Assembly: GCA_006226595.1 (NCBI GenBank)
Contig: SBGP01000102.1
Span: forward strand, 1 to 52,765
DNA: 52,765 nt
Reading direction: 5' to 3'
Origin: Deltaproteobacteria bacterium
GTDB lineage: Bacteria; Myxococcota_A; UBA796; GCA-2862545
In this document: positions 1-52,765 of the stretch, one piece after another
How the letters are laid out: the number at the start of each line of letters is the position of its first letter
How positions within the stretch are numbered: position 1 is the stretch's first letter
Position numbers and translations under genes: made by a program
The notes under the pieces: model-generated
The model's database searches: none
Seen by the model: the letters and a program-made list of their open reading frames with translations, nothing else
Told to the model about the DNA's origin: nothing

Positions 1-420
1 GCCTGGTCCTCGCCGCTCATCGGCCTGCGGCCGACTCGGGCTGCGGTGGGCCTCGTCGGCCGGAGGCCTCCTCGTCCGAGATCCGGTGGACGGCCCGCCC
101 GATGGCGGGCCTGGGATCCGCCAACACGTCTTGGACGTGTCGCGCAGCGGCTGGTCCTCGCCGGTCATCGGCCTGCGGCCGACTCGGGCTGCGGTGGGCC
201 TCGTCGGGTCGGGTGCTGTGGCCGGATCCGCCAGCGCGTCTTGGACGTCTCCAGGCACGCCTGGTCCTCGCCGCTCATCGGCCTGCGGCCGACTCGGGCT
301 GCGGTGGGCCTCGTTTGCCGGAGGCCTCCTCGTCCGAGATCCGGTGGACGGCCCGCCCGATGGCGGGCCTCACATCGTCCGAGATCCGGTGGACGGCCCG
401 CCCGATGGCGGGCCTCACAT
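1..420. repeat. Non-coding array of dispersed and tandem repeats with GC-rich hairpins
   Basis: No gene is supported before 496. A 54-bp unit starting CTGGTCCTCGCCG occurs at 3-56, 151-204 and 261-314 with very few differences. A second unit (GGATCCGCCA, then CGTCTTGGACGT) lies before the second and third copies, near 113-140 and 224-250. A third unit, CCGGAGGCCTCCTCGTCCGAG and onward, is seen at about 60-112 and 317-375. Reading frames through the array give only low-complexity Arg/Pro/Gly protein. The array begins at the window edge, so its true length is unknown. Confidence 0.8.
331..420. repeat. Perfect 45-bp tandem duplication
   Basis: Positions 331-375 and 376-420 are identical 45-bp units (starting CGTCCGAGATCC, ending GGCGGGCCTCACAT). 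Each contains a perfect hairpin with arms GGCCCGCC and GGCGGGCC around a CGAT loop (350-369 and 395-414). The same hairpin also occurs at 92-111. The last copy ends 75 bases before the OPT start codon, so the hairpins lie in or next to its leader. Confidence 0.85.
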
Positions 421-495
421 GAACTTTCCGGCCCCATCCGGCACTTCGAACGCTCACGCGATACCCTGCCGCCCGCTTCTTCTTGGAGACCCCCC

Positions 496-2273
<1,778 letters not shown>

Positions 2274-2277
<4 letters not shown>

Positions 2278-3050
2278 AGTCCTTCCTCCCGTTGGTCCTC
2301 CTCGTCCTCGGCATCGGCGTCGCCGCCAGCTTCGGCGCGCGCAATGGTCCGGCTCACACCGAGTGGCGCCAGGCCATGGCGCTGCACGCGACCCTCGCCA
2401 GCGTGCAGGCCATGCCCACCGCGTCCGACGACCCGGAAGAGGCGAAGAAGCTGGTCGAGGCCCGCGAGCAGGCGATTGCCGCGCTGGTCGAGTCCGGCGC
2501 CATCGCCAGCGCCTTCGAGCTTCCCGCGAAGGTCGAGGCCGCCAAGGCCGCGATTCCCGACGTGCCCGACCCGAACACCCGCCTGAGCGAGTGGGCGGCC
2601 ACCGGCGGTCCGGGCTTTGGTCTCGGCGTGCTGCTCATCGGTGTCGGCGCGTTCCTGGCCCGTCGCCAGCAGGCGCACGAGGCGGCCAGTGGCGGTGGTC
2701 AGGGCGATCTCGACTTCGTTGGCACGGTCACCCGCCTGTCGAAGGAGATCTCGGCACTCGCGGACCAGGCGTCGCGCATCCCCATGGACGACGACGCCCC
2801 GCTGCTTCGCGCCGCGATCGAGAAGCTTCACAACGACGACATCTCGCCGCTGGTCGAGGGCCGTGGCGCGTTCATCGCCAAGCACGGCATCGGCGTGTTC
2901 GCCGAGTACTTCGGGCCGTTCTCCGGCGGCGAGCGCAACCTCGCCCGCGCGTGGTCCGCGCTCACCGACGGGCACTCGGTGGTCGCCGCCGAGGCCCTGC
3001 GCAACTCCGCCGCCTCGTTCGAGCGCGCGGCCGCCGCCTGGCCGAAGTAG
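2274..3050 (+). CDS. Membrane protein of unknown function coupled to the OPT transporter
   Basis: 258 residues, GTG start inside the OPT stop codon (GTGA overlap). It has an N-terminal hydrophobic segment (about 3-20), a probably extracytoplasmic Ala/Glu-rich helical region (about 25-110), a second membrane segment (about 113-130), and an acidic/helical C-terminal half of about 125 residues. I recognise no enzyme motif or family. The tight coupling and two-helix layout suggest an accessory or regulatory subunit of the transporter, but that is inference from context only. Confidence 0.7.
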
Positions 3051-3074
3051 TCCCTCGCCTCCGGTCCGTGGTGT

Positions 3075-3398
3075 CTACGGACCGGTCGCGATCATCACGG
3101 CGAACAGCGCGACGTACAGGGCCATGTACGCAGCGATGCCGAGGGTGAACAGGCAGCCGAGGCCGCTGGCGATGCCGTTGGTGGCCAGCCCCACCTGGTG
3201 AAAGGCGGTGCTCGCCGGGCCCATGTCCAGCTCGCGCTGGGTGAACGCGAGCCACAGGCCGATGAGTCCGACGACCATGCCGCCCATGATGCCCATGAAG
3301 CTCGTGCAGCACATGGACGCCATCATCGTCAGCGCCGCGATGCCGAGGATGGCCGAGGTGCGCGCGGTCGACAGCTCCTGGGCGTCGTCCTCGATCAC
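3075..3398 (-). CDS. Small multi-pass membrane protein
   Basis: 107 residues, GTG start at 3398. Three hydrophobic stretches are visible (about 15-35, 37-52 and 80-105), with a cysteine pair in MMASMCCTSFMG near 26-35. The layout resembles small DUF4190-like membrane proteins, but no family can be assigned with confidence. The start overlaps the CBS-protein stop by GTGA, so the two are probably one transcript. The gene ends 24 bp from the convergent gene at 2274-3050. Confidence 0.65.
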   Translation of the reverse strand: MIEDDAQELSTARTSAILGIAALTMMASMCCTSFMGIMGGMVVGLIGLWLAFTQRELDMGPASTAFHQVGLATNGIASGLGCLFTLGIAAYMALYVALFAVMIATGP

Positions 3399-3841
3399 TT
3401 CAGCGAGGCTTCGACGGCGGCCATCAGCGTGGCGTCGGCGTTCTCGAGCAGGCTCTTCACCATGTACAGGAAGTCCGCCTCGGTGAGGATGCCGACGAGC
3501 GTGCCGTCCTCCACCACGGGCAGGCAGCCGTACTTGTGCTCGACCATCATCTGCGCCGCGACGGTCAGGTCGGTATCCGGGCTCACGGTGGCCACGCGCT
3601 TGCGCATGATCTCACGCACGCGGGTCCGAGCCTTGGCGACCAGCTGCTCGGTGCGCGGCGCATGGGCGAAGGACGAGCGGATGATGTCCTTGTGGGTGAC
3701 GAGTCCGACGAGCTTGTCGCCCGGCTCGACCACCGGCAGGTGGCGAAAACGCCGGAGCCCCATGAGCTCTTCGGCGGTGATCAGCGGGTCGTCCGCGCCG
3801 AGGGTGACGACTTCGCGGGACATGAGCTGAGCGACCTTCAT
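3395..3841 (-). CDS. Two-CBS-domain protein
   Basis: 148 residues made almost wholly of a CBS pair. The first repeat runs from about 7 to 60 ([13 protein letters not shown] ... [11 protein letters not shown]) and the second from about 75 to 135 ([20 protein letters not shown] ... [11 protein letters not shown]). CBS pairs bind adenine nucleotides and act as energy or ligand sensors; no catalytic or channel domain is attached here. The ATG at 3841 has GGAGG at good spacing. The gene is cotranscribed with the small membrane protein downstream and divergent from adk, and it may regulate the membrane protein; this is inferred. Confidence 0.88.
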
Positions 3842-3984
3842 GCTGCCTCCGCGCGCAGCCTACCCCAAGGTGTGGGCACAGTCGCGCGACGTCGTGTGGC
3901 AGTCACCGGCGCGTCCGTGCCTCGCCGGTTAGGCCCGCCTCCTTCCACTCCGGTGCCTGTCACCGGCTCCCAGAGGAGAGCGCC

Positions 3985-4611
3985 ATGCGCATGATCTTCA
4001 TCGGCCCCCCCGGGGCAGGCAAGGGTACCCAGGCCGCGCGTCTCGTGGACCGCTACGCCATTCCGCACATCTCCACCGGCGACATGTTCCGCGCCGCGGT
4101 GAAGAATGGCACCCCGCTCGGCAAGAAGGCCGCGGAGTACATGAACGCCGGCAAGCTCGTGCCCGACGAGGTCACCATCGGCCTGGTGCGTGAGCGCATC
4201 GCCCAGGACGACGCCAAGGAGGGCTTCCTCCTCGACGGCTTCCCGCGGACCGTGCCCCAGGCCGAGGCCCTCAAGGAGGCCCTCGCCGCCGACGGGGTGT
4301 CCCTCGATGCGGTGCTGCTCCTCGAGGTCGACGACCAGCTGATTGTCGACCGCATCGTCGGTCGCCGCAGCGATCCGGAGACGGGCACCATCTACCACCT
4401 GCAGTTCAACCCGCCCCCGGCGGAGATCATGGACCGCCTGGTGCACCGCAAGGACGACACCGAGGAGGCCTGCCGCGCCCGCCTCGACGCCTACCACGCG
4501 CAGACCGCGCCGCTCGTGCCGTTCTACGACGCCGAGGGCCTGCTCAAGCGCGTCGACGGCGTCGGCAAGCCGGACCAGGTCACCGAGCGCATCGTCGCCG
4601 CGCTCGCCTGA
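3985..4611 (+). CDS. adk: Adenylate kinase
   Basis: 208 residues. It catalyses ATP + AMP = 2 ADP in the cytoplasm. Visible are the P-loop GPPGAGKGT (7-15), the AMP-site motif STGDMFR (about 31-37), DGFPRT near 85-90, and a full-length LID domain from about residue 124 ([13 protein letters not shown]). The LID has no zinc-binding cysteines. A strong AGAGGAGA ribosome site precedes the ATG. It stands alone, without the secY or infA neighbours seen in many genomes, and ends 12 bp from the convergent acetyltransferase gene. Confidence 0.97.
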
Positions 4612-4623
4612 TCCCAGGCGCAC

Positions 4624-5058
4624 TCAGAGGGCGAGTCGCAGAACGATCTCGCCCTCTTCGACCTCTCCGGTCGGTGCGAAGCCCAGGCTTCGGTAGAAGC
4701 CCTCCGGAGAGCCTTCTCCCGGGACGTACGAGAGCTTGAGCTCCTCGGCGCCCCACGCGCGGACCTGCGCGACGAGCAGGCGCACGGCCTCGCGACCGTA
4801 GCCGTGTCCCTGCCGGTCGCCAGCGATCATCAGCCGCCATACCCAGTAGCCCTCGCCGCCGGGGTCGGTGTGGAGCATCGCGAAGCCCACGGGCGTGTCG
4901 TCGGCGTAGATGCCGCGGTACCAAGCCTTGCCGTGGAAGGTGGCGTCGGCGATGGACCACACGTTGCGCGCCACGAAGCGCTGCTGATCCGGCGCGGGCT
5001 CGAGCTTCAGCACCTCGCGGTAGTTGTCCTTGGTGAGCTCGCGCAGGGTGACGGCCAT
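4624..5058 (-). CDS. GNAT-family N-acetyltransferase
   Basis: 144 residues. The GNAT fold is recognisable from the acetyl-CoA-binding motif A region, VWRLMIAGDRQGHGYGREAV, with its Q/RxxGxG/A-type loop, followed by the conserved helix and the final FYRSLGFAPTGE segment. An open frame continues upstream to 5415, but ATG 5058 with GGAGG seven bases upstream is the natural start, and upstream sequence overlaps the arfB gene. The acceptor substrate is unknown. The small-molecule SpeG/YjdJ-like type is possible. Confidence 0.85.
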   Translation of the reverse strand: MAVTLRELTKDNYREVLKLEPAPDQQRFVARNVWSIADATFHGKAWYRGIYADDTPVGFAMLHTDPGGEGYWVWRLMIAGDRQGHGYGREAVRLLVAQVRAWGAEELKLSYVPGEGSPEGFYRSLGFAPTGEVEEGEIVLRLAL

Positions 5059-5112
5059 CGGACCTCCGCGGCCGAGGGTAGCGCGACCTCGCCGCTGCGC
5101 TACGTTCCGCCC

Positions 5113-5541
5113 ATGCCCGACGAGCTTCCCATCGACGATCGACGCGTACTCCCCGCCAGCTGCTTGCGGGTGGAGACCGCGCGCAGCGGTGGACCCGGCG
5201 GTCAGCACGTGAACACCACCGAGACCAAGATCCACCTGTTCTGCGACCTCGAGGCCAGCGGCCTGCATCCGTCGGTGATTGCGCGCATCCGCGACGCGCG
5301 AGGGGGCGACATCAACAGCGCGGGCGAGCTGCGCATCACCTGTGGCACCCACCGCAGTCGCCTCCAGAACCTCGAAGAGGCGCGCAATCGGCTCGTTGCC
5401 CTCGTGCGCGCCCACCTCGCGCCGCCGCGGGCTCGGCGAAAGACGAGCCCGACACGCGGCAGCAAGGAGCGTCGCCTCAAGGCGAAGAAGGCCCGGGGGG
5501 ACGTGAAGGCCAGCCGCGGACGGGTTCGCCGCGACGACTGA
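5113..5541 (+). CDS. arfB: Alternative ribosome-rescue factor ArfB (peptidyl-tRNA hydrolase)
   Basis: 142 residues. It holds a class-I release-factor catalytic domain with the GGQ motif in SGGPGGQHVNTTETKIHL (about 24-41), but no codon-recognition domain. It ends in a Lys/Arg-rich tail (about 103-142) of the kind that enters the empty mRNA channel of stalled ribosomes. Together these define ArfB/YaeJ rather than PrfA/PrfB. No Shine-Dalgarno sequence precedes ATG 5113; instead TACGTT lies exactly six bases upstream, which suggests a leaderless mRNA. Divergent from the acetyltransferase gene, with a 54-bp gap. Confidence 0.92.
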   Translation: MPDELPIDDRRVLPASCLRVETARSGGPGGQHVNTTETKIHLFCDLEASGLHPSVIARIRDARGGDINSAGELRITCGTHRSRLQNLEEARNRLVALVRAHLAPPRARRKTSPTRGSKERRLKAKKARGDVKASRGRVRRDD

Positions 5542-5544
5542 GCC

Positions 5545-6108
5545 CTACACGAAGGGCTGGGGCCGCTCGCCGCCACGCAAGACGCCAGCGAGGCTCACCA
5601 ACGGGAGCAGCGTCGCGAGCCCGAGGGTGAGGGGAATGGTCAGTGCGAAGGCCACCCGGTCCCCAGTGGTCGCAGGCTCGTGGACGTCCGTGTGGCAGTG
5701 CTCGGCCAGCTCCTCCACGGACATCGCGAGCCAGTGCTGAGCGGGCCGGTCGTACAGGGTGCGTCCGCGCCGTCCGCGCACGAAGGCTTGGAACAAGCGC
5801 CCCGGGGCCTGGGGAAGGCCGACCAGGAAGCCGCCGCAGTCGTAGATCAGCCCGAACAGGTGGTGCCGGTTTCCCGCGCCGAGGGCCCACGCGGACACTT
5901 CGCCCTCGCCGATCTCGTCGGTGCCGTAGCCGGTGAGCAGGTGGTGCAGGTCATGCACCGGCAGGACGCGGGCGCGCATGGGTGGGTTCGGAATGGTCAT
6001 CGGCAGGCCGAACGCCTTGATCTGGTCGGTCGGCGACGAGATGCCGCCATCGGGCGAGAGGCCCTCGCGGGCGTAGAACTCGGAGAGGGCACGTCGTGCG
6101 TCGGTCAT
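5545..6108 (-). CDS. Coq4-like zinc-motif protein
   Basis: 187 residues. The sequence HDLHHLLTGYGTDEIGE (about 52-68) fits the HDxxHx(11)E motif of Coq4, the ubiquinone-biosynthesis protein whose metal site lies there and which acts on the quinone head group. Preceding conserved-looking text (MRARVLPVHDLHH) also fits. A hydrophobic C-terminal stretch (about 150-172) could anchor it in the membrane, which is unusual for Coq4. It diverges from a TetR gene across a 96-bp gap holding a perfect palindrome, so the TetR protein probably controls it. No other quinone gene is nearby. Family membership is fairly clear; function here is inferred. Confidence 0.72.
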   Translation of the reverse strand: MTDARRALSEFYAREGLSPDGGISSPTDQIKAFGLPMTIPNPPMRARVLPVHDLHHLLTGYGTDEIGEGEVSAWALGAGNRHHLFGLIYDCGGFLVGLPQAPGRLFQAFVRGRRGRTLYDRPAQHWLAMSVEELAEHCHTDVHEPATTGDRVAFALTIPLTLGLATLLPLVSLAGVLRGGERPQPFV

Positions 6109-6120
6109 CGGGCCTCCCTG

Positions 6121-6142
6121 AAAAATGAGTATACTCAGTTTT
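6121..6142. promoter_or_regulatory. Palindromic TetR-type operator in a divergent promoter
   Basis: TGAGTATACTCA at 6126-6137 is a perfect 12-bp palindrome, and flanking A and T runs extend the symmetry to 6121-6142 apart from one base pair. It contains TATACT on both strands, a close match to a -10 box, so bound regulator would block both promoters. It lies between the Coq4-like gene (start 6108) and the TetR gene (start 6205). Confidence 0.75.
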
Positions 6143-6204
6143 GTGTTGCGGCAAGGCCCGCGAGGCGGAAAGTGGGGTGTTACAGACCTCCGAACGGGGA
6201 GTGC

Positions 6205-6768
6205 ATGGGTCGTCGCGAAGAAAAGAAGCAGCGTACGCGCGCGGCGATCGCCGCGGCGGCGGCCGAGTTGTTCGCGAGGCAGGGCTTCGAGGCGACCCGT
6301 ACCCGAGAGATCGCGGAGGCCGCCGGCATCGCCGAGGGCACGCTGTTCAACTACGCCCCGACCAAGGAGGCGGTGGTCGTGCTCCTCTGGAAGTCCAAGG
6401 TGAGTGAACTCATCGAAGAGGGCTTCGCGCGGGCAGGCGAGGCGGACACGCCCGAGGCGGCGATCGAGGCGCTGTTCGCGCCGCTGTTCGCCTTCTACGC
6501 GGCGGATCTGGACCTGGCGCGCGTCTTCCTGGAGCAGGTCGCACGCGCCAACGACGCGGACCTGCGTGCGCTCGACGAGGTGTTCGTCGCGCGACTCGGG
6601 CTGCTACTCGCCCCGTGGGCAGGCCTGTCGTCCATCGCCGCGGCGATGAACGTCTTCGCAGCCTACCTGTTCGCCGTCATGGGGCTCGTCGGGGAGCGCC
6701 TGGACCCCGCGTCGGCGCGCGAGGTGTTCCGGCAGATGGTCGCGCTCCAGCGCAAGGGCTGGGGCTGA
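6205..6768 (+). CDS. TetR-family transcriptional regulator
   Basis: 187 residues. The N-terminal helix-turn-helix is clear at about 8-55 (AAAELFARQGFEATRTREIAEAAGIAEGTLFNYAPTKE, broken into its helices). The C-terminal ligand domain has a hydrophobic helix near 145-165 and is not assignable. ATG 6205 follows GGGGAG. The adjacent palindrome at 6126-6137 is the likely binding site for repression of both itself and the Coq4-like gene. The stop is one base from the stop of the convergent lipoprotein gene. Confidence 0.9.
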   Translation: MGRREEKKQRTRAAIAAAAAELFARQGFEATRTREIAEAAGIAEGTLFNYAPTKEAVVVLLWKSKVSELIEEGFARAGEADTPEAAIEALFAPLFAFYAADLDLARVFLEQVARANDADLRALDEVFVARLGLLLAPWAGLSSIAAAMNVFAAYLFAVMGLVGERLDPASAREVFRQMVALQRKGWG

Positions 6769-6769
6769 C

Positions 6770-7858
6770 CTACTGGAACTGGCAGTCCGTCGGGGACAGC
6801 GTGAGCGCCGAGGTGTCGGTGAGCAGGACTTCGGCGGTCGGCGAGGACGCGTACGCGACCCAGCCCGACACCAGGCCGTACAGGCCGGCGATGCTCGCGC
6901 TCTCGATCGTGGTCGGGGCGGGAGTCCACAGCAGGTACACGGGATCCGAGCCGCTGCACAGCGTCGACCCGAACGTGTCGCCGGCAGTGTAGTTGCCGCT
7001 CGTATCGGCATCCGCGTAGCCGAACGGGATCTCGACGCCGTACACGAAGCCCTGGTCGTCGAGCTGACGGGCCGGGTCCGGGTCGCCGGAGACGGTCACC
7101 GAGAACGGGGAGTCGAGCGCCGTGTCGAGGGGACGGGAGCTGCCGACGATGGTGGTGCCGTCGAACTCGGCCTGCACGAAGGTCGCCACGTGGTCCGGGC
7201 GCCCCTGCGGGTTGCCGCTCCAGTTGGTGGTGCCGCCGAGGGTGATCTCGTTCGGGCCGCGGACGGTGTTCAGGTCGAAGCCCTCGTTGGCGTCGAAGAA
7301 CTCGAGGTTGCCCTGATCGTCGAAGGACAGCGCGTAGAACGCATCGCTGAAGCCCTGGAACTCGTTGATCCACGCGAGCATGCGGGGAGCCACGGCGTCG
7401 ATGGGCTCGCCAGCGGTCCACGCGCCGCTGCCGTCGTTGTCCTCGTAGCGGTACACGAACCAGTACGCGCCGAGCGTGCCGTCGCCGTTGTCCATCTGGT
7501 CCGTGCCGCGCGGGGCGGTGACCGAGAAGGTCTGCGGCCACGCGGTCACGGCGGCGCCGTCCCCGTAGTCGCGCACGTACACGAAGCCGTTGTTGTCGAA
7601 GTGCACGAGCCAGGTGCCCAGGCGCGTGTTCTTCGAGGGCGGTGCCGTGTGGCGTGCGACGAAGCTCTGGGTCGGGGGCGGGGGGCCGGTGTCGGTGTCG
7701 GTGCCCGTGTCGCCGCCCCCGCTGTCGGTGGTGCCACTGTCGGCGGTGCCCGAGTCCGTTTCGCCGGTGTCGGCGGCTCCCGAGTCGGTGGTGGGCTCGT
7801 CCTCGATGGACGCACCCCTGGTGCACGCGAGAAGCAGGAGTAGTGGCGCGAAACGCAT
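6770..7858 (-). CDS. Lipoprotein with Thr/Asp/Gly spacer, function unknown
   Basis: 362 residues. A short signal peptide ends in LLLLLAC with the lipidated cysteine at residue 12. It is followed by an acidic spacer of TDSG/DTG units (about 20-55) ending in a proline run, a linker style common in myxobacterial surface lipoproteins. The remaining 300 residues look beta-rich, with aspartate-rich loops such as DNNGFVYVRDYGDG and DADTSGNYTAGD that could bind calcium; two late cysteines may pair. I recognise no family. A 7-5-7 inverted repeat lies just upstream. Confidence 0.75.
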   Translation of the reverse strand: MRFAPLLLLLACTRGASIEDEPTTDSGAADTGETDSGTADSGTTDSGGGDTGTDTDTGPPPPTQSFVARHTAPPSKNTRLGTWLVHFDNNGFVYVRDYGDGAAVTAWPQTFSVTAPRGTDQMDNGDGTLGAYWFVYRYEDNDGSGAWTAGEPIDAVAPRMLAWINEFQGFSDAFYALSFDDQGNLEFFDANEGFDLNTVRGPNEITLGGTTNWSGNPQGRPDHVATFVQAEFDGTTIVGSSRPLDTALDSPFSVTVSGDPDPARQLDDQGFVYGVEIPFGYADADTSGNYTAGDTFGSTLCSGSDPVYLLWTPAPTTIESASIAGLYGLVSGWVAYASSPTAEVLLTDTSALTLSPTDCQFQ

Positions 7859-7877
7859 CGGAACCTCGTTTGGAAGG

Positions 7878-7896
7878 GGGTCAGTGTACCTGACCC
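7878..7896 (-). promoter_or_regulatory. Inverted repeat over the probable lipoprotein promoter
   Basis: GGGTCAG and CTGACCC, perfect 7-bp arms around TGTAC, 20 bases upstream of the lipoprotein start at 7858. On the minus strand TACACT (7888-7883), a plausible -10 box, sits inside it. An operator is the simplest reading; no regulator can be named. Confidence 0.4.
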
Positions 7897-7929
7897 GGCG
7901 AGGTGTTCACGATCGGCGTGCCCGGTTTC

Positions 7930-7954
7930 GGTGCGAAGGCCTGGCCTCCGCACC
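7930..7954 (-). terminator. Hairpin downstream of the FKBP gene
   Basis: GGTGCGAAGGCC pairs with GGCCTCCGCACC with a single internal mismatch. It lies 22 bases beyond the FKBP stop on the minus strand. There is no clear T-run, so it may be a weak or factor-assisted terminator. Confidence 0.4.
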
Positions 7955-7975
7955 TTCATCGGCTTCGTGCGAGCG

Positions 7976-8299
7976 CTAGGACAGGCCGAGCAGCTCGACC
8001 TCGAACACCAGCGTGGCGTTCGGGGGGATGAGGCCGGGGTAGCCGCGCTCACCGTAGGCGAGGTGTCCCGGAATGGTGAGCTTGCGCTTGCCGCCGATCT
8101 GCATGCCAGCCACACCCTGGTCCCAGCCCGCGATGACCATGCCCGCGCCGAGCACGAAGTTGAACGGCTGGCCGCGATCGACGGAGGAGTCGAACTTGGT
8201 GCCGTCGGTGAGCCAGCCCGTGTAGTGCACGTGGACGTTGTGGCCCTTGGCGGCGCGGACGCCGGTGCCGGCGGCGAGCTCTTCGATCTGCAGTTCCAT
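7976..8299 (-). CDS. FKBP-type peptidyl-prolyl cis-trans isomerase
   Basis: 107 residues, a single minimal FKBP domain without a signal peptide, so cytoplasmic. Active-site aromatics are in place: Y26 (HVHYTGWL), F36-D37 (KFDSS), V55-I56 (MVIAGW), W59 and Y82 (HLAYGERG). The C-terminal strand VFEVELLGL is typical. It speeds proline isomerisation in protein folding. The ATG at 8299 is preceded by GGGAG. The 280-bp stretch from 8300 to 8579 up to the next gene shows nothing I can support beyond a probable divergent promoter. Confidence 0.95.
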
Positions 8300-8579
8300 G
8301 AGGTCTCCCTGGTTGAAGGCGAAACCCTATCCCGACCAGGCGAGAACGCCGCCTCGACATGCCGCTCGCGGTGGCGGTGAAGGGGTCGGGCGGCGACGAA
8401 CGCCTGGTGCGTGCGGGTGTAGCGACCGGCCGACGCGTCCTGCACGTGCTGGAAGGTTCGACCGGGCGACGGGCGCGAGAGGTTGTGGCGCTCGGCCTGG
8501 GAAGCGCCGAACGGGCACGTGGGGCTGCCGTGACCAGGGCTTGTCGGCAGCCGGGACCGGCCTCGGGGTACGGTGGAGC

Positions 8580-9821
8580 ATGACCCGCCTTCGCATGGCA
8601 CTCCTGGTGGCGGCCCTCGTGGTCGCACTCGCCCTGACCGGCGTGGTCGCCGTGCTCTCCTCGCCAAAGACCATGTGTCGCCTGGCCGAGCGGGGGCTCG
8701 AGTGGCCCGAGGGCAGCATCACCGCCGAGGACATCACCCTGTCCTGGTCGGGGCGGTTCCGCATCGAGGGCGTCCGGGTCGAGCCGCCCGTCCTGCGTAT
8801 GCCGGTGGTCTACGTGGCCTGGGCCGAGGCCGACCTGCCGTCTCCGTGGTTCTTCGTGTCCAAGCAGGTGCACCTCGGCGAGGTCGAGGCCAGTGGCGTC
8901 GAGGTCGGGCTGCGCATTCAGCGACCGCCGCGGGAGGAGCGCGTGCTCGCCAAGCGCCCGTACACCCTGCATGCCTCGTCGCTGACCGTGCACGACAGCC
9001 GCTTCCACGCGGCCCCCGACGAGACTTTCTCCGAGGTCATCCTCACCGGGCTGAACGGTCAGCTCGATGACGTGCACTGGACCCCGGCGACGAAGCACGT
9101 CGATGGCGTGGGCAACGCCCGCGCCACCCGCTTCGTTCTCGGAGAGATCGAGCTCGACGAGCTGGTCTTGCCGTCTCTGGTGCTCGCCGACGAGGCGCTC
9201 GCCCTCGAGAACGCGACGTTCCAGTACGGGCGGACCGAGGGGCGTGCCGATGGCGGCATCACCGACATTCCCGGCGACCCGGCCGTCGAGCTCCAGGTGG
9301 TGGTCAAGCGAGGCCGCGCCGAGGAGGCCATCACCGACGCCATCGGCCGCGTCTCGCCGGTGACCGGCTGGCTCGACGCCGAGCTCACGGTGCGTGCGGG
9401 GGGCGAGCTGCCCCGCGGCGAGTCGCGCCTCGAGGGGTGGGTGTCGCTCTCCGACGGCTACGTGTTCATGGGCAGCGACATGAAGCTCATCCCCAAGGTG
9501 CTTCTCGACGTGGCGCCGTGGTTCCAGCGCGAGGATGGCGGCTGGCTGCACGTCGGTGACCTGTGGGGCGAGGCGCGCTTCGGTCGCGGCTGGGTCGAGA
9601 TCGAGCGCCTCGAGCGCATGAGCGACCGCAATCGACCGCTCCAGGCTTGGGGGCACCTGCGCGACGGTCGCGTCGACGTCACCGTGCGCGCGGTTCCCCG
9701 CCGGCGCCCCGAGAAGCCCGGTGTCGGCGTGCGCCTGCGCGGGCCGCTGCGCTCGGCGAAGCTCAAGTTCGCGCGTAAGTCCGAGCTGATGGACGCGCCC
9801 GAGGTTCTCGTCGTCGACTGA
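8580..9821 (+). CDS. AsmA-like envelope protein
   Basis: 413 residues with an N-terminal membrane anchor (about 6-27) and a long beta-rich periplasmic region. The body has repeating strands of the kind seen in AsmA/TamB/DUF748 bridge-like proteins (for example AEDITLSWSGRFRIEGVRV, then ASSLTVHDSRF and GWVSLSDGYVFMGS). Family relatives help move lipids between membranes or tune outer-membrane biogenesis. It is short compared with AsmA (about 600). TACGGT lies five bases before the ATG, and the only GGAG abuts the start codon too closely, so a leaderless transcript is possible. Assignment is moderate. Confidence 0.65.
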   Translation: MTRLRMALLVAALVVALALTGVVAVLSSPKTMCRLAERGLEWPEGSITAEDITLSWSGRFRIEGVRVEPPVLRMPVVYVAWAEADLPSPWFFVSKQVHLGEVEASGVEVGLRIQRPPREERVLAKRPYTLHASSLTVHDSRFHAAPDETFSEVILTGLNGQLDDVHWTPATKHVDGVGNARATRFVLGEIELDELVLPSLVLADEALALENATFQYGRTEGRADGGITDIPGDPAVELQVVVKRGRAEEAITDAIGRVSPVTGWLDAELTVRAGGELPRGESRLEGWVSLSDGYVFMGSDMKLIPKVLLDVAPWFQREDGGWLHVGDLWGEARFGRGWVEIERLERMSDRNRPLQAWGHLRDGRVDVTVRAVPRRRPEKPGVGVRLRGPLRSAKLKFARKSELMDAPEVLVVD

Positions 9822-9823
9822 CG

Positions 9824-9856
9824 AGCCCGAACCCGGGCGCGACGCGGGTCGGGGCT
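9824..9856. terminator. Imperfect hairpin between convergent genes
   Basis: AGCCCGAACCC (9824-9834) pairs 9 of 11 with GGGTCGGGGCT (9846-9856). It lies between the AsmA-like stop and the carboxypeptidase stop and may end transcription from both sides. No T-run. Confidence 0.35.
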
Positions 9857-11270
9857 AGCCTGCGTAGAACGACGCGAGGTCGGCCTTGAGCTGCGCGAGG
9901 CTCGGCGGGTGGAAGTACATCATGTGCCCCGCCGGGTAGTAGGTCGACACGATCTGGCCAGCCAGATCCGTGTCCACAGACAGGTGGTCACGGGTGAACT
10001 CGGCGGCGAAGAACGGCGTGGCGAGGTCGTACAGACCATTCGCGAACAGCACCTTGAGGTGCGGGTTGGCGACCATCGCCTGCCGCAGGTCCTCGGCGGT
10101 GTTCACGTAGCCGAGGCGCTGCTTGCGCTCGAAGCTCCAGCCCTGGTTCACCGCGAGAGACAGCACGTTGTACGGCGAGGACGTGTCCCAGCCGACCTCG
10201 CGCCGCAGGAAGTCGTTGGTGGCGGCGGTGTACGCGCCGATGGCGGCGTCGTAGGAGGGGTCGCGGGTGAGCGAGCGGCCCTGCGGCATCAGGTCGCGGC
10301 CGACGTAGCGTCCGTCGAGGCGGCCGATGGTCTTGTCGCCGGCGCCGAGCAGCGTGCGGGCGAACCACAGGTAGTCGATGCGCAGCTGACGCGCGGCGAT
10401 CTCGTCGGCGTCGAGGCCGGTGAGCGCGGCGAGCTTGCCGGCGAGCGCGGCCTTGCGCTCCTCGGTGAGCCGGGAGCCCAGCATCAGCGCCGGACCGTAC
10501 TCTTCGACCGCGAAGCGACGGGCCTCGTCGAGGAACGCGTCGAGATCGTCGACCTCGATACGGCCGTGGTAGTGCGCCAGCGCCGCGTAGGTGGGCAGGT
10601 ACAGCACGTTCGGCAGGTCGTTCGCCGGCGCGAAGATGATGGTCTGGAAGTCCATGGCCAGCGACACGAGGATGGCGCCGGTGAGCTGGATGCCCAGCTC
10701 TTGCAGCTTGAGCGCGAGGCCGCCGCAGCGCGTGGTGCCGTAGGACTCGCCGGAGATGTACTTCGGGCTCGCCCAGCGGCCATTGTTCGACAGCCAGCGC
10801 CAGATGAACTCGGCGACGCTCTCGACGTCGCTGTCGACGTTGTGGAAGGCCTTGTCCTCGGTCTCGCCCTGGGCCTTCGAGAAGCCGGTGCCCACCGGGT
10901 CGATGAACACGAGGTCGGTGAGGTCGAGGATGCTGTGCTCGTTGTCGACGAGCCCGCAGCCGGCGGGCGGCGCGATCTCCAGGTCGGGGAGGTCGACGCG
11001 CTTCGGGCCGTAGGCGCCGAACTGCAGCCACACCGAGGAGCTGCCCGGGCCGCCGTTGAAGCAGAAGGTCACCGGACGGCTGCGGTCGTCGCCGTCGAGC
11101 ACGTAGGAGACGGAGAAGATCGTCGCCTTCTCCTTGCCCTTGGCGTCGCGCAGGTGGGTGGTCGACGCGGTGACGGTGTACCCGCCGTGCGGGCCGTCGA
11201 AGTGCGCCGACTCCGAGGTCTCGGGGTCCGGGGTCTCGGGCTTGGTCTCTTCGGGCTTCTCGTCGGCCAT
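9855..11270 (-). CDS. S10-family serine carboxypeptidase without a signal peptide
   Basis: 471 residues of alpha/beta-hydrolase fold. Ser176 is in GESYGTTR; the acid is probably D415 (NGLYDLATP) and the base H449 (PAGHMMY). The oxyanion region FNGGPGSSSVW (71-81) and DPVGTGFS (124-131) are typical of S10 carboxypeptidases. The N-terminus is charged and Pro/Glu-rich (residues 1-27) and lacks a secretion signal, so this copy seems cytoplasmic, whereas most characterised S10 enzymes are vacuolar, lysosomal or secreted. ATG 11270 is preceded by AGGAGGC. Confidence 0.93.
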   Translation of the reverse strand: MADEKPEETKPETPDPETSESAHFDGPHGGYTVTASTTHLRDAKGKEKATIFSVSYVLDGDDRSRPVTFCFNGGPGSSSVWLQFGAYGPKRVDLPDLEIAPPAGCGLVDNEHSILDLTDLVFIDPVGTGFSKAQGETEDKAFHNVDSDVESVAEFIWRWLSNNGRWASPKYISGESYGTTRCGGLALKLQELGIQLTGAILVSLAMDFQTIIFAPANDLPNVLYLPTYAALAHYHGRIEVDDLDAFLDEARRFAVEEYGPALMLGSRLTEERKAALAGKLAALTGLDADEIAARQLRIDYLWFARTLLGAGDKTIGRLDGRYVGRDLMPQGRSLTRDPSYDAAIGAYTAATNDFLRREVGWDTSSPYNVLSLAVNQGWSFERKQRLGYVNTAEDLRQAMVANPHLKVLFANGLYDLATPFFAAEFTRDHLSVDTDLAGQIVSTYYPAGHMMYFHPPSLAQLKADLASFYAG

Positions 11271-11345
11271 GCTGCCTCCTGCGGACCGGGGTTGTATCGC
11301 GGCCTGTCGGGAGGTGGGGTCGAGGATTGTCAGGGCCCCGCTGGG

Positions 11346-12449
11346 CTAGCCCTCGCGCTTGCGCAGCTTCGCGAGCAGGGGCTGGTCGCGCTGGGTCACG
11401 AGGTTGAACACGGTGCCCTCGCGGCCGGCTCGCGCCGTGCGACCGACGCGGTGCAGGTAGTTGTCCAGATCTCGGGGCAGGTGCACGTTGATCACCCGCG
11501 CCACGCGCTCGATGTCGAGGCCGCGACCGCCGAGGTCGGTCGTGATCAGCACGTCGACCTCGCCCTCGCGGAAGGCCTTGAGGTTGTCGCGCCGCTCGCT
11601 GCGCTCCATCTGGCCGCGGTAGGGCACGAAGCCGACGCCGCCTCCGCGCAGCCAGCCGCCGACCTTGTCGAGCTGCTCGCGGGTGTTCACGAACAGCATC
11701 GTCCCGACACCGGGAGCCTCGCGAAGGAGGGCGAGCAGTGGCTCGACGCGGCGTCCGTTGATGATGTCCACGTTGACGGTCTTCAGCGTCGACACGGTCT
11801 TCTGGGCGCCGCTGGCCTCGATGCGCTCCGGAGGCTCCGGGAACAGGCTGGCCACGGTCTGCTCCAGGCTCTGCGGCAGCGTTGCCGAGAACAGCACGAG
11901 CTGCACGCCCGCCGGCGACTCGGCCAGCAGGCGCTGAGCCGTCGGCAGGAAGCCCGGGTCCACCATCTGGTCGGCCTCGTCGACGACGAGCGTGCGCAGG
12001 TCTCCGAGGGAGAGCTCGCCCGAGTCGAGCAGCTGCAGCAGGCGTCCGGGGGTGGCGACCAGCACCTCGAACTTCCCGGCGACGTTCTCGCGGGCGACCT
12101 TCTTCTTCGCGCCGCCGAGGGCCGTGCGCACGCGCAGGCGGGTGGCGTGGGTCAGCCCCTTGAACACCTTCGACACCTGCTCACCGAGCTCGCGACCGGG
12201 CACGAGCACGAGGCCGCGCGGGCGTCGGGGGATCTGCACGGCATCGCCGTCGTCCTCCAGGCTCTTGAGCCGGTGGAGCAGGGGAAGCACGTAGCCGAGG
12301 GTCTTGCCGCTGCCCGTCTGCGACACGCCGAGCAGCGAGCGACCGTCCACGAGCACAGGCAGGGTGCGAGCCTGGATCTCGGTCGGCTCGGTGATGCCCT
12401 GGTCGGCGAGGGTCTGGGTGAGCGAGGGCAGCAGGTGGTCGGAAAACAC
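11346..12449 (-). CDS. DEAD-box ATP-dependent RNA helicase
   Basis: 367 residues, essentially just the two RecA-like domains. In order: Q-motif EPTEIQARTLP (21-31), motif I SQTGSGKT (43-50), Ia with GREL in place of the usual TREL, TPGR (133-136), motif II DEAD (157-160), motif III SAT (188-190), and motif VI HRVGRTARAGREG near the end. There is no C-terminal extension, unlike RhlE or CsdA, so RNA specificity is unclear. The GTG at 12449 is chosen because GGAG lies eight bases upstream; the frame is open to 12527 but that stretch is unlike helicase. Confidence 0.93.
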   Translation of the reverse strand: MFSDHLLPSLTQTLADQGITEPTEIQARTLPVLVDGRSLLGVSQTGSGKTLGYVLPLLHRLKSLEDDGDAVQIPRRPRGLVLVPGRELGEQVSKVFKGLTHATRLRVRTALGGAKKKVARENVAGKFEVLVATPGRLLQLLDSGELSLGDLRTLVVDEADQMVDPGFLPTAQRLLAESPAGVQLVLFSATLPQSLEQTVASLFPEPPERIEASGAQKTVSTLKTVNVDIINGRRVEPLLALLREAPGVGTMLFVNTREQLDKVGGWLRGGGVGFVPYRGQMERSERRDNLKAFREGEVDVLITTDLGGRGLDIERVARVINVHLPRDLDNYLHRVGRTARAGREGTVFNLVTQRDQPLLAKLRKREG

Positions 12450-12499
12450 GGGAACTCCGGGAGGAGCGCCACCTATCCGGTCCTCGCCTCGTGCGCGCC

Positions 12500-14254
<1,755 letters not shown>

Positions 14255-14353
14255 GGCGCCGCTTCACACGCTGGGCGTCGCGGTGCACCGGCAACACTGT
14301 GTGACCTTGCAGACAAGGCTCGGAAGCGCGGGAACGACGGGATAGCAGGCCGC

Positions 14354-14758
14354 ATGCACCTGCTCGCTCGCATTCATACGCCGCTGCGCTGGTTCACCGC
14401 CGCGACCTTCGTACTCGTCGGGGTGCTGCACTTCACCCACGCCGACACCTTCGTGCGCATGATGCCGCCGTACCTGCCGTGGCACCTCGAGCTCGTGTGG
14501 CTGTCCGGCGTGTTCGAGATCCTCGGCGGGGTCGGGCTGCTCGTGCCGTTCTCGCGCCGCTTCGCAACCTTCGGGCTGCTCGCGCTCCTCGTGGCGGTGT
14601 TCCCGGCGAACGTGCACATGGCGATGAACGAGGTGTACCTGGACGGGCTGCCGCAGAGCCCGGTCGCGCTGTGGCTGCGGCTGCCGTATCAGCTCGTGAT
14701 CGCGCTGCAGGTGTGGTTCGTGGGGCTGTGGCAGCCGCCGACCTCAGGTGAGGGCTAG
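14354..14758 (+). CDS. DoxX-like membrane protein
   Basis: 134 residues with four hydrophobic segments. The opening RWFTAATFVLVGVLHFTHAD (14-33) followed by MMPPYLPWHLELVWLSGVFE is typical of the DoxX-like membrane protein family often annotated beside oxidoreductases. Its reaction, if any, is unknown. The 98-bp region upstream is divergent from the ABC exporter. The last 15 bases overlap the end of the convergent bpX6-like gene. Confidence 0.8.
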   Translation: MHLLARIHTPLRWFTAATFVLVGVLHFTHADTFVRMMPPYLPWHLELVWLSGVFEILGGVGLLVPFSRRFATFGLLALLVAVFPANVHMAMNEVYLDGLPQSPVALWLRLPYQLVIALQVWFVGLWQPPTSGEG

Positions 14759-17455
14759 CCGCGTCCACACGGCGCCATCGCGAAGGTCGAGCACGGCGAG
14801 CCGCCCGTCCTCGTCGAAGCTGCACAGGAACGGAGGCTGGAGCCGCACCGTCCCGGTGTTCGCGAGTACGGCGCGCAACGTGGGCCGCGCGTCGAGGGAG
14901 AGCAGGTAGGCGTCGTCGTCGCGGTCGCCGTGCACGAACAGCCAGCCCTCGCGCAGTCGCCCGGTCGGCGAGGCATCGGCGTCGGCACGACCGATCACCG
15001 TCGTCAGCGGGTCGCCGCTCACCCGCGGCATGTGCGTGCGCCCGGCGCGCACCTGCGCGTAGGCCGCCGCTGAGGACACGGTGAGCACGAGCTCCTCGGC
15101 CTCGCTGACGGTGGCCTCGAACGAGATCCCGCAGGGCCAGAGCCCGGTGTGTTCGGGGACGAGCTCGCGGCGTCGCAGGCGCAGCCCGGGCAGCTGGTAG
15201 GTGAACACCTCTTGTCCGTCGAAGAACGACATCCACTGCGCTTCGCGCTCGATGCGGTGCACGCGCTGGTCGACCGGTACGGACCACACGGCGCGCGGCT
15301 CGGGTGCGTGCAGGTCGAGGGCCAGCACCCGGTCCCGCTCGGCCACGAACCACAGCGAACCGTCGCTGTCCGGTGCCCAGCGGGAGAGCATCAGCCGGCC
15401 CCAGAGGCGCCACTCGCGGCTGCCTTCTTCCATGCGCCACAGCCGCCGAGGCGCGTCGCCCCGGGAGACCTCGATACCGATCACCGGTCCACGGCCGTCG
15501 GGGCAGACGAGGTCGGAAATGGGCTCGTCGAACCACGCGAGGGTGTGCCCGCGGCGGGTGCACAGGCGTGCGCCCTGGTCGCCGTGGGCTGCGAGCAGGG
15601 TGGCGTCGGCGCGGCGGAAGGCGTCGAGCACGGGGACACCGCCAGCGGGTGCGTGGAGGTCGATGGCGCGACGCGGGCCATGGGCGAGTTCCGGCCCAGG
15701 GGAGGGAAGCGTCGGCAGGTCCGCCGCGAGGATCGGGTCCTCGGTGCGCTTCACCAGGCCACTCAGCGGGGTGCCCACCCGCGGGTTGTCGCGGACCTCG
15801 CGGAGCAGGGTGCGGGCCGCCGCGCGAGCGAGTGCGGCCACGGGCTCGGCGGCTGCGGCGTGCAGGCGCTCGGCGACGGCGAGGCGCGCATCCAGCGAGT
15901 CCTCGCCGGGTGTGGTGAGCAGGCTGCGCAGCGCCGGCACGTCCTCGGGCTGGTTGCCCGGGTCCCGGTCGAGCCGCAGCACGCGGAGCGCCGCGGCGTC
16001 CGGGCCTCCGGCGGCGATGCCCATCGCGAGCACCCGGGTGGCGAGTCGCTCCGGATCCTGCATGCCATCCACCACCGCCAGCGCTGCCTCGAAGCGGCCG
16101 GCGCGTACGAGCCGCTGGACGTACACCTGGCGGAGGACGTCGGCGTCCTCCGGGCGGTCGGCGAGCTTCGCGATGACCGCGGCGAAGACGTCGTGGCGTG
16201 CGGCGAGCGCCACGGCGCGCTCGATGTCGCCGGCGAGGAACCACAGGCGCACGCACAGCTCGGGATCGAGCTCCTTGGCCTCGGCGATCTTCGCGGCGAG
16301 CTCGAACAGCTCGTGCTTCTCGAGCAGGGCGATGGCTTCGAGCGGCTTCTCGAGCAGCTCGGCGAGGACGAAGGCCGCTTCCTCGTAGCGCTCGGCCCGC
16401 TCGAGTCGCTGGACGGCGCTGGTGTAGGTCTGCTGGAGCAGCTCGTACAGGCCACTCCCGAGGGGCAGCGCACCCCCGGAGCCGCCGCGTCGTCCACCGA
16501 TGGTGAGGTCGCCGCGCGCTCCGGGCAGGCCGAAGTCCCAGGTGCTCCCCGGGCCGCCCTGACCGCCGAGGGGAATCGCGCGACGCAGCGCCTCGCCGAA
16601 GTCGCCGTCCTCGAAGCGCTTGAGCAGATCCTCGAAGTGCTTGGCGTACGCCCCCTGGATCATTCGGTGCATGCGCAGGCGCGCAAGCAGGTTGCCGAGC
16701 AGGCCGCGGCCGCTGGGCGCGGGAGCGGTGGTGTTGACGTCCACGCCGTCGCGGGGTGCCGGAGCACTGCCGCGCAGCAGACGCGACAGCCACTCGCGCA
16801 GGCCGAGGGCCCCGGCAAGGCCGTCCCCCAGCGTTGTCGCGGCGGACATCGCGGTGCCAGGCGTGTTGGCCGCCTGTTCGGCGCGGGCCAGCGCGCGCTC
16901 GATCCACGAAGGCTCCCGGGGGGCGAGCGCCGCCTCTCTCGCCTCGCGGGCGGCGAGGGCCTCGACCAGCGCCTTGACGTCCGGATCCTCGGGCTGGACC
17001 CCGGTGAACGCGTGGCGGGCGAGGGTCGGCGTCTCGATCACGGCGGCGGGCGCGGGGGGTGGGGCGAGGTCGGAGAGGGTGGGGCTGGCGAAGGCGGAGA
17101 GGTCGAGCCAGGTCGAGGGGTCCACCAGGGCGTCGACCTGCGTCGCCGCGATGGCGCCGGCCTCGATGCGCCACAGCGCGGGGGTTCCCTCCACTCGCTC
17201 GTCCTCGTCGAGAGGAGGCTCGGTGAGGGCGCCCTCCACGCGAACCAGCGGCGTACCCACGGCGGTCTCGGCCCGCATCTCGACGGGCTGGGGCAGGTGG
17301 AGCAGCCACGCATCCCCGGTTCGCTCGAGGCGACAGCCCGGTGTCCACAGCGCGAGCACGCGGCGCCGCGCCTCGGTCTCGCCGATCAACGCGGGAAACA
17401 GGAGCAGGGCCTCCGCCGCGACCCGACCCCGCCGAACCCAGTGACGGGGCCTCAC
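14744..17455 (-). CDS. Large bpX6-like protein of a MoxR-vWA-beta-propeller ternary system
   Basis: 903 residues. It has an N-terminal beta domain (about 1-100; MVRPRHWVRRGRVAAEALLLF opens it), a disordered Ala/Pro linker, a long helical TPR-like stretch (about 350-560; units such as RYEEAAFVLAELLEKPLEA), then a C-terminal beta-propeller-like half with blades such as LAWFDEPISDLVCPDGRG and SDGSLWFVAERDRVLALDL. This matches the general plan of the large bpX proteins described as partners of MoxR and vWA proteins in conflict-type systems; the exact subfamily (bpX6) is my recollection. The GTG start overlaps the upstream stop by GTGA (another GTG one codon earlier is possible). Cytoplasmic, no signal. 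Confidence 0.72.
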   Translation of the reverse strand: MRPRHWVRRGRVAAEALLLFPALIGETEARRRVLALWTPGCRLERTGDAWLLHLPQPVEMRAETAVGTPLVRVEGALTEPPLDEDERVEGTPALWRIEAGAIAATQVDALVDPSTWLDLSAFASPTLSDLAPPPAPAAVIETPTLARHAFTGVQPEDPDVKALVEALAAREAREAALAPREPSWIERALARAEQAANTPGTAMSAATTLGDGLAGALGLREWLSRLLRGSAPAPRDGVDVNTTAPAPSGRGLLGNLLARLRMHRMIQGAYAKHFEDLLKRFEDGDFGEALRRAIPLGGQGGPGSTWDFGLPGARGDLTIGGRRGGSGGALPLGSGLYELLQQTYTSAVQRLERAERYEEAAFVLAELLEKPLEAIALLEKHELFELAAKIAEAKELDPELCVRLWFLAGDIERAVALAARHDVFAAVIAKLADRPEDADVLRQVYVQRLVRAGRFEAALAVVDGMQDPERLATRVLAMGIAAGGPDAAALRVLRLDRDPGNQPEDVPALRSLLTTPGEDSLDARLAVAERLHAAAAEPVAALARAAARTLLREVRDNPRVGTPLSGLVKRTEDPILAADLPTLPSPGPELAHGPRRAIDLHAPAGGVPVLDAFRRADATLLAAHGDQGARLCTRRGHTLAWFDEPISDLVCPDGRGPVIGIEVSRGDAPRRLWRMEEGSREWRLWGRLMLSRWAPDSDGSLWFVAERDRVLALDLHAPEPRAVWSVPVDQRVHRIEREAQWMSFFDGQEVFTYQLPGLRLRRRELVPEHTGLWPCGISFEATVSEAEELVLTVSSAAAYAQVRAGRTHMPRVSGDPLTTVIGRADADASPTGRLREGWLFVHGDRDDDAYLLSLDARPTLRAVLANTGTVRLQPPFLCSFDEDGRLAVLDLRDGAVWTRLALT

Positions 17456-19212
17456 CACGGAGACCTCACCGGCATGGTGCGGTCCGTTCCCGCGCCCTTG
17501 GCTTCGAGAGGCACGATCCGGACGGCGCCAGGCTCGACGAGCAGGGCGACCTCGGGGCTTGCGGGCAACAGGATCGCGGCCAGGGGCTCCACGCCGATGG
17601 GGATCTCGTGCTGGCCGCGGCGATGGCGGACCCACAGCGAGCGCCCACGCAGCGACACCAGGCTCGGCTCCGTGTCGAACCCGGGGAGCAACACCACGCC
17701 GAGCACCCCGCCCGGATCGGGGATCTCGAAGGGCTCGCCGCCTTCGCCGGTCCACATGCCGATTCGCTGGATCCGCCACGAGGTGCGTCCGGCCTCGTGA
17801 TAGCGCCGCGCCAGCGCGCTCGCCGGGGTACCGGCGAAGGCCTTGGTCTTGTCCGCGCCAAGCCAGCCGCCGCGTCCGAACAGCGTGTCCAGCGCGTCGA
17901 GCTTGCCGACCTCGAGGGTGCGCCCCTCGCCGCCCGTGCCGTGGATGATGCCCGTGTCCGCATCCAGCCAGCGGGGCCCGTGGGGGCCCCAGGCCATCGC
18001 GTCGATCCTGTGGGGCAGGCGCGAGAGCACGCCGTCGCGCACGAACGCGGTCCACCCGTGGCCGCCTGGCGTGCAGAAGGTGACGCGCGGGTGGTTCGAC
18101 TCCGCGTCCACGTACAGGGGCACCGGCGGCGCCTCGGGATCGGGGCGCAGCAGCTCGGGCTCGTCGACGTGCAGCTCGCGGGGAAGGCCATTCCAGCGAG
18201 GGCTGCGCGAGAAGCCATGCAGCTGCAGCTTGTCGCCGCGCAGGGCCAGTCCGCATAGCTGCTTCTGGTGCAGACCCACGGCGACCAGGACCTGGTCCCT
18301 GGGCACCCACAGCGCCTTGGGGCGCTTGCTGCGTCCGGACACCGGCACGTTCACCACGCCGTTGTACCCAACGAGCACGTGCTGTCCGGCATGGTTCGCG
18401 AGGAAGATCCGCGGGTCGAGGCCCTCCTTCCGCTCGGGTGCGGGCGGTGTGGCCTGGATGGCGGCGAGCGGGTCGCGGAGTAGCAGCGCCGCCATCGCCC
18501 GGTCGGCGAGCGGCAGCTGCACGGGGGGCGCATGGGTGGTGGGCGTCGCAGCCGTGAGCGCATCGCCTTCGTCGCGCTCCTCGACGACGAGAGGCCTCAG
18601 GCCCAGCTCGCTCGCGAGGGACTCGCAGCCAGGCGCACCCACCAGCCACCCGTCGTCGACGTCTCGCAGGAGCTCGCCCCATGCCGTACTCGGGGGCTCG
18701 AGCGTGCGGCGGCGGCACAGGCGGTCCAGGTCCCGCGGCAGGGAGACCGGACGCAGGCTCTCCGGGTCGTGAACCAGGCCCCACTCGAGGACCAGGCCCT
18801 CGTCTGCGGCCCGGCGTGCGAGCAGTGCGAGCAGCGCGATGTGTACGAGGCGGCACGGTCCGATCTGTTCGGGGCCCGCATCGAAGAGCACGACGCTGCG
18901 ACGGGCGCCGGACGGCTCGCGACGCGCGGGAGCGAGGAACAGGTGCTCGCCCATGGCCGCTCGTCGGGTGAACTCGTCGGGAAGCTCGCTGGCGAGCAGC
19001 CACTCGGAGAGCAGCAGGCGGTCGTAGGGCCCGCGTCGATCGATGCCCTCGTACCCGTCCAGCGGGCCGTTCCCGCGGCGAACACGCGCGCGCATCGGGC
19101 CGACGAACGCGGCGAGTCGCGGCATCCACGGAGCGAGGGCCGTCGCCGTGTGCGGGGCAATGCCCACAAGCTCTTCGGCCCACGGCTGCAGGGCGCGCGG
19201 AAGCTCGCTCAC
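17452..19212 (-). CDS. Degenerate vWA / beta-propeller (bpX) fusion protein
   Basis: 586 residues from GTG 19212, which overlaps the bpX0 stop by GTGA. The N-terminal half (about 60-240) has a vWA-like Rossmann core: YDRLLLSEWLL, then the strand SVVLFDAGPEQ (106-116) and a helix RLVHIALLALLARRA. The MIDAS motif DxSxS is replaced by DAGPE, so metal-dependent ligand binding is probably lost. The C-terminal part (about 250-586) is a run of short beta repeats ending in Trp/Leu motifs, consistent with a propeller. It should bridge the MoxR ATPase and the large bpX protein. The frame extends upstream to 19410 but overlaps bpX0. Confidence 0.75.
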   Translation of the reverse strand: MSELPRALQPWAEELVGIAPHTATALAPWMPRLAAFVGPMRARVRRGNGPLDGYEGIDRRGPYDRLLLSEWLLASELPDEFTRRAAMGEHLFLAPARREPSGARRSVVLFDAGPEQIGPCRLVHIALLALLARRAADEGLVLEWGLVHDPESLRPVSLPRDLDRLCRRRTLEPPSTAWGELLRDVDDGWLVGAPGCESLASELGLRPLVVEERDEGDALTAATPTTHAPPVQLPLADRAMAALLLRDPLAAIQATPPAPERKEGLDPRIFLANHAGQHVLVGYNGVVNVPVSGRSKRPKALWVPRDQVLVAVGLHQKQLCGLALRGDKLQLHGFSRSPRWNGLPRELHVDEPELLRPDPEAPPVPLYVDAESNHPRVTFCTPGGHGWTAFVRDGVLSRLPHRIDAMAWGPHGPRWLDADTGIIHGTGGEGRTLEVGKLDALDTLFGRGGWLGADKTKAFAGTPASALARRYHEAGRTSWRIQRIGMWTGEGGEPFEIPDPGGVLGVVLLPGFDTEPSLVSLRGRSLWVRHRRGQHEIPIGVEPLAAILLPASPEVALLVEPGAVRIVPLEAKGAGTDRTMPVRSPW

Positions 19213-19598
19213 CACGCCTCCAGCCGCTCGCGCGACACCGGGCCGAGGGCGCCGAGGTCGAGGAGCAGGGGAGGGAACAGGCTCACCGCGGTCGGGCGCC
19301 CGAGTGCCGACTGGAGCAGGCTCGGATGGACCGGCGGCGTGTGCGTCGTGGGAAGCAGCAGGCGCGGAGCCTGCGGATCGCGCCCCAGGTAGCGAATGCC
19401 GTCGACCCACGGCAGGTCCTCGCCGCGCACGAGGAGCAGGTGGTCAGCGACGGCGACGCGCAGGCCGCGAAGGTCCTCGCGCGCCAGCAGGCGACGGGCG
19501 AGGCGATGCGCCGCCTCTCCGGTGGCCACGGCGGCCAGCGGCGCGAGGGGAGCGTCGCGGACCAGCCACCGCGACGGGTCCAGGCTGCCCACGCTCAC
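19209..19598 (-). CDS. bpX0-like small protein of the MoxR-vWA-bpX system
   Basis: 129 residues with GTG start at 19598 overlapping the MoxR stop, and its own stop overlapping the next start; both overlaps are GTGA. Segments such as RVAVADHLLLVRGED and DGIRYLGRDPQAPRLLLPT, then a C-terminal PPLLLDLG, resemble the bpX0 domain found only in these cassettes. No catalytic residues are evident. Its invariable place between MoxR and the vWA protein suggests an adaptor. Function is inferred from gene order and family memory. Confidence 0.7.
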   Translation of the reverse strand: MSVGSLDPSRWLVRDAPLAPLAAVATGEAAHRLARRLLAREDLRGLRVAVADHLLLVRGEDLPWVDGIRYLGRDPQAPRLLLPTTHTPPVHPSLLQSALGRPTAVSLFPPLLLDLGALGPVSRERLEAW

Positions 19599-20707
19599 GA
19601 GGGGTTCACCGCCTCGGCGATGCGACCGCGGACCTCGCCCAGCGCGGGAGGCAGGTGTTCGGGCGCGAAGCCGGCGTCGATCTCGCGGAGGATGCCCTCG
19701 AGACGCAGCCTCCAGCCGAGTGCATCCTCACCGGGTCCTCGCTCGAGCAGGCTGGCGCCCGACTCCGCGAGGCGCACGGCGCGGGCGGCGGGTCCGAGCG
19801 AGGCCTCCTCGGCGGCGGCGACGAGGGCGGAGGACTGGCTGTGTTCGAGCTGATCGCGCAGGACGTCGCGAGCCAGCGCCTGGGCGGCGGCGGTCGGTAG
19901 CGCGTAGATCAGTGGCCACAGATCGGCCTCGGTGGGGACTTCGCGACCGGCGAGGGCGGCGGCGGCGGCCACGAGCTTCTGCGTCTTCACCGCGGTGCGG
20001 TCCGAGAGGGACACGCCGGCGCCGCGCAGGCTGCGAATCGCCCGGGCCAGCGCCGGTCGAACCGGGGCGAGGTCCATGGCGCGCGCGGCGTCGGCGAGCG
20101 CGTCGAGGTCGTCGACGCTGGCCACGGCTTCGAGTCGCGGGGCCAGTCCCCACCCGCCCTCGAGGAGGTCCTCGAGCTGGGGGTCCGGAATCGGCGCGAC
20201 GAAGGTGCGGAGCACGAAGCGGTCGGCGAACGCGGCGAGGCCCTCTTCCTCGGGAAGCGCGTTGGAGGCGCCCACGCAGACGCGCAGAGGCACGCGCACC
20301 GCTGTATGGCCGCGGCGAAACACGCGCTCGTTGAGGACGGCGAGCAGGGTGTTGAGGATGGCTGTCGACCCGAGGAACACCTCGTCGAGGAACGCGATCT
20401 CGGCCTCGGGAAGCATGCCCTCCGTGCGGGTCTCGACGACGCCGTCGCGGAGCTTGCCGAGATCGACGGGGCCGAAGATCTCGCTGGGCTCGGTGAACCG
20501 GCCGAGCAGGTACTCGAAGGTCCGGGCGCCGAGGACCTTGGACGTTCGGCGAATGGCCTCGGACTTCGCGGTACCCGGCGGGCCGATGACGAGCAGGTGC
20601 TCGCGGGCCACGGCGGCGAGCACGACCAGCTCGACCAGGGCCTCGCGGGCGACCAGGCCCTCGCTGGCGGTTCGGATGGCGGCGCGCAGGCGCTCGCTGT
20701 GGCTCAC
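19595..20707 (-). CDS. MoxR/RavA-type AAA+ ATPase
   Basis: 370 residues. Walker A GPPGTAKSE (42-50), Walker B IAFLDE (104-109), sensor 1 GASN (146-149) and an arginine-finger candidate in ADRF (161-164) are all present, so it should be an active hexameric ATPase. The spacing RFTEPSEIFGPVDLGKL is that of the RavA/MoxR branch, which remodels partner complexes with vWA proteins. The C-terminal 180 residues are helical (lid and partner-binding). GTG 20707 is chosen because GGAG lies six bases upstream. It is the first gene of a four-gene operon, with TATGCT at 20738-20733 as a likely -10 box. Confidence 0.9.
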   Translation of the reverse strand: MSHSERLRAAIRTASEGLVAREALVELVVLAAVAREHLLVIGPPGTAKSEAIRRTSKVLGARTFEYLLGRFTEPSEIFGPVDLGKLRDGVVETRTEGMLPEAEIAFLDEVFLGSTAILNTLLAVLNERVFRRGHTAVRVPLRVCVGASNALPEEEGLAAFADRFVLRTFVAPIPDPQLEDLLEGGWGLAPRLEAVASVDDLDALADAARAMDLAPVRPALARAIRSLRGAGVSLSDRTAVKTQKLVAAAAALAGREVPTEADLWPLIYALPTAAAQALARDVLRDQLEHSQSSALVAAAEEASLGPAARAVRLAESGASLLERGPGEDALGWRLRLEGILREIDAGFAPEHLPPALGEVRGRIAEAVNPS

Positions 20708-20848
20708 GGCAACTCCAGGCAGGCGGTAGGCGAGCATAGACCGCGACTCGCACCGATGGGGTCCGGTTTCCGCCCGCGCGGGGTAGCCCCCTGATCGCCT
20801 CCACCATACGACCCATGGCGAGAGGAGCGGCCCCGCCGCGGAGGACAC

Positions 20849-21946
20849 GTGTCACAGCTCACTCGAGTCGGCTTCGTCGGATGGCGAGGCATGGTCGGCT
20901 CCGTGCTCATGGAGCGCATGCGCGAGGAAGGCGACTTCGCCGGCCTCGAACCCCGGTTCTACTCCACGTCGCAGGTCGGGCGCGCCGCCCCGGACGTCGG
21001 GGTGGACGCGCCCCCGCTCGCCGATGCCTACGACGTCGCCGAGCTCGCCGAGAACCAGGTCATCGTCACCTGTCAGGGAGGCGACTACACCAAGCGCGTG
21101 CTCCCCGAGCTGCGCGCCGCGGGCTGGGATGGCTACTGGATCGACGCCGCCAGCGCGAAGCGTATGGACGACGACAGCGTCATCATCCTCGACCCGATCA
21201 ACCGCGCCGTCATCGACCGCGCGCTCGCGGCGGGCACGAAGAACTACATCGGCGGCAACTGCACGGTCTCGCTCATGCTCATGGGACTCGGGGGCCTGTT
21301 CGCGCAGGGCTGGGTCGAGTGGATGAGCACCATGACCTACCAGGCCGCCAGCGGTGCCGGCGCCGCCGCGATGAAGGAACTCGTCGCCCAGATGGGCCAG
21401 CTGGGCGCGGTGGACCCGGCGCTCTCGGCCCTCGCCATCGATCGGCAGATCACGGCGCAGCTTCGCGACGGCTCGCTCGACACCTCGGCCTTCGGGGCGC
21501 CACTCGCGGCATCGCTGCTCCCGTGGATCGACCGGGCAGTAGAGGATGGCCAGACCCGCGAGGAGTGGAAGGGTCACGTCGAGACGAACAAGATCCTCGC
21601 CCTCGATCCCGAAGTGCCCGTCGACGGCCTGTGTGTGCGTGTCGGCGCGCTTCGTTGCCATGCTCAGGCCGTGACCATCAAGCTCACGGGCGACGTCCCC
21701 CTCGACGAGGTGGAGGCGGTGATCCGCGAGTCGACGCCGTGGACGCGCTTCGTCGCCAATGACAAGGCGGCGACCCTCGCCGGGCTCACTCCGGCGGCGA
21801 CGTCGGGCACGCTCGAGGTGCCGGTGGGGCGTCTGCGCAAGCTGCGTATGGGGCCGGACTACCTCACGGCGTTCACCGTGGGTGACCAGCTGCTGTGGGG
21901 CGCCGCCGAGCCGCTGCGCCGCATGCTCGCCATCCTCCGCGAGTAG
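20849..21946 (+). CDS. asd: Aspartate-semialdehyde dehydrogenase
   Basis: 365 residues. It reduces aspartyl phosphate to aspartate semialdehyde with NADPH, the branch point to lysine/diaminopimelate, threonine and methionine. Visible are the nucleotide-binding start [14 protein letters not shown] (7-20), the catalytic cysteine C138 in [10 protein letters not shown], and the histidine in [11 protein letters not shown]. Length and the [10 protein letters not shown] start place it with the proteobacterial (E. coli-type) enzyme rather than the Gram-positive type. GTG 20849 follows GAGG. The upstream 141 bp is shared with the divergent MoxR operon. Confidence 0.96.
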
Positions 21947-21988
21947 ACCCGCCACCCGCGGTACCCTGGCGGTTCTGCGGAGGTATGG

Positions 21989-24745
21989 ATGCTGTGGTGG
22001 CTCGGAGCAGCGCTGGCTGCGGTGCCGGTGTGTCCGGATGTGTGCGTGCACCCGGCCACCTACGAGTTCAACGTGGCGCCGGTCGAGCAGGCGGTCGCCG
22101 ACGCCGACCACACCTTTCGCGTGCTCGTGTTCGAGGCGGTCGGCTCGTCGAAGGGGACGTGGAGCTCCGGCACCGAGCGCGCCCTCGAAGAGTCGTGGAG
22201 CAGCTGGGACTCGAGCATGGCCATCGATGCCCGCGAGGACGTGCTCATCGTGCTTGCTCTCGACGAGCGCGAGGTGCGGGTCAAGACCGGCTCGACCTGG
22301 GACGCGAAGCTCGGCCTGTGGGGCGATGCGCTGCTGCCGTTCATCGACGCCGAGTTCCTCCCGCGGGCCAAGGCCGGAGACCTCGGCGGCGGGCTCGCGA
22401 GCCTGGTCACGGCCCTCGACGACGAGATCGACCGGCGCCAGGCCGACGAGGCTGCCCAACTATGGCGGCGGACCCAGGTCGAGGGCCTGTCGCTGAGTGG
22501 CGGCGTGATGCAGCCTCCCGGGATCGAGGCCGCGTACCCGAAGGCGGCGGAGACGGGCGCGTGGGTCGCGGTGTTTCCGGAGGCCTCTCCGGGGGTGGTC
22601 GGCGAGAAGTCCGGTACCGAGTTGCTGCTCACCGAGATCGTGAAGCGCCGCAGCCTCCCGGCGGACCGCCGGGTGGTCGTTGCAGGTCTGGACGAGGGAC
22701 TGGTGCTCGTTCGCCAGCCTCCGGCACTCGCCAGGGAGTACGGGCTGTGGGACTTGCGCGCGAACCTCGGCGAGGACCCGGACGCGGCCATCGTCGCGGC
22801 AGTGGCGCGCTCCGAGGCGGCGCTCGCCGAGAAGGTCGCCGAAGCCGAGGAGCGGGAGCGTCGGCGCCAGGAAGAGATCCGGCGAGCTGAACAGCGGGCC
22901 GAGGAGCAGGCGCGTCGCGAGCTGCTCGTGTCGCTGTTCTTCGCGGTCACCTCGGCATTGGCGCTGTTCCTGCTGCTGCTCTTCCTGTGGCGCTCGCGGG
23001 TCGCCCAGGCCCACGAGCGGTACCGGGCGGTGCTCGAGCCACGTCGTGCGGCCCTCGACGAGGCGCGGGCCAACCTCTCGGACCTGCAGATCGACGTCGA
23101 GACGCGTGACCGTCTGGTCGAGCTCAAGCTCAAGGGGCCGGTGACGCTCGCGACGCTCGACAGCGTGGGGGAGCTCGTCGCCGAGCTCCATGCGGGCGTC
23201 GGGGCGCTCGAGGCGCAGGTTCGTGGCGTGACGCGCGACGAGCCGGGTTTCGCGTGGACGCCGAGCGTATGGACGGCGCTCACCGTGCGCCTGCAAGAAG
23301 GGCTCGCCTTCGACACGACCGCCCAGCGTGCCCTGCTCTTCGGCGGGGAAGGCCAGCAGGTCCGCGCGACGCCCGAGGAGGTGATGGCGCGGCTCGAGGA
23401 GAGCTACGCCGATGCTCGCGACGGCTGGCAGCGCATCCTCGATGCCGCCGAAGCGAGCCTGCATCGCTGTCGGGACGACTTCCCCGCGGACGATCTGCAG
23501 CGCATGCTGCGCGAGCTCGCCGAGTCCGAGCTGCCGCAGTCCTGGCTGCGCACACACCCTCTGTTGCCGGAGGCCGAGCGGACCTGGGACCGCCTGGACG
23601 CGATTCGGCGCGCCGACCCGGTGCACTACCTGGACGAGCTCGACGAGGCGATCGGGGAGGACGACGCGCTCGAGCAGGTCGTCGCCGAGCTGCTTGGTGC
23701 TCGGGCCGCCGCGATGCAAGCGCACCAGGATGTACGCGAGGCCGACGTGGCGGGCATCGACAGCGCGTTCACCGATCCGGCGCTCGACCCTCGCCTGCTG
23801 CTCGGAGAGATGGCGGAGCACCAGCGCGGGCTTGACGCGGCACTGGCTTCCGGCGAGGAGCTCGTTGGAGTCCGCGAGCACGCTGCGGCCCTGCTCGAGC
23901 TGGCGGCGCGCGCCATCGAGCTCGCCGATGCGACGCGGGAGGCTCGGAGCCATGGGGCTGAGCGCCTCGCCGCCGCCTCGGCCCTCATCGACGAGCTGTC
24001 GCGGGTCCGCGCCGAACGGGCGCGCACCCTGGGTGAGATGCTCTCCGTGTTCGTGCCCGAGGCGCTGTCGAGCGCGATGGCGGAGCTCGGCGAGGCCGAC
24101 GTCGATGCGCGGGAAGCGCGCGAGGCCTGGGCTTCCGCGGAAGATCTGTGGTCGCGGAGCTGCCACCTCGAGGCCGTGCGGCAGGTCGAGTCCGTGCACG
24201 CAGAGCTCGGGCAGGCGCGTACCGACCTCGAGGAGATGGCGGAGCAGCTGGCCGCGGCGCGAGCGGAGCATGCGCGGGCCGAGGACCTGTGGCGCACCAT
24301 CGACGAGGTCCGGGCCAAGCACCAGGCGCGACTCACGCAGCTCGCCGGGCACGCCTCCGGCATCGACCTCTCGCAGGGCGATACCCTGCTCGCGGGGCTC
24401 CGCGAGCGCTGGGACGAGCGTCCGGCGGACTGGAAGTCGCGGGCCGTGCGCCTCGAGACCGTCGCGCAGGCGTGGGCGACGGCGGTGGGACAGGCCGAGG
24501 AACGGAAGCGGGCTCACGATGCGCGCATCGCCAGAGAACGTGCCGCGCGGCAGCGCGCGCGTCAGAAGTCGTCCAGCTCCTGGAAGTCCTCGTCGAGCTC
24601 ACGCAGCTACTCGTCGAGCCGCTCGCGATCGTCGTCGTACAGCTCGCGCTCCCGACGCAGTGGCTATTCGTCCTCGTCGTCGCGCTCCCGCTCGTCGGGC
24701 CGCAGCTACTCGAGCGGTGGACGCTCGGCCGGGCGCAAGTGGTGA
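21989..24745 (+). CDS. TPM-domain membrane protein with long coiled coil and Ser/Arg-rich tail
   Basis: 918 residues. After a short signal-like segment (1-15) comes a TPM domain (about 25-150; EDVLIVLALDEREVRVKTGSTWDAKL), found in proteins such as TLP18.3/Psb32 linked to membrane-protein maintenance. A charged helix (about 272-310) leads into one membrane segment (312-334). A 500-residue, Ala/Glu-rich coiled-coil region follows, and the last 55 residues are almost only Ser, Arg, Tyr and Gly. Prokaryotic TPM proteins often end in SxSxSGG tails, but this one is unusually long and basic. ATG 21989 follows GCGGAGG; the ATG four bases earlier is out of frame. Confidence 0.82.
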   Translation: MLWWLGAALAAVPVCPDVCVHPATYEFNVAPVEQAVADADHTFRVLVFEAVGSSKGTWSSGTERALEESWSSWDSSMAIDAREDVLIVLALDEREVRVKTGSTWDAKLGLWGDALLPFIDAEFLPRAKAGDLGGGLASLVTALDDEIDRRQADEAAQLWRRTQVEGLSLSGGVMQPPGIEAAYPKAAETGAWVAVFPEASPGVVGEKSGTELLLTEIVKRRSLPADRRVVVAGLDEGLVLVRQPPALAREYGLWDLRANLGEDPDAAIVAAVARSEAALAEKVAEAEERERRRQEEIRRAEQRAEEQARRELLVSLFFAVTSALALFLLLLFLWRSRVAQAHERYRAVLEPRRAALDEARANLSDLQIDVETRDRLVELKLKGPVTLATLDSVGELVAELHAGVGALEAQVRGVTRDEPGFAWTPSVWTALTVRLQEGLAFDTTAQRALLFGGEGQQVRATPEEVMARLEESYADARDGWQRILDAAEASLHRCRDDFPADDLQRMLRELAESELPQSWLRTHPLLPEAERTWDRLDAIRRADPVHYLDELDEAIGEDDALEQVVAELLGARAAAMQAHQDVREADVAGIDSAFTDPALDPRLLLGEMAEHQRGLDAALASGEELVGVREHAAALLELAARAIELADATREARSHGAERLAAASALIDELSRVRAERARTLGEMLSVFVPEALSSAMAELGEADVDAREAREAWASAEDLWSRSCHLEAVRQVESVHAELGQARTDLEEMAEQLAAARAEHARAEDLWRTIDEVRAKHQARLTQLAGHASGIDLSQGDTLLAGLRERWDERPADWKSRAVRLETVAQAWATAVGQAEERKRAHDARIARERAARQRARQKSSSSWKSSSSSRSYSSSRSRSSSYSSRSRRSGYSSSSSRSRSSGRSYSSGGRSAGRKW

Positions 24746-24780
24746 TCGCGCGGTAAACAGGGCGCCAGCCTGGAGACGCC

Positions 24781-25818
24781 GTGGACAGCCTGACCCTTCG
24801 CCGCCCCGACGACTGGCACCTGCACCTGCGGGACGCCGCGATGCTCGATGCGGTCCTGCCGCCCACCGCCGCGGTGTTCGGGCGCGCGGTCGTCATGCCG
24901 AACCTCAAGCCCCCGGTGACGACCACCGAGCAGGCCGCCGCGTACCGGGAGCGCATCCTCGCGAGCTTGCCCGAGGGCAGCCGCTTTACGCCGCTGATGA
25001 CGGCCTACCTCACCGATCGCACCGATCCGGACGACCTTGCCGCGGGACACGCTGCCGGTGTGCTCACCGCGGTCAAGCTGTACCCGGCAGGCGCGACGAC
25101 CAACAGCGACGCTGGCGTGACCTCGCTCACCCGCCTCGAGCGCGTGCTCGAGCGCCTCGCCGACATCGGCATGCCGCTGCTCGTTCACGGCGAGGTCACC
25201 GACCACGACGTCGACATCTTCGACCGCGAGGCCCGGTTCCTCGACGAGGTCCTCGAGCCGATCGTCGCGAAGTTCCCGACCCTGCGCGTCGTCGTCGAGC
25301 ACGCGACCACCGCCGAGGCGGTGCAGTTCGTGCGTGCCCACGGCGAGCGAGTGGGCTGCACCATCACCCCGCAGCACCTGCTCGCGAACCGCAACGACCT
25401 GCTCGTGGGCGGTATCCGTCCGCACTTCTACTGCCTGCCCGTGCTCAAGCGCCGCAAGCACCAGGTGGCGCTGCTCGAGGCCGCGACCAGCGGCGAGGCC
25501 GGCTTCTTCCTGGGCACGGACTCGGCGCCGCACCCCAAGCACGCCAAGGAGTCGGACTGCGGCTGCGCGGGCTGCTACTCGGCGCCCGCGGCCCTGCCGC
25601 TCTATGCCGAGGCCTTCGAGCGTGCCGGCGCGCTCGAGCACCTCGAGACCTTTGCCAGCCTAAACGGCCCCGCCTTCTACGGACTGCCGGTCAACGAGGA
25701 CACGGTGACGCTGGTGCGCAAGAGCTGGGAGGTGCCGGAGTCCGTCGCGGTCGACGGCCCGGCCTCCGAGATCGTGCCCTTCTGGGCCGGACAGAGCCTG
25801 CGCTGGCGCGTCGCCTAG
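24781..25818 (+). CDS. pyrC: Dihydroorotase (class II)
   Basis: 345 residues. It closes carbamoyl-aspartate to dihydroorotate in pyrimidine synthesis. Metal ligands are visible: HLHLRD (13-18), the carbamylated lysine K99 in [25 protein letters not shown] and the aspartate in LGTDSAPH. Length and motifs match the E. coli PyrC class. GTG 24781 follows TGGAG. The stop TAG shares the palindrome CTAG with the stop of the convergent giant surface-protein gene, so there is no intergenic space for a terminator. Confidence 0.96.
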
Positions 25819-28800
25819 GCAGCCCGCCGACGGCGCAGCACCGCGAGTAGCGGCAGGACCAGCCAGGACGTGCCAACGGGGCTGTTCTGGCAGCCACAGC
25901 CCTCGGGCGGAGGCGTCGGCTCGGGCTCTTCGCCGCCACCGCCCGCGTCCAGGAAGTTCGGGATGCCGTCGCCGTCGTCATCGCCGTCGCCCTCGATGCT
26001 GTCGGGCAGGTTGTCGTCGTCGCTGTCGTCGTCGAGGTAGTTCGGCGTGCCGTCGCCGTCCGCGTCGTCGTCGGTCTCGACCACATCGAGGATGCCGTCC
26101 CCGTCGCTGTCGTCGTCGAGGTAGTCCGGAACCGTGTCCCCGTCGGAGTCCACGTCACCCTCGACCTCGGTGAGGATGCCGTCGTTGTCGTCGTCGGTAT
26201 CGCGGGCATCGATGGTGCCGTCGCCGTCGGAGTCCGTCGGGTCGGACGGGTCGCCCACCTCGGTCAGGTCGTCGATGCCGTCGCCGTCGCTGTCTGCCGC
26301 GTCCGGATCGGTGCCGATCGCGCGCTCCTCCTCGTCGGAGAGGCCGTCGTCGTCGGAGTCGTTGAAGTCGTCGAGGTAGTCGGGCAGCCCGTCGCCGTCG
26401 GTGTCGTCGTTGGTCGGGTCGCTGTCCCCGTCGATGTCCTCGTCCCAGGTGTCGATGCCATCGCCGTCGTCGTCGACGTCGAGGTAGTCCGGCGTGTTGT
26501 CCCCGTCGGAGTCGTCGTTCGTCGGGTCGCCGTCGCCGTCGATGTCCTCGAGCAGCGTGTCGACGCCGTCGCCGTCGTCGTCCGGGTCGAGGGCGTCGAT
26601 CAGGCGGTCGTTGTCGGAGTCGTTCGGGGCGCTGATCGGGCCGACCTCGGTGAGGTCGTCGACGCCATCGCCGTCGGTGTCCGCGTTGTTCGGGTTCGTG
26701 CCGATGGCCTGCTCCTGGCAGTTGGTCAGGCCGTCGTTGTCGCTGTCGCCATTGCAGCCGTCGCCGTCGTTGCAGTCGAGGTAGTCGGGCACGCCGTCGC
26801 TGTCGGCGTCCGCGAACTGCGACTCCGTGCCGTCGGGGATGCAGTCGCCGTCGCTGTCGGTGTCGAGGTAGTTCGGGATGCCGTCGGGCGCGAAGTCGCA
26901 GCCCTGCGCCTCGCCATCGCACGCGACCCGCGGTGCACCGTCGACGTCGCCATCGCCTTCTTCGAAGGTGGAGATGCCGTCGTTGTCGTCATCCTCGTCG
27001 AAGATGTCGTACGTGCCGTCGTTGTCGCTGTCGCGAGGCGTGGCTCCGAGGCCCCACTCGATGCCGTCGTTGATGCCGTCGAAGTCCATGTCGGGGTTGC
27101 AGTCGTCGGCGCCATAGGTCGCCTCGAGGTCGGCGCGGATGCCGTCGCCATCCTCGTCGGAGAGGTCGCCGCCCACGCCGTCACAGTCGCTGTCCACGCC
27201 ATCGCCACAGAAGTCGAAGCCCTCCGGGTTGATCGAGGCGCTGCTGTCGTTGCAGTCAGCGCCGTTGTCGACGTAGCCATCCGGCGGGGTGCAGTCCTGC
27301 ACGCTGTCGGTGGGGTCGCCGAAGCCGTCCCCATCGGTGTCCGCGAACCACGTGGACACGACCGTGCCTTCGTCGAGACGGTTGTCGCAGTCGTTGTCGA
27401 GGTTGTCGCAGCGCTCGGTAGCGCCCGGGAAGTCACGTCCGTCGCCGGGCTCGCAGTCCGCATCGTTGCCGACGTAGCCGGTGGGCGGCAGGCAGGTACG
27501 CACGGAGTCGGCGGGGTCGCCGAAGCCATCGCGGTCGCTGTCGCCGTACCAGACGTAGCCCGTGGAGGTGTCGAGGCTCGGGTCGTTGTCGTCGATCAGG
27601 CCGTCGCCGTCGTTGTCGATGCCGTCGCACTCCTCCTTCTCGTTCGGGTCGCAGTCGGCGAGCCCGTCGTTGTCGGAGTCGAGGCCTTCGTCGACGTTGC
27701 CGTCGCCGTCGTTGTCCAGGCCGTCGCAGGTCTCGGTGTCGAAGCAGTCGGCGGTGCCGTCCCCGTCGGTGTCGAAGCCTTCGTCCACGCGGCCGTCGGC
27801 GTCGTTGTTCACGCCGTCGCATTCCTCGACGTCGATGCAGTTCTTGATGCCGTCGCCGTCGTCGTCGGCGAAGCCTTCGTCGATGTTGCCGTTGCCGTCG
27901 TTGTCGAGACCATCGCAGGTCTCGGTGTCGACGCAGTTGCCGATGCCATCGCCATCGTTGTCGGCGAAGCCCTCGTCGAGACCGCCGTCACCGTCGTTGT
28001 CCACGCCGTCGCAGGTCTCGCTGTCCACGCAGTTCGCCACGCCGTCGCTGTCGCTGTCGGGGAAGCCCTCGTCGACGAAGCCGTTCTGATCGTTGTCGAT
28101 GCCGTCGCAGATCTCCACGGTCGGGCAGTCGATCTGGCCGTCGCCGTCGGTGTCGGTCCACAGCTCGTCGACCTGGCCGTTGCCGTCGTTGTCGATGCCG
28201 TCACAGGTCTCGCTGTCGACGCAGTTGGCGGTGCCGTCGCCGTCGTTGTCCGCGAAGCCCTCGTCGACGAAGCCGTTGCCGTCGTTGTCGAGGCCGTCGC
28301 ACTCCTCGGTGTCGAGGCAGTCCTTGATGCCGTCGCCGTCGGTGTCCGCGAAGCCCTCGTCGGCGACGTTGTTGCAGTTGTTGTCGATGCCGTCGCAGAC
28401 CTCGTTGGCCGCGGGGTTCACCAGCGGCGCAAGGTCGTTGCAGTCGCTGAAGTTGTCGACCTCGCTGCCGGTGGCGAAACAGGCCGAGCGAGCGTTCGCG
28501 CTGTCGTCGCCGAAGCCATCCGCGTCCCCGTCCGGGTACCAGTCGGTGAGCTCCGCGTCGGGGTCGGCGTCGTCGGTGAGGCCGTCGCAGTCGTTGTCGG
28601 CGCCGTCGCACAGCTCGGCCAGGTGTGGGGCCGAGGTCGGGTCGTTGTCGTCACAGTCGAACTGGGAAGGCGAGCCGTCGCCGTCGCCGTCGGCCCAGCT
28701 ATCGGGGTCCGCACCCGCGCCGCCGTAGGCGCCGATGTCGCTGCGGCTGCCGTCCGGGTCGAGGTAGCTCGGGTCGCCGGTGTCGATGGACGGGCTGCCC

Positions 28801-30080
28801 CAGAGCACGTGCAGGTCGTCGTTGCACAGCCCGTCGTCGGACCAGCCGATGAACTGCGGGTCCTCGCCGTAGATGCTCGTGGCGACCTGGCCGGTTGTGG
28901 TGTCCTGGCTGTTGCCGAAGAACAGGTTGTAGCCGCCGGTGGCGCCCGACACGTTCACCGCGACACCGCCGACGTGGTAGGCGACGATGTTGTTGCGGAA
29001 GTCACCGCCGTTGTTCAGCTCGGCCGCGAGGCCGATGCTGCCGCCGGACAGGGTGTTCGCGACGAAGGTGTTGTTGATGACCGACGAGCCCTGGCCGCCG
29101 GTGTCCACGCACAAGCCGCCACCACAACTCTGCGCGTTGTTGCCGACGAACACGTTGTTCTCGACCATCGCTCCGCGCGCGTACCGCAGGTACACCGCAC
29201 CGCCGTCTTGGGCACCCTGGCCCCCGTTCACGCCCTCGAAGCCGTTGTTGCAGAACTGGTTGCGGCGCATCACGGGGACGTCCGTGTCGCGCAGCTCGAC
29301 CGCGCCGCCGCGGTTGGTGTTGCCGATCGAGTTGCCCTCGAAGCTGCAGTCCTCGACGAGGGCGGTGTCGGCGTTCTGGATGTACAGCGCGCCGCCTTCG
29401 CGCCACGCGAAGTTGTCGTTGAACGTCGAGTTCGTGATCGACAGCAGACCGCCGCTGTCGTGCGTGATGGCCCCGCCCTTGTCGTTGTTCGCCATGTTGC
29501 CTTCGAACACGCTGCCATCGACGGTCAGGTCGAAGTTGTTGCGGCCGAAGATGGCGCCCCCGCGGCTCGCGGTGTTGCCGACGAACACCGAGTCGAAGAT
29601 GTCGAGGGTCGCCGTGCCCCACAGGCCGATGGCGCCGCCCTCGTTGCCTTCGTTCGCCGTGAACGTCGTGCTGCGGATGACGATGTGTCCACTCTGGATG
29701 TCGAGGGCACCGCCGACCGAGTCGCCGCTCTGGATGTTGGTGAAGGTGCAGTCCTCGAAGGTGACCAGGTCCGTGTCGCCGACGCTGACCTCGACCTCCT
29801 GGTCCACGAAGTCGAGCCCGCGGAACACGGTGCCGGCCTGGTAGACCTGTCCACCGGTTGGCGTGATGGTCACGCCTGCCGCGGCGGCCTCGATGGTGAC
29901 GTTGGGGGCGGTCGGCTCGAGGTTCGAGCTGTACACGCCCGGGTCGACGAGCACGCGATCGCCCTCCGCGACGGCGTTCAGCGCCTGGTCGAGGTCGGTG
30001 TAGTCGCCGGCCGCGCCGACCGTGATGTCGGCCGCCATCGCAGCGGAGGTGGCGAGGGGAAGCAGGAACAGGATGCGCAT
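25815..30080 (-). CDS. Giant secreted beta-helix / MopE-repeat / TSP3-repeat protein with MYXO-CTERM-type tail
   Basis: 1421 residues. Signal peptide 1-19 (cleavage near AMA-AD), then a right-handed beta-helix (about 20-450) with many N/NN ladder turns and phrases such as GGAIGLWGT and [12 protein letters not shown]. About a dozen repeats of CDGxDNDxDGxxDEG (about 500-900), the putative metal-binding MopE motif, follow. Thrombospondin-3-like DxDxDG calcium repeats run from about 900 to 1370. A Pro/Glu linker leads to [13 protein letters not shown], a hydrophobic helix and RRRRAA, the pattern recognised for surface sorting in myxobacteria. ATG 30080 has GGAG upstream; TATGCT at 30105-30100 is the likely -10 box. 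Likely a surface-anchored, calcium-stabilised rod. Confidence 0.9.
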
Positions 30081-30154
30081 GCAGGCTCCAGAGGGCCACA
30101 GCATACTGGCGGGCGAGGCCTTCGTCGTCTGGATAGTGCACGCGCGGAGGCGGT

Positions 30155-31924
30155 ATGCGACGCACACTTCCCGGCGAAGACACCATCCCCGCCATGTTCC
30201 TGTGGAGCGTGGACCAGGATCCGGACTCCACCTCGTACTTCGTGAAGGAAGCGGGGCTGTGGCAGCCTTTCACGCGGCGCTACGCCCTCGAGCAGTGCGC
30301 GGGTGGGGCGAAGGCGCTCTGGGAGCGCGGCATCCGCCCCGGGGATCGGGTCGCGATCATCGCGAATACCTGCCCGGAGTGGGCGGCGGTGGATCTGGCG
30401 ACCACCGCCATCGGCGCGATCACCGTGGGGCTGTATCCGAACCTGCCGGCGGATCTGCTCGCGTACCCGCTCGCGCACAGTGGCGCGCGCATCGCGATCG
30501 TCGAGGACGCCGACCAGGCCGCGAAGATCGAGGCGATTCGCGACCAGCTCCCGGAGCTCGAGTCCGTGGTCACCATGCGTCCGACCGAGGGCTACGAGGA
30601 CCTGCGGGCCATCGCCACCGACCACGACATCGACTTCCTCCGTGAGCACGCGGCCCGGCGCCGTCCGGAAGAGGTCGCGACCCTCATCTACACCTCCGGG
30701 ACCACGGGCGAGCCCAAGGGGGCGGTGCTCACCCACGGCAACTTCGCGTACGTGTCGAAGGCGGTGCTCGACGCCGTCGAGGTCGGGGACGGTGAGCGCT
30801 CCATCGCGTGGCTGCCTCTGGCCCACGCCCTGCAGCGTCAGACGATGTACACGAGCTTCCTCATTGGAACGGTCGGCTACTGGTGCAACAGCATCGACGA
30901 GCTGCCCGAGGTCATCGCGTTCGCACGTCCGCAGGTGCTCGCCAGCGTGCCGCGCATGCTCGAGAAGATGCAGGCCCGGATCCTCGAGGGGGTCGCCGAG
31001 CGCGGTCCTCGCGCCGAGAAGGCGGTGCATCGGGCTCTGGCCCTCGGGCGACAACGTCTCGCGTACCTCGAGCGCGGAGAGCGTGTGCCTCGGCTGCTGG
31101 AGCTGCGCTGGCGGCTGATGGACCGGCTCGTGTTCACGAAGATCCGCGAGCGCCTCGGAGGCTCGCTGCGCACGCTCGCGGTTGGCGGGGCGGCGCTCGA
31201 CCCCGAGGTCGCGCGCTTCTACGGCGCGATGGGCCTTTCGGTCGTCGAGGGTTGGGGGCTGACCGAGACCGCGGCGCCCGCGACCGTGAACCGCACCCAC
31301 CACTTCCGCTTCGGCACCGTGGGCAAGCCCCTGCCCGGCGTGGACGTAAAGCTCGCCGAGGACGGCGAGATCTGCGTGCGCGGTCCGGGCCTGTTCCAGG
31401 GCTACTACAAGGACCCCGAGGCCACCGCTGCCGCCTTCGAGGATGGCTGGTTCCTGACCGGCGACCTGGGCGAGATCGACGAGGACGGCTTCCTGTCCAT
31501 CGTCGATCGCAAGAAGGAGATCCTGGTCACGGCGGGCGGCAAGAACATCGCGCCGGTGCCGATCGAGGCTCGCCTCATGCGCTCCCCGGCGGTCTCCCAG
31601 GCGGTGGCCATCGCCAACGAGCGTCGCTTCGTGGTCGCGCTGCTCTCCCCGGACGAGGAGGGGCTTGCCGCGCTGGCGGACACGCTGGGGCTCGCGCAGG
31701 CGCCAGTGGCCGAGCTGGTGGAGCACCCGTCCGTGCGCGCCCACTTCCAGGAGACCGTGGACCGCGCCAACGCGGAGCTTCCGCGCTGGGAGCAGATCAA
31801 GCGCTGGCAGGTGGTCCCGGTGGAGTTCACGCCCGAGGGCGGCGAGCTCACCCCGACCCTCAAGCTCAAGCGACGCGTCATCGCCGACCGATATGCCGAG
31901 CTGATCGACGAGCTCTACGCATGA
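30155..31924 (+). CDS. AMP-forming long-chain acyl-CoA synthetase
   Basis: 589 residues of the ANL superfamily. It activates a fatty acid with ATP and joins it to CoA. The phosphate loop YTSGTTGEPKG (179-189), the GWGLTETAA motif (about 364-372), the GDLGEID hinge region and DRKKEILVTAGGKNIAP with the expected late lysine (TLKLKRR) are all present. The type with KEILVTAGGKN is the FAA1/long-chain group. ATG 30155 overlaps a GGAGG. The stop overlaps the AlkB-like start by ATGA. Confidence 0.93.
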   Translation: MRRTLPGEDTIPAMFLWSVDQDPDSTSYFVKEAGLWQPFTRRYALEQCAGGAKALWERGIRPGDRVAIIANTCPEWAAVDLATTAIGAITVGLYPNLPADLLAYPLAHSGARIAIVEDADQAAKIEAIRDQLPELESVVTMRPTEGYEDLRAIATDHDIDFLREHAARRRPEEVATLIYTSGTTGEPKGAVLTHGNFAYVSKAVLDAVEVGDGERSIAWLPLAHALQRQTMYTSFLIGTVGYWCNSIDELPEVIAFARPQVLASVPRMLEKMQARILEGVAERGPRAEKAVHRALALGRQRLAYLERGERVPRLLELRWRLMDRLVFTKIRERLGGSLRTLAVGGAALDPEVARFYGAMGLSVVEGWGLTETAAPATVNRTHHFRFGTVGKPLPGVDVKLAEDGEICVRGPGLFQGYYKDPEATAAAFEDGWFLTGDLGEIDEDGFLSIVDRKKEILVTAGGKNIAPVPIEARLMRSPAVSQAVAIANERRFVVALLSPDEEGLAALADTLGLAQAPVAELVEHPSVRAHFQETVDRANAELPRWEQIKRWQVVPVEFTPEGGELTPTLKLKRRVIADRYAELIDELYA

Positions 31925-32589
31925 ACGACGCCCTGGTGAAGAAAGACCTCACCCATGGCGCGTGGATTGCCTACGACGCGCAGTTCCTGGCACCGGACGA
32001 GGCGGATGCCGCGCTCGCGGCCCTGCTCGAGGAGCTCGCCTGGGAGCAGCGCGCGAACGTGGTGTTCGGCAAGGAGGTCGTCCAGCCGCGGCTCAGCGCG
32101 TGGGCCGGCGCGATTCCGTACCGCTTCAGCGGCCAGACCCTCGAGCCCCGCGCGCCGAGTCCGACGCTGGCCGCACTCTCCGAGCGAGTCGTCGACGCGG
32201 TGGGGCACGCGTTCAACCACGTGGTCATCAATCGCTACCGCGACGGCAGCGACTGGATCGCGCGGCACGCCGACAACGAGCGCGAGCTCGGCTACCGTCC
32301 GCTCATCGCCGCGCTGTCCCTCGGGGCGACGCGACGGTTCGAGCTGTATCGGAAGAAGGGCCGGCGCACCGAGCGCAAGCGCCTGACCCACGGCTCGCTG
32401 TTGGTCATGGGCGGCAGCTGCCAGCACACCTGGCGGCATGCGCTGCCAAAGGATCCGGCCTGTACCGACGAGCGCCTCAACCTCACCTGGCGCACGCTCC
32501 ACGGACCGCCGGGCTGGTCCCGCGACCCCTCCGACGACCCCAACCGCCGCGAGCGCGATGACACACCCGGGTCCGCTGAGGACTCTTGA
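31921..32589 (+). CDS. AlkB-type 2-oxoglutarate/Fe(II) dioxygenase (ALKBH2/3-like)
   Basis: 222 residues. The sequence NRYRDGSDWIARHADNE holds the first two iron ligands, H116 and D118; H173 (CQHTWRHALPK) completes the triad, and R185/R191 in RLNLTWR bind 2-oxoglutarate. The NxYxxGxDxIxxHxDxE form is that of ALKBH2/3-like enzymes, which remove alkyl and etheno lesions from nucleic acid bases. It starts inside the stop of the acyl-CoA synthetase gene (ATGA), an uncommon pairing. The C-terminal 25 residues are charged and look disordered. Confidence 0.92.
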   Translation: MNDALVKKDLTHGAWIAYDAQFLAPDEADAALAALLEELAWEQRANVVFGKEVVQPRLSAWAGAIPYRFSGQTLEPRAPSPTLAALSERVVDAVGHAFNHVVINRYRDGSDWIARHADNERELGYRPLIAALSLGATRRFELYRKKGRRTERKRLTHGSLLVMGGSCQHTWRHALPKDPACTDERLNLTWRTLHGPPGWSRDPSDDPNRRERDDTPGSAEDS

Positions 32590-32603
32590 GCCCTGGAGCA
32601 TTC

Positions 32604-33167
32604 ATGGCGAAGAAGAACAAGAAGCCGTCGAGCCCGGGCCCCAAGGGGGCCGTGAAGACGGCGTCCACCGCTGACCTGGCGGCGAAGCTGAAGGCGGGCG
32701 GCGTCACGCTCGTCGACGTGCGCACGCCCATGGAGTTCAAGGGCAGCCACATCGCCGGGGCCCGCAACCTGCCCCTGTCGAGCCTGTCGCAGTGGGCGAA
32801 GGACCTCCCGGAAGGCGAGATCTGGCTGCTGTGTCGGTCGGGCAACCGCTCGGGCCAGGCGGCGCAACAGCTCGCGGGGATGGGCCGGCAGGTGGTCAAT
32901 GTGCAGGGGGGCATGATGGCGTGGTCGGGGCCGGTGATTCGGGGCAGCTCGCCCGCCGTGCTCCTCCCGCCGTTGTTCATGTCGCTCACCCTGGGCCTGG
33001 CGCCGTTCTTCCCGGAGCCCCACGTCGTCGGCAAGATCCGCTGGGTCGCGGGCGGCGCCGTCGGCATGGGGCTCATGGACTGGTTCGACCTGCTGTTCCA
33101 CGGCGCCCCCTGGCTGTGGCTCGCGGGCAGCGTGGTGTTCTACGCGTCGCGGATGGCGCGCAGGTAG
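32604..33167 (+). CDS. Rhodanese-domain protein with C-terminal membrane segments
   Basis: 187 residues. After a basic, Pro/Lys-rich start (1-20), a rhodanese domain (about 20-115) carries the active cysteine C77 in LLCRSGNRSG and the HIAGARNLP entry motif (49-57). The C-terminal 75 residues hold two or three hydrophobic stretches, including LFMSLTLGLAPFFPEP and a last helix LWLAGSVVFYAS. Membrane-tied rhodaneses with a DUF2892-like tail handle sulfane sulfur. ATG 32604 has TGGAG eight bases upstream; the earlier in-frame start is not preceded by a ribosome site. It lies 14 bp after the AlkB gene, so it is probably cotranscribed. Confidence 0.88.
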   Translation: MAKKNKKPSSPGPKGAVKTASTADLAAKLKAGGVTLVDVRTPMEFKGSHIAGARNLPLSSLSQWAKDLPEGEIWLLCRSGNRSGQAAQQLAGMGRQVVNVQGGMMAWSGPVIRGSSPAVLLPPLFMSLTLGLAPFFPEPHVVGKIRWVAGGAVGMGLMDWFDLLFHGAPWLWLAGSVVFYASRMARR

Positions 33168-33180
33168 CGCACGAGTCGGG

Positions 33181-33843
33181 CTAGTCGTTGACCGAGCACG
33201 GCGGGCAGATCGACTGGCTCGGCATCAGGCCCAGCGTCTCGGGCAGGTACAGGAACTCGGGCGTGCTCCGCGGCGTGTCGGCGTAGTCGACGATGGAGAG
33301 CACCAGGTCGGCGTAGACGGCCGGTCCGCTGCGGGTGTCCTCGACGTAGAAGGACAGGTCGGTGAGCGCGACGACGCCGAAGGTCGTGGTCGTCTCGGTG
33401 GCACTCGCGAGGAGGATGTGCTCGCGGGTCTGCGCGGCCGAGGTCGAGGCGAGCAGCTTCCTTGCGTAGGCCTCGTCGAGGCCCTTGGCGTCGAGGCCGT
33501 CGATGGCCACGTGCGAGACGACGATGGTGGGCTCGCAGGCCTCCTCGGCGATGTGGTTGTCGATCTCGTCGGGCTCGACGCCGGCGTAGCTGTCGTCGAT
33601 CTCGTCGGGCTCGACCCCGGCGAAGCGGTTGTCGATCTCGTCGGGCTCGACGCCGGCGAAGCGCAGGTCGATCTCGTCGGGCTCGACGCCGTGGAGTTCG
33701 AGCTCGGGAAGGGGGAAGCCGGCCTCGGCCTTCTCGAGGGACAGCCCGATGCTGCCGTCGACGATGGCGTCGCTTGGCGCACACGGGGCGGCGCTCGCGA
33801 AGGCGGGCAGGGTCAGAGCAGCAATCAGCACGAAACGAGTCAC
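33181..33843 (-). CDS. Exported protein with four 12-residue GVEPDEID repeats
   Basis: 220 residues; GTG 33843 with GGAGG upstream is preferred over the open frame to 33924. A signal peptide (1-19) is followed by C21, so a lipoprotein is possible but the box SAAPC is poor. Residues 52-99 are four perfect-length repeats GVEPDEID-x-x-(F/Y/I)A. The C-terminal 120 residues are a mixed alpha/beta domain (TIVVSHVAIDGLDAKG ... EDTRSGPAVYADLVLS), and the end has a CPPC pair (near 214-217). I know no family. The acidic repeats could bind calcium or form a stalk. Confidence 0.75.
   Translation of the reverse strand: MTRFVLIAALTLPAFASAAPCAPSDAIVDGSIGLSLEKAEAGFPLPELELHGVEPDEIDLRFAGVEPDEIDNRFAGVEPDEIDDSYAGVEPDEIDNHIAEEACEPTIVVSHVAIDGLDAKGLDEAYARKLLASTSAAQTREHILLASATETTTTFGVVALTDLSFYVEDTRSGPAVYADLVLSIVDYADTPRSTPEFLYLPETLGLMPSQSICPPCSVND
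33547..33690 (-). repeat. 36-bp coding tandem repeat, four copies
   Basis: Four consecutive 36-bp units share the core GAGCCCGACGAGATCGAC (coding strand) and encode GVEPDEID plus four variable residues. Synonymous positions are nearly identical between copies, which points to recent duplication or conversion rather than old repeats. Confidence 0.85.
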
Positions 33844-33948
33844 GAAACCTCCAGGCGGCGAGCCAACCGCTCGCTCAGCCCTCCTGTGACGGGAGGTCGC
33901 AGCAGGTTCTCGTTTTGCGCACATTCATCGAGAGTGTTGGGCCAACCC

Positions 33949-33989
33949 CCAAAGACGAAACCCCCACCAGTCCTGCCACCGGTGGGGGT
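33949..33989 (-). terminator. Rho-independent terminator of the SulP gene
   Basis: ACCCCCACC (33960-33968) and GGTGGGGGT (33981-33989) form a perfect 9-bp stem. On the minus strand it is followed by TTTCGTCTTTGG. It lies 28 bases after the SulP stop. The best intrinsic terminator in the window. Confidence 0.75.
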
Positions 33990-34016
33990 CGAGTCTCTCA
34001 TCCGAAGCGAGTCGGT

Positions 34017-35552
34017 CTAGGCAGCGACCTCGCCGGCCTCGCGCGGGCGGTAGGTGCCGCGGCGAGCCAGCGTCTCCCACTCGACGACGACCGACGACTC
34101 GGCGCCCTCGTACTGCTTCTTCCAGTCGGACAGCAGCTCGAAGCACGCGTGGTCGAGGTAGTCGACCTCTTCGAGGTGGATGTGGACCTCGCGGTTCGCG
34201 GGCACGCCGGACAGCGCCGCCGCCAGCTTCGGCAGGCCGACGAAGGTGCCGCTGCCGCGCAGGCGCACGTCGATGCGGGCGTCGGTGTCCTCGACGTCGA
34301 CCTCGAGGTGCGAGAACGACCACGCCAGCTTGAGCACGGAGAGGGCGACGCCGACGAGCAGGCCCTCGAGCAGGTTCGTGGCGACGATGGCGACCACGGT
34401 CACCACGTAGATGGCGAACTCGCTGCGGCCGCGGGCGAGCAGGGCGCTCCACACCTCGGGCTTGACCAGCTTGTAGCCGATGTACACCAGCACCGCGGCC
34501 AGGGAGGCGACCGGGATGGACTCGAGCACGAAGGGCACGGCGGCAATCGCGAGCAGCAGCCACGCACCGTGCATCACCGCCGACCAGCGCGTCTTGCCGC
34601 CGGACTCGACGTTGGCGGTCGAGCGGACGATGACGCCAGTGATCGGCAGGCCGCCCACCAGACCCGCCAGGGTGTTGCCGATGCCCTGCGCGAACAGCTC
34701 CTGGTCGAGGTCGGTGCGCTCGCCCTCGTGGAGCTTGTCGACGGCCACCGCACAGAGGAGCGCCTCGGCGCTGGCGATGGCGGCGACGGCCAGGGACTCG
34801 GCGAGGATCTCGGGACGGAGCAGCAGGCTGATGGACTCGACGGTCGGGAGGTTCACGAACTCGCCGAGGTTCTTCGGTACCGCCACGTAGTTGATCGGCA
34901 GGTTGAAGGCGGCGGCGGCGGCGACGCCGGCGCTCACGGCGAGCAGTGGTGCCGGCATGTGGCGAAGCGGCCCGCCGATCTTCGGGCGGACCCAGTTCCA
35001 GCCGACGAGCACGGCCAGCGTCAGCATGCCCACCGCCGCGGCCAGGTGGTGGGGAGAGCCGTCGACCGGCATGACGCCCTTGACCACCGCCTGAGGGATG
35101 GTCATCAGGTTGACGATGCCGTTGCTGTCGGGCTTGTCGTCGACCATCACGTGGAACTGCGATGCGAAGATGAGCACGCCGATACCGGCGAGCATCGCGT
35201 AGATCACGGCGGGGGCGACGGCGCGGAACCACTGGCCGAGGTGCAGCTTGCCGGCGACCACCTGGATCAGGCCGGCGAGCATGAGGATCGGGCCGAGAGC
35301 TTCGATGCCGTGGGTGTGAACGATCTCGAACACGATGACCGCGAGACCCGCGGCCGGCCCGCTCACCTGCAGTGGGGAGCCGGCGAAGTAGCCGACGACG
35401 AGACCGCCGATGATCCCGGACACGAGGCCCATGGCGGGCGGTACGCCAGACGCGATGGCGATGCCCATGCACAGGGGCAGCGCCACGAGAAAGACGACGA
35501 CGGAGGCCAGGACCTCGGAGAAGGCGGTCGGCGCGTTGCCGTTTTCGGACAT
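34017..35552 (-). CDS. SulP-family anion transporter with STAS domain
   Basis: 511 residues. About ten to twelve hydrophobic segments (15-400) carry SulP signatures: VSGPAAGLAVIVFEIVHTHG near 63-82, and further on GNTLAGLVGGLPITGVIVRSTANV, a close match to the family's conserved second-half motif. A STAS domain fills about 405-495 (VHIHLEEVDYLDHACFELLSDWKKQ). The family moves sulfate, bicarbonate, oxalate or dicarboxylates; the GGLPITGVIVRS type without a carbonic anhydrase does not settle which. ATG 35552 follows GGGGAT; much longer upstream frames are not supported. TATTCT at 35583-35578 may be the -10 box. Confidence 0.93.
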   Translation of the reverse strand: MSENGNAPTAFSEVLASVVVFLVALPLCMGIAIASGVPPAMGLVSGIIGGLVVGYFAGSPLQVSGPAAGLAVIVFEIVHTHGIEALGPILMLAGLIQVVAGKLHLGQWFRAVAPAVIYAMLAGIGVLIFASQFHVMVDDKPDSNGIVNLMTIPQAVVKGVMPVDGSPHHLAAAVGMLTLAVLVGWNWVRPKIGGPLRHMPAPLLAVSAGVAAAAAFNLPINYVAVPKNLGEFVNLPTVESISLLLRPEILAESLAVAAIASAEALLCAVAVDKLHEGERTDLDQELFAQGIGNTLAGLVGGLPITGVIVRSTANVESGGKTRWSAVMHGAWLLLAIAAVPFVLESIPVASLAAVLVYIGYKLVKPEVWSALLARGRSEFAIYVVTVVAIVATNLLEGLLVGVALSVLKLAWSFSHLEVDVEDTDARIDVRLRGSGTFVGLPKLAAALSGVPANREVHIHLEEVDYLDHACFELLSDWKKQYEGAESSVVVEWETLARRGTYRPREAGEVAA

Positions 35553-35641
35553 GGAAATCCCCCAGTGGAACCTTTCGAGAATATCGCGATTGCTGAAACG
35601 CGAACAGACTGTCGTGTAACGGATTGTCTGCGCGGACACCT

Positions 35642-35658
35642 CGTGCATCCCCGTGCAT
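35642..35658. promoter_or_regulatory. Direct repeat one helical turn apart upstream of SulP
   Basis: CGTGCAT occurs at 35642-35648 and 35652-35658, exactly 10 bp apart, in the 233-bp gap between DUF99 and SulP. It lies about 65 bases upstream of the likely SulP -10 box, a position suited to an activator. The rest of the gap shows only the promoter and low-GC sequence near 35581-35620. Confidence 0.35.
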
Positions 35659-35785
35659 GCAAGCGCGCTTCCACGGTCCGCTCGTGGTGCGGATCGTCGG
35701 AGATTCGCGGGTTTGGGGGTGCCACGGGCCGGGGCGTGGAACCACTGCGCGATCGTCGAGGGTCCACGTCGGAAGTCGACGACCG

Positions 35786-36355
35786 TCAGGCGCGTCGCCC
35801 CGACGTACCTCGCGCGACTCCGCCGGCGATCAAGTGGGCCAGCCGCAGCGGCTCGGGCACGCGCCCGCGGTCGGTGAGGGCATCGAGGAGCCGGGCGGTG
35901 GTCTCTCGGGAGGCGCCCACCACCTGGAACACGTGGCCGCCGAGCTCGTGCACCGGGCCGGCGGCGTCGACGAGGGGCACGCGAGATTCGAGCCCGGCCG
36001 CGCGCAGCGCGCGGTCGAAGGCCTCGCGATCCGGCCTCCGACGGAGCACGGCGACGCAGGGCACTCCGAGGGCGGCGTGCACGGCGGGAAGATCCACCAC
36101 GTTGAGGCCGCAGAAGGTCAGTCCGTCCGTCAGAACCGCGTGAAGCTGCCGCCGGAACTTTCCGTCCACCGCGGAGAGCAATGCCCGTGTCGCGTCGTCG
36201 CCGTCCCGGGTGACGCGACCCCACACCAGGCCCTCCAGGCGAGTGCCCTGGCAGATCACCCCGCAGAGATCGGCGTGATCGGACTGGCCAGGTCCATCGT
36301 CCACCCCGAGTACGGTGGGGGTTCGGCCGGCGACGAGCAGGTCGTGGAGGTCCAT
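35786..36355 (-). CDS. DUF99-family protein (endonuclease dU / endonuclease V relative)
   Basis: 189 residues. TVLGVDDGP near the start, LEGLVWGRVTRDGDDAT, KFRRQLHAVLTDGLTFCGLNVVDLPAVH in the middle and VLRRRPDREAFDRAL follow the DUF99 pattern closely. The family is common in archaea and is structurally related to endonuclease V, with the first aspartates (VDDG) as probable metal ligands. In some lineages its members cut DNA at deoxyuridine. Bacterial copies are sparse, so horizontal acquisition is possible, but base composition looks like its neighbours. ATG 36355 follows AAGAAGG. Confidence 0.87.
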   Translation of the reverse strand: MDLHDLLVAGRTPTVLGVDDGPGQSDHADLCGVICQGTRLEGLVWGRVTRDGDDATRALLSAVDGKFRRQLHAVLTDGLTFCGLNVVDLPAVHAALGVPCVAVLRRRPDREAFDRALRAAGLESRVPLVDAAGPVHELGGHVFQVVGASRETTARLLDALTDRGRVPEPLRLAHLIAGGVARGTSGRRA

Positions 36356-36405
36356 GCAGCCTTCTTATCGGCACCGAGCTGTCTCGGGGCGACGGTGGCG
36401 AAGCG

Positions 36406-36419
36406 ACCTACCGGTCGGT
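36406..36419. promoter_or_regulatory. Near-perfect palindrome upstream of the RND operon
   Basis: ACCTACCGGTCGGT differs by one base from the full palindrome ACCGACCGGTCGGT, a form typical of TetR-family operators. It is 35-65 bp before the exporter start codons and overlaps TATGTG, a possible -10 box. Confidence 0.5.
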
Positions 36420-36483
36420 ATGTGACCCACCCACGTCGCGCCCTCTGGCGCGCGTGCGTCCGAACCTACGCCGTGGACATGCC

Positions 36484-39015
36484 GTGAGTGATCGTTCCGC
36501 AGCAAACCCGCTGTTCGTTGCCTGGGCCCGTTTCGTGCTCAAGGCCCGGGTTCCGCTCATCCTGGTCTCGCTCGCCATCACCGCGTGGTTCGCCTGGGTC
36601 TCGTACGAGAAGCTCGAGGTGAACAACACCACCGAGTACTTCGCGGTCGGTAACGACGGGATCGCGGATCGACTCGAGGAGTTCCGCGACGACTTCGGGC
36701 GCGACGACCTGTTCGCGATCATGGTCGAGGGCGACGTGTTCTCCGAGCCCTTCCTCACGCGGCTCGAGGCACTTCACGCCGATCTCGAGGGCTTCGACCT
36801 CGACATCGAGAGCCGCGGTGAGCGTCGCGCCGATCGCATGGGCGACAAGCTGGGCATCCAGCGCGAGGTCGAGGTCGATGCGCTGGCTGGCGAGTTCGAC
36901 GACTTCGGCGACGGTGGCTGGGGCAGCGAGGACGACTGGGGCGACGAGGGCGGCACGCTCGTCGAAGAGGTGATCAGCCTGGTCAACGTGCGGCAGACGG
37001 TCCCCACCGTGGACGGCATCCAGGTGCAGGGGCTCCTCGACGATCCCGCAGCCAAGGCCGATCCGGCGGCGCTGAAGGCCAAGGCGCTCGCCGACCCGAT
37101 GATCCGCGGCAACCTGGTCGGTCCCGAGGGGCAGCACACCGTGTTGCTCGTGCGGACCGACTTCATGAACGAGGACGACTCGGCGCGCGTGGACGAGGCG
37201 ATGGAAGACCTCGCGCGCACCCACTCGGCAGACGGCTTCGCCGTGTCGATGACGGGCACGCCGCACCTCAACAAGGCGCTGAACAGCCTGGTCGTCTCGG
37301 ACATGAAGCGGCTGGTCGGCGTGGCCGCCATCGTGATGATCCTGCTGCTGGTCGTGCTGTTCCGGCACCCGGTGGGTGTGTTCGGGCCGTTCATGGTTGT
37401 CGGCATGGCGTCGGTGTGGACCATGGGCGCGATGGCTCTGTACGGCGCGCCGATCACGCTGGTCAGCAACGTCCTGCCCGCATTCCTCGCCGCCGTAGGC
37501 ATCGGCGACTCCATTCACATCCAGAGCGTGTTCCGCGAGTCGCGAAACCGGGGCATGGACACCGAGCAGGCCATCGTCGCCGCGGTCGGCAGCACCGGCA
37601 CCCCGGTCGTGTTCACGACGATCACGACGATGGCGGGCCTGTTCTCGTTCAAGTTCGCCGGCACCGTCGCGATCCAGGAGATGGGCCTGTTCGGCGCGTT
37701 CGGCGTCGGCGTCGCGATGCTGCACAGCCTGGTGTTCCTGCCGGCGGTGCTGTCCTTCCTGCGCGAGGGCAACCTCGGCGGCGGGGCCACGGCAGAGGGC
37801 GAGCGCGAGCCGGACCTCATCGATCGCCTGCTCGACGCGGCGATGGCCGCCTCGGCGACCACGACCGGTCGCATGCGCACCCTGGGTGTCGGCGCGGTGG
37901 TCGTTGCGCTGTCCATCGTCGGCATGACGATGCTGCGCGTGTACCACAACCCGCTGGTGTGGCTGGGTTCGGACGCCGAGTCCACGCGCGGCATCGAGCT
38001 CATGGACGAGAAGGTCGGCGGCGTCACCTCGGTGAACGTGCTCATCACCTCGGACAGCGAGCACGGCGTCAAGGACCAGGAGCTGCTCGCGGGCCTCGAC
38101 AAGCTCGATGACTGGGTCCTCGAGTGGAACCACCCCGAGTTCGGTGAGCCCATCGCGACCTCGACCACGAGCCTCGCGGACGTGGTCAAGGAGACGAACC
38201 GCGCGCTGCACGGTGGAGACCCTGCGTTCTACGTCGTCCCCGACGATCAGCGCGCGACCTCCGATGCCCTGCTGCTCTTCGAGAACGCCGGCCCCGACCA
38301 GCTGTCGCGCATCGCGACCGCGGACCTGCGGAAGACCCACTTCACCGCACGTGTCATCTGGCTCGACGCCACCGGCTACCTGCCGTTCATGGACCATCTC
38401 ATGGAGGGCGTCGACAAGTTCCTCCCCGATGGCGTCGATGCGCGGCCCACCGGGTCCATTCTCTCGGTGGTCACCGTGGTCAACGCCATCCTCTCCGACC
38501 TGATGAAGAGCTTCGGAGCGGCGCTGATCGCCATCACCATCATGATGATCGTGCTCCTCCGCGACCTGCGACTCGGGTTGCTGGCGATGATCCCGAACCT
38601 GCTGCCCATCGCCTTCATCATGGGCTTCATGGGCTTCATGGGCATCACCATCGACCTGACCAATCTGCTCATCGCGAGCATCGTCATCGGCATTGCCGTC
38701 GACGACACCATCCACTTCCTGTACCAGTTCCAGGCCGCTCACAAGGCAACCGGGGACGTGGAAGGCGCCATCGCCCACGCGATGGAGCACGCGGGACGCG
38801 CGATGGTGAGCACCTCGGTGGTGCTGTCGGCCGGCTTTGGCGTGTACCTTGCGAGCAACCTGGTGAGCATGCAGCGCTTCGGACTGCTGGTCGGCTTCAC
38901 CTGCGTCATCGCGCTGGTCGTCGACCTCGTCATCGCTCCGGCGCTGCTCCGCACGATGTACGCCCCCACGCCTCCCCAGAAGGATGTCGAACATGCGCCT
39001 GTTCCAGCCGCTTAG
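36484..39015 (+). CDS. RND-superfamily exporter (MMPL/SSD type)
   Basis: 843 residues from GTG 36484, or 853 from GTG 36454; neither has a good ribosome site, so the start is uncertain. Plan: one helix (about 25-45), a large extracytoplasmic loop to about 270, five helices, a linker rich in charged residues, one helix, a second loop, then five helices. Each half has an SSD-like core (GDSIHIQSVF and DDTIHFLYQF near the ends of helix 4). The two-copy layout, without a membrane-fusion protein, fits hydrophobe exporters such as HpnN or MmpL. An Asp-rich stretch (FDDFGDGGWGSEDDWGDEGG) sits in the first loop. First gene of a three-gene operon. Confidence 0.9.
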   Translation: MSDRSAANPLFVAWARFVLKARVPLILVSLAITAWFAWVSYEKLEVNNTTEYFAVGNDGIADRLEEFRDDFGRDDLFAIMVEGDVFSEPFLTRLEALHADLEGFDLDIESRGERRADRMGDKLGIQREVEVDALAGEFDDFGDGGWGSEDDWGDEGGTLVEEVISLVNVRQTVPTVDGIQVQGLLDDPAAKADPAALKAKALADPMIRGNLVGPEGQHTVLLVRTDFMNEDDSARVDEAMEDLARTHSADGFAVSMTGTPHLNKALNSLVVSDMKRLVGVAAIVMILLLVVLFRHPVGVFGPFMVVGMASVWTMGAMALYGAPITLVSNVLPAFLAAVGIGDSIHIQSVFRESRNRGMDTEQAIVAAVGSTGTPVVFTTITTMAGLFSFKFAGTVAIQEMGLFGAFGVGVAMLHSLVFLPAVLSFLREGNLGGGATAEGEREPDLIDRLLDAAMAASATTTGRMRTLGVGAVVVALSIVGMTMLRVYHNPLVWLGSDAESTRGIELMDEKVGGVTSVNVLITSDSEHGVKDQELLAGLDKLDDWVLEWNHPEFGEPIATSTTSLADVVKETNRALHGGDPAFYVVPDDQRATSDALLLFENAGPDQLSRIATADLRKTHFTARVIWLDATGYLPFMDHLMEGVDKFLPDGVDARPTGSILSVVTVVNAILSDLMKSFGAALIAITIMMIVLLRDLRLGLLAMIPNLLPIAFIMGFMGFMGITIDLTNLLIASIVIGIAVDDTIHFLYQFQAAHKATGDVEGAIAHAMEHAGRAMVSTSVVLSAGFGVYLASNLVSMQRFGLLVGFTCVIALVVDLVIAPALLRTMYAPTPPQKDVEHAPVPAA

Positions 39016-39802
39016 CGCCCTGCTCCTCCTGCTCGCCCTTCCCGCGTTGGCCATCGAGTCCACCGAGACGGACGCGCGCAAGGTGATGGAGGCCGTCGAT
39101 GCCCAGGAGACGGGCGACAAGCAGACGGCCCGCATCGAGATCACGATCACCGACAAGGCCGGCCGCGAGCGCAAGCGCACGCTGGTCACGCGGGCGATGG
39201 ACTTCGACGGCGGCACCCGCCAGCTGCTGCTCTTCGAGGCGCCCGCCGACGTGCGCAACGCGGGCCTGCTGTCGGTGAACTACGACGACGGCGACAAGAC
39301 CGACGACCAGTGGCTGTACCTGCCGTCGCTCGCGAAGACCTCGCGCATCTCCGGGTCGGACCGCTCCGGCTCGTTCATGGGCACGGACCTGACCTATGCC
39401 GACATGGGTGGCCGCGACCTCGACGACTACGAGTACGTGATGGTCGAGCAGTCGGCGAGCGTCGACGGCGAGGACTGCTGGGTCATCGAGTCGCGCCCCC
39501 GCGACGAGGAAGAGCAGAAGGAGACGGGCTACCTGAAGAGCCACACCTGGATCAGCAAGGAGAAGCTGATCCCGCTGCAGACCAAGGCGTGGGTCATCGA
39601 GGGCAAGAAGCTGAAGTACACGAAGTTCGGCGACGTGCGCTCGGTCAACGACATCTGGGTGCCGCACAAGGTGGTGGTGCGCACGGTCAAGGACGGCTCG
39701 GCGGTGAGCAGCTCGACCCTCGTGTTCTCCGAGGTCGCCTTCGACCAGGAGGACGTGAAGGAGAGTGACTTCACCGAGCGTCGCCTGGAGCAGGGCCTGT
39801 GA
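38993..39802 (+). CDS. LolA-like outer-membrane lipoprotein-sorting protein
   Basis: 269 residues with a signal peptide (1-20). The body matches the LolA-like (PF17131-type) proteins found next to RND exporters: ARIEITITDKAGRERKRTLVTR, LLLFEAPADVRNAGLLSV, LPSLAKTSRISGSDRSGSFMGTDLTYADM. They are periplasmic half-barrels thought to carry hydrophobic cargo between exporter and outer membrane. ATG 38993 is chosen since AGAAGG sits nine bases upstream; an ATG at 38984 would be too close to it. Its first 23 bases overlap the RND gene, and its stop overlaps the next start (GTGA). Confidence 0.9.
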   Translation: MRLFQPLSALLLLLALPALAIESTETDARKVMEAVDAQETGDKQTARIEITITDKAGRERKRTLVTRAMDFDGGTRQLLLFEAPADVRNAGLLSVNYDDGDKTDDQWLYLPSLAKTSRISGSDRSGSFMGTDLTYADMGGRDLDDYEYVMVEQSASVDGEDCWVIESRPRDEEEQKETGYLKSHTWISKEKLIPLQTKAWVIEGKKLKYTKFGDVRSVNDIWVPHKVVVRTVKDGSAVSSSTLVFSEVAFDQEDVKESDFTERRLEQGL

Positions 39803-41784
39803 CGCTCACCCTCCTCGCACTGGCTGGACTCGCCTGGGGCCAGGACCCCTGGGGTGGGGCCGGGGGCGAGGAGGCTCCGTGGGATCCCGCACCCGAAACC
39901 CCGGCGCAAGCCCCGGCGCCCGCGCCAACGGCGGACTCGCCGTGGGATGCCGCTCCCGCTCGGCCCGCGCCCGTCGAGGCTTCCCCGTGGAAGCTCGCAT
40001 CGGCGGTGTCCTGGGAGAGCCCGTGGATGAAGCCGGCGCCCAGCCCGTGGATGCTGCCGGTGCCTCCGCCGCTGGATCTCGCACCGTGGTGGCGCATGCC
40101 CGAGCCGGATCCGTGGGCGGTGGCGACGCGTGAGCCCGATCCGTGGGGCGCACCGGCGGCACCGGCGCCTCAGCCCGTGCCGGTGGTCGAGCCGGCTCCC
40201 GTCGTCGACGATGGGTGGGGAGACGCGGGTAGCGATGATGCCGGTTGGGGCGAGGCCTCCAGCGACGAGGCGGGCTGGGGCGAGGCCTCGGCGGACGCTG
40301 CGGGCTGGGGCGACAGCGATGATGACGCCGGCTGGGGCGACGGCGATGACGCCGCGGGCTTCGGGGACGGCAGCGAGACGGCCCAGGCGTCGAGCACGCC
40401 GAAGAAGCAGCTTCCCGTGTGGATGCGCGACTTCGCCATCGGCGGTGCGGTCGAGACCCGCGAGTCGCTGTGGGTCGAGCGGCTCAAGGAGATGCCGCTC
40501 GCTTCCGCGCGCCAGTCCCTGGACCTCGAGCTCCGCTACTCCAAGGGCATCTTCCGCGGACGCGTCGCCGGACACGGCGAGGTCGACTTCGCGTACCTCC
40601 CCGCCCGCGAGTGGTGGACGCCGGACACGACCCAGACCTACGGCCACCAGGTCCTGCTGCGCGAAGCCTGGGTCTCGGTGTCGCCGTCCATCGTCGAGCT
40701 CGCCGTGGGCCGCCAGACCGTGGCCTGGGGCGACGGCCTCCTGCTCTCGCCCCTGGACCTGGTCGCGCCCAAGGACCAGCGCGAGCCCGGTCTCGCCGAG
40801 CTCGAGGACCTGCGCCTGCCGGTGACCATGCTGCGCCTCGGCGCCTACCCGGGCAACCACCGCTTCGAGTTCCTGTGGGTGCCCGAGTTCCACCCCGGCT
40901 TCCGCAGCCCGCCAGAGGGCCCGTACGGCTACGCCGAAGACCTGATCGCCCAGGCTCCCGACCTCGACCCGTCCGACGTCTACGACGGTCCCGACTTCCT
41001 CGGGAACATCATGGACCAGCTCTACGGCGAAGAGTTCGACCAGATGGTCGCCGAGCTGCTCGCGGAGAAGACCTACGCGTGGGACGACCGCAAGCGGGCC
41101 TTCGGACCCAAGTCACACCAGTTCTACTGGCGCTGGCGGGTGCGGGCGAACGGCGTCGACGCCGGCGTGTACGTGGCCAACGTGCTCGATCGGCAGGGCA
41201 CCATCGGCTTCCCCGATGCCCAGACCTTCATCGACGTGCCGGACCTCCAGCTGCCGCTGAACCACTACCGCTACAGCATTGTCGGCCACAGCGGCACCGC
41301 GTCCATCGGCAAGTTCCTCGTGCGGTGGGAGCAAAGCTTCGATCTGCACAAGCCCTTCAACACGGCCGACTTCGACACCCAGCCACCGCAGTTCTACGTG
41401 CGCCGCGGCGACCTGATGACGACGATGATCGGCGTGGGCAGCTCGCACATCCCGAACACCCAGATCGACATCGAGGCGATGAAGGGCGTGTGGCTCAAGG
41501 AGACCTTCTCCGAGACCTTCCTGCCTCAGGACGCGATCACCTGGGCGGCGCGAGGCAGCTGGACCGGCATGCGCGAGAAGCTGCGCCTGTCCGCCACGAG
41601 CCTCGTATTCGGCGCGGACGGTCGCTACGGCGGCCTGGTGCGCGGTGATGCGAGCTACGCCCTGCGCGACGGCCTGTGGGCGACGGTCGGCGGCATCCAC
41701 TACGCGCCTGGCCGCGAGAACGGCCCGCTGCTCGGCTTCGACACGCACGATCAGCTGTTCGTGCAGTCGCGCTTCAGCTTCTGA
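39799..41784 (+). CDS. Outer-membrane beta-barrel protein (DUF1302-like) with DPW/GWG-repeat N-terminal region
   Basis: 661 residues, GTG start. A short signal (1-14) is followed by 190 residues of low complexity: nine PW-containing units (DPWG, SPWD, SPWK, DPWA and so on) and then six GWGD/E or GFGD units in an Asp/Ser/Ala setting. From about residue 205 a barrel-like region begins with alternating strands, phrases such as AVGRQTVAWGDGLLLSPLDLV and a terminal aromatic FVQSRFSF, as in outer-membrane porins. Similar barrels accompany RND plus LolA-like genes and probably form the outer-membrane end of the same pathway. Confidence 0.78.
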   Translation: MTLTLLALAGLAWGQDPWGGAGGEEAPWDPAPETPAQAPAPAPTADSPWDAAPARPAPVEASPWKLASAVSWESPWMKPAPSPWMLPVPPPLDLAPWWRMPEPDPWAVATREPDPWGAPAAPAPQPVPVVEPAPVVDDGWGDAGSDDAGWGEASSDEAGWGEASADAAGWGDSDDDAGWGDGDDAAGFGDGSETAQASSTPKKQLPVWMRDFAIGGAVETRESLWVERLKEMPLASARQSLDLELRYSKGIFRGRVAGHGEVDFAYLPAREWWTPDTTQTYGHQVLLREAWVSVSPSIVELAVGRQTVAWGDGLLLSPLDLVAPKDQREPGLAELEDLRLPVTMLRLGAYPGNHRFEFLWVPEFHPGFRSPPEGPYGYAEDLIAQAPDLDPSDVYDGPDFLGNIMDQLYGEEFDQMVAELLAEKTYAWDDRKRAFGPKSHQFYWRWRVRANGVDAGVYVANVLDRQGTIGFPDAQTFIDVPDLQLPLNHYRYSIVGHSGTASIGKFLVRWEQSFDLHKPFNTADFDTQPPQFYVRRGDLMTTMIGVGSSHIPNTQIDIEAMKGVWLKETFSETFLPQDAITWAARGSWTGMREKLRLSATSLVFGADGRYGGLVRGDASYALRDGLWATVGGIHYAPGRENGPLLGFDTHDQLFVQSRFSF

Positions 41785-41788
41785 CGCG

Positions 41789-42391
41789 TCAGGTGAGGGT
41801 CGCGGCGAGGCCTCTGGCCAGCTGATCCACGACCTCCTCGAAGCGCGGACCGACGACGTCCGCGTTCAGCGAGAGCGCGAAGAACGCGGCAAAGCAGCCG
41901 AACACGAGGTCCTCATCGAGGTCCGCCGGGAGCATGCCCGCGGCCTTCCACCGCTGGAGCAGACCGCCGATCCACGCCTGGTCGCCCTCGCGATTGGCCT
42001 CGAGCACCGCGGGATCGAGGCGGCGCTGGAGCGCGAGCACGGTGCCGGGCTCGGTGAGCAGCCGCAGGAACGGTTCGTCGCGCAGGTGCACGGCCGCCGC
42101 TCGCGCGAAGGCCCCGATGCCGCCGGCGCCGTCTCCTCGCGCTTCGAAGGGCGCAAGCTCCGCCTCGACCGCGGCCCGATAGCGCAGCTCCTCGCGCTCG
42201 TGGATAGCGAAGAACAGGCTCTCCTTGCTGTCGAAGAGCAGGTAGAAGCTGCCCTTGCCGATACCGGCGGCCCGGGCGAGCTCGGCAATGGTGACCTTCG
42301 CGAGCCCGTGGCGCACGAACAGCGCGCGTCCCTCGCGCATGAGCAGATCGCGGATGCGAGCGTGCTCCTCGTCGGTCCAGGCGCGCGGCAT
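41789..42391 (-). CDS. TetR-family transcriptional regulator of the UbiB-like kinase operon
   Basis: 200 residues. Helix-turn-helix at about 17-60 (FVRHGLAKVTIAELARAAGIGKGSFYLLFDSKE, in its usual spacing). The C-terminal ligand domain is not assignable. ATG 42391 shares one base with the stop of the kinase gene (TGATG), so the two are translated together. The 10-8-10 inverted repeat at 43629-43656, inside the operon promoter, is the likely autoregulatory operator. Convergent with the beta-barrel gene, four bases between stops. Confidence 0.9.
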   Translation of the reverse strand: MPRAWTDEEHARIRDLLMREGRALFVRHGLAKVTIAELARAAGIGKGSFYLLFDSKESLFFAIHEREELRYRAAVEAELAPFEARGDGAGGIGAFARAAAVHLRDEPFLRLLTEPGTVLALQRRLDPAVLEANREGDQAWIGGLLQRWKAAGMLPADLDEDLVFGCFAAFFALSLNADVVGPRFEEVVDQLARGLAATLT

Positions 42392-43629
42392 CAGCCCTCC
42401 TCCAGCGCGGTGCGAAGCAGGGTCGCATACGCGCCTCGGGTACGCAGCCGCACGAGGACCGAGTGCAGGCCCCACTGCAGACGAGCGAGCCAGATCCACG
42501 GCGGTGGAATCGCCAGCCGGCGCAGGTTCGGGTTGGTGGGGCGCGAGAAGCGACTGGCCTCGGCGAGCAGCCCGGGCGTGAAGGCGTAGTCGTCGGTGAG
42601 GTAGGGCGCCCACAGCTGCCGCTGCATGGCCCAGTGCTCGTCGAAGTCGAAGCGGCGGGGATCGGGGACCATGCCGCTGTCGAGCACCGCCTCGCGAAAG
42701 CCCACGCGGTCGCCGTCGAGCACCGCGCACAGCTCGCGGCGGGTGGCGTCGAGCCAGGCGGACTCGAACTGCCTCACGCAGCCGAAGTCGAGGAAGACCA
42801 CGGCCCGCTCGGTGTACAGCTGGTTTCCGGGGTGTGGGTCGGCGTGGATGACCCCGTGGTGGAACATCGAGCGCCACGCGAAGCGCGCCAGGGTGAGGCC
42901 TGCCGCGTTCCGGGAGTCCGGGTCGGCATCGAGGAAGTCCTCGAGGGGCACGCCATCGCACCACCGCGTGGTGAGCACCGTCTCGGTCGAGTAGTCGGCG
43001 AGCACCTCGGGCACGCGCACCTCGGGATCATCGGCGAACCATGTGCGGAACTGACGCTGCCAGCGTGCCTCGTGGGCGTAGTCGCACTCTTCGACCAGGC
43101 GGTCCCGGAGGTCGTCGACGATGGCTTGCCCATCGACGCTGGATGCGAGGCCCGCGAGCCCTGCAAGGCGCCGGAGCTGCGTGACGTCCGCCTCGAAGGT
43201 CTCGCGAACCTCCGGGTACTGCACCTTCACGGCGACGTCGACATCGCCGAGCCGAGCGCGATGGACCTGGCCGATGCTCGCGGCGGCCACCGCAACCGGG
43301 TCGACGTCGAGGTCGGCCGCACGCGGTCCCAGGGCGGCATCCACGCGAGGGGCCAGCTCCAGCCAGGGCAGGGGAGACTGTCCGCGCTGGAGACGGGCGA
43401 GGCGAGCCTGGGTCTCGGGCGGCAGCGCGCCGTCCATGTACGACAGGATCTGGCCGACCTTCATCGCCATTCCCTTGAGCTCGTCGAGCTCGCCGAGCAG
43501 GGCTTCGCCGAGGAGCTCGGCGTCCTCGGGACGGTCGCGAAGCAGCCTGCGAACGCCAAAGCCCGCAGCCGAGGTGGCCACCTTGCGTAGGTGACGCGCT
43601 CGATCGCGGACTCGGCGTGGAATGGGCAT
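42391..43629 (-). CDS. UbiB/ABC1 (ADCK-type) atypical kinase
   Basis: 412 residues. Hallmarks: KVGQ (57-60) in the KxGQ helix that blocks the active site, the Ala-rich loop AAASIGQVH (115-123), VAVKVQYP with the lysine at 135, HGVIHADPHPGNQLY (catalytic loop) and FLDFGCVR (metal-binding DFG). UbiB-like ATPases support ubiquinone or isoprenoid lipid handling. No C-terminal membrane helices like those of E. coli UbiB are clear, so it may be a soluble ADCK relative. The ATG at 43629 has no Shine-Dalgarno; the promoter places transcription start at or near the A of ATG. Confidence 0.92.
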   Translation of the reverse strand: MPIPRRVRDRARHLRKVATSAAGFGVRRLLRDRPEDAELLGEALLGELDELKGMAMKVGQILSYMDGALPPETQARLARLQRGQSPLPWLELAPRVDAALGPRAADLDVDPVAVAAASIGQVHRARLGDVDVAVKVQYPEVRETFEADVTQLRRLAGLAGLASSVDGQAIVDDLRDRLVEECDYAHEARWQRQFRTWFADDPEVRVPEVLADYSTETVLTTRWCDGVPLEDFLDADPDSRNAAGLTLARFAWRSMFHHGVIHADPHPGNQLYTERAVVFLDFGCVRQFESAWLDATRRELCAVLDGDRVGFREAVLDSGMVPDPRRFDFDEHWAMQRQLWAPYLTDDYAFTPGLLAEASRFSRPTNPNLRRLAIPPPWIWLARLQWGLHSVLVRLRTRGAYATLLRTALEEG

Positions 43630-43663
43630 GTGACCAATCTAGTCAAATTGGTCACAGGGTCAA
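43629..43663 (-). promoter_or_regulatory. Leaderless promoter with embedded TetR operator
   Basis: On the minus strand TTGACC (43663-43658), a 16-base spacer, TAGATT (43641-43636), six bases, then the ATG at 43629. Overlying it is a perfect inverted repeat, TGTGACCAAT (43629-43638) and ATTGGTCACA (43647-43656), with an 8-bp spacer. The repeat covers the -10 box and the start site. Confidence 0.7.
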
Positions 43664-43746
43664 GGATGGATCAGCGGAGCTCGCCAGAGGCGAAGAAGCC
43701 ACAGCGGGAGGCGCAGTCAACAAGGCGGAGCTGGGCTCCACGGGCG

Positions 43747-44376
43747 TCAGCGAGTGGCGAGATAGTCGCCGTGGTCGTCCTGGGTTCGGATGCGCGCGAC
43801 CGACAGCTCGGCAGAGCGCATGGCCGCACGGTCACCGGCCCGGTTCAGCTGCCCCTCGTACGCGGCCACGGGAAGCATTGGGGTGAGCCTGGGGCCGGTC
43901 GCGGCCATCGCATGGGCCTCGGCGAGCTCACGCTGTGCGATCGCCACGCGCACGGCGGCGCGGTCGCGGCGGATGCGTGCACGGCTGGCCGTCATCTCGC
44001 TGTCGTGCCAGGCCTCGTGATCCTCGGCCTCCGCGAGGTTGCGCGCCAGGTCGTGGATCTGGGCACGCGCATCACTGGCGGCCAGGACGTGGTCCGAGCG
44101 ACGGTTGGCGCGGAATCGGTGCTCGGCCTTGCGCAGGTTGCGAGTGGCGGAGCGACACACGAAGCGCGCGGCCTTGCGGTCCTCGCGAAGGTCCGCTCGG
44201 GCGTCCTTGCTGCGCGCGAGGCTGGCGCGGGCGGCGACGACCTCGGCGCGCTCGTCGAGCACGCGGATGTCGGCGCCAGCGCGGTGCACGGCGTAGTCCG
44301 AGACATGGAACAGGGGGGCGGCACTCGCGACCTGGGTGGCGAGCAGGGCAAGACAACAGACAACAGCGCGGAACAT
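43747..44376 (-). CDS. Exported coiled-coil protein of unknown function
   Basis: 209 residues from ATG 44376 (GGAGG upstream); the longer frame to 44436 is not supported. Signal peptide 1-19 (ALLATQVASAA), then an almost entirely helical, Ala/Arg-rich body with heptad-like spacing (RNLRKAEHRFRANRRSDHV, AQIHDLARNLAEAEDHEA). It resembles no family I can name; OmpH-like periplasmic chaperones have a similar make-up but different motifs. It follows the E2-like gene on the same strand after 126 bp, including an AT-rich stretch that probably holds its own promoter. Confidence 0.65.
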   Translation of the reverse strand: MFRAVVCCLALLATQVASAAPLFHVSDYAVHRAGADIRVLDERAEVVAARASLARSKDARADLREDRKAARFVCRSATRNLRKAEHRFRANRRSDHVLAASDARAQIHDLARNLAEAEDHEAWHDSEMTASRARIRRDRAAVRVAIAQRELAEAHAMAATGPRLTPMLPVAAYEGQLNRAGDRAAMRSAELSVARIRTQDDHGDYLATR

Positions 44377-44502
44377 CAGGCCTCCAAAGGAACAGGTGAC
44401 AAAAACGTAGGAGGCCATCGGCGACGTTGCCACCAATCATTGATTTCAGGGCACTACGTCATGGATGAGCTTCTTGTTGATAGATTCAACGTTCCAGAGG
44501 CC

Positions 44503-45354
44503 TCAGTCGCGCTTCGGGATCGGTCCAAAATGGGCCTCGGGGTCCGCGAAGATCCGGGACAGGGTGCGGCTCATCTTCGCGGCGTGTGCCCCGTCGAGCA
44601 CGCGGTGGTCGAAGGTCGCGAACAGCTTCATCCGGCGTTCGACACGAATCGCGTCGGTCTCTTCGTCGACCACCGCCTCCTTGCGCACGGAGCCCATCGC
44701 GATGAGCAGCGGGACCCGGGAGTAGGGGACGAGCGGCACATAGGCCTCCTCGAGGCCCAGGGAGCCCACGTTCGTCACCATCACGCTGCCGAAGGGGTCC
44801 CGGGGCAGGCCCGCCCACCGCATGTCGAGGTTCAGCGTGTACAGCAGGGTCGAGATCACATCGAGGATCCACCCCACCGCGAAGCCGGGCAGGCTCTTGA
44901 AGGTCTTGCGCGTGTTCTCCTTCTCCTCGTCCTTGCCGGTGCGAACCCGCTCGGCGACGCGCTCGAACTCGTCCTGGATGTCGGCCACCGACTTCTTGTC
45001 CGCCTGACGGATGGTGAGTCCGGACAAGTCGATCTCGCCGGTCTGAGGGTCGGTCACCATCACCTGGAAGAACACGTCCACGTCCTTGCGCAGGTAGATG
45101 CGGTGAAAGCGCAGGATGGCGTTCGCGTCGGGCATCTCCGCGAGCACCAGTCCCACCGCCTTCGCCATCAAGTGGGTGAGCGTGAGGTGGCGCCCGGTCG
45201 CCTCACGGTAGCGGTCGATGTAGTCGAGGACCGGATCGACGCGGAGCGCGAGGCTCCCGTACACGCTCGGGTCCTTGGTGGTCTTCCAGGTTCCGAGCGC
45301 GATCATGCGGAAGCTGGAGACGTTGCGCTTGAGGGTGAGTTCGGTGTTCGGCAT
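44503..45354 (-). CDS. Stand-alone 2-oxoacid dehydrogenase-type E2 acyltransferase domain
   Basis: 283 residues matching only the catalytic domain of E2 enzymes. The catalytic histidine H250 lies in FDHRVLDGAHAAK, the family's DHRxxDG motif. TNVGSLGLEEAYVPLVP (194-210) fits the strand after the active-site channel. There is no lipoyl domain and no E1/E3-binding domain, so it cannot be a normal dehydrogenase core. It may acylate another carrier; such single-domain copies occur in several myxobacteria. TAGCCT lies six bases before the ATG with no ribosome site, so it may be leaderless. Divergent from the CarH-like gene. Confidence 0.85.
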   Translation of the reverse strand: MPNTELTLKRNVSSFRMIALGTWKTTKDPSVYGSLALRVDPVLDYIDRYREATGRHLTLTHLMAKAVGLVLAEMPDANAILRFHRIYLRKDVDVFFQVMVTDPQTGEIDLSGLTIRQADKKSVADIQDEFERVAERVRTGKDEEKENTRKTFKSLPGFAVGWILDVISTLLYTLNLDMRWAGLPRDPFGSVMVTNVGSLGLEEAYVPLVPYSRVPLLIAMGSVRKEAVVDEETDAIRVERRMKLFATFDHRVLDGAHAAKMSRTLSRIFADPEAHFGPIPKRD

Positions 45355-45448
45355 GGCCGGAGGCTACCGCGTGGAGCCCGCGAGGAGGAGGGCTGTTCCC
45401 GAAGGCCGAACATGGGTTATTCAAAGCTTGTTCAAGCCGGAGGAAACC

Positions 45449-46288
45449 CTGGCGTCCAGCGGACTCAGTATCGGCGCAGTCTCACAGCTCACGGGCATCC
45501 CCGCGCCCACGCTTCGCACGTGGGAGATGCGCTATGGCGTGCCTCGCACCACGCGAACTGCGGGTGGCCAGCGCGTGTACGACCCCGAGGTCGTCGACTT
45601 CCTGGGGCTGGTTCAGCGTGCGATGGACCAGGGTTTGCGCCCGGCGCAGGCTCTCGGCATGTCCATGGACGAGCTGCGGGGCGTGCTCGGCGTGTCGTCG
45701 CGTCCGTCCGGGTGGCTCGAGGCCGCGCGGGCGCTGGACGGCGAGGCACTGCATCGGCTGATGGTGCGCGACTACTCGCGACTGGGCGGGCATCGCTTCG
45801 TGACCGAGCGAGCGGTGCCGTTCCTCGCCTCCCTCGGCGAGGCCTGGGCAGGCGGCGAGCTCGGCGTGCACCACGAGCACCTGGCCTCGGCGAGGCTGTC
45901 GTCGTTCGTCGGGGAGCGCTGGCGGGAGATCTCGGCGAGCGGCGAGGGGCGTCCGGTGGTGCTGCTGTGCCTCCCGGGCGAAGTGCACACGCTCGGGCTC
46001 GAGCTCGCGGCGCTCGTGGCGGCCTGCGCGGGACGCAAGGTGATTCTGCTCGGCTCGCTGCCCCCGCAGTCCGCGCGCGAAGCGGTGCAATCGACCGACG
46101 CCTCGGCGGTGCTCGTGAGCGTGAGTGCTCCGCGGAGCGCCCGGGGCCTCGAGGATCTCGACGAGCTGATGGCGGCGATCGGCGGGCTGGTTCCCGTGTA
46201 TGCCGGAGGTGCCGGCCTCGAGGGTCACGGGGGCGTGCGAGTCCTGAGTGACTTCGAGGCGCTGGCCGACGCACTGCGCGGGCGTTGA
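45449..46288 (+). CDS. CarH/LitR-type MerR regulator with B12-binding photoreceptor domain
   Basis: 279 residues counted from CTG 45449. A MerR helix-turn-helix covers 6-75 (LSIGAVSQLTGIPAPTLRTWEMRYG). A helical linker holds W133 and, nine residues on, E143-H144 (W-x9-EH), the motif that caps adenosylcobalamin in CarH. The Rossmann domain follows with E178-V-H180-x-x-G183, where H180 would be the lower cobalt ligand. All light-sensing residues are therefore kept. CarH represses in the dark as a tetramer and releases DNA in light. The start is unsure: CCGGAGG at 45438-45443 points to CTG 45449, and TTG 45428 is the other choice. No in-frame ATG has a ribosome site. Confidence 0.82.
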   Translation: MASSGLSIGAVSQLTGIPAPTLRTWEMRYGVPRTTRTAGGQRVYDPEVVDFLGLVQRAMDQGLRPAQALGMSMDELRGVLGVSSRPSGWLEAARALDGEALHRLMVRDYSRLGGHRFVTERAVPFLASLGEAWAGGELGVHHEHLASARLSSFVGERWREISASGEGRPVVLLCLPGEVHTLGLELAALVAACAGRKVILLGSLPPQSAREAVQSTDASAVLVSVSAPRSARGLEDLDELMAAIGGLVPVYAGGAGLEGHGGVRVLSDFEALADALRGR

Positions 46289-46296
46289 GTCAACAG

Positions 46297-46326
46297 ATGT
46301 CATGCGCTGTCGGCCGGCGATGACAT
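46297..46326. promoter_or_regulatory. Inverted repeat after the CarH-like gene
   Basis: ATGTCAT (46297-46303) and ATGACAT (46320-46326) are perfect arms. With one bulged base the match extends outwards to CAACA/TGTTG. It starts nine bases after the stop. There is no T-run, so it could be an operator or a weak terminator. Confidence 0.4.
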
Positions 46327-46361
46327 TGTTGCAGATCATGCCGTCCCGTTGCGGATCGTAG

Positions 46362-46408
46362 AGCCCTACGCATAGGGCTTGCACAAGTGAGTAGGGATTG
46401 AATAGGCT
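46362..46408 (+). promoter_or_regulatory. Probable promoter and operator of the DUF4397 lipoprotein gene
   Basis: TTGCAC (46379-46384), 18 bases, TAGGCT (46403-46408) form a plausible sigma-70 promoter 27 bases before the start. A perfect 7-4-7 inverted repeat, AGCCCTA-CGCA-TAGGGCT (46362-46379), abuts and touches the -35 box, an operator position. The upstream CarH-like protein is a natural candidate to bind it. Confidence 0.5.
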
Positions 46409-46434
46409 TTGCATGTCTTTCAGGAGGATGTCCC

Positions 46435-47892
46435 ATGCGAACCCTACTCACTCTCTCTCTCGCCCTGACCATGACCGCGTGCAACGGCACCGATGACGGT
46501 ACGGACGACACCACGGACGATGCGGTCACCGACGACACCGGGATGACCGAGGACACCGGCGAGGTCGCCGAGGTCTCTGCGGTTCGCGTCGTCCACGCGA
46601 GCCCCGGTGCGCCGCCGGTCGACGTGTACGTGGCCGGCAGTGCGGACCCGCTGATCTCGGACCTCGCCTACGGCGAGACGACGTCGTTCACCGACCTGCC
46701 CCACGGCAGCTACGACCTCGAGCTCCGCGCGGCGGGCTCCGCCTCGGACAGCGCGCCGGCGTACACCCAGACCGTCGAGGTTGCGGGCGACATGCCGATC
46801 ACGGTGGTCGCGCACGGCCTGCTCGGTGGTAGCGGCGCCGAGGCCTTTACGCTCACCCCCTTCGTCGAAGATTTCGCCACCCCGGCGTCCGGTACGGCGC
46901 GTGTACGCATCCTCCATGCATCGCCGACGGCGCCGGCGGTGGCGATCGACGTGGGCAACGACGGCACCCCCGAGCTCTCCGACGTCGGCTACGGCGCTGA
47001 TTCCGGCGCCGCGGGCGTCGAGCTTCCGGCCGGCGAGTCGATCGCCATCGGCATCTGGGCGGGTGAGACCTCCCTCTCCCGGGTGACCTCGTTCACCACC
47101 CCGGCCCTGCCCGATGGCGGCGAGCTCTGGGTGATCGCGACCGGCCTGCTCGAGGACCTGGCCCGCGAGGAGACCGGCTTCTCCCTGCTTGCCGTCGCGC
47201 CGACCGGCTCGATCGGCTTCATCAAGCAGGACCCCGTCGTGTACGCGCTCCACGCCGGAGCCGACGCGCCTGCGGTCGACATCTTCGCGGGTACCACGGA
47301 GCTCGTCGACAACGCGGCCTTCGGTGACATCTCCGCGCCGGTTCGCGTGCCGCCGGGAAGCTACGACCTCGAGTTCTACGCCCACACCGTCGGCTCCACC
47401 AAGCCGGGTGTGAGCCCCGCGGCGGTCCAGAGCACGCCGGAGCTCGCAGCGGGTGAGCGCTACCTGGCGATTGCCACCGGATTCCTCTCCGACACGCCGG
47501 CCTTCCAGCTGGTGCCCATCGCCGAGGGCTTCGAGGGCGACGGCAGCGACGCGCGTCTCCGCGTGGTCCATGCCTCCCCCGACGCCCCGACCGTCGACAT
47601 CGGCACGGTCGCGTCCGGTGTGCTCACCCCGGTCGCCGACTTCTCGGGTGCGTCCTTCGGCGACGCCTCGGCGGCGGGGGGCGTCGGCCTGCCCACCGGT
47701 AGCTACGACATCGGCGTCGCGGCTGCGAACAGCACGTCTCCGCTGTTCACGTTCTCGGGCCTCGGCCTGGTCGCGGGCGACCAGATCACCGCGGTCGCCG
47801 CGGGTTCGGTCACCGCGGGCGAGTTCCAGCTCATGCTCGTCGACATGTCCGCCGAGCCGTGGGGTGTGGTCGCCGTGACCCCGGACCTCTAG
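46435..47892 (+). CDS. DUF4397-repeat lipoprotein
   Basis: 485 residues. The signal peptide ends in LTMTAC with the lipidated cysteine at 16, followed by a Thr/Asp spacer to about 45. Four DUF4397 repeats of about 105 residues begin at VRVVHASPGAPPVDVYV (near 50), VRILHASPTAPAVAIDV (near 159), VYALHAGADAPAVDIFA (near 266) and LRVVHASPDAPTVDIG (near 375); each ends near a Tyr-Asp turn such as SYDLEL. The repeats form extracellular beta domains of unknown role. AGGAGG precedes the ATG. Placed right after the light/B12 regulator gene. Confidence 0.88.
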   Translation: MRTLLTLSLALTMTACNGTDDGTDDTTDDAVTDDTGMTEDTGEVAEVSAVRVVHASPGAPPVDVYVAGSADPLISDLAYGETTSFTDLPHGSYDLELRAAGSASDSAPAYTQTVEVAGDMPITVVAHGLLGGSGAEAFTLTPFVEDFATPASGTARVRILHASPTAPAVAIDVGNDGTPELSDVGYGADSGAAGVELPAGESIAIGIWAGETSLSRVTSFTTPALPDGGELWVIATGLLEDLAREETGFSLLAVAPTGSIGFIKQDPVVYALHAGADAPAVDIFAGTTELVDNAAFGDISAPVRVPPGSYDLEFYAHTVGSTKPGVSPAAVQSTPELAAGERYLAIATGFLSDTPAFQLVPIAEGFEGDGSDARLRVVHASPDAPTVDIGTVASGVLTPVADFSGASFGDASAAGGVGLPTGSYDIGVAAANSTSPLFTFSGLGLVAGDQITAVAAGSVTAGEFQLMLVDMSAEPWGVVAVTPDL

Positions 47893-47925
47893 GTCCCGAC
47901 AGGTTTGGTGTCCCCCGGGGCACCT

Positions 47926-47963
47926 GAACGGCGGAAGTCGCGTGGGGGCGGCTTCCGCCGTTC
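47926..47963 (+). terminator. Long perfect hairpin after the DUF4397 gene
   Basis: GAACGGCGGAAG (47926-47937) and CTTCCGCCGTTC (47952-47963) form a perfect 12-bp stem with a 14-base loop, 34 bases after the stop. There is no T-run, so termination may be factor-aided or the hairpin may protect the 3' end. Confidence 0.55.
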
Positions 47964-48064
47964 GCCTGTGTGGGCGTAAGGGCCCGTCATCGCGCGTGCG
48001 TGCCGCGCGTGTGAACCCTGGGTCGGAAGTCGGCAGTGGCCGGGATCAACCGGGCGCTTCCTGC

Positions 48065-48070
48065 TATGCT
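48065..48070 (+). promoter_or_regulatory. Probable -10 box of the TRAP operon
   Basis: TATGCT, 26 bases before the GTG start of the TatT-like gene. The same TATGCTC element, followed by a GC stretch and GCTTC, recurs at 50234 upstream of the permease. No clear -35 box is seen. Confidence 0.45.
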
Positions 48071-48096
48071 CCGCCGGCTTCTTGGGAGGTCTATTC

Positions 48097-49179
48097 GTGA
48101 AGCGCCTGGTCCTGGTTCCCACCGCGCTCGGCCTGCTCGTCGGCTGCGCGGCCAAGGTCGACAACCTCACCGTGAACCGCGTGGTTCCCCGCTACATGAC
48201 GAACGGGGACCTCGAGATGGCCTGTGCACTCGGCGAGACGCTGAGCAATGGCCTCGCCGCGGTGCCGAAAGAGGACAACCCTCCCCACCGCGCGCTCACC
48301 CTCGGCTACGGCACCGCCGCGATGTGCGCGGAGCTGCAGGCCATGGAGTACGAGCTCGCGGCGGCCCGCGCCGAGCACCTGTACGAAGGTGAGGCCCAGA
48401 TCGCCGCGATCAAGGACGCCCGCTACGGCGCCGAGCGCGCTCACGGCCTGGCCGCCCGCCGCTGGTGGGACGCGTTCGAGCACACCGAGGTCCAGTACGG
48501 CCCGGTGGGCGACGAGACCTGCCCGACCTTCAACCGTCGCCACGACCAGATGACCTACCTGGTCGGCTTGTACGCGGGCATGGCGGCGCTGATCCACGAC
48601 AAGACCGCCGGTGGCCCTGTGGGCGTGCCCCTCGACGTGCTGCCGCGCGTGGCCCGCTCGTCCCAGTGCCTCGACGACGACCTGCTGTGGCACGTACCCG
48701 AGGCGATGCGCGCTGCCTCGTGGGCCACGGTTCCCGGCTCCGGGCCGACGGACGTCGACCCCTGGGCGATGCTCGCCGAGGCCGCGAAGAAGGGCGAGGG
48801 GACCGGTGTCCGCCTCGGCCGCGCCATGCACGTGCTCATCAATGCCAATGCCGGTCGCGGAGAGCAGGCCCGAGAGGGAATGCAGATGCACGGCGAGTCG
48901 TTGAAGAGCACGCCGGTCGCTCCCGACTGGAAGTTCTTCGACGAGTACGCCCGGAGGATCACGCTGCACCAGTCCGACTTGGTCTGGACCGCGGCAGAGG
49001 GCTATCGGACGCCCGCACTGGGGGACCTTCCCCAGGACGGCGCCGAGGCGCCCGCCGATCCCTTCGGGGCCGACCCGTTCGGAGCCGACCCCTTCGGAGC
49101 CCCGGAAGAGACCGCCGAACCCGCTGATTCGCCCGCCGAGCCCGCCTCCGAAGAGGCCCCGGCCGAGGAGACCGAATGA
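48097..49179 (+). CDS. TatT-like lipoprotein (T component of a TRAP-type transporter)
   Basis: 360 residues, GTG start with GGGAGG eight bases upstream. The signal ends in LGLLVGC, a lipobox. The body is helical (for example LEMACALGETLSNGL and ELQAMEYELAAARAEHLYEGEAQIAAIKDARYG), consistent with the TPR-type T protein that, in Treponema, forms a complex with the binding protein P. It ends in three DPFGA units and an acidic Glu/Ala/Pro tail (about 315-360). The following gene overlaps by ATGA, so it is an integral part of the operon. Family assignment rests on gene order and general make-up. Confidence 0.7.
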   Translation: MKRLVLVPTALGLLVGCAAKVDNLTVNRVVPRYMTNGDLEMACALGETLSNGLAAVPKEDNPPHRALTLGYGTAAMCAELQAMEYELAAARAEHLYEGEAQIAAIKDARYGAERAHGLAARRWWDAFEHTEVQYGPVGDETCPTFNRRHDQMTYLVGLYAGMAALIHDKTAGGPVGVPLDVLPRVARSSQCLDDDLLWHVPEAMRAASWATVPGSGPTDVDPWAMLAEAAKKGEGTGVRLGRAMHVLINANAGRGEQAREGMQMHGESLKSTPVAPDWKFFDEYARRITLHQSDLVWTAAEGYRTPALGDLPQDGAEAPADPFGADPFGADPFGAPEETAEPADSPAEPASEEAPAEETE

Positions 49180-50183
49180 TCCGTGCCATCGCCACCCTGA
49201 CCGTGCTGCTCGCCGGGCTGCTGTCCGCGGCCCCGGCCCAGGCCGAGACCCGCACCCTGTGCATCTTCGACCCCGCCGGTCGCTCGGGTGACTACTTCCG
49301 CTTCCTCGGCGACTACGTGCTCGCCGCGAAGGGCTGGGGTGTCGAGCTCGAGCTCAAGCCGTACACCGACGAGGAGACGGCGGCCAAGGACTACGAGGCC
49401 GGCGCTTGCGACGGCGTGATCGCGACGGGCGTCCGCCTCCAGCGCTTCAACCGCTTCCCGTCCACCATCGAGGCCATCGGCGCGCTCCCGTCCTACGAGC
49501 TGCTCGGCCAGATGATCGGCACCATCGCCAAGTACGAGAGCGCCGCGGCGAAGATGACCTCGGGCGACCACGAGACGGTCGGCCTGATCCCGGTCGGCGC
49601 CGTGTACCTCTTCGTGCGCGATCGCAACATCGACACCGTCGAAGAGCTCGCGGGCAAGCGCATCGCGACCATGGACTACGACGTCGCGGCCCCGACGATG
49701 GTCGACAAGGTCGGCGCGATCATGGTGCCCGCGGACCTCGGCTCCATCGGCCCGAAGTTCAACAACGGCGAGGTCGACATCTGCTACGTCTCCTCCCCGG
49801 TGTACGAGCCCTTCGAGCTGTGGAAGGGCCTCGGCGACAAGGGCGGCGTCATCCGTGCGCCCCTTGCCCAGGCGACCCTGCAGGTGCTCGTCAACCGCAC
49901 CAAGTTCCCTGAGGGCTTCGGCGCCAAGAGCCGCAGCCACTTCGCCGATCGCTACAACGAGGCGCTGGCCCTGGTGAAGAAGACCGATGCCGGCATCCCC
50001 GACAAGTACTGGATCGAGATTCCGCCCGAGCGCAAGGCGAAGTGGGACGAGATGTTCCTCGATGTGCGCGTCGGTCTGCGCGACAACCAGAAGGCCTACG
50101 ACGGCACGATGCTCTCCGTGATGCGCAAGCTGCGCTGCGGTGCGGACAGCAGCCGTGCCGAGTGCGCCCTCACGCGCGAGTAG
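49176..50183 (+). CDS. AdeT1/2-like periplasmic solute-binding protein (TRAP P component)
   Basis: 335 residues with a signal peptide (1-23). The opening TLCIFDPAGRSGDYFRFLGDYVLAAKGWGVELE, then DYEAGACDGVIATGVRLQRFN and SPVYEPFELWKGLGDKGG, matches the putative solute-binding family that includes Acinetobacter AdeT1/AdeT2. These were first thought to belong to RND efflux but have a TRAP-P-like fold. Together with the fused permease it should import an organic acid or related small molecule; the ligand is unknown. Cysteine pairs (29/79 and two near the end) may form disulfides. Confidence 0.88.
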   Translation: MIRAIATLTVLLAGLLSAAPAQAETRTLCIFDPAGRSGDYFRFLGDYVLAAKGWGVELELKPYTDEETAAKDYEAGACDGVIATGVRLQRFNRFPSTIEAIGALPSYELLGQMIGTIAKYESAAAKMTSGDHETVGLIPVGAVYLFVRDRNIDTVEELAGKRIATMDYDVAAPTMVDKVGAIMVPADLGSIGPKFNNGEVDICYVSSPVYEPFELWKGLGDKGGVIRAPLAQATLQVLVNRTKFPEGFGAKSRSHFADRYNEALALVKKTDAGIPDKYWIEIPPERKAKWDEMFLDVRVGLRDNQKAYDGTMLSVMRKLRCGADSSRAECALTRE

Positions 50184-50190
50184 CTCACCC

Positions 50191-50278
50191 GGCCGCGAGC
50201 CATTCCGGGTTTCGCGGCCCACCCTCCGCGCCGTATGCTCGGCGCGCTTCATCCCTCGCCCGCCCATCCCGGCGGGCG
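50191..50278 (+). promoter_or_regulatory. Three hairpins and a second -10-like element between binding-protein and permease genes
   Basis: Three perfect stems in a row: GGCCGCGA/TCGCGGCC (50191-50198, 50212-50219), GCGCCG/CGGCGC (50228-50233, 50240-50245) and CGCCCGCC/GGCGGGCG (50257-50264, 50271-50278). TATGCT at 50234-50239 is in the loop of the second. Such blocks often lower expression of the permease relative to the binding protein. Confidence 0.5.
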
Positions 50279-50302
50279 CACCTGTTCTTCGAGGTCGAGT
50301 AG

Positions 50303-52672
50303 ATGTCCGGAGGTCCCCACCAACGCGACTGGTCTTCGGGCCTGACGCCGCTGGTCGTGTTCGCCCTGCTCACCGCGATGTTCGCGGGGTTGGGACCGGC
50401 GCTCGACACGCGTCTCGTTCAGCTCGGCGAGAACTTCTGGCCTGGCTACGCCGCCGAGCTCCGTCGAGACCCGACGGAGGTGCCTGCCGAGTGCGACCTC
50501 GAGGCTCTCGACGCGCAGCTGGCCGAGTGCCCGCCCGCGGGGACCGCGCCGGCCGTGGCCCCTGGCGGTGACCCCTTCGGCGGCGGCGACCCGTTCGCGG
50601 CCCCGGGGGATGCGGCTCCCGATCCGTTCGCAGGTGGCGACCCGTTTGCCGAGCCCGCGCCCGCCCCAGCGCCCGCGGATCCCTTCGCGGGGGACGACCC
50701 GTTCGCAGAGCCCGCTCCGGCGCCTGCGCCGAAGGACCCGTTCGCCGGTGACGACCCGTTCGCCGAGCCGGCGCCGAAGGACCCGTTTGCAGGAGACGAC
50801 CCGTTTGCGGGTGGGGGTGACCCGTTCGCCGAGGGCGGCGGGGACGACCCGTTCGCCGGTGGTGACCCGTTCGCCGCGGCCCCGGCCGCGCCGAAGGTCA
50901 ACTGCGAGGCCCTCCGCGCGGTCCGTGACCGCTGTGCCGAGCGCCACGAGGAGTACGCGGCGACCATGGCGCGCATCACCCCGTCGGTGAAGCGCTTCCG
51001 CAGCGGTGAGCTGGCCGTGGCCGAGCTCGCGAAGTTCCCGTACTGGCGCCACCTGCTCGTGCTCGTCGTGCTGCTCGGTGGCCTGGTGACCACTGCTCGT
51101 CGCCTGCACATCGCGTTGCGCAACGCGGACACCCTGCTCGAGGACCGGGTCACCCAGGGCACCCAGCTCCTCGCGCACAGCTTCGTCGCGTTCTCGGCCT
51201 ACCAGGACTGGATGGTCCAGCAGGAATCGACCGCGGAGGTCGAGAACGGCGCCCTGCCCATCCTGTGGGGCCTCGGCTTCCTCGGCATGGCCGGCATCAA
51301 CGTGCTCAACCTCGTGCGGCCGCCCTCGAAGCTCACGCTCGAGCCGTCCACGCCGGTTCGCCTGCTCATGGTCATCCCCCTGTACACGTGGATGCTGTTG
51401 CTCGGCGGTGTGTACTTCTTCGGGGTCGAGGGCCACCTCTCCGGCCAGGCCATCTACCTGCACAAGTTCGTGCAGCACCCGAGCATCTACATCGGCATCG
51501 GCCTGTACATCTGGGCGGGCATGCTGCTCGCGGGCACCCGTGTCTCCGAGCGCTTCCTCGATGTGCTCATGCCGTGGCACTTCCCGCCGGCGATGCTCGC
51601 CTGGCTCGTGGTGGTGTTCAGCGCGCTGCCGACCGCGTACTCCGGCGCCTCGGGCATCTTCGTCATCGCCGCCGGTGCGGTGATCTTCCAGCGACTGCGT
51701 ACCGCTGGGGCCGGCAAGCGCATGGCCCTCATGGCGACTGCGATGTCCGGCTCGCTGGGCGTCGTGCTTCGCCCGTGCCTCGTCGTCGTGCTCGTGGCCG
51801 CGTTCAACAAGCAGGTGACCACGGACGAGCTGTTCGCGAAGGGCCTGCTCGTGTTCGGGCTCACGGCGACACTGTTCGGGATCGCGATGGTCCTGCTCAA
51901 CCGCGACGGGTTCAAGATCGCGCCCGCCGGTGAGGCCATGCCGCAGAGCATCGCAGCCCTGCGTCCGCTGGTGCCCTACGTGGTCATCGCGCTCGCGTTC
52001 CTCGTGTTCATGGGCCTGCTCACCGACTCGTTCGCGGAGCTCGCCGGTGCCGACCTGCTGTTCTTCGTGACGGCGGTGCTCAACGAGCGCAGCGCGCCGC
52101 TGCTGCTGCCCGGCCTGATGCTGCTTCTCGTCGCGTGGGACCGCTGGCTGGCCTTCGACGCCGAGGGCGGCAGCTTCAAGAGCACCGTGCTCGACGCGAC
52201 CGACGAGTCCTCGTCGCACATCGGCGCGCTGCTCATGCTGATGACCGCATCGGTCGGGCTCGGTGGCGTGGTCGAGCGCGCCGAGCTGATGAACGTGGTC
52301 CCGGACGACCTGGGCTCTCCGTTCACGACGATGGTCGTGCTCGTGCTCATCCTCGTGCTCGTCGGCATGACGATGGACGCGATGGGCGCGGTCATCCTCG
52401 TCACGGTGACCGTGGCGCAGATCGCGTACAAGAACGGTATCGACCCGGTGCACTTCTGGATGACGGTGCTGGTGGCCTTCGAGCTCGGCTACCTGACCCC
52501 GCCGGTGGCGATCAACCACCTGCTCGCGCGTCAGGTCATCGGCGACGAGGCACGGGTCGAGCTCGAAGAGGGCGGCACCTTCTTCGAGCGGCAGTTCCAC
52601 ATCCTCGTGCCGATGGCGGTGATGGGCACCGCGCTGATCATCGTCGCGTTCGGACCGCTGCTCATCGCCTAG
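50303..52672 (+). CDS. Fused TRAP transporter permease (DctQ-DctM) with a periplasmic DPF-repeat insert
   Basis: 789 residues. A first membrane helix (about 14-32) is followed by an insert of about 215 residues before the second helix (about 250-268). The insert contains 13 DPF(A/G) units (90-190) and is flanked by C64-x11-C76 and C201-x9-C211. The rest has many hydrophobic segments and the large-permease (DctM) pattern towards the end: GMTMDAMGAVILVTVTV and ELGYLTPPVAINHLL, the latter a signature of TRAP-M. It imports ligand from the binding protein using an ion gradient. No stop-start overlap with the upstream gene; ATG has GAGG nine bases upstream. Confidence 0.9.
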   Translation: MSGGPHQRDWSSGLTPLVVFALLTAMFAGLGPALDTRLVQLGENFWPGYAAELRRDPTEVPAECDLEALDAQLAECPPAGTAPAVAPGGDPFGGGDPFAAPGDAAPDPFAGGDPFAEPAPAPAPADPFAGDDPFAEPAPAPAPKDPFAGDDPFAEPAPKDPFAGDDPFAGGGDPFAEGGGDDPFAGGDPFAAAPAAPKVNCEALRAVRDRCAERHEEYAATMARITPSVKRFRSGELAVAELAKFPYWRHLLVLVVLLGGLVTTARRLHIALRNADTLLEDRVTQGTQLLAHSFVAFSAYQDWMVQQESTAEVENGALPILWGLGFLGMAGINVLNLVRPPSKLTLEPSTPVRLLMVIPLYTWMLLLGGVYFFGVEGHLSGQAIYLHKFVQHPSIYIGIGLYIWAGMLLAGTRVSERFLDVLMPWHFPPAMLAWLVVVFSALPTAYSGASGIFVIAAGAVIFQRLRTAGAGKRMALMATAMSGSLGVVLRPCLVVVLVAAFNKQVTTDELFAKGLLVFGLTATLFGIAMVLLNRDGFKIAPAGEAMPQSIAALRPLVPYVVIALAFLVFMGLLTDSFAELAGADLLFFVTAVLNERSAPLLLPGLMLLLVAWDRWLAFDAEGGSFKSTVLDATDESSSHIGALLMLMTASVGLGGVVERAELMNVVPDDLGSPFTTMVVLVLILVLVGMTMDAMGAVILVTVTVAQIAYKNGIDPVHFWMTVLVAFELGYLTPPVAINHLLARQVIGDEARVELEEGGTFFERQFHILVPMAVMGTALIIVAFGPLLIA
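50570..50872 (+). repeat. Coding low-complexity DPFA/DPFG repeat
   Basis: About 300 bp encode 13 DPF units separated by Gly/Asp or Glu-Pro-Ala-Pro linkers. The DNA repeats GACCCGTTCGC with small changes, so slippage or recombination between units is likely and length may vary between strains. Confidence 0.8.
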
Positions 52673-52765
52673 CAGGCTGCTGAAAAAGTCGGACCGAGCG
52701 GTCTGAGGGCCGTTTTGCGCATTCGGCCGGTCGTGAAGCGATTCTTCGAAAGTCGAGGAGGGGGC
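52673..52765. mobile_element. Possible insertion-sequence end at the window edge
   Basis: Directly after the permease stop, CAGGCTGCTGAAAAAGTC resembles the terminal inverted repeats of common insertion sequences (IS1182-like ends often read GGCTGCTGAAAAA). No transposase is visible before the window ends, so this is a hint only. Confidence 0.35.

Follow-up and report, generated by a model that had tools for sequence, protein, structure and literature searches.

A four-gene bpMoxR, bpX5, vWA/beta-propeller and bpX6 cassette as a candidate MoxR-type remodelling machine

Here we describe a cassette of four complete genes, in the order bpMoxR, bpX5, vWA/beta-propeller and bpX6, on the minus strand (positions 14744-20707) of a 52,765-nucleotide stretch of deltaproteobacterial DNA, hereafter the window. 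The cassette is a member of the published MoxR-vWA-beta-propeller ternary systems (Kaur et al. 2020, subsystem 4, PMC7159879), so it is not new in kind. We give roughly even chances to the reading that the operon encodes one co-inherited MoxR/vWA-type AAA+ remodelling machine acting through bpX6. This reading draws on gene order across phyla, the correlated divergence of the four proteins, a gradient of constraint among them, the precedent of NorQ/NorD, the MoxR tree and the single copy of the cassette.

Layout of the cassette

The coordinates, reading frames and three GTGA overlaps given by a sequence-only reading of the window were all confirmed on the minus strand. The bpMoxR AAA+ ATPase gene (19595..20707, 370 aa) shares a GTGA stop/start with the bpX5 gene (19209..19598, 129 aa) at 19595..19598, bpX5 shares one with the vWA/beta-propeller gene (17452..19212, 586 aa) at 19209..19212, and this gene in turn overlaps bpX6 (14744..17455, 903 aa) at 17452..17455. 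Pfam models for bpMoxR (PF20030, 280 bits against a cut-off of 27), bpX5 (PF19921, 74 bits) and bpX6 (PF19922, 83 bits) were matched far above cut-off. The second gene, initially read as bpX0, is thus assigned to bpX5, with no match to bpX0, and no Pfam or NCBIfam match was found for the third. The proposed place among the ternary systems is borne out by the bpMoxR with its GXXXTAKS P-loop, a vWA-like component ending in a propeller, and a bpX6 with a variable region, a TPR-like part and a propeller, all shared with subsystem 4 of Kaur et al. (PMC7159879). As in that subsystem, the gene set is minimal, and Pfam, NCBIfam and PADLOC searches gave no conventional effector gene.

When named genomes were scanned using the MoxR alignment, 80 loci were recovered, from Myxococcota, Acidobacteriota, Pseudomonadota, Armatimonadota and others. 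Wherever the contig was long enough, nearly all of these roughly 80 loci have the order MoxR, bpX5, vWA/propeller, bpX6, and relatives selected by bpX6, a different entry point, carry this set of four wherever the contig allowed. Among relatives having both genes of a junction, a 4-bp NTGA overlap is kept in 49/81, 57/84 and 56/81, respectively, and all three overlaps are retained in 21 loci. Overlaps of 4 bp are common in the window (5 of 21 other same-strand neighbour pairs called), but most relatives keep those of the cassette too, so coupling is characteristic of it. It is not strict everywhere: in some loci of Corallococcus, Archangium and Myxococcus, MoxR and bpX5 are separated by one to five other genes, most of them in opposite orientation (L033, L043, L044, L047, L055, L059, L061, L063, L064 and L069). 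The expectation that coupling fixes the stoichiometry of a single complex holds in part: one functional complex is suggested by co-inheritance, and coupling alone proves neither point.

Further genes directly follow bpX6 in three Archangium-like bins (L060:15973-18404; L065; L079). The first of them overlaps bpX6 by 4 bp and encodes 353 aa without a Pfam match, and these genes may form an extended operon. In one Acidobacteria bin, a ClpP-type protease gene begins 5 bp 3' of bpX6 (L066:16201-16836).

The ATPase and bpX5

The bpMoxR GTG start is preceded by a ribosome-binding-like GGAG, with translation from an in-frame ATG at 20737 as an alternative. Its P-loop, GPPGTAKS (residues 42-49; 20561..20584, minus strand), is the GXXXTAKS variant described in PMC7159879. 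The gene had been called an active RavA-type ATPase; the ATPase motifs are intact, and "active" means no more than that. The MoxR core aligns to the RavA core over residues 5-175 (E 5e-37), and the score against full-length RavA (NCBIfam NF010054), 144.9 bits, is far under the cut-off of 681. The bpX5 protein, which has one copy in the genome, carries a conserved LPWVDG..YLG motif in the alignment. Profile searches with bpX5 and bpX6 found no solved relative of note.

The vWA/propeller protein

An AlphaFold2 model of the third protein (pLDDT 84) has a predicted helical N-terminus, a Rossmann/vWA-like domain (about residues 93-222) and a propeller (264-584). The propeller matches a WD40-type propeller in fold searches (Z 14.9, rmsd 4.0 over 270), and a WD40 profile matches the protein at 2e-19. 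These fold searches used whole models and their match lists were filled by propellers, so they bear mainly on the propeller parts and hardly on the vWA-like domain, bpX5 or the N-domain of bpX6. In the model the Rossmann-like domain shows the vWA-fold order of elements. A weak profile match to the ViaA-type vWA family (score 23.3, where the highest of 60 column-shuffled decoys reached 20.4) aligns D111 with the metal-site Asp of the MIDAS. The predicted topology and this profile match hint at a vWA identity for the third protein.

The motif D111-A-G113-P-E-Q-I-G118-P-C-R121 (18850..18882, minus strand) stands where DxSxS is expected, and W189 and G192 lie where strand 4 would bear the second Asp. 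Across 60 sequences D111 is invariant with DxSxS replaced by DxGPxQ, and the strand that should precede the second Asp holds W189, likewise invariant. Judged by alignment, the canonical metal site is absent from the vWA-like domain throughout the sampled clade. According to Kaur et al., one or both aspartates are missing from some vWA domains of ternary systems (PMC7159879); throughout the clade sampled here, such loss is the norm. Since the MIDAS of the standard substrate-capture model is degenerate, the capture step must differ, and the vWA binding mode is likely non-MIDAS.

The bpX6 protein

The AlphaFold2 model of bpX6 (pLDDT 80.6) comprises a predicted N-domain, which is conserved, a variable linker of low confidence (residues 121-285; 16601..17095, minus strand), a helical TPR-like solenoid (334-578; 15722..16456) and a beta-propeller (Z 19.2, rmsd 3.4 over 269 in the fold search) with a low-confidence insert (766-835; 14951..15160). 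The solenoid is among the most conserved regions of the protein. In many Pseudomonadota relatives the linker contains a strongly hydrophobic, membrane-type segment, which the window protein and most Myxococcota lack; the best 19-residue hydropathy in the variable region is 0.95 in the window, against at least 2 in most Pseudomonadota relatives. The published "membrane-spanning segment", typical but not defining in subsystem 4, is thus not general.

Inheritance and rates of change

Over 71 loci, the four proteins have distance matrices that correlate with one another at r 0.88-0.95, compared with a shuffled maximum of 0.16. The MoxR tree requires 5 changes of phylum label against a minimum of 4, on a tree with weak support for many inner branches and without phylum labels for rows from the genome search. 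From these comparisons, inheritance looks mainly vertical, with much loss.

Between close species whose MoxR is 90-95% identical, median identity is 73.5% for bpX5, 62.9% for the vWA protein and 59.8% for bpX6. Compared with vWA and bpX6, flanking genes mostly evolve more slowly in Pseudomonas; in Myxococcaceae the difference is less clear. The cassette genes are overall under purifying selection. Median dN/dS in close pairs is 0.06 for the MoxR core, 0.11 for the vWA N-part, 0.20 for the vWA-like domain, 0.41 for the vWA propeller, 0.17 for the bpX6 solenoid and 0.68 for the bpX6 insert, obtained by a simple counting method on called genes, with rough values for short segments. Ratios above 1 occur only in the insert (5/15 pairs) and in the last stretch of the bpX6 propeller (3/15). 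In 11 of 12 close pairs the insert outpaces the remaining propeller, a comparison that is not fully independent, as the insert was picked after the conservation profile had been seen. By these rates MoxR is strongly constrained, and the vWA propeller and, above all, the bpX6 insert change fast. The insert is a candidate recognition surface, and recognition of a fast-changing partner is possible.

Distribution and surroundings

The source genome has one bpX6 copy. Searches with bpX6 were positive in 11 of 94 genomes of relatives and, with never more than one copy per positive genome, in 19 of 299 genomes from the Pseudomonas group and 60 of 96 from the Myxococcus family group. The latter group may include incomplete bins; there, bpX6 is present in 55 of the 67 genomes that reach 9 Mb and in 5 of the 29 below that size.

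The genes around the cassette are ordinary and do not form an island. A semialdehyde dehydrogenase gene lies upstream in divergent orientation; a convergent DoxX-like gene follows downstream, and beyond it an ABC transporter and a DEAD-box helicase. The plus-strand DoxX-like gene ends inside the 3' end of bpX6, a convergent stop overlap at 14744-14758. Beside the semialdehyde dehydrogenase gene is a 918-aa open frame (21989-24745) with no Pfam match at E 0.001.

Among 148 neighbour proteins, PADLOC gave few hits, mostly generic, a count that has no random baseline, and for the cassette proteins themselves it gave nothing beyond weak ATPase hits. A tblastn search with bpX6 returned no plasmid match. 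Phage MoxR hits were distant and covered at most 39% of the query among the matches listed, and the single viral contig hit was 34% identical and came without a partner gene. No neighbour family was prominent enough across phyla to mark a recurrent fifth or cargo gene. A 2024 study ties related VMAP ternary systems to diversity-generating retroelements; no reverse transcriptase family is among the neighbour families listed. Elsewhere in the source genome, contig C4 carries a separate MoxR gene (bpMoxR domain, 699 aa) and a vWA gene (VWA_2/CoxE-like, 544 aa) at L030:9097-12827, which overlap by 4 bp as a RavA-ViaA-like pair.

Comparison with known systems

Relative to subsystem 4 of Kaur et al., this clade has bpX5 as a constant fourth gene, and its propellers match complete WD40-type propellers, not ones of about four blades. 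The fastest change falls both in the linker of bpX6 and in the insert of its propeller. The nearest solved precedent is NorQ/NorD, which likewise has a MoxR ring that remodels a vWA partner (PMC13036017, PMC9976466); the ring is proposed to turn this partner and to stretch or remodel its linker (PMC13036017). NorD differs: it has no propellers, it has a MIDAS site and a finger in the pore, and its client (cNOR) is known. RavA-ViaA shares the MoxR core, but the cassette MoxR falls far below the RavA cut-off and its partners are different.

A proposed machine and its alternatives

In the machine we propose, MoxR would form an ATP-driven ring, and the vWA-like/propeller protein would be its co-chaperone, with the conserved N-terminal half docking on the ring and the propeller binding a partner. 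By analogy with NorQ/NorD, MoxR may act via this N-terminal half. The bpX6 protein would be the partner that the ring remodels or presents, and it would carry the output, while bpX5 may be a small adaptor. Binding and reshaping of the target would fall to the bpX6 solenoid together with both propellers. We infer complex formation, the direction of action and output through bpX6 from the comparisons above. The open-access literature searched yielded no interaction, ATPase or phenotype data for the cassette and no experimental study of the beta-propeller type.

Kaur et al. proposed from genomes that the ternary systems as a family serve in conflict or self-recognition (PMC7159879). For this cassette, the propellers would sense an invader or non-self partner, and MoxR and the vWA component would set a threshold, freeing an activity carried by bpX6 that either restricts spread or is lethal to the cell. 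We consider this a serious possibility that falls somewhat short of an even bet. The patchy presence in the Pseudomonas group, the Myxococcus family group and the relatives fits such a role, and the fast evolution of the vWA propeller and the bpX6 insert is what recognition would predict. However, the cassette is present once per positive genome, the MoxR tree tracks phyla, and neither a plasmid bpX6 match nor a close phage or viral relative was found. The few defence models among the neighbours, counted with no baseline, and the failure of the searches to return a known effector domain, PADLOC giving weak ATPase hits alone, also speak against it. A single-copy, phylum-bound cassette outside a defence-gene neighbourhood is thus unlike mobile defence.

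The RavA-like core, single copy and vertical signal would suit a housekeeping assembly chaperone like NorQD or RavA-ViaA, which would mature one complex of some lineages only, its patchiness reflecting loss of the client. The greater frequency in large Myxococcus family group genomes is also consistent with this account, which we hold tentatively and below even odds. No client gene was found to recur beside the cassette across phyla, and it is not obvious why a conserved client should make both propellers evolve fast. It is very improbable that the four genes are merely adjacent, with the vWA/propeller and bpX6 proteins working without MoxR. Some Corallococcus and Archangium loci have insertions of other genes behind MoxR, which would permit this, but the order is kept across phyla and all four proteins diverge in correlation. 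Because inheritance is mostly vertical and the cassette single-copy, we lean slightly towards a lineage-restricted remodelling function over mobile defence.

A further reading, which we think unlikely, is an old, vertically inherited four-part recognition machine rather than mobile defence. Here a constant motor would drive two propeller proteins, the hypervariable bpX6 insert would read a fast-changing partner (e.g. a kin or self marker in social bacteria), and vWA binding would be metal-independent.

These results narrow the focus for testing to a four-gene unit that includes bpX5, with a constant motor and one hypervariable surface (bpX6 residues 766-835). The cassette also occurs in tractable Myxococcus and Pseudomonas, so conflict and assembly roles are directly separable.
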